From Bacteroidota bacterium (GTDB lineage: Bacteria > Bacteroidota > Ignavibacteria > Ignavibacteriales > Ignavibacteriaceae), in contig JAKAKL010000087.1 of assembly GCA_021824565.1 (NCBI GenBank), forward strand, positions 1-42,020: a DNA stretch of 42,020 nt, given 5' to 3'. The translations under genes and the position numbers were made by a program. A model generated the notes under the pieces. It was not told where the DNA came from, did not search any database, and saw only the letters and a program-made list of their open reading frames with translations. Below, in pieces: positions 1 through 42,020 of the stretch. The number at the start of each line of letters is the position of its first letter. Within the stretch, counting starts at the first letter, position 1.

Positions 1-99
1 TTGAGAAAGAAGACGAAGATTTTCGGATAAGTGATTAGCCGAAGTCGGCTTTAGACGAACCTAAAGCTACCGGCTTACAGCCGGTAGTTGTTTACTTTT
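1..99. repeat. 99-bp inverted repeat, left copy
   Basis: The first 99 bases are the exact reverse complement of 41893-41991. The repeat holds two palindromes, one around 68-88 (accggcttacagccggt core) and one around 38-54 (agccgaagtcggct core), which is typical of dispersed palindromic repeats. It supplies the last residues and the stop codon of the minus-strand PDZ-type ORF. Because the window begins at its first base, this may mark a contig end at a multicopy repeat rather than a biological terminus. Confidence 0.9.
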
Positions 100-371
100 A
101 TACTTTGGCTTTGATGAATCCCGTCTAAGTAAACTTCAATTTCTTCTTCCGATGAAAATTTATAATTATCAATTGATACAACAGTATCTCCTGCTTGAAG
201 TCCCGTATTATTTCCATATACTTTTTTTATAACTAGTACAGAACCGGAAGATTTGAATTTTATCGGTAAGTCAATTTTGAGAATGGTATGATATATCCCC
301 AATGCGCAGAATATAAAAATAATTCCGTCAATAGCTAGGATGGAGTGTAATGAATTAAAAAATCTTTGCAA
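75..371 (-). CDS. truncated PDZ-domain membrane protein
   Basis: This 98-aa ORF has an N-terminal hydrophobic segment (about residues 10-30) followed by a PDZ-like stretch with the carboxylate-binding and ridge pattern GLQAGDTVVSIDNYKF (about residues 57-72). PDZ domains bind C-terminal peptides and occur in membrane-bound proteases and secretion proteins. The last residues and the stop lie in the 99-bp repeat, so the domain is cut short and the rest of the protein is missing. The only start in frame is TTG at 371, just downstream of the stop codon at about 409-407, so the 5' end may also be damaged. It is a fragment of host or island origin and probably not functional. Confidence 0.45.
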   Translation of the reverse strand: MQRFFNSLHSILAIDGIIFIFCALGIYHTILKIDLPIKFKSSGSVLVIKKVYGNNTGLQAGDTVVSIDNYKFSSEEEIEVYLDGIHQSQSIKVNNYRL

Positions 372-558
372 TTCAGTACCCCAATCAATAATTTTAATTT
401 CACTTATCTACCGGAATCACATTGACCTTAAATAACATAGTCAAAAAGAAAAAGAATTGCAATTAAAATTTTAAGTGGTAGAAAAATATGTAAGAAGTCC
501 TCCATAATGAAGAATAGCCTCCTGCGCCGTGATAGATTTATTATAATAATCAATTAAC

Positions 559-690
559 AAAGATTGCTTAATTGATAAAATTAATTTGCAAACTTTACGT
601 CATTCATTCTCTTCAATGTTGGTTCAAAGTGGTGTTTCTCTTTAAGTAGTAAAATTATTGTTAAGTCACTCCTAATCGGTGGCTATTCCA
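559..690 (+). pseudogene. tyrosine recombinase (integrase) C-terminal remnant
   Basis: From 559 the plus strand reads KDCLIDKINLQTLRHSF, then SSMLVQSGVSL, a stop at 643-645, then in the same frame VVKLLLSHS and another stop at 673-675. This matches the catalytic C-terminus of phage and island integrases: LRHSF carries the R and H of the RxxH box, and GVSLxxVxxLLGH is the next helix. The internal stop replaces the usual Tyr codon by a single change (TAT to TAA), and the Gly of the GH motif is Ser. No N-terminal part or catalytic tyrosine is found. It is a fossil, and the likely source of the tRNA-associated scar at 6492-6533. Confidence 0.7.
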
Positions 691-833
691 AAGGATGCCA
701 TTTTATTTATATTTTAAAAATAATATCTCCTGTAGGTAGAAGCGAGTTTATTTTCGTAGCAAGCTTATCTGCTTCAATTATTATCATTAAAAGAAATTTG
801 AAAAATTGCACTTCATTTCAATAATTCACCCCT

Positions 834-864
834 AAAAAACCTTACGAAATAGCGTAGGTTTTTG
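834..864 (+). terminator. hairpin with T-run
   Basis: An A-run and CCTTACG pair with CGTAGG and a T-run around a short loop, with one bulge. This resembles a bidirectional intrinsic terminator in the otherwise gene-free stretch 372-1099. Apart from the integrase remnant I see no gene there. Confidence 0.4.
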
Positions 865-1099
865 GCAGTTTATTTGTCGCTGTACGTCTAAATTTTCTAT
901 GACCCATACTTTTCCCCTACTCATAAATAATCATCCCCTCTAACTTCATCAATTAAATCTTTTTTTCTTGCGTTTTAACGTGAAACTAAACTATTAACAT
1001 TAATCTTTTCAGTAAAAAAATACTTCCTATTTTTGAAACTTAAGTTTTCAGAGAAATTATTTCTGCTGCTTTCATAGCTTCTAAAATTCTAACAACTCC

Positions 1100-1297
1100 A
1101 TGTATTTCTCCGTAAACGACCCCGCATATTTTGAAGAACTCTCCCTTTTGTTAATACCTCAGGGACATGAAAATGACCCCCGCTTCATGTTAGCAGCTAA
1201 GGCAATCATCCTCTTCTTTTTCAAATCCGGAGAATTCGGCCCTAGATCCACCAATGATCCGCCATCCCTATTTAAAAAGTTTGAAGAATCAACTTAA
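1100..1297 (+). CDS. small hypothetical protein, possibly a remnant
   Basis: A 65-aa ORF with an aromatic and hydrophobic core (AAKAIILFFF around residues 32-41) and a charged C-terminus. I do not recognise a family. It has no clear ribosome binding site, sits between a decayed integrase and an intrinsic terminator, and is followed by low-complexity pyrimidine-rich sequence. It may be a remnant of a larger gene of the island. Confidence 0.3.
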   Translation: MYFSVNDPAYFEELSLLLIPQGHENDPRFMLAAKAIILFFFKSGEFGPRSTNDPPSLFKKFEEST

Positions 1298-1334
1298 GGA
1301 TGTTATCAAATGTCAAAATATTGTTTTCATCATT

Positions 1335-1392
1335 CCATTATTCCACTACTCCACGCTTCTTAAATTCCATCACTCCACCCTTCCAACTCACT
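1335..1392. repeat. pyrimidine-rich dispersed repeat (ttccatnattccac type)
   Basis: Several near-copies of attccactactcca / ttccatcactcca follow each other. A related stretch occurs at 36950-36985 beside gemA. It looks like a dispersed spacer repeat, not coding sequence. Confidence 0.5.
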
Positions 1393-1423
1393 ATTCTAAT
1401 TCACCTGCCGGTTAGGCAGGTTT

Positions 1424-1460
1424 ACGGCAGCATTTCCCATTTGCTGCCGTTTTATAGTTT
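1424..1460 (+). terminator. intrinsic terminator upstream of hsdM
   Basis: ACGGCAGCA (1424-1432) pairs perfectly with TGCTGCCGT (1442-1450), followed by a T-rich run. A smaller CCTGCC/GGCAGG hairpin precedes it at 1405-1420. It would isolate the restriction-modification operon from upstream transcription. Confidence 0.65.
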
Positions 1461-1571
1461 TTACTAAATATTTCCAACTAAGTATTTCACATTAACACAA
1501 AATTTCTTAATATATACGCATGAAAAACAAGTACTTTCTGAAAGATTAAATTTATAGGGGGTCCTCACCTG

Positions 1572-3164
1572 ATGCCTAAGAAAAACAACACTCCAAACGA
1601 TGAACCTTTAGAAAAAAAACTTTGGGGCGCAGCCGATAAACTCCGCAAGAATATGGACGCTGCAGAATACAAACACGTTGTATCGGGTCTTATATTCTTA
1701 AAATACATTTCCGATGCACACGAAGAACTTTATCAGAAATTAATTGAACAAAAAAGCGAAGGCGCCGACCCGGAAGACAAAAACGAATACACCGCAGAAA
1801 AAGTTTTCTATGTCCCTCCCTCAGCACGTTGGAAATGGATACAAGGCAGAGCATCACTTCCGACTATTGGCAAAGATGTCGATGATGCCATGGACGCTAT
1901 CGAAAAAGATAATCCTTCCTTAAAAGGCGTTCTTCCAAAAGTGTACGCACAAGAAAAATTAGATAAAGCAACTGTAGGCGGTTTAATCAATTTAATCGGA
2001 ACTGCTGCGCTTGGCACTAAAGAAGCTCAAAGCAAAGATGTTCTCGGCAAAGTTTATGAATATTTTCTCGGTCAATTTGCCCTTGCAGAAGGAAGAAAAG
2101 GCGGACAGTTCTATACACCGTCAAGTGTTGTAAGATTATTAGTTGAAATGCTCGAGCCTTACGAAGGAAGAGTATTCGATCCATGTTGCGGCAGCGGCGG
2201 CATGTTTGTTCAAAGCGAAAAATTTATTAAAGCTCACACCGATCATTATAAAAAGAAAAATGGAAATGGTTTATCATTCAATCCTTTAGACCGCATTTCT
2301 ATCTATGGACAAGAAAGCAATCAAACAACCTGGCGTTTGGCAAAGATGAATCTTTCAATTCGCGGTATTGACAGCACTAACGTTAAATGGAATAATGAAG
2401 GAAGCTTTCTAAACGATGCCCATAAAGATCTGAAAGCAGATTATGTCCTAGCTAATCCGCCGTTCAATGACAGCGACTGGTCCGGTGAGCTATTAAAAAA
2501 TGATGCACGCTGGAAAATCTTAGGTGAAAATTTAATTCCTCCATCCGGTAACGCAAACTATGCCTGGATTATGCATTTCCTTTATCATCTTGCGCCAACC
2601 GGTCAAGCCGGATTTGTTCTCTCCAAAGGTTCGCTTACTACACAGACAAATACTGAAGGAGAAATAAGAAAGACACTAATTGAAAAAGGATTGGTTGACT
2701 GCATAGTAAATCTTCCAACTAAATTATTTCTCAACACACAAATACCCGCTTGCCTTTGGTTCCTGTCGCGCAATAAATCCAACGGTGGCTTTAGAGACAG
2801 AAATAATGAAATCCTTTTTATTGATGCAAGAAACCTTGGATATTTGGTAAACCGCAGAAACCGTGATCTTAGCGAAGAAGATATAAATAAAATTTCCAGC
2901 ACATATCACCAATGGAGGGGCAAGGAAGGCGGCTATAAAGATGTTGCCGGTTTCTGTAAATCCGCAGCCTTAGATGAAGTTAGGAAACTTAATTATGTTC
3001 TGACTCCCGGTAGATATGTTGGCTTACCCGATGATGAAGATGATTTTAATTTCGTTGAACGGTTTACTTCATTAAAGGCAGAATTAGAAAAACAGTTGGC
3101 TGAAGAACAACAACTTAATGAAGCTATAATTACAAATTTGAATAAAATAATTCTTAAAAAGTAA
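1572..3164 (+). CDS. hsdM: type I restriction-modification methyltransferase subunit HsdM
   Basis: This is the N6-adenine methyltransferase subunit of a type I restriction-modification system. It works as an M2S complex with HsdS and transfers methyl from S-adenosylmethionine to adenine. The 530-aa product has the N-terminal helical HsdM domain (about 10-150), the SAM-binding motif I DPCCGSGG beginning at D203 and the catalytic NPPF at 295-298, with the length usual for the family. The ATG at 1572 follows a purine-rich aggggg with long spacing. It is the first gene of a same-strand cluster with the ORF6N gene, hsdS and an Mrr-type nuclease. No hsdR is visible. The only oddity is the palindrome-filled gap after its stop. 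Confidence 0.97.
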
Positions 3165-3167
3165 TTA

Positions 3168-3236
3168 TTTGTGCAAGCGCCGCTTGCACAAACTATGCAT
3201 AATATCATAAATGTTATCCGGTCGCAATTTGCGACC
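3168..3236. repeat. two perfect palindromes between hsdM and the ORF6N gene
   Basis: TTTGTGCAAGCG and CGCTTGCACAAA (3168-3192) are 12-bp arms around one base. GGTCGCAA and TTGCGACC (3220-3236) are 8-bp arms around one base. They fill most of the 97-base gap and could act as hairpins or protein sites. Their form fits dispersed repeats rather than a unique operator. Confidence 0.6.
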
Positions 3237-3261
3237 TCAGAAAAATAAACTGAATTAATAA

Positions 3262-4167
3262 ATGGAAATACACAAAAACAAATTAGTAGTTTACGACTCA
3301 TCCACCATCCAACGGAAAATTTATACTATTCGAAATGTTCAAGTAATGTTGGATAGAGATTTAGCAGAGTTGTACCAAGTCAAGGCTATTAGGTTAAGAG
3401 AGCAAGTTAAAAGAAATTCAAAAAGATTCCCTCCCGATTTCATGTTTCAGCTAACTAATGATGAGGTAGATTTCATGGTATCGCAAAATGCGATACCATC
3501 AAAGAAACATCTCGGCGGGTATTTGCCTTATGTGTTTACAGAGCAGGGCGTCGCTAACTTAGCTAGTGTGCTCAACAGTGATCGAGCAATTGAAGTAAAT
3601 ATACAAATTATGCGTGCCTTCGTTGTAATGCGTAAGTTTATTATAAATAACGCTCAACTGTTTCAGCGTATTGATAATGTCGAAAGAAGACAGCTTGAAC
3701 ATGAAATTAAAACTGATAAAAAATTCAATGAAGTCTTTGATGCTCTGCAAAGTAAAGAATTAGATCCTAAGCAAGGAATCTTTTACGACGGACAAATCTT
3801 TGACGCTTATAAATTTGTATCCGGACTTATCCGCAAAGCGGAAAAATCTATCCTTCTGATTGATAACTACATTGATGAAACCGTTCTCTCTTTATTTACC
3901 AAACGTAAGCATAATGTTGCTGTTACAATTTTCACTAAAGAAATTTCCAAACCCTTATCTCTCGATATAACCAAATTTAATTCGCAGTACCAGCCGGTTG
4001 AGGTAAAAATATTTAAGAACTCCCATGATAGATTTATCATTATTGATAACAAAGATGTCTATCACTTCGGCGCTTCTCTTAAAGACCTTGGCAAGAAATG
4101 GTTCGCCTTCTCAAAATTTGATAAAAGCGCAATTGAACTATTACAAAAGCTTGATGAGAAAAATTAA
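3262..4167 (+). CDS. ORF6N-domain protein with degenerate PLD-like C-terminus
   Basis: A 301-aa protein encoded inside a type I restriction locus. Residues about 13-115 form an ORF6N-type DNA-binding domain (RNVQVMLDRDLAELYQV, then LPYVFTEQGVANLASVL). The C-terminal part (about 165-290) ends in a phospholipase-D-like motif, H255-D-R-F-I-I-I-D262, followed by YHFGASLKDLGKKWFAFS. Canonical PLD nucleases have HxK(x4)D, so the lysine is replaced by arginine. Such genes often sit between hsdM and hsdS in Bacteroidota, and their role is not established. A short palindrome (ggtatcgca/tgcgatacc, about 3477-3498) is embedded in frame in the first domain. It could be a regulator or an accessory nuclease of the system. 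Confidence 0.85.
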   Translation: MEIHKNKLVVYDSSTIQRKIYTIRNVQVMLDRDLAELYQVKAIRLREQVKRNSKRFPPDFMFQLTNDEVDFMVSQNAIPSKKHLGGYLPYVFTEQGVANLASVLNSDRAIEVNIQIMRAFVVMRKFIINNAQLFQRIDNVERRQLEHEIKTDKKFNEVFDALQSKELDPKQGIFYDGQIFDAYKFVSGLIRKAEKSILLIDNYIDETVLSLFTKRKHNVAVTIFTKEISKPLSLDITKFNSQYQPVEVKIFKNSHDRFIIIDNKDVYHFGASLKDLGKKWFAFSKFDKSAIELLQKLDEKN

Positions 4168-4201
4168 TGAGTGAGTGGAAAGAAAATAAATGTCTGAACT
4201 G

Positions 4202-4258
4202 TGATTCTTCTGATTTTAGGATTACAATGATTAACAAAGAGAAAAATCAGAGGAATCA
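4202..4258 (+). promoter_or_regulatory. long hairpin covering the hsdS ribosome binding site
   Basis: TGATTCTTCTGATTTT (4202-4217) pairs with AAAATCAGAGGAATCA (4243-4258), 15 of 16 bases, with a 25-base loop. The 3' arm contains the purine-rich GAGGAA ribosome binding site and ends directly before the hsdS ATG at 4259. Folding would hide the site and could limit HsdS synthesis. The element also looks like a known type of dispersed repeat, so regulation is inference. Confidence 0.5.
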
Positions 4259-5326
4259 ATGAATCAAAAAAATCATAATTCAGGCAATGAGTGGAAAAAA
4301 TATAAATGGGGAGATTTAGCAACTCTTGAATATGGAAAGGGTTTAGGGAATTACTTACGCGAAGATGGGAAATATCCTGTTTATGGAACTAATGGTAGAA
4401 TTGGGACCACAGATAATTTATTATGCCCATTTCCCAGTATAGTAGTTGGAAGAAAAGGCGCTTACCGCGGAATTCATTATTCCAAAACACCATTCTATGT
4501 TATTGACACTGCATTTTTCTTAAATCCAAAAATTCCCGATTTGGATATTACTTTTGCTTACTATCAATTGCTTACTGTTGATATAAACTATATGGATAGT
4601 GGTTCTGCAATTCCCTCAACAAGTAGAGAAGATTTTTATGACATCGATATTTTTCTTCCACCAATAAATGAGCAACGCTCCATCGCCTCAATCCTTTCCA
4701 GCTTAGACGACAAAATAGATTTACTCCACCGCCAAAACAAAACCTTAGAGCAACTCGCAGAAACACTTTTTAGGCAGTGGTTTGTGGAGGAAGCGGATGA
4801 GAATTGGGTAAAAGGATTACTTGAAGATTTTGTTAACATTGCTTATGGTAAGAATCTCCCTACCAGCAAATTATTAAAGCGTGGTTATCCCGTTTTTGGA
4901 GGTAATGGACGAATAGGATTTTATGATAAATTTTTATATGAATTGCCTCAGGTTTTGGTTTCATGTAGAGGTGAAGCTTCTGGTGTAGTTAATATTTCAC
5001 TTCCTAAATCATTTGTTACTAATAATTCTTTGGTACTTGAAATCAAGGATAATAATATCACTTTTGAATTCCTTAAATATTTTTCGCTTTTTACAGATTT
5101 CAAAGTTTATATAACTGGTTCAGCTCAACCTCAAATAACCATTGAGACTCTTAAACAAGCTGATTTTTTCTTACCGCCTTTAGACTTAATAAATAGATTT
5201 TCTAATTTAGTCGGAGATTATGAAATAAAAAGATCAAAAAATAAAATTCAAATTCAAGTCCTCACTCAACTTCGGGATACACTTTTACCAAAGTTGATAA
5301 GTGGAGAAGTGAGAGTAAAAATTTAA
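4259..5326 (+). CDS. hsdS: type I restriction-modification specificity subunit HsdS
   Basis: This is the target-recognition subunit that gives HsdM its sequence specificity. The 355 aa are built as two similar halves. The first has a target recognition domain (about 8-140, with YPVYGTNGRIG) and a conserved helical spacer (about 143-182, EQRSIASILSSLDDKIDLL). The second has a recognition domain (about 185-315, with YPVFGGNGRIG) and a C-terminal helix (about 316-350). The repeated GxNGRIG pattern in both halves shows the internal duplication. The length is at the short end for full two-domain HsdS. The start is set by GAGGAATCA upstream of ATG 4259. Confidence 0.95.
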   Translation: MNQKNHNSGNEWKKYKWGDLATLEYGKGLGNYLREDGKYPVYGTNGRIGTTDNLLCPFPSIVVGRKGAYRGIHYSKTPFYVIDTAFFLNPKIPDLDITFAYYQLLTVDINYMDSGSAIPSTSREDFYDIDIFLPPINEQRSIASILSSLDDKIDLLHRQNKTLEQLAETLFRQWFVEEADENWVKGLLEDFVNIAYGKNLPTSKLLKRGYPVFGGNGRIGFYDKFLYELPQVLVSCRGEASGVVNISLPKSFVTNNSLVLEIKDNNITFEFLKYFSLFTDFKVYITGSAQPQITIETLKQADFFLPPLDLINRFSNLVGDYEIKRSKNKIQIQVLTQLRDTLLPKLISGEVRVKI

Positions 5327-5336
5327 AGGAAACTAT

Positions 5337-6311
5337 ATGCCAGAATTATATTGTGTACGTGCTGAATTTGGTAAATATACTGATCTTTTTCTGAAAGGAA
5401 ATTATATTGCAATTGGCTGGATGTCGCATACTGATTTAACCAATATTAAAAGCAGAGACGAATTATACCCACTTTACAAAAAAGAACATCCAACTGATAC
5501 AAGTAATGTAGTGATTGGTCAACAGGTTGGGCAGATAGCAAGATTTCTTTTAGAAATTAAAGCTGGTGATTATGTAATTACACCGAGTAGCGATACCGAA
5601 TATATTTATTTTGGTATTGTTGATAACGACCCATCTTATTTTTTCGCTGATGAATTAGACGGTTGTCCATATTTTCACCGTAGAAAAGTTAAATGGCATA
5701 AAACCCCAATTCAAAGGAGCTCATTCTCTGTCCCATTTCAAAATACTATTCGCTCTTCATTGACAGTTTTTTCTATATCGCATAAAAAGAATTTTTTCGA
5801 AACAATCGGAAGAAAAGATCTTATATCTGTTAGTGAAATCCATAGTGAATATGATTATTACACAACAGTGCTCAACAGAATTTTGGAATTAGATGATAAA
5901 GAATTTGAAATACTCATTACTCATTTACTAACTGCTTTGGGTTTTGAAGGCTCAGAACATCACGGCAAGGTCGGAGATGGAGGTGTAGATGCGACTGGAG
6001 AACTCAATGTATCCAACATGGCAAAAGTTAAGGTTTATGTTCAGGCTAAACGATATAAGTTAGGTACCAAGATTAATTCCAATACTGTAAAAGCACTAAG
6101 ACAAAGCATACCCTTTGGTGGGCAAGGTGCTTTTATTGCCACTTGTGATTTTCAAAGTGCAGCAAAAGAAGTTGCATTAGAGCAAGGGTTTCCTCGTATT
6201 GGTTTAATAAATGGAAATCAATTAGTAGATATTTTAGTTGAACATTGGGAGGATATCCCAATTGAATTTAAAGAAAATCTTAATTTAAAATTAGGTCTTG
6301 TCATTGCATAG
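5337..6311 (+). CDS. Mrr-type restriction endonuclease with PUA/EVE-like N-terminus
   Basis: A 324-aa putative DNA endonuclease starting 10 bases after hsdS, so probably co-transcribed with it. The C-terminal part (about 185-310) has the Mrr_cat signature: FEILITHLLTALGFEG, then D218 in GVDATG and Q236-A-K238, the D...QxK catalytic core of the PD-(D/E)xK fold. The N-terminal part (about 1-150) has a beta-rich pattern with GDYVITPSSD, YFGIVD and RRKVKWH, resembling PUA/EVE-type modified-base readers. That assignment is tentative. It has no helicase or translocase motifs, unlike HsdR. It may be the nuclease of this locus or an independent modification-dependent enzyme. Confidence 0.85.
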   Translation: MPELYCVRAEFGKYTDLFLKGNYIAIGWMSHTDLTNIKSRDELYPLYKKEHPTDTSNVVIGQQVGQIARFLLEIKAGDYVITPSSDTEYIYFGIVDNDPSYFFADELDGCPYFHRRKVKWHKTPIQRSSFSVPFQNTIRSSLTVFSISHKKNFFETIGRKDLISVSEIHSEYDYYTTVLNRILELDDKEFEILITHLLTALGFEGSEHHGKVGDGGVDATGELNVSNMAKVKVYVQAKRYKLGTKINSNTVKALRQSIPFGGQGAFIATCDFQSAAKEVALEQGFPRIGLINGNQLVDILVEHWEDIPIEFKENLNLKLGLVIA

Positions 6312-6491
6312 TATATTTCAAGTATAAAAAATTCAAATTCGCACAACGAAAAGCTGCTGGATAAAAATTTGCAAAAGTTGTAAGTGTAAAAGTGAAACTA
6401 AATAGGACAACCGGCGCAAAATAAACAATTACTAAAACTGCAACAAATATAAAATTATTTTTCCCATTGAGTTGTCGTGTTTATAAGCATA

Positions 6492-6533
6492 TTCCCAAGC
6501 TGAATGTCGCGGGTTCGAACCCCGTCGCTCGCT
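6492..6533 (+). tRNA. 3' half of a tRNA-Gly(CCC), attachment-site scar
   Basis: The sequence from the anticodon loop TTCCCAA (6492-6498) onward reads as a normal tRNA: anticodon-stem 3' arm GCTGA, variable loop ATGTC, T-stem GCGGG / CCCGT around TTCGAAC (6514-6520), acceptor strand CGCTCGC and discriminator T (6533). The 5' half is missing: the bases before the loop do not pair with GCTGA, and no acceptor partner lies within 100 bases upstream. This is what the distal end of an element integrated in a tRNA gene looks like. It should be non-functional. Confidence 0.75.
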
Positions 6534-6540
6534 CTTGTTA

Positions 6541-6571
6541 AAATGCCGAAAATTTAGGGTTTTCGGCATTT
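6541..6571 (+). terminator. hairpin after the tRNA fragment
   Basis: AAATGCCGAAAA (6541-6552) pairs perfectly with TTTTCGGCATTT (6560-6571) around a 7-base loop, followed by t-rich sequence. It is likely the original terminator of the tRNA transcript. The rest of the gap 6312-6661 holds the tRNA fragment and no gene that I can support. Confidence 0.7.
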
Positions 6572-6661
6572 CTGTTTTAAATGATTTTGTTGATTTGCTC
6601 TATTCCGTCCTATTCAGTCGCATTTTATATTACAATTCATATTACAAATTATTTTTCTTTA

Positions 6662-9600
6662 CTACTTTAATTTCTGAAACAATATATCTTTAGCCGTATA
6701 ATTGCCTATTTGTGATGTATTGAGCATAAATCCTATTTTCGCACTACCGATGGAACTATTAATTTTTGCATATCTTATTACGTTGCCGTTTATATCTGGA
6801 TTGTTAATATTTAGGTTTGGGTAAATAGTCGCAATACTTATTCCCAAATCAGAGGTAGAAATATACATGTCTAGCGTTGCACCACTATTCTGAACAAATC
6901 CCTTAATTGTTATCATTATCGAATCACCAGCAGTTACATCTATATCGTTTGAAAATGTTGATGATAAATTTGTGGTATTTGTTTTTATCAAAGTTATTAA
7001 AGAATCACCATTGCTTGCAAATGTATCCCACGGATAACTCCCAGAATTATTCCATGATGTAATTAAATTATTGCCTGGCAATAAAGGCTTTTTTATCCGA
7101 AGAATTGGATATGAAAACGAATCTGTTGTGTCCATCCATACTTCACCGTAATTTAAATTACTGGGCGGAGTAATTAATGTTCCTATTTTTAAACTATCCA
7201 ATATCAATTGATTGTATAAATCACCTATATAATGTTTTCTCACATTTGGGGTTCTCCTAGTCTCATACCATTGATTATTATTAAATTCCAAAAAAAGTTT
7301 ATCGCCATTAACAAAACTTGCACATGCACCACCATCTAAATTAATGTTTCCATAACCACTTTTTGATTTATCATTCACTGTCGAATTACCGCTAAAATCT
7401 ATTTCAATTTTCTGTCTCTTAGAACCATTCAACAATGTTCCAATGGTTTGCCCATTTAATGTAAGCGTATTTAGTTTAGCTGCATTGGATGTATCGCCTA
7501 TTGTCGTAGAATTAGATAATTTACAATTTTGTATATATAAATTTTTCGCGATTGAATAATAGCCATAGTTCCCCAAACTAATCGAAAGTGCGGTGTCAAA
7601 TGATGCGCCCAAAATGCTACCGGTCGGATACCAAGCAGTATCTAGTTGGGAATTGAGAAAAAGATCGCCCCTTGCATTATTGTAAAACGTGCCACCACTT
7701 ATATATACGTCGGGAGGCAGAGAACCATCGGTGTTAACGCGTTCCAAGTCTATGGCACTGTATCCATTATTAGTGAAAATGCAATTATTAAAATATATAG
7801 TTCGTCCACTCGTTATATGAACTGCATCCCATCCGCACGAATCAATAGTTACATTATTAAAGACAAATGGATAACCTCTCCAATTATCCGGCAGACCATA
7901 GTCTTGGAAACCATAAGTTCCAGCATTTAATATTTTGACATTATTTATTATCACGCCACCCCTTATTTCATCTATGCCGATAGCAGCTACATTTTTTATC
8001 AGCCCATTTGAAATAATTACATTTTTAAGAGTATCTCCTACCGGGTTGCCAAGTTGCAAACCATCTACCCACGAATCTATAACGAATGTACTAAGAATGC
8101 CATCTTTCGAGCCGTATAAGTCAATCCCACCACCTGCACCATTTTTTGCTATTAATATATTATTTACGTTAAAATATTGGCATGTAGCTAATTCCAAACC
8201 ATCGCCGACAGCTACATTGGCACTGTCATTATTAGAATAATTTGTTATATTTATATTTTTGCAACTTCCAAAATTAGCACCTTCCCCAATTGCACTTACA
8301 TGCAGATTGTTTATTGTCACATAATTATATAAATTAAGCCAAATTGGATTACTGAATAGATCTTTTATAATTAAATTGTCGAGTGTAAAATAATTACCTG
8401 GAGGGTATCCCCAAATTGCACATCCATCATCTAATTGCGCATAACCAAGTGAAAAGGTTTTTTGCCCCGCAGTGTTTCCATTAATCATTCCACCACCGCC
8501 AATAAAAATATTATTTGCATTTTGAAATACAATAATATTAATCGGTCTTAAACCAACAGCTTGACTATCCGCCAATTGCAGAATTGCTCCGGCTTCAATA
8601 TATAGAGATATATTCCCACTTTTCAAATCCAAACAATATCCATAACTTGTATTATAAGGACAATTTCCCTGCTTTTTTAACAAATAAGGCTTGTTAGATT
8701 TTGGGACGAAAACAGTCCCGCCGCCAGAACTTATAGCCAAATCTATTGCAGCTTGTATCAACGGTGTACAATTGGTCAACGAATCACCATTCGCCCCAAA
8801 TCTTTTAACATTTATAAATGATCTATCCTTGCCCAAGCTATCCAAAATATTTAACTTCGCCACACTATCCGCCTGGAATTTTGCATAGCTTAATATTTCT
8901 GTTGTGTCCACACTCAATGTCGAATCTAAATTCTGTTTAATAGTAACCCCATCCGGCAAATTATTAATCGTCCCGCCGCCAACCCGCGTGTCTATGTAAG
9001 TCTTCAACGCCGGATTTATATCTCCCAAAACAATTGAACTTCCTAAATTTAATTTTGAATATGGAATTGTTTGAAGATCAGCCGGCTGAATTGATCCTGA
9101 TAAACTTAACTTAGAGTAAGGTATTGTCTGAAGATCAGTCGGCTGGATCATACCAGTCAAACTCAATTTAGAATAGGGTATTGTCTGTAAATCCGTTGAC
9201 TTTATTGCACCTGCCAAATTCAATTTCGAATAAGCAATAGCCGCAGCCGAATTCACATCCGCATTAACAATCGAATTCCCAATATTCAACTTCGAATGAG
9301 TAATCGAATTATCTTTTATCGCCGTTGGATCAATCTGAGTATTAACATCAAACTTCCCGGCAATTCTTGTCAGCACATCCTCGCCGATCCATTGATGCTC
9401 AAGATAAAGCGCCGGCGCGCCCGCTCCGGATTTATCAGCGTCAATATAAATCTTATATTCGCCAACCGGTACATTGTTGCGGTAATATTGCCCAAGTCGC
9501 GTGCCGTCTTCAGTCATTGAAAGCGCACCGGTCGGATAAGTGTTTGCCTGCGGGACAAAATAAATATAACCTGTGTACCCGGTTAATGCCGTTCCGTCTG

Positions 9601-9688
9601 CCTTCATAAAATATTTTACATAGGTTGAGGTTTGCCCAAGAGCTAAAAAGCTAAGAAGTAAAACAAGTAAAATTATTTTGAGTTTCAT
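6662..9688 (-). CDS. beta-helix tailspike / tail fibre with signal peptide
   Basis: A 1008-aa protein at the distal end of the late operon, the usual place for the receptor-binding or depolymerase tailspike. Residues 1-19 look like a Sec signal peptide (MKLKIILLVLLLSFLALGQ). About 133-226 hold four or more copies of a 21-residue unit (SKLSLTGMIQPTDLQTIPY type). From about 290 a pectate_lyase_3 right-handed beta-helix begins (INVKRFGANGDS, then many xNNVxI strands) and runs to about 720. The rest is beta-rich. The start is supported by aaggat 7 bases before the ATG. Tailspikes are not normally exported, so the signal peptide is odd. The alternative is a secreted phage- or host-derived surface protein. 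Confidence 0.8.
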   Translation of the reverse strand: MKLKIILLVLLLSFLALGQTSTYVKYFMKADGTALTGYTGYIYFVPQANTYPTGALSMTEDGTRLGQYYRNNVPVGEYKIYIDADKSGAGAPALYLEHQWIGEDVLTRIAGKFDVNTQIDPTAIKDNSITHSKLNIGNSIVNADVNSAAAIAYSKLNLAGAIKSTDLQTIPYSKLSLTGMIQPTDLQTIPYSKLSLSGSIQPADLQTIPYSKLNLGSSIVLGDINPALKTYIDTRVGGGTINNLPDGVTIKQNLDSTLSVDTTEILSYAKFQADSVAKLNILDSLGKDRSFINVKRFGANGDSLTNCTPLIQAAIDLAISSGGGTVFVPKSNKPYLLKKQGNCPYNTSYGYCLDLKSGNISLYIEAGAILQLADSQAVGLRPINIIVFQNANNIFIGGGGMINGNTAGQKTFSLGYAQLDDGCAIWGYPPGNYFTLDNLIIKDLFSNPIWLNLYNYVTINNLHVSAIGEGANFGSCKNINITNYSNNDSANVAVGDGLELATCQYFNVNNILIAKNGAGGGIDLYGSKDGILSTFVIDSWVDGLQLGNPVGDTLKNVIISNGLIKNVAAIGIDEIRGGVIINNVKILNAGTYGFQDYGLPDNWRGYPFVFNNVTIDSCGWDAVHITSGRTIYFNNCIFTNNGYSAIDLERVNTDGSLPPDVYISGGTFYNNARGDLFLNSQLDTAWYPTGSILGASFDTALSISLGNYGYYSIAKNLYIQNCKLSNSTTIGDTSNAAKLNTLTLNGQTIGTLLNGSKRQKIEIDFSGNSTVNDKSKSGYGNINLDGGACASFVNGDKLFLEFNNNQWYETRRTPNVRKHYIGDLYNQLILDSLKIGTLITPPSNLNYGEVWMDTTDSFSYPILRIKKPLLPGNNLITSWNNSGSYPWDTFASNGDSLITLIKTNTTNLSSTFSNDIDVTAGDSIMITIKGFVQNSGATLDMYISTSDLGISIATIYPNLNINNPDINGNVIRYAKINSSIGSAKIGFMLNTSQIGNYTAKDILFQKLK

Positions 9689-9708
9689 TGTGTAATCCTT
9701 TAATTAAA

Positions 9709-10221
9709 TTAAATATCTGTTTTAAAAGAATCAGTAATTATTATTTCCGCTGGCTGGGTAATTATTGTCGATCCATTGCTGAAATCAACAGCCTTGCAGC
9801 TTCTGAATTGAATATAAAGCAAATCTCGATAATCAAGCGTTCCGAAATTTCTTGGGTAACAATTCATATAAAAAAGCATATTGTTTCCCAAAGAGTCTTT
9901 GAAGGGATCTCCGTCCCGGTGTTGCCACAAGACAACTTTCTTGCGATTGTATTGATTAATCTCTTCAAACTTGCTTCTAATTAAAATTGGGTCGACATAT
10001 TTCATTAAATAAACGAACCCGTCATAAACCCAGTAACCGCCGCCCAGGTCAATAAAGTCTCTATCGCTTTCCAGTTCACTTTCGTGTATCAAAACCTTTT
10101 CGCCGTCCTGCTCGTTTTTCCCCGGTACCCAATGCCCGAGTATAACAGTCGCTTCGCTTGGTCCTCCCAAATCATAGGCGAACTTAGGCCCGCTGCTTCC
10201 GAATATGCTTTCTGTTATCAT
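9709..10221 (-). CDS. tail-module protein of unknown function
   Basis: A 170-aa protein encoded between the distal tail proteins and the tailspike. It is rich in Gly, Asp and aromatic residues (LGGGYWVYDGFVYLMKYVD), without signal peptide or membrane segment. I recognise no family. Position suggests a small baseplate, fibre-connector or host-range protein, as genes just upstream of tailspikes often are. It begins 20 bases after the previous gene and ends 20 bases before the next, so it lies within the late operon. Confidence 0.7.
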   Translation of the reverse strand: MITESIFGSSGPKFAYDLGGPSEATVILGHWVPGKNEQDGEKVLIHESELESDRDFIDLGGGYWVYDGFVYLMKYVDPILIRSKFEEINQYNRKKVVLWQHRDGDPFKDSLGNNMLFYMNCYPRNFGTLDYRDLLYIQFRSCKAVDFSNGSTIITQPAEIIITDSFKTDI

Positions 10222-10241
10222 TCTATAAATCCAATTATTAA

Positions 10242-11252
10242 TTAACTTCCGGGAACCATTACCCAGGCAGTGCCGTTAAACGTATATAGATGTCCGTCAG
10301 ATCCTCGTATCACTGATGTTGTCCCTGGTTCCCAGCTCGTATATATGCCATCGTGATTATGATTACCTTCACTTACCGTGCTTGCGGATGTCCCAAATGG
10401 CTTATTAAAGGCTGTTTCCTTTGCAACTGAAACTAAACTTTTGTCCGCTCCACCACCATTGACCATAACAACTTCGTCGGATGTCAAATTACTCAGAATT
10501 GCCGTCGAGCCTTGCAAAGCTGCTGTCCCGGTATTAAGGACGTGGTTATTTGTTAAAATAGCTCCGGTAGATGGCTCGATAAATCCGTTTGTGCCGTCAT
10601 GGTAGATATCTACATATTTTGTTATATCTGACGTAACTATTGATCGCAGTTTTGTACCTATCATCTTCATCAATCCGGAAAAGCCCTTTATTTCCGAATC
10701 CGTTCCATCATGTTTGATAGTAATTTGCTTTGTCCCATCATTCACGGTATTTTCAATGAGCAGCGTTCCAACAATCTCACTAACCGCCAATTTTGCATAT
10801 TTAATCTGACTGCCAACTGTGCTTATATATACTTCGCCGAGTGTTGCATGGCTCCTAATTACTAATCCAATTTCTTGAGGTATAGTATTACCCGGATCAG
10901 CTATAGGATCATTTGTAAAACTGCCATCCGTTTTGGCATAGATGAAATCATTTGCAGCCCATGCAGATGTATTTATATTCAGCATCAAGCCGGAGCTAAC
11001 ATATTTTGCAAGCGGTACTGAATTATTCTTTATCGGCATAACTGTTATCCCGATTATAATATCTGTTTGGGCAGAAGGCAAAGCAACAAGCATGCAATCC
11101 GCAGTAACATCCCAGCCTGCGTTGATTATCGGCTGAAATGCTGTAATATCAACACCGCTGATATTTTTTACCACCTTCTCAATGCCGTTTGCTTTAACAT
11201 CGGCTGTTGAGATTGATATATTACTTACTGATTTAACCGCAGTTGCTGACAT
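10242..11252 (-). CDS. tail fibre-like structural protein
   Basis: A 336-aa beta-rich protein with the repetitive fibre style of phage appendages: IKHDGTDSEIKGF and VDIYHDGTNGFIEP are similar units (about 173-235), followed by NHNHDGIY and a C-terminal GSDGHLYTFNGTAWVMVPG tip-like motif. The N-terminal half resembles a carrier or decoration domain with many Ala, Asp and Ile residues. Its stop and the start of the preceding gene meet at 11252, showing tight coupling. It is probably part of the tail tip or a short fibre. Exact role unknown. Confidence 0.7.
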   Translation of the reverse strand: MSATAVKSVSNISISTADVKANGIEKVVKNISGVDITAFQPIINAGWDVTADCMLVALPSAQTDIIIGITVMPIKNNSVPLAKYVSSGLMLNINTSAWAANDFIYAKTDGSFTNDPIADPGNTIPQEIGLVIRSHATLGEVYISTVGSQIKYAKLAVSEIVGTLLIENTVNDGTKQITIKHDGTDSEIKGFSGLMKMIGTKLRSIVTSDITKYVDIYHDGTNGFIEPSTGAILTNNHVLNTGTAALQGSTAILSNLTSDEVVMVNGGGADKSLVSVAKETAFNKPFGTSASTVSEGNHNHDGIYTSWEPGTTSVIRGSDGHLYTFNGTAWVMVPGS

Positions 11253-12574
11253 TATAATTCACCCAAGTAAACTGCTTCAATTTCTGTCAACCCATTGCCT
11301 AATTGTTTCTTCATTATTATCGGTTGAAATTTTGAACCGCCGTCATTAAAATCCTTCAGATAAGAATAACCTACACCTTCAACCTTAAAAACATCTGCCC
11401 TGCATTTGTCTATAAAACCACGGTTACGGTACCAAAACTCACTTGTTACTTCGCCGTTATCGTTGAAAGCTCCACCAAGTAAGTTTGGATCGGCACAGCG
11501 ATAAATTGCATATGTACCATCATTGCTACTACTTCGGTTTATAGATGCTTGAACATTCGTATTACGTATGTCTGGATCGGCCTGGTTATCGTAAAAAGCC
11601 GGTATGGAATCTCTCTCTAAAAATCTATCTTCTAATTGTGTATCTATCCCTTTTGTATATATCAAGGCCCTGCCAACTTCTGTAGTTACTTTTACGTAGT
11701 CAATCAGACCATATTTATAATATTTTTCATGTGCGCGGACTTTTCCAAGTATCTGCAAATTGCTTGCATCGTAATGAAATAATTTTTTGAAGAATGCTTT
11801 TTCTTTGTGCAGCATTCCCGTAAACGCACACCAGTCAATTGCCATTTTTCTTAAAATATCACCAAGATTATTTAATCCCATTGGTGGATTATTATAAAGT
11901 GTAATTGCGCTTTGTAATAACTCTGTGAATTGAACGTCATTTATAACATTGTGGTCTTCTGTTGGAAGTATTCTCCATCCCCCGAAACTCCAATCATGTG
12001 TTATTGCAAGGCTCCCTGTCGCAAAAGATATTGATGGATCTATTAAGCCATAAATATCTTCAAAAAATTTATATATGGGGTAATATCCATTTGGCCATAA
12101 AGCTAAGGTGTAACCAAATGGATTATATGGAGTTCCATCGTCAGCAAATAACTTCCTTTTATTAATGACGTCAGTATCAGAATCGGCATTGATAGTAAGT
12201 GCTTTTGTTCCGCTTACATGCCTTACTCCATCCTCCTGTACCTTGCCTTTATAATCGGTTAGACCGTTTACTTTAATTTCAACTATTGGCCTTTTATCTG
12301 TTGCAAGCGCGACTGCATCGGTGCCAAAAAATAGATTTTCTAATCTTCCGGCTGCGTCAAGCAGCTTGAAGTTATAAATAGCCGGTACCATAAACGCATC
12401 TTCAATATCATAGCTCCAGTCCAGTACTCCCCAGTCAGCAACGCGTATGCCTTGCGTTTTTGCATCCCAATATAAATTTGTGCCGGTTGCGTTAACGTTA
12501 AAGGTCAATAACATTTGCAGCGTATCAGCGCCGATTTGTTGAACATTTGTCGATATGGTAATTGTGTATGCCAT
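11252..12574 (-). CDS. distal tail / tail-tip protein
   Basis: A 440-aa protein directly after the tape measure gene (junction at 12574), the position of distal tail and hub proteins in siphoviruses. It begins with a beta-sandwich-like segment (YTITISTNVQQIGADTLQML) and later has an extended hub-type region (DVQFTELLQSAITLYNN, then ILRKMAIDWCAFTGMLHKEKAF), ending in LTEIEAVYLGEL. I cannot name a specific family. The middle part reads like the gp27-type hub folds seen in tail baseplates, which is a weak inference from layout. Confidence 0.65.
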   Translation of the reverse strand: MAYTITISTNVQQIGADTLQMLLTFNVNATGTNLYWDAKTQGIRVADWGVLDWSYDIEDAFMVPAIYNFKLLDAAGRLENLFFGTDAVALATDKRPIVEIKVNGLTDYKGKVQEDGVRHVSGTKALTINADSDTDVINKRKLFADDGTPYNPFGYTLALWPNGYYPIYKFFEDIYGLIDPSISFATGSLAITHDWSFGGWRILPTEDHNVINDVQFTELLQSAITLYNNPPMGLNNLGDILRKMAIDWCAFTGMLHKEKAFFKKLFHYDASNLQILGKVRAHEKYYKYGLIDYVKVTTEVGRALIYTKGIDTQLEDRFLERDSIPAFYDNQADPDIRNTNVQASINRSSSNDGTYAIYRCADPNLLGGAFNDNGEVTSEFWYRNRGFIDKCRADVFKVEGVGYSYLKDFNDGGSKFQPIIMKKQLGNGLTEIEAVYLGEL

Positions 12575-15078
12575 TAACTAATTCGTTTGGTTACTTTGTT
12601 GGCTTTTTTATTTGCCAAATAAATTGTTCTATCCTGAATTTCGCCGGTTACCGGTATTTCCGATATATTCAGATTATCCTTCATATTCGCTTCGATCATA
12701 TACATGGTCATTATTTTGTTTTGATTAAGCAATTGTCCTAAAATTCTTTCCTGATCTCCGACCTTATTAGCTGAGGTTACATTTACTTTTTCTCCGCTCT
12801 CCAAAAACAATGGGCCAAAACTATCGTTAGGATATCCGTTAGGTATCATGAAGCTTCCGCCGCCTGCAAGTTTAATGGCACCTTTTGGAGTCCCCATAAA
12901 CTCTCCTCCGGAATGCCCAGTTAGCATTTTACCCAAACCAATTCCAGGGCCGCCAATTGCGAATGAAAGGATATTTAACACAGCCCATTTAGCTATTATT
13001 TGTTCAAAAGCCTGGAGCATCATATTTGCCATATTCGCAAATATTTTTTCCATTGTTGAGGCTGTTTCGCTAGTTCTTATTCTTATTTCATTTAAGCCTT
13101 CGGTTATCCCCCCGACTACGCCGTCAAATGCTATTTTCATTGCCGGTACCTTATTAACCCAGTCTTCAATTATTTTTTCAGAAGTTGGGGCGTTTGAATC
13201 TGTCGAGTTTCCGGTTTGGTCATTAAAGTCAACCGGTACCGTAAGCTTATGCGGTTTCATTGCTCCAAAGGACGAAAAGGCTGAGCCATTTCCAGAATTT
13301 ACATTGATTTCGCCATTCTCATTAAACTGATATGCATCATTGCCGGTTTGTTTTTTCAAAAGATCGGAAAGATATTTTGTGTAATCTTCGTTTAACTTTT
13401 TCTTCGTATTAATTTTGAGAGTCTCAATCATTAGCTCTTTTTGTGCTGCTGTCAAATTCAAGTTTTCTATCTTCTTATATTCATCCTGAAAAACTTGCCA
13501 TCTATATTTCCAATATGAATTATCTAAGAAAGTGACTTCATCATAATAGCCTTTAACTATAGCCTTATTCTTATCATGCAGCTCTTTTTCCTTCTGCAGC
13601 TCTTGCAATCTGATTTGATCCAGCTTTAATTCTTTCTCAATTTGATTATTTACAACTGCGTCGGCTACCTGTGGATCTGCAAGGTTTGCCTGCTGTTTTC
13701 GTAATTCCATCATCCTTTTTTCGACCTGGTCAATGCTTTTGCCTACAAGATTCCATGAGTCAGCAACTTTATTATTGCCATTAACTGAATCATCTGTTGA
13801 TTTTTTAACATCATCGGTAAATTTGTAAAAGCCGTTTTCAATTTTAACATTCGAAGGGATTTCTGGTGTTTTGGTCGTATCATTAGCAATTGCCTTATTA
13901 AACAATTGTGTTGAAAATGCTTCTTCCGGATGTTGTAATTGTTTAAACGAATTAGCAACGAACAATGCTGCACCTGCTCCAGCACCTGCAAACCCAAGCA
14001 TCTTAAATAACAATGAACCTTTAGCTGTCTTATCAAATGCCGCCAATGAACCTGTTGCAACGTCAATTTGACCTGCTGTAGTTATTGACGTAAAGCCAAG
14101 CATTGCTTGTGCAGTGTAAAGATTCACTAGCAATGGGATCGCATTTACAACCACACCGCCAATTCCGAATATTGCAGAAACAAAATCTTTAGTTGATTTA
14201 CTGCTTTTATCCAGTCCGCCGATTAACGGCATTAAACTGTCGCTAACTAATTGCCCAAATTTTAGTTTAACCTCATCGATTCTTACAGACAAAGCTTTGT
14301 AAGCGTCGTCATTACTCTTAACCCCATCGGTTGCCTCTTCCATCGTCATCCCGGAGGCTTTAATAATCGCTTGTAGTCTTAGTTGCTTTTGCGTATCAGC
14401 ATCAAGCATGTTTATATTTCCGCCGTGCTGTATTGCTAGGTCATTTAAGGTATGCGTATAGACCATTGTTTGGATGCCTAAGGCTCTAATGCCGCGTAAA
14501 TTTCCTTCAGATGCATAAATTACTTTCTGCATGCCGGCACTTACATCGCCGCCGTAAGCTTCAGCGGCTCTTTTTGCAAGTGCGAACAATATTACTTGAT
14601 CTTTTGTGTTGATGCCTAAATCAGAAGCTTGATTTGACAATGCAATTAAGCTGCCTTCCTCTTCAGTATCTTTTACGGCTTTCTTAAACAATTCAACGTC
14701 ATCAGCGCTGCCCTTGAAATATGATTTTGTTTCCGCTAATTCATTAGCTTTATTAACCGAGTCCATTACTAAATTTTTGAATCCGTTAACGCTGTCTTTT
14801 AAGAATTGAAAACCCTGATTGATACCGGTAATTATCATCGCCCAGCGGCTCATCTCCTCGGTGTTGGCTTTCAATTTTGGTTTTAGATTATCAACTTCAG
14901 AATTTAGTTTCTTTATTCCATCGGTGCCGACTTGCGGATTTGTTTTTCCAAAAGCATTCTCAATATTTTTAGCAGCCTTTACACCATCTGCCTCTGCCTT
15001 ATTCAGCGACTCTTCCAGCTTATTTATTCTGGCTTCAATATTTATTACCAATGTTTCTAAACTTTGTACGTCAGCCAT
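12574..15078 (-). CDS. tail tape measure protein
   Basis: This protein sets siphovirus tail length and is ejected with the DNA. It has 834 aa from ATG 15078, whose codon overlaps the stop of the second chaperone ORF (TAATG). A GTG at 15084 is the alternative start. N-terminal coiled coil (about 1-75, LETLVINIEARINKLEESLN), central hydrophobic segments (about 300-375, including FAGAGAGAALFVANSF), a second coiled coil (about 430-560) and a Gly-rich hydrophobic C-terminal region (about 700-760, ILSFAIGGPGIGLGKML) are the usual tape-measure layout. At roughly 1.5 angstrom per residue it predicts a tail near 125 nm. Confidence 0.9.
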   Translation of the reverse strand: MADVQSLETLVINIEARINKLEESLNKAEADGVKAAKNIENAFGKTNPQVGTDGIKKLNSEVDNLKPKLKANTEEMSRWAMIITGINQGFQFLKDSVNGFKNLVMDSVNKANELAETKSYFKGSADDVELFKKAVKDTEEEGSLIALSNQASDLGINTKDQVILFALAKRAAEAYGGDVSAGMQKVIYASEGNLRGIRALGIQTMVYTHTLNDLAIQHGGNINMLDADTQKQLRLQAIIKASGMTMEEATDGVKSNDDAYKALSVRIDEVKLKFGQLVSDSLMPLIGGLDKSSKSTKDFVSAIFGIGGVVVNAIPLLVNLYTAQAMLGFTSITTAGQIDVATGSLAAFDKTAKGSLLFKMLGFAGAGAGAALFVANSFKQLQHPEEAFSTQLFNKAIANDTTKTPEIPSNVKIENGFYKFTDDVKKSTDDSVNGNNKVADSWNLVGKSIDQVEKRMMELRKQQANLADPQVADAVVNNQIEKELKLDQIRLQELQKEKELHDKNKAIVKGYYDEVTFLDNSYWKYRWQVFQDEYKKIENLNLTAAQKELMIETLKINTKKKLNEDYTKYLSDLLKKQTGNDAYQFNENGEINVNSGNGSAFSSFGAMKPHKLTVPVDFNDQTGNSTDSNAPTSEKIIEDWVNKVPAMKIAFDGVVGGITEGLNEIRIRTSETASTMEKIFANMANMMLQAFEQIIAKWAVLNILSFAIGGPGIGLGKMLTGHSGGEFMGTPKGAIKLAGGGSFMIPNGYPNDSFGPLFLESGEKVNVTSANKVGDQERILGQLLNQNKIMTMYMIEANMKDNLNISEIPVTGEIQDRTIYLANKKANKVTKRIS

Positions 15079-15272
15079 TACCACTTACCGGATTTTTGTT
15101 TTTGATTATAAACTACCCGCAATCGCTTTGCCTGATCTTCCTGCGTTTCAAATTCTAATTTGTTGCCAAGCTTCCACGGAATGATATTGTTTATCGCCTG
15201 CTCAAGCTTTGAGTGGAATTCTCTTTCTGTTATTTTATCTGGGTTGATTCCTGGATAGGTAGACACAAGCAC
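15078..15272 (-). CDS. tail assembly chaperone, frameshift extension (lambda T-like)
   Basis: A 64-aa ORF, GTG start in the track, lying between the first chaperone ORF and the tape measure. Its frame is open back to the A10 run of the upstream ORF with no stop (GAT TTA GGA ACA ... GTG). It is therefore most likely made only as a C-terminal extension of the upstream protein by -1 frameshifting, as in lambda G/GT. It is charged (ITEREFHSKLEQAINNIIPW) and ends in QKQKSGKW. In siphophages the extended chaperone recruits tail tube subunits to the tape measure. No good ribosome binding site precedes the GTG. Confidence 0.75.
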   Translation of the reverse strand: MLVSTYPGINPDKITEREFHSKLEQAINNIIPWKLGNKLEFETQEDQAKRLRVVYNQKQKSGKW

Positions 15273-15304
15273 TGCCTCTGCAACTTCGTTAGATATCGGT
15301 GTTC

Positions 15305-15321
15305 CTAAATCTTTTTTTTTT
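15305..15321 (-). promoter_or_regulatory. programmed -1 frameshift site (A10 run)
   Basis: On the coding (minus) strand ten adenines (15321-15312) are followed by G, giving the A AAA AAG heptamer known from efficient bacterial frameshift sites. The zero frame stops at TAG 15307-15305. The -1 frame reads K D L G T P I S N E V A E A V and joins the 15272 ORF without a stop. A sequencing homopolymer error is the alternative. Confidence 0.75.
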
Positions 15322-15724
15322 CAGCTTCCGGCCCGTCGGCGGCTGAGCTTGTCGAAGTCCCTTCAATCGCGTTTATCATTAAACAAATTCTTGGAAGATC
15401 TACTTCTTTAGTCAGCTCGCTGAATCTTTCAATCGATGTTTTTTCATTCGCTATTTTGAAGCTGTCATAAGACATTTTTAATTGATGCTCGCTTTTATTC
15501 AGCAGTAAAAAACTTATTTCAGCCGGCGTGTAAATGCGTTTCATTTCCGTCAACATAAGTGCAAGCTGCTGCTCTTTGTCCGTTACGCTGTCCTGGATTA
15601 TCTTTAGATTGATTCGCCTCAGCTCCTCAGCCAAAGCGGAATAATCTATGTCTTCCCGGTTACGCTCCGAGAAGACATACAATTTTCCATCACCAAGTTT
15701 TATGTCAACAGTTTTTCGTTTCAT
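15305..15724 (-). CDS. tail assembly chaperone (lambda G-like)
   Basis: A 139-aa protein located between the tail tube gene and the tape measure, the fixed position of tail assembly chaperones. It is helical and charged, with IDYSALAEELRRINLKI and LALMLTEMKRIYTPAEISFLL segments. The last codons are GAA AAA AAA AAG ATT TAG, placing an A10 slippery run just before the stop. A -1 slip continues into the 15078-15272 ORF. Just upstream of the run the in-frame dispersed repeat GTSTSSA (15343-15358) is inserted. No sequence family is recognisable. The assignment rests on position and frameshift architecture. Confidence 0.75.
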   Translation of the reverse strand: MKRKTVDIKLGDGKLYVFSERNREDIDYSALAEELRRINLKIIQDSVTDKEQQLALMLTEMKRIYTPAEISFLLLNKSEHQLKMSYDSFKIANEKTSIERFSELTKEVDLPRICLMINAIEGTSTSSAADGPEAEKKKI

Positions 15725-16317
15725 TAAGAATGTGTCTTAGCTAATTCACCGTTGCCTTTAAAAGTTCCGGAAACTGTTATAGCTGCCGCTCCGGCAACTT
15801 TAACTCCGGTTTTGAAATTGTCGAATATCGCCGAACCCGAATAATAATTAGCGTCATCTTCGTCAAGTTCCACAGCAAGCTCTTCGCCTACCGGGTACAT
15901 ATTGGCGCCGTCATAATCGAGAGCTGCGTAATCGCCGTCCCAATCTTTGAATTTACCGATCAGCCTTTCCTTCCATTCTCCGGACTCGCTGTCAAGCGCC
16001 TCAGCAACTTCCGCGCTTACATTTAAGTTCCAATCTGTAATCGGCAGAATTCTTTGAGCCGTGCCGCCGCTGGTATAAGTTTGTGTAGTTGTTAATGCGA
16101 CTTCAAAATCGGTTGCACTTGCAGCAGTAACTAAATGACCTTTGCCGTTATTATTCAAATCGACCATCCCAAGCACGCCGCTGATCAATATGAACATTCC
16201 GACAGACAAAGTGTTTGCCGCGGTAACAGTAACAACGCCGCCCGCAGCGGTAGCTGCTGTAATCGAAATTACGCTTCCAATTTTTATCCTTCCGGACTTT
16301 CCAGATATCTTATTCAT
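15724..16317 (-). CDS. major tail tube protein
   Basis: A 197-aa protein directly upstream of the chaperone pair. The N-terminal lead (SGKSGRIKIGS) is followed by an inserted beta module (about 15-95, VVTVTAANTLSVGMFILISG). The tube-like core holds DWNLNVSAEVAEALDSESGEWKERL split over about 99-125 and FDNFKTGVKVAGAAAITVSG, a pattern shared by phage tail tube proteins (one strand pair, helix, then strands). Ribosome binding site ggagtt precedes the ATG. The gene ends at 15724, where the chaperone ATG begins. No sheath gene is found, which makes the tail non-contractile. Confidence 0.8.
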   Translation of the reverse strand: MNKISGKSGRIKIGSVISITAATAAGGVVTVTAANTLSVGMFILISGVLGMVDLNNNGKGHLVTAASATDFEVALTTTQTYTSGGTAQRILPITDWNLNVSAEVAEALDSESGEWKERLIGKFKDWDGDYAALDYDGANMYPVGEELAVELDEDDANYYSGSAIFDNFKTGVKVAGAAAITVSGTFKGNGELAKTHS

Positions 16318-16334
16318 TTTTATAACTCCAATAA

Positions 16335-16559
16335 TTAATTTCTAAATTCTTCCCGAATTTTTTGAACTTCGGTTTCAATTTTGTTTTCAATAGCAACGCG
16401 CATTCTGTCTAGTTTCTCTAGCAACACATCGCTATCGGTTTTCTTTTCAAGCCGGGTTTCAACAATCGTAATCCGCTTATCTGTTTTTACAAATACGCCT
16501 ATCACGGCGCCAACGCACAAAACTATAGTTGCAAGATTTGCGAATACATCCATCGTCAT
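16335..16559 (-). CDS. small membrane protein with C-terminal coiled coil (lysis cassette)
   Basis: 74 aa from ATG 16559, which overlaps the previous stop (ATGA). The frame is open to 16610 but the upstream part lies inside the preceding gene. One membrane segment (about 4-24, VFANLATIVLCVGAVIGVFV) is followed by a charged coiled coil (KTDKRITIVETRLEKK, then LDRMRVAIENKIETEVQ). The topology suggests a holin- or hemolysin XhlA-like or spanin-like accessory lysis protein. No family is certain. It is the last gene of the membrane-protein cluster before the tail tube. Confidence 0.65.
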   Translation of the reverse strand: MTMDVFANLATIVLCVGAVIGVFVKTDKRITIVETRLEKKTDSDVLLEKLDRMRVAIENKIETEVQKIREEFRN

Positions 16560-17107
16560 AATAATTTCACCACTATAATCAATACCGCAACTAGTGAAGT
16601 CCAGAACCACTTGTCCTTATAAAATGCTTCCGGCATTTCAACAAACTGCGGCTCATAATTAAACTGCACGGAATCGATACTCACTTTCGATGCAAACATT
16701 TCCTGTAACGGCAAAAATCTTTGTTTTAGATTTTCATAAATAATAACCGAAATCTTTTTAAGAGAATCAGATTTTGTAAATACTAAATTGCTGTCAGCCT
16801 CATAAATTGGTATCATCATAGAACTGTCAATTACGGTTGAATCTTTAACATTCCACTTCACCGAATCAATCCAATTTATTTTTTTAGCGGCTTGTAAATT
16901 TTGAGAAGTAATTGCAAGCAGCTTCTTAACAGAGTCGATTGAAATATAATTCATCCTTGCCGCCTGAGTAATCTGTTTAGCCTGGAAGTCTGTTAATGAA
17001 ATTGTTTTAACAACCGTCTCCGGATTTTTCTTAAACAATAAAGCCGCAGCAGCTCCTAAAGCCATTAATAATATTGCGCCGATTATTATTAACGAAGAAT
17101 TCTTCAT
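16556..17107 (-). CDS. membrane-anchored lysis-region protein
   Basis: 183 aa with an N-terminal signal anchor (about 4-25, SLIIIGAILLMALGAAAALLF), a long charged, helical periplasmic part (about 30-160) and a C-terminal hydrophobic segment (FWTSLVAVLIIVVKLL). It overlaps the holin-like gene upstream and the coiled-coil membrane gene downstream by 4 bases each, so the three are translationally coupled. It could serve as an inner-membrane spanin-like protein or a pinholin accessory. I see no sequence motif that decides this. Confidence 0.65.
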   Translation of the reverse strand: MKNSSLIIIGAILLMALGAAAALLFKKNPETVVKTISLTDFQAKQITQAARMNYISIDSVKKLLAITSQNLQAAKKINWIDSVKWNVKDSTVIDSSMMIPIYEADSNLVFTKSDSLKKISVIIYENLKQRFLPLQEMFASKVSIDSVQFNYEPQFVEMPEAFYKDKWFWTSLVAVLIIVVKLL

Positions 17108-17319
17108 TCTTTCGGCTTTCCTTTATCTGCAAAATGTTCGAGAACATTGCTGCCGAAAAACAACCCGGCAACTATTCCAAAACCCATCGCAGATTGAACC
17201 GCAAATACGCTGAAATCGACTACTAAATTCGGCAACTTCGAAACAACAGCGATCAACACGAGAGTATAAAGAACTATCGTGATTACAAAACCTAAAAATT
17301 TTCTATTGCCTGTTTTCAT
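17104..17319 (-). CDS. putative holin
   Basis: 71 aa with two predicted membrane segments (about 8-28, FLGFVITIVLYTLVLIAVVS, and about 38-57, FAVQSAMGFGIVAGLFFGSN), a short linker and a charged C-terminus (DKGKPKE). This is a class II holin topology. It follows the endolysin gene by 9 bases and overlaps the next membrane gene by 4 bases. Holins form lesions in the cytoplasmic membrane to release or activate the endolysin. The assignment rests on size, topology and neighbourhood. Confidence 0.7.
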   Translation of the reverse strand: MKTGNRKFLGFVITIVLYTLVLIAVVSKLPNLVVDFSVFAVQSAMGFGIVAGLFFGSNVLEHFADKGKPKE

Positions 17320-17328
17320 AAAAAGCCT

Positions 17329-17919
17329 TTACCATTTATCAATTATAACCCTGCTAAACCAGCCGGCATATTTTTCCTGGCTATGATCAGCTTCCATTAT
17401 TTCAATGTATCTTTTCATCTGGAATCCGTTAAGCAGATTGCAAAGATGATTCACCGAATTATGCGCCACACAATTTTTATAGCCTTCAAAAGTTTTCTTC
17501 CCGAATCCGCCGTCAACCGGAACATCCGGGTAATCTTTCGCGTTCCGGTTTAAAAGATTTATCGCTCTCTGTAAATGTTCGATTGCTTTTCCAACTCCGA
17601 AATTCACAGCCTGGTCAAAAAGTTCAGCGGAAACAAAAGGATTAAGCGAATCGCCCGCGTACATATCCCAGAATTCTTTTTTATAAAATTCCTTAATCAA
17701 AATTCCAACCCGCTCATCCGCTTTCAATCTTGCATTTATTCTACTGACTTCCGACTCCTGACTTTTGACTTCTGAAACGATCTTCCATCCTTCCCAATCC
17801 GGATGAAACTTTCTTGAAATCCCGGCATAAGTCTCACCGCCTTTATCGGTTGGATCATTAGCATATCCGCCTTCGCTTCCTGCTATTACTTTGTTATATG
17901 CTTCTTCAAACACCGTCAT
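17329..17919 (-). CDS. endolysin, GH108-type N-acetylmuramidase
   Basis: A peptidoglycan hydrolase for host lysis, 196 aa from ATG 17919 (a TTG at 17925 is less likely). The N-terminal glycoside hydrolase 108 domain has the hallmark GSEGGYANDPTDKGGETYAG, with E16 as the catalytic acid of this family. The C-terminal part (about 105-170) matches the PG_binding_3 domain (LFDQAVNFGVGKAIEHLQRA, then DGGFGKKTFEGY). The in-frame repeat SEVKSQESEVSR (17744-17775) sits in the first half and is not part of the family. It lacks a signal peptide, so it should depend on the holin encoded next to it. Confidence 0.92.
   Translation of the reverse strand: MTVFEEAYNKVIAGSEGGYANDPTDKGGETYAGISRKFHPDWEGWKIVSEVKSQESEVSRINARLKADERVGILIKEFYKKEFWDMYAGDSLNPFVSAELFDQAVNFGVGKAIEHLQRAINLLNRNAKDYPDVPVDGGFGKKTFEGYKNCVAHNSVNHLCNLLNGFQMKRYIEIMEADHSQEKYAGWFSRVIIDKW
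17744..17775 (-). repeat. in-frame SQKSEVS-type repeat in endolysin
   Basis: On the coding strand the sequence consists of tcagaagtc-like units and encodes SEVKSQESEVS. The same unit in the same reading frame occurs in MuA (35045-35075) and GemA (36565-36596). Confidence 0.75.
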
Positions 17920-18021
17920 ATTCAATAATTTTTAATTTCTAATTTTTAATTATCCAGGGGGGAAAGGAGCAGCCGGTTAGTGCCGTCGCCAGCCGCTCCT
18001 CAGAGGAGGTTCCCGGAATAA

Positions 18022-18444
18022 CTATTTTTTCTTTTTCTCAACCGGTGCTTTGTCTTTTGCAAGATCATCCGCAGCCGGAGAAGTTAAAGCCTCAATCTGC
18101 GTTTCCAGATCATTAGCCTTCTGTTCAAACTCATTCCGCTCTCTTAACAGGTCAGCGTTTGCCTGCTGATAAATTTCCAATTCTTCATTTTTAGTTTTAA
18201 GTTCTTGAAGCAGCGCATCAATTTTTGAAGTAGAATAATCTTCAAGCTCTTTATATTTCTCTTCAAGCGCTGCGAATTTATTTGCCTGCGGATCCGGAGC
18301 GGCTTGTTCTATTTCGCCGTCGACAAGTATGCTTTCCTGTGCAATTAAAGGCTCAAGAATTTTTTTGTCGATCACTTCGGTGATTATATCGCCTTTAATA
18401 TATTGCTTATTGTTTATATCAAGTTTTTTATTTGCAGTTAACAT
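18022..18444 (-). CDS. coiled-coil head-region protein, Mu gp35-like position
   Basis: 140 aa encoded after the major capsid gene. The N-terminus (KKLDINNKQYIKGDIITEVID) has the style of small Mu-like head or connector proteins. The middle (about 58-118) is a long heptad coiled coil (EEKYKELEDYSTSKIDALLQEL), and the C-terminus is Lys-rich (APVEKKKK). Ribosome binding site aaggag precedes the ATG by about 10 bases. The family is not certain. A head-completion or scaffold-type role is an inference from position. Confidence 0.65.
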   Translation of the reverse strand: MLTANKKLDINNKQYIKGDIITEVIDKKILEPLIAQESILVDGEIEQAAPDPQANKFAALEEKYKELEDYSTSKIDALLQELKTKNEELEIYQQANADLLRERNEFEQKANDLETQIEALTSPAADDLAKDKAPVEKKKK

Positions 18445-18494
18445 TTTGTCAGCACTCCTTAAAAATAATTTTTAAAAACATTTTCAAAAAAGTT

Positions 18495-18539
18495 TCCCTC
18501 TCCTCTATAAGTCCTAAGGACTACTTTGGAGGAGAGGGA
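18495..18539 (-). terminator. inverted repeat after the capsid gene
   Basis: TCCCTCTCCTC (18495-18505) pairs with GAGGAGAGGGA (18529-18539), with an inner AGTCC/GGACT hairpin. It may weaken read-through after the highly expressed capsid gene. A similar CCCCTCTCC palindrome lies at 27342-27366. Confidence 0.5.
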
Positions 18540-18554
18540 CAAATAGTGAGGTCG

Positions 18555-19598
18555 TTACGCTACTGCGTCCTGGAACAAGTAACCTAAATCCTTTGCTGTA
18601 ACAAGTTCTTTAACCGAGTCGCCTGCTTTAACAATAACAGCGCCTTTCAAACCGATCCGGTTATTAAAGTCGCGGTAAGCAACTTTATCACCAAACTGAG
18701 CGGTAAGAGCAAACGTAACTCTGTTAGTAAGATCTGCGAGCACGTCTCTGCAAAGTATTGAAATATGATTTCCCCACACTCTTGAGAGAACTGGAGTCTG
18801 ACCTTTCTTTGCAGTGTTCAACCAAGCCGGACCGACAAGCACTTCATCAATTTCAAATAGATCTGCAAATTGCTGCTTGCTTACCATACCTTTGGTACCG
18901 GAGTTGCCAAGCACTGCCGAAACTATATCCGGATGTCTTCTTGTATAACTCCATGCTTTTTGTCCGAACACTATTATGTTGCCGCGCATTACCATGCTGT
19001 CAAGTGCATCGTTAAGTTTAGTAATCGGATCGGAAGTTGTGAAAGCAGAAAACTGCGTCGTGCCTGCAAGCTGCTCTTGATTACCTGCAGCGTAACTGTT
19101 TGTGTTGAAGATTAAATCGGAAACTCTTTTCTCGCGGTTTAGATCGTTGTAGTTTGCTATTCCTTCAACCGCTCTTCCTTCGGGATCGTCGCCTGCCGGT
19201 GCGTTGTCAATGTCGTCCTGCGGAATAACGTCTTCTAAACCGTAATCTTCGCAAAGATCTGTTTCCATCGTGCCTGTAAATTCAACTTTATTCGCTTCGG
19301 ATTTTCTACCAATCTTATTATCCGGCAAAGTAAAGCCCTCACCCAAATCATGTTTTACATATTTGAATTCTTTCGTAGAAACAGTTCGCCTGGGCGCTAC
19401 TTGATCAGCGATAAGAACGTCATTTTTATAAGCAATGACAATTCCGCTAAGCCGGGCATCAATTGGCATCGGAGCCGCATCTCCTGGTCTCAAAACTAAA
19501 ATTCTTTTATAATTTCTTTCTCTATCCAATTCCTGGTAGAAAACGATCATTGCAAAAAGTGCAATTAATGTTTGAATAAAATTTCTTACCGCTCTCAT
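18555..19598 (-). CDS. major capsid protein
   Basis: 347 aa, placed between the decoration and peptidase genes and the lysis cassette. It has the general layout of HK97-fold major capsid proteins: an N-terminal part with a hydrophobic helix (FIQTLIALFAMIVFYQ), an extended arm region (about 40-100, SGIVIAYKNDVLIADQVAPR), a spine-helix region with NYNDLNREKRVSDLIF and AY-rich strands, and a conserved C-terminal A domain (VWGNHISILCRDVLADLTNR, then FGDKVAYRDFNNRIGLKGA). Sequence resembles capsid proteins of Mu-like and related phages with separate protease and scaffold. Ribosome binding site ggag precedes the ATG. Confidence 0.85.
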   Translation of the reverse strand: MRAVRNFIQTLIALFAMIVFYQELDRERNYKRILVLRPGDAAPMPIDARLSGIVIAYKNDVLIADQVAPRRTVSTKEFKYVKHDLGEGFTLPDNKIGRKSEANKVEFTGTMETDLCEDYGLEDVIPQDDIDNAPAGDDPEGRAVEGIANYNDLNREKRVSDLIFNTNSYAAGNQEQLAGTTQFSAFTTSDPITKLNDALDSMVMRGNIIVFGQKAWSYTRRHPDIVSAVLGNSGTKGMVSKQQFADLFEIDEVLVGPAWLNTAKKGQTPVLSRVWGNHISILCRDVLADLTNRVTFALTAQFGDKVAYRDFNNRIGLKGAVIVKAGDSVKELVTAKDLGYLFQDAVA

Positions 19599-19657
19599 TT
19601 TATAACTCCATGTATTTTGTAAAATAAATTTTCAATCTCTTAAACTTGATCTTGGAC

Positions 19658-20059
19658 TTAAACTTGAACTTTCATAACCGGGTACCAACCCACAATCTCA
19701 TATTCCTTTATCTCTCCTCCGTCCTCAACTCCCGGATCGGGATCCAAAACTTTTTGACCGTTCCAGTAAATTGCGTGAGTTTCGCCTTCATGATATCTGC
19801 TCTTAACAATCGCCAGCGCCGGAGCGCCTTTGATATCGTAAGGCTGAATTATTTTCCCGAAATAAATTTTCGGCGCAACAAAAACAGCGCCTACCAAATA
19901 TCCTTTTGAAATTCCGAACCTAATTATATCAAGCATGCTGCATCCTTCGGCCGCCGAGCCTGTCGAGGCGCAGTGGCTTTCTACATCTTCCAAAGAAGTT
20001 TCAAAAGCCATTGCCGATGCAACAGCTAAACAATTATTAGATCCATAATTTTGTTTCAT
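19658..20059 (-). CDS. papain-like (C39-like) cysteine peptidase in the head module
   Basis: 133 aa with the pattern of a minimal papain-fold peptidase: Q3...N-N-C10-L-A-V-A-S-A-M-A at the N-terminus (oxyanion Gln and nucleophile Cys at a helix start), H95 in ETHAIYW and D107 in VLDPDPG, the His-xn-Asp order of C39-like enzymes. It sits between the decoration and major capsid genes, so it may act in head maturation, be packaged, or process a host factor. The in-frame dispersed repeat ASTGSA is inserted at 19954-19969 (residues about 31-36). It has no signal peptide. The start has only a weak ribosome binding site. Confidence 0.7.
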   Translation of the reverse strand: MKQNYGSNNCLAVASAMAFETSLEDVESHCASTGSAAEGCSMLDIIRFGISKGYLVGAVFVAPKIYFGKIIQPYDIKGAPALAIVKSRYHEGETHAIYWNGQKVLDPDPGVEDGGEIKEYEIVGWYPVMKVQV

Positions 20060-20081
20060 AATTTAAAGAACAACTCTGCTG

Positions 20082-20127
20082 GGTTGCTGGGTAGTCCCGG
20101 TTTCAACCGGGACGTATCGAAGCAACC
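20082..20127. repeat. composite palindrome, GGTTGCT...CGTATCGAAGCAACC family
   Basis: GGTTGCT (20082-20088) pairs with AGCAACC (20121-20127), enclosing a hairpin GTCCCGGT/ACCGGGAC. A second member with the same ends and the shared ACGTATCGAAGC lies inside gemA at 36714-36762. Confidence 0.7.
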
Positions 20128-20135
20128 GGAAGAGG

Positions 20136-21149
20136 TCAATTCATAAATTCCCAGTCAATAACAACCGTACCTGCCAAAGCCGCGCCTGCATCGCCGTTAG
20201 CAGCCCAACCATCAGCCACGTTGAAGTGGACTGTATGAGCATCAGCAGCTTCGACGATGATAGGAACTCCGGCAGTCGGATTTGCAGTCTTCACTTTCGC
20301 CGTTCCATTGCAATCGGCAAAAGTCTGACCGGTAATTATATTTTCAAAAGTGGGAGTACCATCAAGAGTAGCAACAACGCCAGCGCCTATCACGGTCCCG
20401 AGACCGCCGTCCGGTGTGTCAGCGTTGATATTACCATTTGCTTGTGTAATAGCAAGACTCATGTAAGCCTTGTTAATTACAACAGCGCCCGCCGGTAACG
20501 TGTAAAGCAATTTACCAACTGCTAAGTTTGCGCCGCCTGCAATTACCGGTAAAGTTGTAGCGACAGTTAAAACTGTTCTATGCTTTCCGCCGTTGCCATA
20601 TTCAGCGGCAGTAACACCCGCGGCAGCCATTCCGATATGAGCCGCGGTTTCCAAATCTTTGTTCGCATCCAAAACAGCGACAACACTTGCGGTCGTGTTT
20701 GCGGATGATGCGCCGTCATTCAAATTCAGTTCAGCCGCGGAAGCAGTAACGCCGTCGTATCTGGAAAGCTTGCAAGCAAAAACATTCACGCTTCCGATAT
20801 CGCCGGAAACTCCAGATTCTTCCGCAACGCCGATTGAATTGACTGCGCCAGCTAACAGCATTGCGGCAGTAATTGTTATTGCTTTGCCGTTTGCATCGCT
20901 CGTTAAATAATCGCCGCGTGTTACCACACCGCCGTATTCAACCTCGGCAAGTCCGGCTTTAACAACATCAATTCTTTCATCGATTGCATAACTCGGACCG
21001 CTCGGAGTGGAAATTCCCATCAAGCCGTCTGTGTTAGCCGATGCCTGCGCAACGTATTTATCGGCGCTGCCTGCTTTCAAAATCCTGTATGGATAAATCA
21101 AAGCTTCAGCTATGTAGTTCAAAATCAAAAGGGGATTAAATTTTCCCAT
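20136..21149 (-). CDS. capsid decoration protein with DUF2190-like N-terminus
   Basis: 337 aa. About residues 25-125 match the pattern of DUF2190 capsid cement proteins (GLMGISTPSGPSYAIDERID, then GGVVTRGDYLTSDANGKA), small beta-rich proteins that stabilise the shell. The C-terminal 200 residues are Ala/Gly/Thr-rich and beta-like (NLAVGKLLYTLPAGAVVINKA) and could be a decoration or spike domain exposed on the head. It has a strong ribosome binding site aaggag. It is located between the protease/scaffold gene and the capsid gene, as decoration proteins usually are. Confidence 0.75.
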   Translation of the reverse strand: MGKFNPLLILNYIAEALIYPYRILKAGSADKYVAQASANTDGLMGISTPSGPSYAIDERIDVVKAGLAEVEYGGVVTRGDYLTSDANGKAITITAAMLLAGAVNSIGVAEESGVSGDIGSVNVFACKLSRYDGVTASAAELNLNDGASSANTTASVVAVLDANKDLETAAHIGMAAAGVTAAEYGNGGKHRTVLTVATTLPVIAGGANLAVGKLLYTLPAGAVVINKAYMSLAITQANGNINADTPDGGLGTVIGAGVVATLDGTPTFENIITGQTFADCNGTAKVKTANPTAGVPIIVEAADAHTVHFNVADGWAANGDAGAALAGTVVIDWEFMN

Positions 21150-21185
21150 CGTAGTAACTCCTTAAATAAATTTTCAAATAATCAA

Positions 21186-21250
21186 TTTCACTTTTCTTAC
21201 TCTATGCGCTTCGCTCTATGCTCTTTTCGCTCTGCGCTTTGCGCTCTGCT
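21186..21250. repeat. low-complexity gcgcttcgctctatg-type repeat
   Basis: Tandem variants of ctctgcgctttg / ctctatgcgc fill the gap between the protease and decoration genes. A short related piece (cgctttgcgctat) lies at 22991-23003 before the terminase gene. It is a dispersed spacer repeat and not coding. Confidence 0.5.
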
Positions 21251-21790
21251 CTATGCGCCTTGCTTTCCTACAACGTGATTCACCGCCTCGGTAGAAGAGA
21301 TAACATTGCCGATCTTCGCCTGTGAGTTTATATACTCTCTCGCCGCTTTTGCAATTGCTTTAGGATCTTTAACGTCAACATGAGTATCGTTTCCCGGCTC
21401 AAGCTTAGGAGGAAGCGCAGAGTTCTTTGCGCGCTTGTCGATGTCTTCTTTAATTGCGGCAAAATTTTTCTTTGCATCGGCAATAGTTTGATCTTTTAAA
21501 GCCGGAATTATTTTCCCATCTGTAATTGCCTGGTTAACAAATGTTTCAACTTCTGCATCGTGACGTGCAGTTTCAGCAGCCTTCAATGATGCAAGCTCAG
21601 CTAAGACTTCCGAATTTTTTTGTGTTGAAGGATTTGCCGCAGCGGCTTCCTCAGCTTTGGTTATTACTTCCATCATTGTAGCCGTTTCCGGAAGTCCGTA
21701 TTTTGCAGCAAGAGTTTTAACTGCATTCATCATATCTGCTTCTGTTGCCGTATCGGGCAATCCCAAAAATTTTAATAAGGCTGCGTTCAT
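21251..21790 (-). CDS. nested scaffolding protein (Mu Z-like)
   Basis: An in-frame internal ATG at 21790 within the protease gene is preceded by aaggat at proper spacing and would give 179 aa (MNAALLKFLGLPDTATEADM...). Mu-like phages make their scaffold this way, as the C-terminal part of gene I. The helical, charged composition (AAETARHDAEVETF) fits a scaffold removed by proteolysis. The evidence is the ribosome binding site and the precedent only. Confidence 0.55.
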   Translation of the reverse strand: MNAALLKFLGLPDTATEADMMNAVKTLAAKYGLPETATMMEVITKAEEAAAANPSTQKNSEVLAELASLKAAETARHDAEVETFVNQAITDGKIIPALKDQTIADAKKNFAAIKEDIDKRAKNSALPPKLEPGNDTHVDVKDPKAIAKAAREYINSQAKIGNVISSTEAVNHVVGKQGA

Positions 21791-22351
21791 TTTTATATCC
21801 TTTTTTTTATTATTTGTTTCCGAATTTCCAATGTTATCAATCTCAGTATCCATATAAGGCTTATTAACAAGCCCGATTGAATGTAGTACCGCGCCAATCT
21901 CTTTTCCGTTCTTGTCTGTTTTATTTAAAAGATATGCCGGGGAAAAATATTTGTAAGCTTTGCCGTTTACTTTTTCCTGTCCCTTTGTCGTGAATTGCGG
22001 ATATTCAATATAAAGTCCATCTGCCATCGCCTGCACTTTATCTTTAGGCGACCATGCAGCGGCTTCCGCGCTTGGATCCCAAATCGATTCGTGTCCAAAA
22101 TCGAAAAGGACGTCCGTGCCGCCGTTCTTTAAGTTGGCTGCCATCTCCTGGATATGCTGGGGAGTAATTTCATGTGGTCCGTCCGGGTGCGTTGGGAACA
22201 ATCCAACCGGAACAATCTTAATCAACTTGTTTGCTTGATCAACCGGTGTGGTTGTATCTATTTCAAGGGCGTTGGTATAGAAATGCTGTTCCGCTTTTTT
22301 ATCGCGGTTCAAAAATATTTTCGGTAATCTCTTAAAAAAATCTTTCAACAT
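21251..22351 (-). CDS. Mu gpI-like prohead protease with C-terminal scaffold
   Basis: The head maturation protease of Mu-like phages, 366 aa. The N-terminal half (about 40-180) carries the family motif LFDFGHES with H87 as a probable catalytic residue, then WSPKDKVQAMADGLYIEYPQ split in strands and KYFSPAYLL. The C-terminal half is charged and helical (about 230-330) and serves as the scaffold. As in Mu, the scaffold (Z) can also start internally at 21790. It is the first gene of the late minus-strand block, and 156 bases separate it from the divergent terminase operon. Confidence 0.88.
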   Translation of the reverse strand: MLKDFFKRLPKIFLNRDKKAEQHFYTNALEIDTTTPVDQANKLIKIVPVGLFPTHPDGPHEITPQHIQEMAANLKNGGTDVLFDFGHESIWDPSAEAAAWSPKDKVQAMADGLYIEYPQFTTKGQEKVNGKAYKYFSPAYLLNKTDKNGKEIGAVLHSIGLVNKPYMDTEIDNIGNSETNNKKKDIKMNAALLKFLGLPDTATEADMMNAVKTLAAKYGLPETATMMEVITKAEEAAAANPSTQKNSEVLAELASLKAAETARHDAEVETFVNQAITDGKIIPALKDQTIADAKKNFAAIKEDIDKRAKNSALPPKLEPGNDTHVDVKDPKAIAKAAREYINSQAKIGNVISSTEAVNHVVGKQGA

Positions 22352-22507
22352 TTTAAATACTTTTTTCTTTCAAAAATTTCTAAGCAAAAACTAAATCGGA
22401 AAGCAACTATTAAAAAATGTTTTCCCCGTAGATATATATCTGCGCTATCTTTATGACCAACTCTTAAAGTCGGTAATTATCTTTTCTTAGTAAATTTTAT
22501 TGAGGTT
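22352..22507. promoter_or_regulatory. divergent regulatory region between late and terminase blocks
   Basis: The 156-base gap separates the minus-strand protease operon and the plus-strand terminase operon. It is very AT-rich and contains the perfect palindrome AGATATATATCT (about 22431-22442) and an imperfect one around actcttaaagt. Both late blocks probably start here, under a Mu Mor/C-like activator that I could not identify. Confidence 0.4.
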
Positions 22508-22990
22508 ATGATGTCGCGGTTTTCTCCAAAACAAAGAATGGAAATTAAATTGATGTTCGTGCAGCAAGGCAAGTCCGCGCTCGAAATATCAAAGCATTTC
22601 GGCAGCAAGCCTTCAGTGCAGACCATAATCAATTGGTCCAAGAAAAAAAATTCCGAAGGCGTTAGCTGGGAAGATGAACGCGAGCAATTTGAAGTTGAAG
22701 AATATGAAAGCCTTTCGCCGCAGTCTCAAGCGAAGAAGATTTTAAGAAAAATTAATGTAGTGCTTTCAAAATCCGATAGAAGCTTTACAACCAAAGACGC
22801 GGACGCTTTATCGAAACTTCAAAAGTCGATGGAAAAACTTATTGATAAAAAATTCCAGATCCCGACAATGTTTAAGCTGCTGACTCACTTTTTAGAATTT
22901 CTGTCCGCAAATTACAAAAACCTTGTAACGGCAGAATTAATAAACGCAACCCGTCATTTCAAAAACGTCTTAAAGGAGGAAATGGAATAA
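22508..22990 (+). CDS. terminase small subunit, Mu gp27-like
   Basis: 160 aa. The N-terminal helix-turn-helix (about 5-45, KQRMEIKLMFVQQGKSALEI, then GSKPSVQTIINWSKKK) fits DNA-binding small terminase subunits and the Mu gp27/DUF1804 type. The rest is helical (SQAKKILRKINVVLSKSDRS). The second ATG (22511) is equally possible, with gaggtt close upstream. It is the first gene of the plus-strand packaging and portal block and lies directly before the large subunit. Confidence 0.75.
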   Translation: MMSRFSPKQRMEIKLMFVQQGKSALEISKHFGSKPSVQTIINWSKKKNSEGVSWEDEREQFEVEEYESLSPQSQAKKILRKINVVLSKSDRSFTTKDADALSKLQKSMEKLIDKKFQIPTMFKLLTHFLEFLSANYKNLVTAELINATRHFKNVLKEEME

Positions 22991-23012
22991 CGCTTTGCGC
23001 TATACAATCATC

Positions 23013-24521
23013 ATGGCAGCAACAATAAAAAAACTCGACGAACAATTTGAAGACTTCCTAAACAAAATAGTCTTCGAACAAACCGAAACGGACTTAACCC
23101 CGGAGCTTCGCGCCAAGCGCCGCGCCCTCGCCGATGCCGATGATTTCCAATTCTGCAAAATTTATTTTCCGCAAATCTTTGATGACGAATGGAACGGCGT
23201 TCACCGTCATATTAAATCTTTGCGCCGCGGTATTCATTACGTTTCCGGATCGCGTAAGTTCGGTAAGACTGCCTTTGGATTAATTTCAAAATTAGTTAAG
23301 CCGATTTGTGAAGGCGGCGTTGGACTTGTCGGACTCGGTATGCGTACTCAAGATGATTCAAAGGAAAGAGGCGAAGCTTTAACTAGACTTATCCAGCGTA
23401 ACTCTAAATTATGTTATGATTACGATATCCAATTCCAGCAGGATAAAAAAGGTTATTGGATTATTAACAACATGACCTTCGTCAGCGTCGGCGCTCAAGA
23501 AGGCTTGCGTAATTTTGCCGATGATAATTTTAAGCGATTCAAAATATTAATCCTCGACGATTTATTTAACCGCATTACTGTCCGCTCCGTAGTCGATAAC
23601 GAAAGAGTTTATCAGTTCATATCTTCAGAAGCGGAAGGTCAGCTTGATGATGACGGCTTGATGATTGTTTTCTTCAACATCATAATTAACGATTCTCCCG
23701 GAGATAGAATTTCAAAAGAACATCCGGAGCGGTCATTCAATTTTCCAGCGCTTAATGAAAATGAAGAAACCAACTGGCCCGAGTCGAAAAAGTACACAAC
23801 GGAATATCTTCACAAAAAGCGCGATGATATGAACCTTGAAATCTGGATGGGCGATTGGATGAATCAGCCGGTCCTTATCGGAGAGATCTTCGATCCGAAT
23901 TGGATTCGCGGCATCAACATCAACAATATAAAAATTGTCACTGCGCTCAGCGCAATTGATCCAAGCTTTGGTAAAAGCCCGGCGGCATGTTATAAAGGCA
24001 TAGTTACTCTCGGCATTACTGATCGTGAACAGCAAGTTATACTCGATATTTATTTGCGTAAAGAAGATTACGAGCAAGTTTTTGATTATCTCGATAACAT
24101 AAGATCAATAACACCATATTGGAAAGTTTTGCTTTTTGAAAACGATTTTTCTCAGTGGGAAATAGCCGCGCCATATTATAAGCTTTGGGCAGAGAAACGT
24201 GATAAGGTTTTGCCGATTTATCAAATTACAACTCAACAATTAAAGACGGAAAATTACGGCAGCGATAAAGAATCGCGAATAATGAATTTGGTTTTCCCGC
24301 ATCAAACCGGACAGCTTCTTTATAACGAAGCCATCATGAACAATGCGGATTTCAAATTATACAAACAGCAGCTGCTTAGTTTCGGCAAAAGTAAAGAAAA
24401 GCTTGACGGTCCCGATGCTGCATCAACTGCATTCATATTAATTAAAAGATATAAAGAGCACGGCACATTCAAATCATCAAAACTTCGCCGAGCTAAAATG
24501 AATTTATTCAGAAAAGTTTAA
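23013..24521 (+). CDS. terminase large subunit
   Basis: The ATPase/nuclease motor that packages DNA, Mu gp28-like, about 502 aa from ATG 23013. A TTG at 22995 is an alternative start. The ATPase domain has Walker A GSRKFGKT (about residues 74-81) and Walker B FKILILDD. The C-terminal RNase H-like nuclease domain begins near ALSAIDPSFGKSPA with its first acidic residue, followed by LLFENDFSQ and the last acidic motif DGPDAAST. Mu-like phages package by headful from integrated DNA with this enzyme. The gene follows the small subunit by 22 bases. Confidence 0.93.
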   Translation: MAATIKKLDEQFEDFLNKIVFEQTETDLTPELRAKRRALADADDFQFCKIYFPQIFDDEWNGVHRHIKSLRRGIHYVSGSRKFGKTAFGLISKLVKPICEGGVGLVGLGMRTQDDSKERGEALTRLIQRNSKLCYDYDIQFQQDKKGYWIINNMTFVSVGAQEGLRNFADDNFKRFKILILDDLFNRITVRSVVDNERVYQFISSEAEGQLDDDGLMIVFFNIIINDSPGDRISKEHPERSFNFPALNENEETNWPESKKYTTEYLHKKRDDMNLEIWMGDWMNQPVLIGEIFDPNWIRGININNIKIVTALSAIDPSFGKSPAACYKGIVTLGITDREQQVILDIYLRKEDYEQVFDYLDNIRSITPYWKVLLFENDFSQWEIAAPYYKLWAEKRDKVLPIYQITTQQLKTENYGSDKESRIMNLVFPHQTGQLLYNEAIMNNADFKLYKQQLLSFGKSKEKLDGPDAASTAFILIKRYKEHGTFKSSKLRRAKMNLFRKV

Positions 24522-24525
24522 TCAA

Positions 24526-24571
24526 AACCTTCGAGGTCGCTCCGCCGCGGCGGACTTAGACCTCGAGGGTT
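24526..24571 (+). terminator. inverted repeat between terminase and portal
   Basis: AACCTTCGAGGTC (24526-24538) pairs with GACCTCGAGGGTT (24559-24571), 12 of 13 bases, with an inner CCGCCGCGGCGG. There is no T-run, so it may be a dispersed palindrome rather than a terminator. Confidence 0.4.
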
Positions 24572-24592
24572 GCTATAATATAAAGGTTATAT

Positions 24593-25741
24593 ATGTTAAA
24601 CATAAACAAGCAAATCGGAATCACTTACGTTGATTATTCACCCGCATTCTTCAAGCGTACAATCAACAATTATAAATACGGCTACTACCGCGACATCATG
24701 GCGCTGCATGAACAAGCTGAAATGGATTCTCACGTAATGGGCTGCACCGAGGGACGGCAGGATGGATATAAAACATCATGGCGCGTTACCGAAATTTCCC
24801 AATCTAAAAATGATATGGCGATAAAAGATTTTGTCGAAGCCGTATTCATGGAATTGGATATGAATGATATTTTCGATTTCATTCACGCCGCGCGACTAAA
24901 AGAATTTTCCGTGCTCGATTTTACCTGGGAAGTAATTAACAGCAAGCAGTGGCTTACAAAAATTGATAATCCGAATCAAAAATATTTCCGGCGCGATGTT
25001 ACCGGCGATAATAAAATCAAGCTCGATGCAAAAAGCGGACTACAGGAAATTCCGCCCGACTCGGCTCTTGTTTGCGAATCAATTAAAATTCCTTTGATGA
25101 TTCCCGTTGACCGTGATTTCATTTTAAAAGAATTCGGCATTGAAACTTTTGCATCTTTCCTCGAAAACTTCGGCGAAGGATTTATAATCGGCACTTATCC
25201 GCCGGGCGCAAGCGAAGCAATGAAGCGGGAGCTTGACGAAGCGGTTAATGCAATCGGCGCTTCATCCCGCGGCATAAAGCCGGAAGGAACTAAAATTGAA
25301 ATTATCGAATCCACAAAAGGAACAACAACTCATAAAGAATTTATTGAAATGGCAAAAGCCGGTATAGCGGTTACATTGCTCGGACATGAGAACGCGGTTG
25401 TAAATGCATCTGGTTTGCAAGTCGGTAATAATCAATCGCCTTACAATGCTGCGCGAGCCAAAGTTATTTCCGATATTAATTTTATTGAAAAATGGATTTA
25501 CAAATTAATCAAGATACTTGTTGATCGTAATTTTTCTGATGTTAAAAAATATCCGATGTTCTCAATCGACCGGTCAGAGCCGATTGACTCAACAAAAAGA
25601 TTAGCGATTATTGATTCCGCTTACGCGAAAGGATATGAAGTTTCGGCGGATGAATATGCAAAATTAGGATTGATAAAATCGGACACACAAGAACCATTTT
25701 TGAAACGCGATTTTAATAACCCCGCAGATACCGGTTTCTAA
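24593..25741 (+). CDS. portal protein, DUF935 (Mu gp29-like)
   Basis: The dodecameric portal at one head vertex, through which DNA enters and leaves. The 382 aa carry the DUF935 signatures: an N-terminal helix-rich part (ALHEQAEMDSHVMGCTEGRQ), FGEGFIIGTYPPGASEAM near residues 194-211, AIGASSRGIKPEGTKIEI and the clip-like LGHENAVVNASGLQVGNN. It is shorter than the Mu protein (about 510 aa) because the C-terminus is reduced. Ribosome binding site aaagg lies 7 bases before the ATG. It follows the terminase and precedes the morphogenesis gene. Confidence 0.92.
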   Translation: MLNINKQIGITYVDYSPAFFKRTINNYKYGYYRDIMALHEQAEMDSHVMGCTEGRQDGYKTSWRVTEISQSKNDMAIKDFVEAVFMELDMNDIFDFIHAARLKEFSVLDFTWEVINSKQWLTKIDNPNQKYFRRDVTGDNKIKLDAKSGLQEIPPDSALVCESIKIPLMIPVDRDFILKEFGIETFASFLENFGEGFIIGTYPPGASEAMKRELDEAVNAIGASSRGIKPEGTKIEIIESTKGTTTHKEFIEMAKAGIAVTLLGHENAVVNASGLQVGNNQSPYNAARAKVISDINFIEKWIYKLIKILVDRNFSDVKKYPMFSIDRSEPIDSTKRLAIIDSAYAKGYEVSADEYAKLGLIKSDTQEPFLKRDFNNPADTGF

Positions 25742-25743
25742 CA

Positions 25744-25766
25744 GTCACTGAGCTTGTCGAAGTGAC
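25744..25766. repeat. palindromic repeat with ctgagcttgtcgaag core
   Basis: GTCACT...AGTGAC flanks the core ctgagcttgtcgaagt. The same core appears inside three phage genes (15343, 19954, 38065). This copy is intergenic, after the portal gene. Confidence 0.65.
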
Positions 25767-25880
25767 CTCATATATTTGTTCGAGACGTGTTCGAGGGGCG
25801 TTTTACCGGCACCGGTTGCCAAACACGCCCATTATCATAGACGAGCCGGTTTTGTTCTAAAATTTCGAATTTTGAAAAAC

Positions 25881-25905
25881 GTCATCCCGAACTCGTTTCG
25901 GGATC
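25881..25905. repeat. gtcatcccg...cgggatc dispersed palindrome
   Basis: gtcatcccgaactcgtttcg and gatc-ending arm form a hairpin. A close relative is at 33670-33694. The gap 25742-25920 otherwise holds no gene that I can support. Confidence 0.6.
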
Positions 25906-25920
25906 TAATTTGAGTTTATT

Positions 25921-26373
25921 ATGGAAATACAAAACAGCATAAAAGACAAACTTCTTAAAGCTCTCCATAGCCAGGCTTTTTACGAAAAGCTCGGACTTGC
26001 TGTAATAAAAATTCTTAAGGACCGAACCCGCGGCGGAAGAGACATCGAAGGAAAATCTTTCGGCACATATTCCAAAGCATATATCAAAATTCGTGAGCGC
26101 CACAATCTCCCGACTCATCCTATCTCAATGACGTTTGATGATGTTAGCGGGATGCTTACAAAGATCGATCACGTAGTTGCAAATGATTTTTCAAAAGTAT
26201 CGGTGTTTATAAATGACAAAGCAAAAGAGCAGATAGCATATTACTGGAACATCTCCGGCGCCGGTAAAAAGAAAATGCTTCGCCCATTCTGGGGCATTCA
26301 GCTACAATCAGAACTTAAGAAGCTTTCAAAACTCGGTTACGATACTTTAAAAGATATTATTAAAAAATTGTAA
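25921..26373 (+). CDS. virion morphogenesis protein, Mu gpG-like
   Basis: 150 aa with the layout of the phage virion morphogenesis family (tail completion / gpG): an N-terminal helix, then RDRTRGGRDIEGKSFGTYS-like segment (about 36-50), YIKIRERHNLPTHPISMTF and a C-terminal helix after YYWNISGAGKKKMLRPFWGI. Such proteins complete the head-tail interface. The start lacks a strong ribosome binding site. It is placed after the portal, as in Mu-like genomes. Confidence 0.8.
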   Translation: MEIQNSIKDKLLKALHSQAFYEKLGLAVIKILKDRTRGGRDIEGKSFGTYSKAYIKIRERHNLPTHPISMTFDDVSGMLTKIDHVVANDFSKVSVFINDKAKEQIAYYWNISGAGKKKMLRPFWGIQLQSELKKLSKLGYDTLKDIIKKL

Positions 26374-26410
26374 GAATTTGATTCATCAAATTCATGGAAG
26401 GATAAATACT

Positions 26411-26848
26411 ATGGGCTTATTAGACCTCATTTACGTAAAAACAAACTTCCCGCTGTGGCAAAAATATTTTCTCGACGATCAAGATCAGCCGAGCGAAACC
26501 GTTTTACAAAACGAAATGGATCTCGCAGATGATGAGCTGCTGGGTTACATCCACATGACATCGGACGTAATCCTAAATTACAAATCGCTTATGCTCGATT
26601 TATTAAGCATAGTAAAATACCGCGGCTTTAATCGTCTGCTCGGCGACGTTGCTTTTGATACCAAGCCGCAGATAGTTCGGGACTATGAAATGGCGATAGC
26701 GCGGCTGCAAACATATAAAGACGGCTCGGCAATTCCCGGCGGCACAAATCTCGATTCCGCCGAATCATCAATTACTATGACGGCAAAGCCGCGCCGCATG
26801 GACGAATGGTTTAACAACGGCAGCGAAGATAATTTATTTCTAAAATAA
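26411..26848 (+). CDS. Mu gp36-like protein, DUF1320
   Basis: 145 aa from ATG 26411, preceded by aaggat at good spacing. The frame extends upstream to a TTG at 26378 but without support. It matches the DUF1320 style of Mu gp36 head-tail proteins: ELLGYIHMTSDVILNYKSL with helical bundle character, then DVAFDTKPQIVRDYEMAIAR, LQTYKDGSAIPGG and the C-terminal MTAKPRRMDEWF. It likely joins the head-tail connector. It is followed by the gp37-like gene after a hairpin. Confidence 0.75.
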   Translation: MGLLDLIYVKTNFPLWQKYFLDDQDQPSETVLQNEMDLADDELLGYIHMTSDVILNYKSLMLDLLSIVKYRGFNRLLGDVAFDTKPQIVRDYEMAIARLQTYKDGSAIPGGTNLDSAESSITMTAKPRRMDEWFNNGSEDNLFLK

Positions 26849-26855
26849 CTATTAG

Positions 26856-26875
26856 CCCACGGCTTCAGCCGTGGG
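26856..26875. repeat. hairpin CCCACGGC / GCCGTGGG
   Basis: Perfect 8-bp arms around ttca in the gap between the gp36-like and gp37-like genes. It is similar to the palindromes found in other gaps and could be a dispersed repeat or an attenuator. Confidence 0.5.
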
Positions 26876-26893
26876 GGACTGAGGAGAATGCTC

Positions 26894-27337
26894 ATGTTTA
26901 TCATAGATATATTAAATTCGATTATAGATTATTTAGACAACGGCAAAACAAATTATTTCCCGTCGGTAAAAACAATCGACAGCTACAAAGGACAGCTTGC
27001 CGACGCGATGCAGAATAAGCAGCTTATCAAGCTTGCGGATCCACTGCCCGCGGTTTATGCGCTAATGATTGAAGACAATCCAATCTCGGAAGAGCCGCTC
27101 CATAGAATTGATTTACTCATTTGTGCGGAGAGTAAAAGCTTTAATAAAGATGAAAAGCAAACAGCAGCCTTCTCCGCCGCGGCGGGTATCTCAAAATATA
27201 TAAATGAAAATCAAGGCTGGACATATTTAAACTCCCCCTATATAATCGACAAAGAGCAATTCAAAATAATAACATTATTAAGCGATAATAGATACACAAT
27301 CCTATCAGCAAATCTCTTTATAAAAAACTTAAAATAA
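26894..27337 (+). CDS. Mu gp37-like head-tail joining protein
   Basis: 147 aa from ATG 26894. An ATG at 26888 lies too near the gaggag ribosome binding site. It has the pattern of DUF1834/gp37-type proteins: an N-terminal helix (IIDILNSIIDYL), VKTIDSYKGQLADAM, PAVYALMIEDN, LLICAESKS and a C-terminal beta part ending in NLFIKNL. These proteins connect head and tail. It is the last gene of the plus-strand block and ends before a strong hairpin, facing the early operon. Confidence 0.7.
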   Translation: MFIIDILNSIIDYLDNGKTNYFPSVKTIDSYKGQLADAMQNKQLIKLADPLPAVYALMIEDNPISEEPLHRIDLLICAESKSFNKDEKQTAAFSAAAGISKYINENQGWTYLNSPYIIDKEQFKIITLLSDNRYTILSANLFIKNLK

Positions 27338-27341
27338 AAAA

Positions 27342-27366
27342 CCCCTCTCCTTATTAAGGAGAGGGG
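27342..27366. terminator. bidirectional terminator between convergent blocks
   Basis: CCCCTCTCCTT (27342-27352) pairs perfectly with AAGGAGAGGGG (27356-27366) around ATT, with an A-run before and a T-poor tail. Located between the plus-strand connector gene and the minus-strand lipoprotein gene, it can stop transcription from both sides. Confidence 0.7.
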
Positions 27367-27393
27367 TCGGCTTTAGCCGGGGTGAGGTCGATA

Positions 27394-27861
27394 TTAAAAC
27401 TCATCCTTCTCCTTTATAAAATTATCCAGGCTTGTTTCCATTTTTATAAATTCTTTCTGCACTCCCCGGTGCATATTCGAAGCATCACTGAAAGATTGTT
27501 CGACATCCATCATCCTAATTGAGTTTGGAACAAAGATTAATCTTTCCTTACCCTCCTTAATATCTGCCATCAAAGTAAAAAAACAATTCCCATTTATCAG
27601 CCCGCCGTAATCAACATTATCGAGAAAGCCTTTGGCGATTATGCTTCCAGCCTCTTTATCCTTAACATCAATCGTGGCTTTAGCTGACCTAAAATTAATA
27701 CCAATCCATTTAATTGTTTTTTCAAATAAAACATTTTTTGAAACGCCGGGATAGTTTAATATAAATGTATGATTCATTTCTTCGCTGGTTGCCTGCTGCT
27801 GAGTTGCGCAGCCAAGAAAAAATAAACTTAGAATAATAAAAATTAAGATTGTCTTTTTCAT
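27394..27861 (-). CDS. lipoprotein with DUF4468-like domain
   Basis: 155 aa with a lipoprotein signal: a hydrophobic h-region and the lipobox FLGC with C18 as the lipidated residue. The mature part resembles DUF4468 (TBP-like fold): FILNYPGVSKNVLFEKTIKW, then FRSAKATIDVKDKEAGSIIA, as found in Bacteroidota lipoproteins. It lies at the far end of the early block after a 155-base gap with a promoter-like ttgtaa-17-ttaata upstream, so it may be expressed from the prophage as a surface-altering (moron) gene. A role in superinfection exclusion is inference. Confidence 0.8.
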   Translation of the reverse strand: MKKTILIFIILSLFFLGCATQQQATSEEMNHTFILNYPGVSKNVLFEKTIKWIGINFRSAKATIDVKDKEAGSIIAKGFLDNVDYGGLINGNCFFTLMADIKEGKERLIFVPNSIRMMDVEQSFSDASNMHRGVQKEFIKMETSLDNFIKEKDEF

Positions 27862-28016
27862 AACCTTACCTCATATATTAAATTTTGGTTTATATAATTT
27901 ACAACTATTGAATTGAATTATCTAAGCAGCAATAACATCCATTCTCATAAAATTTCTATCATCCAGCGGCCTATTTTATTTCCGGTTTCAGCTTATGCTC
28001 CATCCGTTATAAAGCC

Positions 28017-28358
28017 TTAGCATAAATCCGGTGAACATGCGAAATATCCTGGCTTAGTTAGTTCACTCAAATATTCTCTATAAGTAATATGTTTTACGTC
28101 TATATTCGGGTTGAGTTCATCATCAACGGTTATTCTTAATTTATCATATTTATCTTCATTTAATTCAAACGCGTCTTCAATATCTTCATCTTCTAATCCG
28201 CAAAATTCCTTAAAGTTTTTCTTTGCTTCTTCCAGAGAATAATCCGCCCAAAGTTCATTCCCATCGGAGAAACAAAATATTTTAAGCGGCTTTATAACCA
28301 CGGTTTCGTGTCCGACAGCCTGTCGGCTGTCTTTCATTTCTGTTTTTTCTTCGTTCAT
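28017..28358 (-). CDS. acidic hypothetical early protein
   Basis: 113 aa, strongly acidic in the middle (FCGLEDEDIEDAFELNEDKY) and ending in a Cys-containing tail (YFACSPDLC). No family recognised. Residues near the N-terminus (SRQAVGH) come from a palindrome (gacagccgacaggctgtc) at about 28305-28325 embedded in frame. It has a ribosome binding site (gaggtgaaatt) and lies in the early operon of small genes. Confidence 0.6.
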   Translation of the reverse strand: MNEEKTEMKDSRQAVGHETVVIKPLKIFCFSDGNELWADYSLEEAKKNFKEFCGLEDEDIEDAFELNEDKYDKLRITVDDELNPNIDVKHITYREYLSELTKPGYFACSPDLC

Positions 28359-28419
28359 AATTTCACCTCTAAAAAGTTAAATTGTAATTTCCGGCTGCAG
28401 CACAAACCGCAAACCGTTA

Positions 28420-28450
28420 ACCCGACAAACGGGCTTGCCGCCTGTCGGGT
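28420..28450. repeat. ACCCGACA / TGTCGGGT palindrome
   Basis: Perfect 8-bp arms with inner cgggcttgccgcc between two small early genes. It may act as a transcription attenuator or be a dispersed repeat. Confidence 0.5.
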
Positions 28451-28456
28451 ATCAAC

Positions 28457-28687
28457 TTATTCAACTTTAGTAAAGTCCAAATAATATTCCTTGCCTTGTT
28501 CAAAGAAATTTACAGCCGGCGTAGAAGCGTCGATATAAATCTGTAAATTTCCGCTCGGTGTTGCTTTGGCATAATCAGCATTCTCGCCTTCCGAAGAATA
28601 GACGGCATAGAGAGAAATAGATTTTGAACCTTCGGCAAAACCTGGAACAATGGAACCACACTGGAACTTTGCTCTTACTTTTTCCAT
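28457..28687 (-). CDS. small conserved-type beta protein
   Basis: 76 aa with a pattern I have seen as a conserved hypothetical in Bacteroidota phages: EKVRAKFQCGSIVPG, VYSSEGENADYAKATPSG, LQIYIDASTPAVNFFEQGK, ending YYLDFTKVE. It is likely a compact beta-barrel. No function can be assigned. Ribosome binding site aggagt lies before the ATG at 28687. Confidence 0.7.
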   Translation of the reverse strand: MEKVRAKFQCGSIVPGFAEGSKSISLYAVYSSEGENADYAKATPSGNLQIYIDASTPAVNFFEQGKEYYLDFTKVE

Positions 28688-28815
28688 CGGATTACTCCTG
28701 TATTTGTTGATTGATAAATGTCCGCCCGCTTGCAGTTTAACAAGCCGCTCAAATCTGACACCTTGCGGTGTCTTAGATTTTCGCTTTTGACGGTATGTTT
28801 TAGTTTGTAAATCAT
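28675..28815 (-). CDS. possible 46-aa overlapping ORF
   Basis: A basic ORF (MIYKLKHTVKSENLRHRKVS...) in the gap between early genes, overlapping the start of the next gene by 13 bases. It contains the palindrome gacacc/ggtgtc. No family and no clear ribosome binding site, so it may be only an open frame. Confidence 0.25.
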   Translation of the reverse strand: MIYKLKHTVKSENLRHRKVSDLSGLLNCKRADIYQSTNTGVIRWKK

Positions 28816-28858
28816 TTAATTAAAATTTCTTTGTCGGTGCAGTTTAGCGGCCACTCCG

Positions 28859-29134
28859 TTATTTTGCCTGCGTCGCTTTCGGTGTTGGAAATATTTCGCG
28901 GCCATATCTAAATTTCTTATTATAAATAATTCCACAATGTTCGATTTTAGAATTTTCACCTTTAAGATTAATCCTAATTCTCATATTGCAAATCAAGCAT
29001 TCAAATTCAATTTCGCTTCCATATTCGCCGTAGTGATGTATAATTCCGTCAAAGGATTCCAATCTGCCCTCATCAATAGCCATGGCTCTATGATGTGCTG
29101 CTATTATATTTTCATCGCCAAACTTTAATTTCAT
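28859..29134 (-). CDS. small hypothetical early protein with CxxC pair
   Basis: 91 aa containing FECLICNMRIRINLKG (CxxC at about 47-50) and a later Cys-Gly, suggestive of a partial zinc site, plus an N-terminal AAHHRAMAIDEG with tandem His. No family recognised. It overlaps the PolX-like gene by 4 bases (ATGA), showing coupled translation. Confidence 0.6.
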   Translation of the reverse strand: MKLKFGDENIIAAHHRAMAIDEGRLESFDGIIHHYGEYGSEIEFECLICNMRIRINLKGENSKIEHCGIIYNKKFRYGREIFPTPKATQAK

Positions 29135-29652
29135 AAACTTCTCTCCCGCGCCTCAACAAACTTCATCCCGGTAATTTCAAAAAAATCCTTTTCAGTTCTC
29201 ACCGGAATAATTCTATCATCATCGCTGCTATGCAGATATCCGCCTTCGCAGTAAAAGCCTTTTGATTTTATTTCCGTAACCATCCTTTTAGAAAACTCCG
29301 CAGAGCCGGTACGTATCATAAATATTAATCCGAAATTATTTCCATCGGCTATAAAAAGATCAAGCTTAATCCCTTCGATAAGAATCAACTGTGCATATTT
29401 GCCTTTGCCGTTTCCTTTAGTGCGATTAAAACTATTCACCAGATTTATAAATCCTTCGTCTCTAATCGATTCGCAGTTAAACATATCAATCATCTTCATC
29501 TCTGCTTTCGGCAGCGCGACCAATTCTATATCCTTTACCTCTGCCTTTTCTCTTCTTACGGATCCGGCAATCATAACCTCATTGCAAAACGGTTTGAACA
29601 TTGCTAAATATTTTTCTGCGATTGTTTTTGCTTCATTCAAAATCATCTTCAT
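29131..29652 (-). CDS. DNA polymerase X / Pol beta-like nucleotidyltransferase
   Basis: 173 aa corresponding to just the palm and thumb of family X polymerases. The palm has G30-S31-VRREKAEVK-D41-I-E43, the GS...DxD/E metal site, and a third acidic residue D99 in IKLDLFIAD. The thumb has RTGSAEFSKRM and the C-terminal EKDFFEITGMKFVEARER, matching the EExxFxxLGxxxxxPxxR ending of bacterial PolX. The N-terminal HhH domain and PHP domain are missing. It could fill gaps after transposition or act as a stand-alone nucleotidyltransferase. It is co-transcribed with small early genes. Confidence 0.8.
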   Translation of the reverse strand: MKMILNEAKTIAEKYLAMFKPFCNEVMIAGSVRREKAEVKDIELVALPKAEMKMIDMFNCESIRDEGFINLVNSFNRTKGNGKGKYAQLILIEGIKLDLFIADGNNFGLIFMIRTGSAEFSKRMVTEIKSKGFYCEGGYLHSSDDDRIIPVRTEKDFFEITGMKFVEARERSL

Positions 29653-29872
29653 CTGCCTCAGGAGTTTCCAGCACGTCCATCATTAATTCAATCATCGCCT
29701 TCTTAGCGCGGAGATTATAATATTGAGTTGCAACAGTTTTGTCCATCTTCTTTTCAAGCATCAATTTCATAATCTCCGCACTCTTACTCATCTCTCTGTA
29801 TTCTTCCATGCTGATTTCTTTTAGCAAAAATTTTTTAATAATCGGATCTTCTACCTTTTCCGGATCAATCAT
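29633..29872 (-). CDS. small helical early protein
   Basis: 79 aa, highly charged and helical (ISMEEYREMSKSAEIMKLML), ending in the acidic PEADEDDFE. No family recognised. It overlaps both neighbours: ATGA with the upstream gene and 20 bases with the PolX-like gene. Confidence 0.6.
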   Translation of the reverse strand: MIDPEKVEDPIIKKFLLKEISMEEYREMSKSAEIMKLMLEKKMDKTVATQYYNLRAKKAMIELMMDVLETPEADEDDFE

Positions 29873-30360
29873 TTCTGCGCCTTTAATGATTCTTCAAATT
29901 CTTTTTTCTTTCTCAAATACTCATCTGAATTTTTATAGTCTTCATTCTTCATCGGCTTTTCAGCGACCGGATTAAGCTGTTTAAGAAATTCCGAAACAGC
30001 AGGAAGCCCAAGCCCTTCCGCCGCGTCTCTCTTATTCAAATCTCTTTTTAATTGATTTCCTTCAGTAACATTTTTTTGTGTAATCGCTTTCTGGAATTCG
30101 CCCTTCAAAATTCCTCTAACATAACTTATCTTCATTCGCTGCGGTTCCGCCGATGCTTCAATAAACGCCTCCATTACCTTATCATAACCAAACTGTTTTA
30201 CAAGCTTTTCAATTAAAACCCTTTCGCCCAAAGAAGTGAAATTAAATTCGCCCGGTTTCTTCTTCCAAAAATTAAAAAGCGTTTCGATCTTATCTTCCGT
30301 ACCGTCCACCGGCGCGCCGCATGTTTTACAAAGCTTATTTTCTAATTTTGAATTTTGCAT
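29869..30360 (-). CDS. putative DnaD-like early protein
   Basis: 163 aa. The N-terminal CKTCGAP is half of a zinc knuckle. The middle (about 30-100: FNFTSLGERVLIEKLVKQFG, then YDKVMEAFIEASAEPQR and YVRGILKGEF) resembles the DnaD/replication-initiation helical pattern, a tentative call. The C-terminus is charged. A role in phage replication would fit its place among early genes. Confidence 0.55.
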   Translation of the reverse strand: MQNSKLENKLCKTCGAPVDGTEDKIETLFNFWKKKPGEFNFTSLGERVLIEKLVKQFGYDKVMEAFIEASAEPQRMKISYVRGILKGEFQKAITQKNVTEGNQLKRDLNKRDAAEGLGLPAVSEFLKQLNPVAEKPMKNEDYKNSDEYLRKKKEFEESLKAQK

Positions 30361-30390
30361 TTTTAATTAATAATTGAACTCAAATTCCGG

Positions 30391-30624
30391 TTATTTAATT
30401 TCGATTCTTTCCATCCAATACTCGCTTGCATTCTCATGTTCTTTAATTCTTCTCTTACAAAGGCTCCAGCCAGTAATAACCTTAAGCTCAACCTCATCTT
30501 CAATCTCATCAATCCTTTGCGCCAACGTCATGCAGCCGAACATTCTGAAAGCAGAATATTTATTTATCCTTCCGCCCGCCTGCATAAACTCAAGTATCAT
30601 TTGCTTCTGAGACTTCTTTTCCAT
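30391..30624 (-). CDS. winged helix-turn-helix protein
   Basis: 77 aa with the phage-typical HTH pattern QKQMILEFMQAGGRINKYSA, then FRMFGCMTLAQRIDEIEDEV, resembling PF14090-type winged helix domains that are common in phage replication and regulatory regions. The C-terminus (HENASEYWMERIEIK) is the wing. A regulator or DNA-binding accessory of the early block. Confidence 0.75.
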   Translation of the reverse strand: MEKKSQKQMILEFMQAGGRINKYSAFRMFGCMTLAQRIDEIEDEVELKVITGWSLCKRRIKEHENASEYWMERIEIK

Positions 30625-30626
30625 AA

Positions 30627-30965
30627 CTAAATTCCTTTACCTTCGAGTTTTGATTTCCAATCATCAAAAAATTCTTCAGCAAATAGAGGATATTTTTTCT
30701 TCATGTAATTTTTCTTACGCGTTATTCTTCTTTTCAGTTTAATTTCAGTAGCAAGCGGCTTATATACCCTTGCATATACAGGACTCCAATCACATATTAT
30801 TTTAAGCCCTCTGCCGAACCTCAGCCAAAAGAATAGTTCATTAAATGCAGCTTCAATCTCCTTAAGTTCCGGGGACAAATAATTGTCAAATTCCATTTGA
30901 TCGATTATCTTATTAAAGCTTCTATCTTCATTCAGCAATACTAATCTTTGAATTCCTAGCGGCAT
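30627..30965 (-). CDS. hypothetical early protein
   Basis: 112 aa, basic C-terminal half (IKLKRRITRKKNYMKKKYPL) and an aromatic middle (FFWLRFGRGLKIICDWSPVY). No family recognised. The start overlaps the end of the small ORF 30956-31111, and the gene ends 2 bases before the HTH gene. Confidence 0.6.
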   Translation of the reverse strand: MPLGIQRLVLLNEDRSFNKIIDQMEFDNYLSPELKEIEAAFNELFFWLRFGRGLKIICDWSPVYARVYKPLATEIKLKRRITRKKNYMKKKYPLFAEEFFDDWKSKLEGKGI

Positions 30966-31111
30966 TTAGTTACGCTCTTTTTTTTATTTTTTAATAACCT
31001 GGCTATTTTCTTAGCCGCCTTATCAATATTCATAATGACTGCATCACCATGATATGCGGTATAACCCAGTGTCAAAGTTTGTCTCAATATGTTTTCAATT
31101 TGTTTTTTCAT
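30956..31111 (-). CDS. 51-aa basic hypothetical protein
   Basis: MKKQIENILRQTLTLGYTAY leads into a Lys/Arg-rich C-terminus (RLLKNKKKSVTK). The stop overlaps the start of the next gene by 10 bases and a gaag ribosome binding site lies 5 bases upstream, so it fits the packing of this operon. No family known. Confidence 0.45.
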   Translation of the reverse strand: MKKQIENILRQTLTLGYTAYHGDAVIMNIDKAAKKIARLLKNKKKSVTKCR

Positions 31112-31118
31112 TCTTCAA

Positions 31119-31322
31119 TTATTTAGACCTTATCCTAGCCTTTGCGCTTCTGAATTCTGCATTATATTCTTTTTGGGTTTCTTTCCATATAGCGTTAATA
31201 GATTTGAAGGGTTCCGTTCCAACTATCATTTGATAGCGTTTTTTATCCAATCTTTTCGCATGTCCTAATAATATAATTGCCTCAAAAGCGTTCTTAACTA
31301 TCTTCTTCGAAAAACTATCCAT
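31119..31322 (-). CDS. small basic hypothetical protein
   Basis: 67 aa, helical and basic (KKIVKNAFEAIILLGHAKRL, ending SAKARIRSK). Encoded after the minor head gene. No family recognised. A DNA- or RNA-binding role is possible from charge only. Confidence 0.5.
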   Translation of the reverse strand: MDSFSKKIVKNAFEAIILLGHAKRLDKKRYQMIVGTEPFKSINAIWKETQKEYNAEFRSAKARIRSK

Positions 31323-31399
31323 ATCATCCTCATTAAAAAGTTTTTAATTTATTCATTTTTCAATCATGTAAATCATTTAATCAAGCAAGGTTCAGACTA

Positions 31400-32125
31400 T
31401 TAATAAAATGGATCCGGCTCAGTATCATGGTAACAATGCCAGCCGCCGCCGTATTCGCTAACCGGCTTCAACTGTTTCGGACCGTTATCCATCGCGTCTA
31501 ATTCTTCTTTTGTCCAACGCTTCCCGGCTTTAGCTTTTTCAAGCATGTTCAAGCAAAAATTTCTTGTATTTTTTCTTGTGAAACCCACATAATCGAAATA
31601 AAGCACTTCAGCAATTCGCGCCTTTTCAATTTTTAAGACTCTCCCATATTGCTTAATCTTTGTTACCGCGATTGTATCGGCATAAGAAGAAACTGCATCG
31701 CCCGCTGTTGATATTTGTTGAGCAAATTCTTTTCTCGAAAGATCATTCGCTAAGCCTTCTCGGATTGTTTTAACTAATTTCTTTTCAACAGCCGGTTCGA
31801 ACTGTCCGAGATAGCCTTGAGTTGCTTTTTCAATCGCGACAACCTTTGTAAAATTTTTCTGTATATCAATCCCAAGCCCGGAATAAAGGTCATTAACGAT
31901 GTTTAATGTTTTATTAAAGTCCTTAAAAATTTGCAATGAATATTCCGCAAACGGCTGCGGCGTAACCCATTGAATAAATCTCTTTATCTCCGCAGCATCC
32001 GCGGTTGGATTCTTGGTAAAATAATCAATCACCTTCGCTTCGATAATTGAAAAGAATTCCTTTGAATCAACTTTGTTCATCAGCTCTCTAATCTGCCTTT
32101 GATATTCCATCCACGTTGCAGCCAT
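31400..32125 (-). CDS. minor head protein, SPP1 gp7 / Mu gpF-like
   Basis: 241 aa. The C-terminal part has the gp7/gpF signature: a helix with YADTIAVTKIKQYGRVLKIE, FDYVGFTRKNTRNFCLNML (Cys), GKRWTKEELDAMDNG and the end motif VSEYGGGWHCYHDTEPDP, matching the family pattern of a Cys-containing loop and a Trp/His/Pro ending. These proteins are internal head components near the portal. Unusually the gene is in the early block on the minus strand, 5.6 kb away from the portal and opposite in direction. It overlaps the zinc-ribbon gene by one base. Confidence 0.8.
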   Translation of the reverse strand: MAATWMEYQRQIRELMNKVDSKEFFSIIEAKVIDYFTKNPTADAAEIKRFIQWVTPQPFAEYSLQIFKDFNKTLNIVNDLYSGLGIDIQKNFTKVVAIEKATQGYLGQFEPAVEKKLVKTIREGLANDLSRKEFAQQISTAGDAVSSYADTIAVTKIKQYGRVLKIEKARIAEVLYFDYVGFTRKNTRNFCLNMLEKAKAGKRWTKEELDAMDNGPKQLKPVSEYGGGWHCYHDTEPDPFY

Positions 32126-32409
32126 CAGTCATTCTCAAATAATGTTTTGTTCAAACGCGCCCTCTGAGAAACTTTTTTATGTCTCGCCAATTCTTCTTTA
32201 TAATTTTCCACAAGTTCCATTATCTTCAATCCGCGTACCTCAAGCTCTCTGTTAAATTCTTCCTTCGATTCAAAATAATATCCGCACTGCAAGCAAATTA
32301 TTCTTCTCAGATTTAATTTCGGAAATGATTCTTTGCCGAGCACCTTTAACGGTGAATTGCAATCTAGAGTCGGCTCAAATTTGATATTCTTGCAGCGCGG
32401 ACATACCAT
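32125..32409 (-). CDS. zinc-ribbon protein
   Basis: 94 aa with two CxxC pairs (MVCPRCKN near residue 3-6 and IICLQCGYYF at about 38-41) that can bind one zinc ion, then a charged helical tail (REEL..., VSQRARLNK). No further family. Overlaps the minor head gene by one base and the next zinc protein by one base, so it is part of one transcript. Confidence 0.65.
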   Translation of the reverse strand: MVCPRCKNIKFEPTLDCNSPLKVLGKESFPKLNLRRIICLQCGYYFESKEEFNRELEVRGLKIMELVENYKEELARHKKVSQRARLNKTLFEND

Positions 32410-32615
32410 CAGCTAACCTTTTTTAATGATCTTAAAAATTCTTCTTCACTTTCTCCCTTGTCTAAACTTTTCTGCAACTGAATTGTTTCCGGATCGCAAT
32501 GCGAGCAAAGGTCATCCTCCACCCACCAGCAGAATCCCATGTCCTCATTAAAACATGCGCTCTCATCGCTGCACCCGCAAACCCGGCATATCCTTTTTTG
32601 TTTTATATTTTTCAT
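32409..32615 (-). CDS. small Cys-rich phage protein
   Basis: 68 aa with CRVCGCSDESACFNEDMGFC and WWVEDDLCSHC, at least five cysteines in a pattern common in small phage proteins of unknown function (CRxCGCxxxxAC...CxW...DLCxxC). Probably zinc binding. A good ribosome binding site (agaaggaagtgcc) precedes the ATG. Confidence 0.7.
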   Translation of the reverse strand: MKNIKQKRICRVCGCSDESACFNEDMGFCWWVEDDLCSHCDPETIQLQKSLDKGESEEEFLRSLKKVS

Positions 32616-32693
32616 TTGGCACTTCCTTCTAAATTTTTAATCCTGTTAATCCTTAAATCCTGAGAATCACAGCCTGTCCCGGGTTGCGGGAGT

Positions 32694-33650
32694 TCAGACA
32701 GCCTCCCCAAACTCAACTTTCCTTCCTGAACTCTTCTGCTGAAGCTTCTCCAAAGCTTTCCTCACAATTTCCGACTGCGGGTGATCCGGATTATTCAAAA
32801 CATCATGAACGGTTGTCCTGCCGATACCGGCTTCCTCAGCAATTTCTTTAAGCGAAAAATCCATTGCTTCCTTCAGCTCCCGGATAGTCGGCTTTATTAC
32901 TTCGCCGTCCAGCACTTTCTTTCCGGCTCTGCGTGCTTCTTCCATCTTCAAACCAACATAGTACACTATCTGTAAAGGTGATTTACAAATAGCTGCTATC
33001 CGTTTTCTCGCCTCGTCTGTAATTGCATCTCTAAAAACCGATTTGATATATTTAATGCGTTGGTCAATCTTCATCCAGCCTTCGCCTTCGTTAAGCTGTA
33101 AGGTTTGACATCTCCAAAGCACTTCCTGTCTGCTTTCTATCTTCGCCAGTAGTTCAGGATGCCCGGTAATAATAACAGAGAACAATGGGCCGATTCCGTT
33201 GAAAGTAGCTTCGCGTAATTCCTTTAATGCTCTAAATGTATTTGCATGTATGCGGTGTCCTTCGTTTATCAAAACGGAAATAAACTTTTTCTCATTCACA
33301 TGCTTAGCGCCTACGATTCTTGTAAGCTGTCGGCTTCTGGCTTCAAGATCTCTTTTCGGCGATTCATTCGAAAGGTCATATATCATCGCGTTAATGATTG
33401 AGGAAATGTCCAGCTTCTCTTTATAATAATTTTGAACATTAACAAAAATTGTATCTTTCTGTTTTTCTTCAATCGCCTGTGTATGCAGAACATTCTTACC
33501 CATTCCTTTATCGCCGATAACCACCAACATTTGATTTTGTTCAATCGCGTCAACAATATCATTCTTAAAATTTTCGCAAGTGTTATCCCAAAAGAAACCT
33601 TGCTTTTCCAAACCGAATTGTCTTAATAGACTTTTTCTAATTTCTATCAT
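32694..33650 (-). CDS. MuB-like transposition ATPase
   Basis: An AAA+ ATPase that delivers target DNA to the transposase. 318 aa from ATG 33650, chosen because aaggaaggt lies 5 bases upstream and the longer frame overlaps the 53-aa ORF. The AAA domain has a P-loop GDKGMGKN (residues 46-53) with Asn in place of Ser/Thr and a Walker B-like SVLINEGH, and sensor-type ITGHPE follows. The C-terminal part carries a helix-turn-helix (EIAEEAGIGRTTVHDVL), while MuB itself has its HTH at the N-terminus. It lies downstream of MuA. Confidence 0.9.
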   Translation of the reverse strand: MIEIRKSLLRQFGLEKQGFFWDNTCENFKNDIVDAIEQNQMLVVIGDKGMGKNVLHTQAIEEKQKDTIFVNVQNYYKEKLDISSIINAMIYDLSNESPKRDLEARSRQLTRIVGAKHVNEKKFISVLINEGHRIHANTFRALKELREATFNGIGPLFSVIITGHPELLAKIESRQEVLWRCQTLQLNEGEGWMKIDQRIKYIKSVFRDAITDEARKRIAAICKSPLQIVYYVGLKMEEARRAGKKVLDGEVIKPTIRELKEAMDFSLKEIAEEAGIGRTTVHDVLNNPDHPQSEIVRKALEKLQQKSSGRKVEFGEAV

Positions 33651-33663
33651 TTGGCACCTTCCT

Positions 33664-33825
33664 TTAGTTGTCATCCCGGACTTGATCCGGGATCTGTTTT
33701 AATTCATTTATTAATTCTTTCCAGTTCCACTGACTATGAACATGCAGCAGAACAGCCGCCAGCATCAACACCACTTCCGGCGGCTGCTTCCTTAATTCAA
33801 TTACTATCTCATCAATCAATTCCAT
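33664..33825 (-). CDS. 53-aa hypothetical protein
   Basis: A small ORF between the DUF3164 gene and MuB with a hydrophobic centre (VVLMLAAVLLHVHS) and a C-terminus that comes from the gtcatcccg palindrome (33670-33694). The MuB ATG at 33650 follows its stop by 14 bases. No family recognised. Confidence 0.4.
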   Translation of the reverse strand: MELIDEIVIELRKQPPEVVLMLAAVLLHVHSQWNWKELINELKQIPDQVRDDN

Positions 33826-33845
33826 TTTTGCTCTTGAACTTAAAC

Positions 33846-34493
33846 TTACTCTTGAACTTGGACTTCTTCTTCTTTACCGGCGCTGGAAAAATTCAAATTC
33901 AAAGTTTTCCATTTTGCATTTTGATTTACGCGCTCCTGAAGAATAATATATTGCCTTTTGCCGATGGGCGTTTCGGATTTACTAAGCAGATCCATTGCCT
34001 CAACCCATTCCGGATCGTTGATCTCATATTGCTTTAGCGCCCTTAAATCCGTTACGTTAACAAGTCCTTCTTTATTCGTCTTAAACAATTCATCAACAAC
34101 TTGTTTTAAAAATGGATGAGCATTCTGTCCCCATTTTTTTAAGCAGCTTTTTATCTTTGCTTCCGCAAGCTGCCGCGTATCATCAAGCTGGATAATATCG
34201 TTTGTCTTAATGACAACACGTTTCGTGTTCGCATAGTTCGAAAGAGTTAAATTATTTAGATCCTCGACCTTTTCGGATTTATGATATTTTCTCCAGAACT
34301 TTTGAAAACTGTTTACGTCGTCAAAGATTTTTTCTTTGGCAATATTCATTTTGCTTTCAAAAGATTTCGCCTTGCCGAATATCTTATCGACAACGCGATC
34401 TCGTTTAAGATGATCCTTTCTTACCATCTCAACCGGCACTTCATTACCGCGGCTGTTAATCATAACCTTGCCGCTGAATTCTTTCTTAACCAT
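33846..34493 (-). CDS. DUF3164 family protein (Mu-like early gene)
   Basis: 215 aa from ATG 34493. The frame is open to 34670 but its upstream part overlaps the preceding gene, and aaggag lies 7 bases before this ATG. The DUF3164 pattern is clear: N-terminal SGKVMINSRGNEVPVEMVRK and DRVVDKIFGKAKSF, followed by a long helical region, a central TRQLAEAKIKSCLKKWG, and the C-terminal beta-alpha end PIGKRQYIILQERV. DUF3164 proteins sit near MuA/MuB in transposable phages. Their role is not known. Confidence 0.85.
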   Translation of the reverse strand: MVKKEFSGKVMINSRGNEVPVEMVRKDHLKRDRVVDKIFGKAKSFESKMNIAKEKIFDDVNSFQKFWRKYHKSEKVEDLNNLTLSNYANTKRVVIKTNDIIQLDDTRQLAEAKIKSCLKKWGQNAHPFLKQVVDELFKTNKEGLVNVTDLRALKQYEINDPEWVEAMDLLSKSETPIGKRQYIILQERVNQNAKWKTLNLNFSSAGKEEEVQVQE

Positions 34494-34746
34494 TTGCCGA
34501 CTCCTTAATTTTATAATTTGACATTTCGCTATATAATCTCTCAATCTCTGCTTTGCGGACAACATTGATCGTATGGTATAATTCAATTTTTTCTTTATTG
34601 TCTTCGTGGAAATTCGCGTTGCTGTTATCCGCTTGCAGCTCTTTATAAATATCCTGAGCATATAGATCAAGAGCCTCGACTTCCGTAATCGCCTCGGGAT
34701 GTTTTCCCTTCGCAGTTCTAATGAGTTCTTTTGTTATTATTGTCAT
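34486..34746 (-). CDS. small early protein between MuA and DUF3164
   Basis: 86 aa, helical and charged (KGKHPEAITEVEALDLYAQD, then KIELYHTINVVRKAEIERLY). The stop overlaps the DUF3164 start by 8 bases, so translation is coupled. No family known. The position matches the small uncharacterised genes between A and B-type genes in Mu-like phages. Confidence 0.65.
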   Translation of the reverse strand: MTIITKELIRTAKGKHPEAITEVEALDLYAQDIYKELQADNSNANFHEDNKEKIELYHTINVVRKAEIERLYSEMSNYKIKESANG

Positions 34747-34785
34747 GACACTTTTCCTTTCAAATAATTTTTAATTTTTAATTAT

Positions 34786-36360
34786 TTAAGCTTCCGCTGC
34801 CTTGTTGAATATATAGCTCAGCAAATCATCTATATATTTTTTCTTTCTTCCTTCTTCAGTAGTAATCATTTCATCAAACACATCCGCATAGCTCTCATAT
34901 GTTCCCTCGCCTCTATCCTCAAGCCTCTTGCCAATGTACACCTTCGCTTCATATTCGCTTTCAAAACATTCCTCAGCAATAGCTTCATCAAACTTCGTAA
35001 CCGGCTCAAACTTCTTAACCCGCGGCTTCAAATACTTTATTTTGCTGACTTCTGACTTCTGACTTCTCACTTCTTCTTTCACTTCCGTCTCCACCGCTTG
35101 CCTGTAAGTAGCCTTCTCGCGGTGTTCATAATCGCCAAGCTCCACATAGCCTTTTGTCGCCTTCAAAATAACCGGTTTAGAATATTCCTCAATCAACTCA
35201 CCGACAACCTCACCGTGCAGATTCTTATAAGCCCTAACCCGCTTGCCGATCCAGTTGGCTGGACATTGATACGGCTCATTATTAATCGAGATTAAACACG
35301 TATTCAAAACGGTGCGCTCCCACGGCTTGGCGATTACCTCTCTCAGATCGACTTCAATTTCCCTCGGCGGATTTGCGGCAATGCTTGTTAGGTAAGCATG
35401 CCCGCGCGTGTAGCTCTTTAACGGATGCTGCCATTCCAAAAGCTTAACCATAAAATCAAAAAGCAGTTCATTATATTCTTGAAGATAAATTGTTTTGCCT
35501 TCGCCCATCTTAATTGCCGTAGGCAGTTCAAAGCGCTGCCATAGCATCTTCCAGCCGCTTTCTCTTTTTTGTATGCCGCGTTTTTTGTATGGCTGGGAAA
35601 GTTCACTTTTAATTTCTAATTTTTCTAAGAGCGCTTTAACGGATGCGTCTTTTATAAAGCTTCCGTTATCTGTCTTTAAAGTTTCGGGCAAATATTTTAA
35701 CGGCAGTTCATCTTCTTCCCGGGTGTAAGCGTAATTCAAAAATTCAATTCCAAGTAAAACAGATTCGCCGGTGGCTGCATAAGCTTTTGCGGCGCTTACA
35801 CGGCTGTGCGCGTCTGTAATGCCTACAATCCATGTTCTAAATCTGTGGTCATCCATTTTGTAATAAAGAGATTTGCCGGAAACTTTTAGAAGATAATCTG
35901 ATTTCGAATTGTCGTATTTATAAATCTGAAAATATTTGGACCTTGTAAAATCAAGTTGATGCTGCTGGTTTGCGTAGCCCGCTTCCACTCTTACTATCGG
36001 ATCGCGCTGCCTGTAGCCCATCTCATTCAATCTTCGGTTCACCGTAGATTGCTTCAGTAATTCCGCGCCTGGTAAATTCTTCTCTTGAGCAATCTCGATG
36101 CAGATATCGGTTGCAAGCTCTCTCTCATCCAGCCCGATAAGCATGCCGCGTGTTTTTATTTTAGCAATTTCATGTATCAGATTTTCCGGGATCTTCTTTT
36201 CGCGTATCACCGTTTTTTTCGGTCCAACTTTTCTCCTAATCTCCCGGTAAATTGTATGCTTGCTTATATTATAAATGCTCGCATACTGTTCGATTAATTT
36301 CCCCCGTGCACCTTTCGGTGCGGCACTCAATTCAGCGTTTATCTTCATAAAATCTATCAT
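34786..36360 (-). CDS. MuA-like DDE transposase
   Basis: The transposase that cuts and joins the phage ends, 524 aa. An N-terminal helix-turn-helix (about 20-45, QYASIYNISKHTIYREIRR) is followed by a second HTH region, then the rve catalytic core: D137 in HQLDFTRS, D231 in LKTDNGSF and E267 in IQKRES, with exactly 35 residues between D231 and E267 (DD35E). A Mu-C-like beta domain follows (GKRVRAYKNLHGEVVGELIE). The in-frame repeat RSQKSEVSK (35045-35075) lies in the linker before the C-terminal region. MuB and GemA-like genes are on either side. Confidence 0.95.
   Translation of the reverse strand: MIDFMKINAELSAAPKGARGKLIEQYASIYNISKHTIYREIRRKVGPKKTVIREKKIPENLIHEIAKIKTRGMLIGLDERELATDICIEIAQEKNLPGAELLKQSTVNRRLNEMGYRQRDPIVRVEAGYANQQHQLDFTRSKYFQIYKYDNSKSDYLLKVSGKSLYYKMDDHRFRTWIVGITDAHSRVSAAKAYAATGESVLLGIEFLNYAYTREEDELPLKYLPETLKTDNGSFIKDASVKALLEKLEIKSELSQPYKKRGIQKRESGWKMLWQRFELPTAIKMGEGKTIYLQEYNELLFDFMVKLLEWQHPLKSYTRGHAYLTSIAANPPREIEVDLREVIAKPWERTVLNTCLISINNEPYQCPANWIGKRVRAYKNLHGEVVGELIEEYSKPVILKATKGYVELGDYEHREKATYRQAVETEVKEEVRSQKSEVSKIKYLKPRVKKFEPVTKFDEAIAEECFESEYEAKVYIGKRLEDRGEGTYESYADVFDEMITTEEGRKKKYIDDLLSYIFNKAAEA
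35045..35075 (-). repeat. in-frame SQKSEVS-type repeat in MuA
   Basis: On the coding strand this is three tcagaagtcagaagt-like units encoding EVRSQKSEVSK within MuA. The same unit occurs in the endolysin and gemA in the same frame. Confidence 0.8.
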
Positions 36361-36929
36361 GTGTTTTTTGTTTCTGATTGAGTTAATAAATTTTTTAATT
36401 GTTTGTTTGGCATTTTGTTCAAGGCATTATATTTTGCCTGATCTCCGATTGCCAGTATGCGCTGCATCCCGACGATAACTTTTCCGGCTTCATAATTCAT
36501 CAGCATTTGTACTGCTTTCTGTTTGCCGGTCTGCTTAAAAATAAAACCCAACAATCTTTTGTTGCTGTCTTCTGACTTCTGACTTCTGTCTTCCGATTCA
36601 TTCCATTGCAATAAATTTTCAAGAATCGAAATCCGTTCCGCCTGCATTGGAGTAAGATGATGCTGATACCCGCGCTCTCCGGTTCCATAATATTTTTTCT
36701 TTGCCACATCCCCGGTCGCTGAGTGTTTTTCTGCCTCAGCAGAAAAACGTATCGAAGCGACCGACTTAGAAAGATGCTTAATAAAATCCCCCGCCATCTT
36801 CGAAGAAAAATTCTTATCCGTTGTTGAATTGACTCCATACCGCGAAAGATTCATCCGGTAATTTTCATCATCAAGATGTAGTTTCGATTTTAAAGTGTGT
36901 ATCGCTTTTATCTGTGCTGTCGATGCCAT
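36357..36929 (-). CDS. GemA-like protein (Mu gp16, DUF1018)
   Basis: 190 aa. GemA modulates host gene expression and DNA supercoiling in Mu. It has the family start QIKAIHTLKSKLHLDDENYR, a HTH-like segment and the C-terminal motifs LLGFIFKQTGKQKAVQMLMN and RILAIGDQAKYNALN. The end overlaps the MuA start by 4 bases. Two inserted in-frame repeats are evident: the composite palindrome encoding VASIRFSAEAEKHSATG (36714-36762) and the RSQKSED unit (36565-36596). Without them the protein would be close to the normal family size. Confidence 0.9.
   Translation of the reverse strand: MASTAQIKAIHTLKSKLHLDDENYRMNLSRYGVNSTTDKNFSSKMAGDFIKHLSKSVASIRFSAEAEKHSATGDVAKKKYYGTGERGYQHHLTPMQAERISILENLLQWNESEDRSQKSEDSNKRLLGFIFKQTGKQKAVQMLMNYEAGKVIVGMQRILAIGDQAKYNALNKMPNKQLKNLLTQSETKNT
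36565..36596 (-). repeat. in-frame SQKSEVS-type repeat in gemA
   Basis: On the coding strand, tcagaagtcagaagt-like units encode EDRSQKSED. It is the third copy in the window. Confidence 0.8.
36714..36762 (-). repeat. composite palindrome inside gemA
   Basis: GGTCGCT (36714-36720) pairs with AGCGACC (36756-36762) around an inner hairpin, tttttctgc/gcagaaaaa. It shares ends and the ACGTATCGAAGC segment with the intergenic copy at 20082-20127 and is translated as part of GemA. Confidence 0.7.
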
Positions 36930-37115
36930 TTTATTTTCTTAAATATTTTATTCCAACATTCCACTACTCCAACACTCCATTTCCCTTATAAATCCCCCGG
37001 CTGTCAAACCAACCGGGGAACGGAGAGAAACATGAAAAATGCCGGTGTTATTAGCCTGCCGCGGCAAAGCGCAGCAAAGCCGGGAAGCGCCACCGCCGGC
37101 TGGGCGCCGCTCAGA

Positions 37116-38012
37116 TCATTCAAGGATGACCGTATCGTAAATACTTGAACAGCGTGAATGTACTTCGTCAATCCGTCTGATTAAATCCTGCACATCCCGG
37201 CGTATGCTTTCGGGATCTTCATCCGTAACGCCCGCCTTAACAAACGTTTCAACAAACTCATTTAGCAGCGCGCTTGCGTTGCTCAATCTTCTTTTCTTAT
37301 CCGCCAGCAGACTCGCCGTCGGGCCATATTGCATTTCAATCTCATCAATCTCTTCCTTCTTTGCCTGCAGTTTCTCAAAATCTTTTTCGATGGAATTTTT
37401 TTCTTCCTTAAGAAGCGCAACCTCTTCGGTTAGCTGGGAAATTTTCGATTTATATTTTTTAGTTGTTTCAGAAATTATTTTAGAAAGTTCCTTCGCACTT
37501 GCGTCCTTAATTTCCTCGATAAGCAATTCGTGATCGGCAACTTTAGTCTTACCTTCTTTGATCAAATCTTTGATGTTTTCATCTTCGAGTTTGGTAAGTT
37601 CATAAAGTTTTGCCATGCCTAATTGAGCCAATTCATTTGCGTTGAGATCATGCGACATTAATGTCGTGTTTTCTAAAGTATCACCCGAAGTGATTTGTAT
37701 AAGTCCATTACCCGTAAGAGATTTCGAAACGGCATCAAATTTGTTTGCAATTTGATATAACCTTTGCGCTTGTCTTATACCAAACGGAAGCATTGTTGAA
37801 CAATATTCGTCTTTGCTTCCGCAATTCAATCCCAAATAAAGTTTCTCATCAAATATTTTTTTGATAGAAACTGCCGAAATAAACGCCCCCATCAGCACTT
37901 GATTATGGACATAAGATGCAAGCCTCTGCGTCTCGTGTGTTACTTCAACAAACTGCCCGGTCTCCTGGTCCAAGATTGTTAGAGCATTTTCATTTTTCTT
38001 TTGCACTGCCAT
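37116..38012 (-). CDS. coiled-coil early protein
   Basis: 298 aa. The N-terminal third (about 1-105) contains a helical DNA-binding-like segment (FISAVSIKKIFDEKLYLGLN, then FGIRQAQRLYQIANKFD) of the DUF3102/KfrA style. The middle (about 160-235) is a long coiled coil (ISQLTEEVALLKEEKNSIEK). The C-terminus is charged. It is the largest gene upstream of gemA and may be a replication or partition helper. Ribosome binding site cggagaaaat, and the ATG overlaps the upstream stop (TAATG). Confidence 0.65.
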   Translation of the reverse strand: MAVQKKNENALTILDQETGQFVEVTHETQRLASYVHNQVLMGAFISAVSIKKIFDEKLYLGLNCGSKDEYCSTMLPFGIRQAQRLYQIANKFDAVSKSLTGNGLIQITSGDTLENTTLMSHDLNANELAQLGMAKLYELTKLEDENIKDLIKEGKTKVADHELLIEEIKDASAKELSKIISETTKKYKSKISQLTEEVALLKEEKNSIEKDFEKLQAKKEEIDEIEMQYGPTASLLADKKRRLSNASALLNEFVETFVKAGVTDEDPESIRRDVQDLIRRIDEVHSRCSSIYDTVILE

Positions 38013-38260
38013 TATATTTTCTCCGTATTATTTTTTAATAAATATTTTTCATCATTGCTGGGCACTGAGCTTGTCGAAGCGCCAATTATTTTTTCCTCAG
38101 CCTCTTCCTTCGAAGCAGACGTATGGTGATTAAAAGGCGAGCCGTAATGGAAACCTTTTTCATCTTCCCAACCAACCGGCGCCGCCTTCATCAAATGCAA
38201 AACATATAACGCAGATAAAGCACTGATGATTAAATAACAAAACACTATAGCCAATAACAT
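38012..38260 (-). CDS. small membrane protein
   Basis: 82 aa with one N-terminal membrane segment (about 2-24, LLAIVFCYLIISALSALYVL) and a soluble charged tail (VGWEDEKGFHYGSPFNHH). The in-frame dispersed repeat GASTSSV (38065-38080) is in the tail. It has a strong ribosome binding site (ggaggg). No family known. Confidence 0.6.
   Translation of the reverse strand: MLLAIVFCYLIISALSALYVLHLMKAAPVGWEDEKGFHYGSPFNHHTSASKEEAEEKIIGASTSSVPSNDEKYLLKNNTEKI
38065..38080 (-). repeat. in-frame ASTSSV-type repeat
   Basis: On the coding strand gcttcgacaagctcag encodes ASTSS. The same unit in the same frame is found at 15343-15358 and, with changes, at 19954-19969. An intergenic copy lies at 25748-25763. 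Confidence 0.7.
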
Positions 38261-38300
38261 ATTCCCTCCGTTGTTTTATTCATGCAATCATGCATTCATG

Positions 38301-38558
38301 CTATTTTAAAATCGCCTGTCTAGTTAACCCAAATTTTTCCGCAACCTTCTCTCCTGATTCAAATGAGAGAAAGAAATTTCTTAAGGCAAACTCATGATCT
38401 TCCGATTCAACCAATTTGGTTGAATTCTTTAAATTCAACCGTTTCCGGATTCGGCGGATTTGCCTGTCACTGCAATCAAGCCGCTTAGCAATCTCTGCTT
38501 GTGTAAAGCCTATTCCCAGCATCTCCGCCACGCGGACTTTATCAATTAATTTCGGCAC
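38301..38558 (-). CDS. HTH regulator (resolvase/Hin-type helix)
   Basis: 85 aa with two helix-turn-helix motifs: EMLGIGFTQAEIAKRLDCSD leading to RQIRRIRKRL, and GEKVAEKFGLTRQAILK at the C-terminus. Both are similar to small DNA-binding proteins of Mu-like early regions. It may regulate early transcription or host genes. Confidence 0.7.
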   Translation of the reverse strand: MPKLIDKVRVAEMLGIGFTQAEIAKRLDCSDRQIRRIRKRLNLKNSTKLVESEDHEFALRNFFLSFESGEKVAEKFGLTRQAILK

Positions 38559-38763
38559 GTTTATAACCTCCGGTAATTAGCAGGATGAACCATTCGCGGC
38601 GATGCGTCTTAAGCGAAAGTTCTTTGGAATAATTCAATTCAAAATCAGAAGGCGGGACTCCGTTGATAGCGCGTCCAAGCTGTCTTCGCATATATAATTC
38701 CCGCCTCATCTGTTTCCTGTTCAATCGTAATGCATGTAAAATTATTTTAGATTTGTTACTCAT
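38542..38763 (-). CDS. small basic early protein
   Basis: 73 aa from ATG 38763, chosen by the gggagaaaaaaat ribosome binding site. The longer frame contains a dispersed repeat (fdgrwemehgrw-type) that does not look coding. Basic N-terminal half (LRLNRKQMRRELYMRRQLGR). It overlaps the HTH gene by 17 bases. No family known. Confidence 0.55.
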   Translation of the reverse strand: MSNKSKIILHALRLNRKQMRRELYMRRQLGRAINGVPPSDFELNYSKELSLKTHRREWFILLITGGYKRAEIN

Positions 38764-38806
38764 TATTTTTTTCTCCCATCTTCCATGTTCCATTTCCCAT
38801 CTTCCA

Positions 38807-39280
38807 TCAAAACAACTCCTCCTGGCCGGTGTTTTTCTTAGTCGCATAGTGCTCAATCGAAGCTGCTGTGGTTATAAGCTCCCGGTTTGCGCTAAAGAAT
38901 TTTTCATAAGCCTCCGGGTTATTCTTCTTTAGATATTCCATAAATGCTTTAATCGCATCGGTAGACTTTTGGGTAAAGTCGTTCGCCATGTCATATTCAT
39001 CTCCCTTTGCTATCTTAGTGGCTGGCAACTTGACAAACACGCCGCCGCACTCCCAGCATAGTCTTTCAAGAAGCTTAAACCTCTTGCGTCTTTTCATCAA
39101 TGGGACCACAACCTCAAGCGGGGTTGGATGAGTGCAGTCGAGATTGATGATCTGGGATAGATAGCCTTGTGTTTTGTTTAGAAATGCCGCGGTTTGCTTG
39201 CCGGTTTCATCCGCTTTATCAAGCTCATTTCCGTAGATTAAAATCCGCGTTTCTTTTTTAACATCAGTTACGTAATCCAT
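38807..39280 (-). CDS. possible CII/CP76-like phage regulator
   Basis: 157 aa. The first half (about 28-82: TAAFLNKTQGYLSQIINLDC, then LEVVVPLMKRRKRFKLLERL) resembles the CII/CP76-type phage regulatory family. The second half is helical (TDAIKAFMEYLKKNNPEAYE). Ribosome binding site gagggaat is 10 bases before the ATG. It is early in the block after the repressor region, as expected for a regulator. The assignment is tentative. Confidence 0.55.
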   Translation of the reverse strand: MDYVTDVKKETRILIYGNELDKADETGKQTAAFLNKTQGYLSQIINLDCTHPTPLEVVVPLMKRRKRFKLLERLCWECGGVFVKLPATKIAKGDEYDMANDFTQKSTDAIKAFMEYLKKNNPEAYEKFFSANRELITTAASIEHYATKKNTGQEELF

Positions 39281-39365
39281 CTAAAAGATTCCCTCTAATT
39301 TTAATAGACTTAAAGAAATTAATTTGTTATTTTTAATCATCACAAAGAAGCAAGAAGGTGCCGCT

Positions 39366-39587
39366 ATGGATATGGATGATATTTTTATTGAAATGCGAAA
39401 GCGAACCCATGATCTCGATATTGAAATCGAAGCGGAGTTCAATGCGTTGAAACAGATGGTATTTGAATTACATAGTAAGTTATTTGATGAAAGCATTGAA
39501 GACTCCGCTAATAAATATGATGCATTGTTTAAGAAATATTTGGCTGATCTGAAACGGGCTGATCTTGTTCTATTGAAGCCTCGGTAA
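39366..39587 (+). CDS. small helical protein antisense to the early operon
   Basis: 73 aa from ATG 39366 with a strong ribosome binding site (agaaggtgcc). Acidic and helical (MDMDDIFIEMRKRTHDLDIE, then EAEFNALKQMVFELHSKLFD). It is the only plus-strand gene within the early block and its last 59 bases overlap the convergent minus gene 39529-39903. It could be expressed from its own promoter in the lysogen. No family. Confidence 0.5.
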   Translation: MDMDDIFIEMRKRTHDLDIEIEAEFNALKQMVFELHSKLFDESIEDSANKYDALFKKYLADLKRADLVLLKPR

Positions 39588-39903
39588 GATTGTAAAATTT
39601 TTCTCTTGATTGTCTTCTTCTTTCAAGCGCGTTTCGCACCTCATCTTGCTGGATTTCAGCAAGCTGCAGTAAAAATTCAACTTTTTGTTTTAAAGTTGCA
39701 TTTTCTCTGATATATTGAATTGAGTTTTTGTTTTCAGACATGTTCTTTTTTGATTTCAAAAAAGAAAGTTTCTTCTTGAAAAATCCGCAGATGCTGAGCC
39801 TATGATTGATTTTTGCGGAGGTAAGATTTTTCCTGGGAAAAAAATCGGTTAAATTGATTATCCAGTTGCGAAGTACGACATTGTTTGGATCGTAATATTT
39901 CAT
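39529..39903 (-). CDS. early protein with charged helices
   Basis: 124 aa. An N-terminal basic, Phe-rich part (FFPRKNLTSAKINHRLSICG) and a helical part (LKQKVEFLLQLAEIQQDEVR) with Arg-rich segment RNALERRRQSR. Ribosome binding site aagga lies before the ATG at 39903, which overlaps the upstream stop. No family known. An internal ATG near MSENKNS is a possible second start. Confidence 0.55.
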   Translation of the reverse strand: MKYYDPNNVVLRNWIINLTDFFPRKNLTSAKINHRLSICGFFKKKLSFLKSKKNMSENKNSIQYIRENATLKQKVEFLLQLAEIQQDEVRNALERRRQSREKFYNLTEASIEQDQPVSDQPNIS

Positions 39904-40124
39904 GATGGTTCCTTTTTATTTAGTTGATTGATTGAGGTTAATGCGTTTGAAATCTGTTCTTTAAAAAAGTCAGAGTAATTATCCATGAACTCTTCTATTT
40001 CATTCCAGGTCATTTCAACTTCACGAGTTTTACCGGTTCTAACGTTTTCGAGAACGACCTTCATTTTTTTTTGCTCTATAACCGGCTGTTTTTGCGAATT
40101 ATTTATATTTTTTTCTTGTGTCAT
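39900..40124 (-). CDS. small early protein
   Basis: 74 aa. The core VRTGKTREVEMTWNEIEEFM suggests a compact alpha/beta fold, followed by a helical tail. Overlaps both neighbours by 4 bases, consistent with an operon starting at the Cro-like gene. No family. Confidence 0.55.
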   Translation of the reverse strand: MTQEKNINNSQKQPVIEQKKMKVVLENVRTGKTREVEMTWNEIEEFMDNYSDFFKEQISNALTSINQLNKKEPS

Positions 40125-40294
40125 GCGGCTTTATGTTCTCCGTCCAGCAATTGGTTCATTCGTATTTTTATTTTCAATGCCTTGCGTTTACCCGCGAGGA
40201 TCATACAGAGATATTGCTGGGATATTCCTAGTTCCTTTGCAAGTCTTGGTCTATCCGGTTTCAAATATTTGGTTCTTTTAATTGTTTTGTTCAT
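40121..40294 (-). CDS. Cro/Ner-like HTH regulator, first early gene
   Basis: 57 aa from ATG 40294. The frame is open to 40369 but that would run through the operator. The HTH RPRLAKELGISQQYLCMILA is followed by GKRKALKIKIRMNQLL, an XRE/Cro-type recognition pattern. It is divergent from the repressor gene, so it likely plays the Cro/Ner role by repressing at the shared operators. Confidence 0.75.
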   Translation of the reverse strand: MNKTIKRTKYLKPDRPRLAKELGISQQYLCMILAGKRKALKIKIRMNQLLDGEHKAA

Positions 40295-40351
40295 AGGAGT
40301 TTTTTTTATTAAATTTTTGTTACATTTTTTTAACACTGCTAACTTAATCAA

Positions 40352-40369
40352 TTGACAAATCTTTGTCAA
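40352..40369. promoter_or_regulatory. operator palindrome TTGACAAA-TC-TTTGTCAA
   Basis: Perfect 8-bp arms around two bases in the divergent gap between the Cro-like and repressor genes. The minus strand reads TTGACA, 17 bases, TAAGTT, a plausible early promoter overlapping the site. The 13-base segment AAATCTTTgTCAA (40357-40369) repeats with one change at 40373-40385. Confidence 0.65.
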
Positions 40370-40380
40370 GCGAAATCTTT

Positions 40381-40390
40381 ATCAATTGAT
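40381..40390. promoter_or_regulatory. second operator ATCAATTGAT
   Basis: A perfect 10-bp palindrome 16 bases before the repressor ATG. Its TCAATTGA core is also present at 40348-40355. It is likely a second repressor or Cro site controlling repressor synthesis. Confidence 0.5.
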
Positions 40391-40405
40391 AATTATTTTT
40401 TAACT

Positions 40406-40747
40406 ATGAGTTTAGGCGAAAAAATCAAAGAATTTGGATTGAAAAAATTTGGAAGTCTAAAGGCTTTCGCAGAGGCTGTTGATAAATCACCACCCGATTT
40501 ATCTCAATACCTCGGCCCGAATGCGCGGAGAGACCCAGGTGCTCCATTATTAAAAAAACTTTATGACCTTGGTTGCGATTTGAATTGGTTATTTGCAGAT
40601 GCCGGGGATAAGAATACAGAAAAAAAAGTGACCTATGAAGATTCAACTATAAAGGTTCTTAGAATAAAGGTTGATTCGCTGGAAACCGAGAATAAACAAT
40701 TAAAAAAAAGTATCCAAATTATTGCTAAAAATTTACCAGACGTTTAA
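40406..40747 (+). CDS. phage repressor, HTH protein
   Basis: 113 aa from ATG 40406. The frame extends to 40352 but this would cross the operators. The N-terminal HTH (KAFAEAVDKSPPDLSQYLGP) has an XRE/bacteriophage CI pattern, followed by KKLYDLGCDLNWLFADAG, typical of CI repressor N-domains. The C-terminus is a coiled coil (VLRIKVDSLETENKQLKKSI) for dimerisation, with no LexA-like peptidase domain. It is the only gene transcribed from the operators to the right, with the MmpS-like gene directly after it, so both are likely expressed in the lysogen. Confidence 0.85.
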   Translation: MSLGEKIKEFGLKKFGSLKAFAEAVDKSPPDLSQYLGPNARRDPGAPLLKKLYDLGCDLNWLFADAGDKNTEKKVTYEDSTIKVLRIKVDSLETENKQLKKSIQIIAKNLPDV

Positions 40748-40748
40748 T

Positions 40749-41144
40749 ATGGACAATTCTAAAAAGATCAATCTCGTTATTCCTATAATTTTTGCAATTT
40801 TACTTTCGATTCCTCTATTTACAATGATTAAAAATAAGGTTAATGAATCGATTACTCCTACTAATCATATTATTGAATTATCGGTAACCGGTTCGGCTTA
40901 CAGTGCATTTGTTACTTATTCAAATTCCTCCGGAGGCACAGAACAAATTTCAGGCGTTAAATTACCTTGGTCTAAATCTTTTGTTTGTAAGGGGAAAAAT
41001 ATTATTTCTCTTATCGCCCAAAATCGATCGATAGAAGGGGATATAGTCGTAACTATCTATGTAGATAATGTCCCCGTTAATAGTTCAAGGTCAGAAGGTA
41101 GTTATGTTGTTGCTACTACCTCTACGATGGTTGATGATGATTAA
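40749..41144 (+). CDS. MmpS-like membrane protein, possible lysogenic conversion gene
   Basis: 131 aa from ATG 40749, with its start in a TAATATG junction after the repressor stop. It has one N-terminal membrane anchor (about 8-26, LVIPIIFAILLSIPLFTMI) and an extracytoplasmic beta domain with the MmpS-type pattern: IIELSVTGSAYSAFVTYSNS, LPWSKSFVCKGKNIISLIAQN, then IYVDNVPVNSSRSEG. MmpS-fold proteins accompany transporters in other bacteria, but none is here. Co-expression with the repressor suggests a superinfection-exclusion or surface-altering role, which is inference. Confidence 0.7.
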   Translation: MDNSKKINLVIPIIFAILLSIPLFTMIKNKVNESITPTNHIIELSVTGSAYSAFVTYSNSSGGTEQISGVKLPWSKSFVCKGKNIISLIAQNRSIEGDIVVTIYVDNVPVNSSRSEGSYVVATTSTMVDDD

Positions 41145-41153
41145 AAAAAATGA

Positions 41154-41176
41154 CCGGTTCCGCCACCGGTCTGAGG
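41154..41176. terminator. hairpin GACCGGT / ACCGGTC between convergent genes
   Basis: 7-bp arms around tccgcc with A-run before and T-rich sequence shortly after, between the MmpS-like gene and the 57-aa gene. It can act as a shared terminator. Confidence 0.5.
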
Positions 41177-41182
41177 TGGGTA

Positions 41183-41356
41183 TTATTTTTTTAATTTTGT
41201 AAGGTGACTGATTATATCTTTTAGATTTTCACTTAGAATATAATCTTTTATTCCATAGTCCTTTTCAACATTTAAGAGTATTTGATAAAGTAGTTTAGCT
41301 TGCCTAATAATAGACTGTATTTGTCTTAGTTGAATATGAATTTCGGCAAAGGACAT
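41183..41356 (-). CDS. 57-aa helical protein
   Basis: MSFAEIHIQLRQIQSIIRQA and LLNVEKDYGIKDYILSENLK form two amphipathic helices. A strong ribosome binding site gggaggt is 5 bases before the ATG. It is convergent to the repressor operon and downstream of the structured element 41450-41557, so it may have a leader. It could be a small regulator or antitoxin-like protein. No family. Confidence 0.6.
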   Translation of the reverse strand: MSFAEIHIQLRQIQSIIRQAKLLYQILLNVEKDYGIKDYILSENLKDIISHLTKLKK

Positions 41357-41449
41357 TGTACCTCCCTGAATTTTGTTTAGTTATTGAAATAGTGGTCCTT
41401 AATTTTCAAGATATGAACCCCAAAAAGAGGTGAAAAGTGGAAAATATAC

Positions 41450-41557
41450 GGAACCGACCCTGCCAACGTATCCAGAAGGATATGCCCCGGGTACTCGCGT
41501 AATCCCGGAAGTCGGCTCCGATAAAAATCGAATCCGGACTTTCTGAATACGTTGGCA
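41450..41557. ncRNA. candidate structured RNA with pseudoknot topology
   Basis: Stem B: GGAACCGAC (41450-41458) with GTCGGCTCC (41511-41519), 9 pairs (one G-U on one strand). Inside B are hairpins TATCC/GGATA (41469-41482) and CCGGG/CCCGG (41487-41508). Stem A: TGCCAACGTATCCAGA (41461-41476) with TCTGAATACGTTGGCA (41542-41557), 15 of 16, crosses stem B. The crossing stems mean either a pseudoknot or two alternate folds. Strand unknown. The gap 41357-41799 otherwise has no gene that I can support. Confidence 0.5.
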
Positions 41558-41799
41558 TATGAAAATTAGTTAATTATTTATTAATCACCAAGCTTATAAA
41601 AGCCATGTTTTGTTGTTATTTCATATTACCTCCAATGTTAAAAGAAATTTTGCGTTTTTTATTTAATCTTTCAAGTTTATTCTAATTTATTCTATGCTAT
41701 TAAATCTTTGTTTAATGTCCGCTTTTGCTTATGCTAAAAGCAGTTACTTTGTTGCAGTTATTACATTAATTTATTTAACCCCCTTTGTAGGAGCAAGCT

Positions 41800-41925
41800 A
41801 TGAGCAAAGAATTAAAATTAAGAGTCTTTATTAGTTATAACCACTTGGACGATCACTATGCCAAAGAATTTATTAAACACATTGCCCCATTGAAAAGTAA
41901 ACAACTACCGGCTGTAAGCCGGTAG
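41800..41925 (+). pseudogene. truncated TIR-domain gene start
   Basis: From ATG 41800 (ribosome binding site aggag) the frame reads MSKELKLRVFISYNHLDDHY, then AKEFIKHIAPLKS, the first beta strand and helix of a TIR domain (VFISYxHxDxxxxxEFxKHL). At K32 the sequence enters the 99-bp repeat (41893), which gives QLPAVSR and a stop. TIR domains in bacteria often act as NAD-cleaving effectors of anti-phage defence. Only the first quarter is present, so it is not functional as it stands, or the contig is joined wrongly. Confidence 0.65.
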
Positions 41926-41991
41926 CTTTAGGTTCGTCTAAAGCCGACTTCGGCTAATCACTTATCCGAAAATCTTCGTCTTCTTTCTCAA
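41893..41991. repeat. 99-bp inverted repeat, right copy
   Basis: Exact reverse complement of bases 1-99. It truncates the TIR gene just as the other copy truncates the PDZ ORF. After it the last 29 bases continue with an open frame (SENLRLLSQHPDFLYIAL overlapping the repeat end), which may be part of another gene. The exact length of 99 equals a common assembler k-mer value, so a graph artefact is possible. Confidence 0.85.
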
Positions 41992-42020
41992 CATCCTGAT
42001 TTTCTATATATTGCATTATT

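Follow-up and report, generated by a model that had tools for sequence, protein, structure and literature searches.

The locus raises the question of what an Mrr-type nuclease gene is doing directly behind the methyltransferase genes of a type I restriction-modification operon in which hsdR is missing: does the nuclease stand in for HsdR, or was hsdR lost from beside an independent enzyme? It lies in a stretch of 42,020 nucleotides (hereafter the window), which is the entire contig C1 of the assembly and starts at its base 1. Four open genes follow one another on the forward strand. The first, hsdM (1572-3164; 530 aa), encodes a type I DNA adenine methyltransferase subunit with DPCCGSGG and NPPF motifs, assigned from Pfam (N6_Mtase, 359 bits, E = 3.8e-107; HsdM_N, 98 bits), from its identity to the HsdM of contig C81 and from a tree. 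It is followed by a gene for an ORF6N-domain protein (3262-4167; 301 aa; Pfam ORF6N, 110 bits), lying as cargo between hsdM and hsdS, by hsdS itself (4259-5326; 355 aa), whose product has two target-recognition domains (Pfam Methylase_S, 112 bits, in two stretches), and, after a gap of 10 bases, by the Mrr-type nuclease gene (5337-6311; 324 aa; Pfam Mrr_cat, 67 bits), predicted to encode a modification-dependent nuclease. This arrangement had been described in the original prediction, and the open reading frames and Pfam matches agree with it.

Downstream of the nuclease gene, a spacer (6312-6491) occupies the position where relatives have hsdR, and no hsdR remnant was recognised in it. It ends at a 43-base 3' fragment of tRNA-Gly(CCC) (6492-6534, forward strand), a probable attachment-site scar that closes the hsd-bearing element. 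The scar had also been predicted, and all 43 of its 43 bases are identical to the 3' part of an intact tRNA-Gly(CCC) gene on contig C139. A terminator scan placed a terminator-like hairpin 3' of the scar (6541-6571, forward strand). Upstream of hsdM, a hairpin at 1424-1450 followed by TTTAT was read from the sequence; it is not listed by the scan, which has a loop limit of 8, its loop being 9 by our own reading. The reported absence of HsdR between the upstream terminator and the tRNA scar was borne out over the whole contig, where tblastn with 23 HsdR proteins found none (best E = 0.013). Searches for a remnant restricted to the stretch after the nuclease gene (6312-6660) and to that before hsdM (1-1571) gave best E values of 0.022 and 0.18, respectively, and the former match, 34 columns on the opposite strand, was taken as chance. 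Because HsdR is absent from the operon, we class the locus as a type I operon lacking hsdR, not as a complete system: it has HsdM and an HsdS with both target-recognition domains and the conserved regions, it has no HsdR of its own, and one family-matched HsdR is encoded elsewhere in the genome, on contig C81.

We give a probability of roughly 0.7 to the reading that the locus is a truncated type I operon joined to an independent nuclease, with predicted activities for every part of it. The ancestral order would have been hsdM, cargo, hsdS, cargo and hsdR, the last gene having been lost where the putative island ends at the tRNA-Gly attachment scar. HsdM and HsdS, whose domains are intact, would then form a methyltransferase that places m6A at a second target. 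The Mrr-type gene would be embedded cargo encoding a free-standing type IV enzyme, as its modelled architecture and sequence suggest, and the ORF6N gene would be a second cargo gene.

The relatives of HsdM point to such a loss. Among the 96 HsdM matches listed, 94 lie outside this genome, and 40 of these were fetched for context, representing nearly all the higher-identity ones (ten in that range were passed over). hsdR is present in 28 of the 30 relatives with at least 7.8 kb downstream, a count that takes in hsdRs that are split (L145 and L163) or truncated where the stretch ends (L164); the 10 with less than 7.8 kb were left out, three of which (L171, L175 and L177) do show hsdR. Here and at the nuclease loci below, genes took their names from blastp matches to a small panel drawn from this and three further genomes, by which very distant HsdRs can be missed. 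The exceptions were L144, which retains an hsdR remnant, and L182, in which none was recognised, so that absence of an intact hsdR is rare but not unique. In a quick HsdM tree, with SH-aLRT as the only support, the window HsdM falls in a clade of 8 (support 98) with hsdR-bearing operons, that of C81 included, and pairs with genome G082 (support 86), in which hsdR is present.

Contig C81 carries the assembly's only hsdR of the same family, in an operon that also encodes an HsdM and an HsdS; this operon was outside the view of the original prediction. No second copy or remnant of the family HsdR was found in the assembly at E<=1, and a second hsdR hidden by assembly collapse was rejected, since C81 is unbroken through hsdR and one family copy was found. 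The two HsdMs are identical at 449 of 530 residues (85%), the 15% overall divergence rising to 22-30% at residues 51-150 and 501-530. Between the two HsdS proteins, identity is 96% at residues 151-175, as against 8-32% in the target-domain stretches (per-segment comparison), and the stretch that leads into hsdS (4165-4262, forward strand, overlapping its first codon) has its sole near full-length match in the assembly before the C81 hsdS (81% over 97 bases). Restriction at the second target may use this HsdR in trans, slightly more probably than not. Contamination of the assembly is estimated at 3.6%, so C1 and C81 could derive from different cells; the tRNA stretch common to C1 and C139 counters this only weakly, since tRNA genes are conserved. 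The portions of the reviews consulted gave no identity limit for the exchange of type I subunits.

The trans step is the sole point at which the best-surviving alternative departs from the reading just given. There, HsdMS would be an orphan methyltransferase whose motif is methylated and goes unrestricted because the C81 HsdR does not accept the window's HsdMS, the nuclease acting alone. We regard this as a possible, though unlikely, outcome: it agrees with an operon without hsdR and with an HsdM that diverges from its C81 counterpart most at residues 101-150 and 501-530, but C81 has closely similar HsdS conserved regions and a closely similar stretch before hsdS, which is what membership of a single exchange family would predict. 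That the locus is a remnant without any activity seems improbable. Operons of this kind do decay, as seen in a related genome (G148:C28, locus L144), where a decayed copy carries a 151-aa hsdR remnant. In the window, by contrast, none of the four reading frames is interrupted, each product matches its family over nearly its full length, and residues D214, D218 and K238 of the nuclease are invariant in 47 of 47 aligned sequences.

The original prediction had left room for an hsdR-less variant, with the Mrr enzyme in the place of HsdR and its cutting governed by the HsdMS mark, and the tight 10-base gap after hsdS and the contig without hsdR are what such a variant would show. The neighbours of nuclease relatives speak against it. 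A scan with two peptide patterns, by which relatives lacking the patterns are missed, matched 117 stretches, 50 of which encode a relative (in L106 the match spans residues 1-163 only). In 23 of these 50 loci an hsdR-like ORF of at least 300 aa lies on the same strand no more than 2.2 kb downstream of the nuclease, starting within 30 bases of its end, or overlapping it, in 12 of the 23; hsdR stands elsewhere in 6 more, giving 29 of 50 with hsdR. An HsdM of the window's family (at least 48% identity) occurs in 21 of the 50 loci, every one of them (21/21) with hsdR. Similarly tight hsdS-nuclease spacing, with hsdR directly behind, is seen in L060, L069, L075, L080 and L083, and hsdR also adjoins the nuclease gene in two more distant cases, G115 (37% identity) and G254 (36%). 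In L078 (Ignavibacteria GWF2_33_9), all four window genes are present, with hsdR in addition.

No hsdR of at least 300 aa was seen in the other 21 of the 50 loci, including L109, whose nuclease ORF is absent by the ORF caller. In seven of them the downstream sequence is no longer than about 2 kb (L064, L070, L077, L086, L088, L093 and L107), the contig of L077 ending in a 225-aa piece of hsdR; the other 14 have more. Five hsdR-less loci match proteins of the G157 locus (L063, L071, L074, L089 and L096); the match in L074 is 7 kb away, and G157/L096 alone among the five was checked with PADLOC. Nine have other neighbours (L062, L081, L082, L085, L101, L102, L105, L108 and L109), with distant HsdM-like genes in three (L081, L082 and L105). 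Some nuclease relatives, such as that of the G157 locus, are found in defence loci of other kinds that lack hsdR, a finding of the kind the original prediction had said would count against its hsdR-less variant. Plasmid and phage searches with the nuclease matched 31 and 3 records, respectively, all below 60% identity, and a scan of 296 genomes of the phylum gave matches in 59, mostly over one domain only.

The architecture of the nuclease bears on the same point. Its AF2 model (mean pLDDT 85, pTM 0.53) has two parts. Residues 172-314 matched MspJI (Z 13.0, rmsd 2.8, 140 aligned) and also AspBHI, both of which are found by the sequence profile as well; whole-chain Foldseek comparison with MspJI gave TM-scores of 0.34-0.36 only (rmsd about 22), so the structural match holds domain by domain. 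Residues 1-160, in which W28 and W120 are conserved, matched the EVE protein PH1033 (Z 10.7, rmsd 3.0, 117 aligned), YTH domains (YTHDC2: Z 10.6, rmsd 3.0, 119 aligned) and residues 1-156 of VcaM4I (Z 9.9, rmsd 4.1, 128 aligned). E. coli Mrr proper has an N-terminal Mrr_N winged-helix domain. No Pfam match to Mrr_N was found in the nuclease at E<=0.01, residues 1-160 being modelled as an EVE/YTH-like fold instead, by which it differs from Mrr proper. The nuclease is a candidate member of the EVE-PD(D/E)XK class, having a nuclease domain with conserved catalytic residues and, in the model, an EVE/YTH/PUA-like reader fold. Pfam EVE gave no match in the sequence at E<=0.01; many defence EVE domains are described, in the part of the source consulted, as needing sensitive methods such as HHpred for their detection (PMC7641849).

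The layout is that predicted, from model and sequence, for a self-contained modification-dependent (type IV) enzyme, in which the N-terminal EVE/YTH-like domain would read a modified base and the PD-(D/E)XK domain would cut. With a predicted reader of its own, with two modelled domains in 324 aa, too few residues to hold an HsdR-type helicase as well, with hsdR beside relatives in more than half the loci and with a relative in the G157 locus, the nuclease is most improbable as a substitute for HsdR. The other option of the original prediction, loss of hsdR beside an independent modification-dependent nuclease, is favoured by gene order and architecture, its activity being predicted. The nuclease is a common passenger and probably attacks modified phage DNA on its own. 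There is only a very slight chance that its reader recognises m6A, the mark of the neighbouring HsdMS, in which event hsdM-hsdS-mrr would be self-contained without need of HsdR, and methylase and nuclease would be mutually tuned, for example by cutting only foreign or misplaced m6A.

The ORF6N protein has near full-length homologues following hsdM in L145, L146, L147 and L078. Two of these operons, L146 and L078, include hsdR; it is split in two in L145 and was not seen within 5.9 kb downstream in L147. As to the PLD-like character named in the original prediction, five relatives share a conserved H-D-R-F-x-I-I-D stretch; the structure model, from a 5-row alignment, is too poor for use (mean pLDDT 43), and the profile had no match among PDB sequences at E<=1. 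The protein matches PADLOC profile PDC-S05 (PDLC04869; 410 bits, residues 4-299), and the nuclease matches PDC-S02 (PDLC04806; 516 bits) over its full length (residues 1-323 of 324). PDC-S02 is named as a candidate defence system in the part of the source consulted (PMC11719660). No difference was seen between either profile and the window protein, and the profiles assign no function.

The locus is a new example of already known kinds. Sau1 of S. aureus is described as a system in which two distant hsdM-hsdS pairs on genomic islands share a single hsdR (PMC3753647), and here too one HsdR is possibly common to two HsdMS pairs. In Sau1 hsdR is separate from either pair, whereas here it is inside one complete operon, on C81; the Sau1 M subunits are described, in the excerpt consulted, as 99% identical between lineages (PMC3753647), whereas the two HsdMs here are 85% identical and the sharing is putative. 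TgvAB on VPI-2 of Vibrio cholerae is likewise a defence that depends on modification and sits inside a type I cluster, but it is a two-protein, GmrSD-related system, unlike the single reader and nuclease protein of the window, where hsdR is missing. EVE-PD(D/E)XK fusions, described as putative type IV enzymes (PMC7641849), have the same reader and nuclease layout; MspJI and AspBHI resemble the nuclease half, the whole-chain similarity to MspJI being low, and PH1033 and residues 1-156 of VcaM4I the reader half. The RRDM island of EPEC carries DarTG2 between hsdS and hsdR, a slot described there as a potential recombination hotspot (PMC12255303); like the window it has defence cargo in that slot, but the cargo is another one and hsdR is present. 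In the portion of the literature searched, no paper on this nuclease in type I operons was recognised.

What appears to be an hsdR-less type I locus can mislead: an hsdR that matches it is present in a sister operon, and the nuclease gene next to hsdS is a travelling one that occupies the position between hsdS and hsdR in type I operons of several phyla. The locus offers a specific case of one HsdR possibly serving two HsdMS operons, together with a reader and nuclease protein that is well modelled and whose target base could be identified.

ORF calls, Pfam and a search of the whole of contig C1 for HsdR proteins confirmed the originally predicted order of hsdM, an ORF6N gene, hsdS and an Mrr-type nuclease gene (1572-6311, + strand), with 10 bases between hsdS and the nuclease and no hsdR on this contig, which is the entire window and one of 148 in the 4.59-Mb assembly. 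The nuclease stop is followed by 180 bases with no recognised trace of hsdR and then by a 43-base fragment of a tRNA-Gly(CCC) 3' end (6492-6534, + strand), identified by its match to the intact copy on contig C139. A 12-pair hairpin, listed on the - strand, lies between hsdM and the ORF6N gene (3167-3193).

Elements that integrate into tRNA genes usually lie on the left of the + strand 3' tRNA fragment that bounds them, which puts the element bounded here on the flank that carries the hsd genes. The fragment is followed, on its right, by a Mu-like transposable prophage (6600-42000, judged by eye from its ORFs), with transposase-like (34786-36360), ATPase-like (32694-33674) and terminase-like (22995-24521) ORFs, also named by eye. 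Given the scar orientation and the prophage on the other side, the hsd genes appear to occupy one end of an island; hsdR, the last gene in most relatives, is missing there. On C139 a tRNA-Val follows the intact tRNA-Gly(CCC) by 86 bases (1451-1688 of the stretch L019), after which the contig stops; no left junction of the island was located. Nucleotides 1-99 of the window are identical, inverted, to 41893-41991, which may be an artefact of assembly or a genuine inverted repeat.

With the window HsdM as query, 82 of 395 genomes from the phylum gave a match at E<=1e-100, and 40 of the 94 matches listed for genomes other than the window's were analysed with their surroundings. Thirty of these extend 7.8 kb or more downstream, and hsdR is present in 28 (split in two of them, cut by the stretch end in one); the exceptions are L144, with a 151-aa hsdR remnant, and L182 of genome G106, where none was recognised and which is possibly another hsdR-less type I operon. 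Downstream of the latter HsdM lies a 767-aa gene, ATPase-like by eye. The window-type nuclease was seen in none of the 40 stretches, the hsdS-hsdR slot holding other genes. A quick tree joins the window HsdM to that of genome G082, which has hsdR (support for the pair 86), within an eight-member clade (support 98); the four further members C81 (a contig of the window's assembly), L145, L146 and L148 have hsdR (split in L145), L144 keeps the remnant, and L147 has too little DNA to judge. L144, which is decayed, and L145, whose hsdR is in two ORFs, are two copies of the operon in one related genome (G148). On the simplest view, the lack of hsdR in the window operon is a derived state and the nuclease arrived there afterwards.

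The C81 operon consists of hsdM, a DUF1016-type gene, hsdS, a transposase-like gene (153 aa; both names by eye) and hsdR (1074 aa). Its HsdM is 85% identical to that of the window, and its HsdR is the only family member in the assembly at E<=1, two other HsdRs matching at 27-28%. Four genes of HsdR size came up in a SWI2_SNF2 family search, this one included; those on C123, C3 and C65 adjoin HsdMs only 25-35% identical to the window HsdM, together with HsdS genes so named by eye. Between the window and C81 HsdS proteins, identity is 96% at residues 151-175, 60-68% at the C-terminus and 8-32% in target-domain stretches, as is usual for specificity alleles of one family. Within the assembly, the only near full-length match to the stretch preceding the window hsdS precedes the C81 hsdS (81%). 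The estimated contamination of the assembly is 3.6%, and we infer that C1 and C81 come from one cell. Another type I operon of the assembly, on C3, has a different Mrr_cat protein (337 aa with an N-terminal nuclease domain; L014 8412-9425) in its hsdS-hsdR interval, a second case of cargo in this slot.

Relatives of the nuclease were sought with an alignment of four homologues in one genome per species (84,980 species), which yielded 50 loci, by record title from Bacteroidetes, Proteobacteria, Chloroflexi, Nitrospirae, an archaeon and others. In 23 of the 50, the nuclease is followed on its own strand, within 2.2 kb, by an hsdR-like ORF of at least 300 aa, which in 12 of these begins within 30 bases of the nuclease end or overlaps it; a further 6 have hsdR at another place in the locus. 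The remaining 21, without such an hsdR, comprise 7 with about 2 kb or less downstream, 9 with other neighbours, and 5 matching proteins of the G157 locus, which is that of L096 (100% protein identity); PADLOC, which covered only G157/L096 of these five, reported DpdE/DrmD-like, DrmMI-like and DruE-like genes. L077 terminates in an hsdR fragment of 225 aa. All 21 nuclease loci with the window's HsdM family have hsdR. In one Ignavibacteria genome (L078), hsdM (76% to the window), ORF6N (54%), hsdS, nuclease (67%) and hsdR (70% to C81) share one strand, with further genes interspersed. The headline reading, in which the Mrr enzyme cuts in place of HsdR, was not borne out, and its alternative, a lost hsdR and an independent nuclease, fits.

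The AlphaFold2 model of the nuclease (47 rows) has a mean pLDDT of 85 and a pTM of 0.53, so that each domain is reliably modelled but not the way they pack together. In the model, residues 172-314 resemble the nuclease domains of MspJI (Z 13.0), a modification-dependent enzyme, and of AspBHI (Z 12.5), so described in its structure title; a sequence profile also matches both (E 4e-06 and 0.0012, respectively). Residues 1-160 match the EVE protein PH1033 (Z 10.7), VcaM4I (Z 9.9) and YTH domains (Z about 9.4-10.6). Over the whole chain, Foldseek alignments are poor (TM 0.34-0.36 for MspJI), and the likeness is therefore domain by domain. The predicted architecture is a reader plus a nuclease domain, and the modelled fold does not specify which base would be read. 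EVE-PD(D/E)XK fusions have been described as putative type IV enzymes (PMC7641849).

Gene content, order, conservation, the predicted architecture of the nuclease and the one HsdR of the family in the assembly are what the analysis shows, and the locus is a type I operon that lacks hsdR, has a same-family hsdR elsewhere and embeds a type IV candidate. Most probably the window HsdMS writes m6A at its own site, and the C81 HsdR may join it in trans to restrict unmethylated DNA. One HsdR would then give the cell two type I specificities, as it does in S. aureus (PMC3753647). The nuclease would cover the opposite threat, DNA with modified bases, a role that the embedded TgvAB has in V. cholerae (PMC11411939). 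Both parts are already-known things, of which this locus is a new instance.
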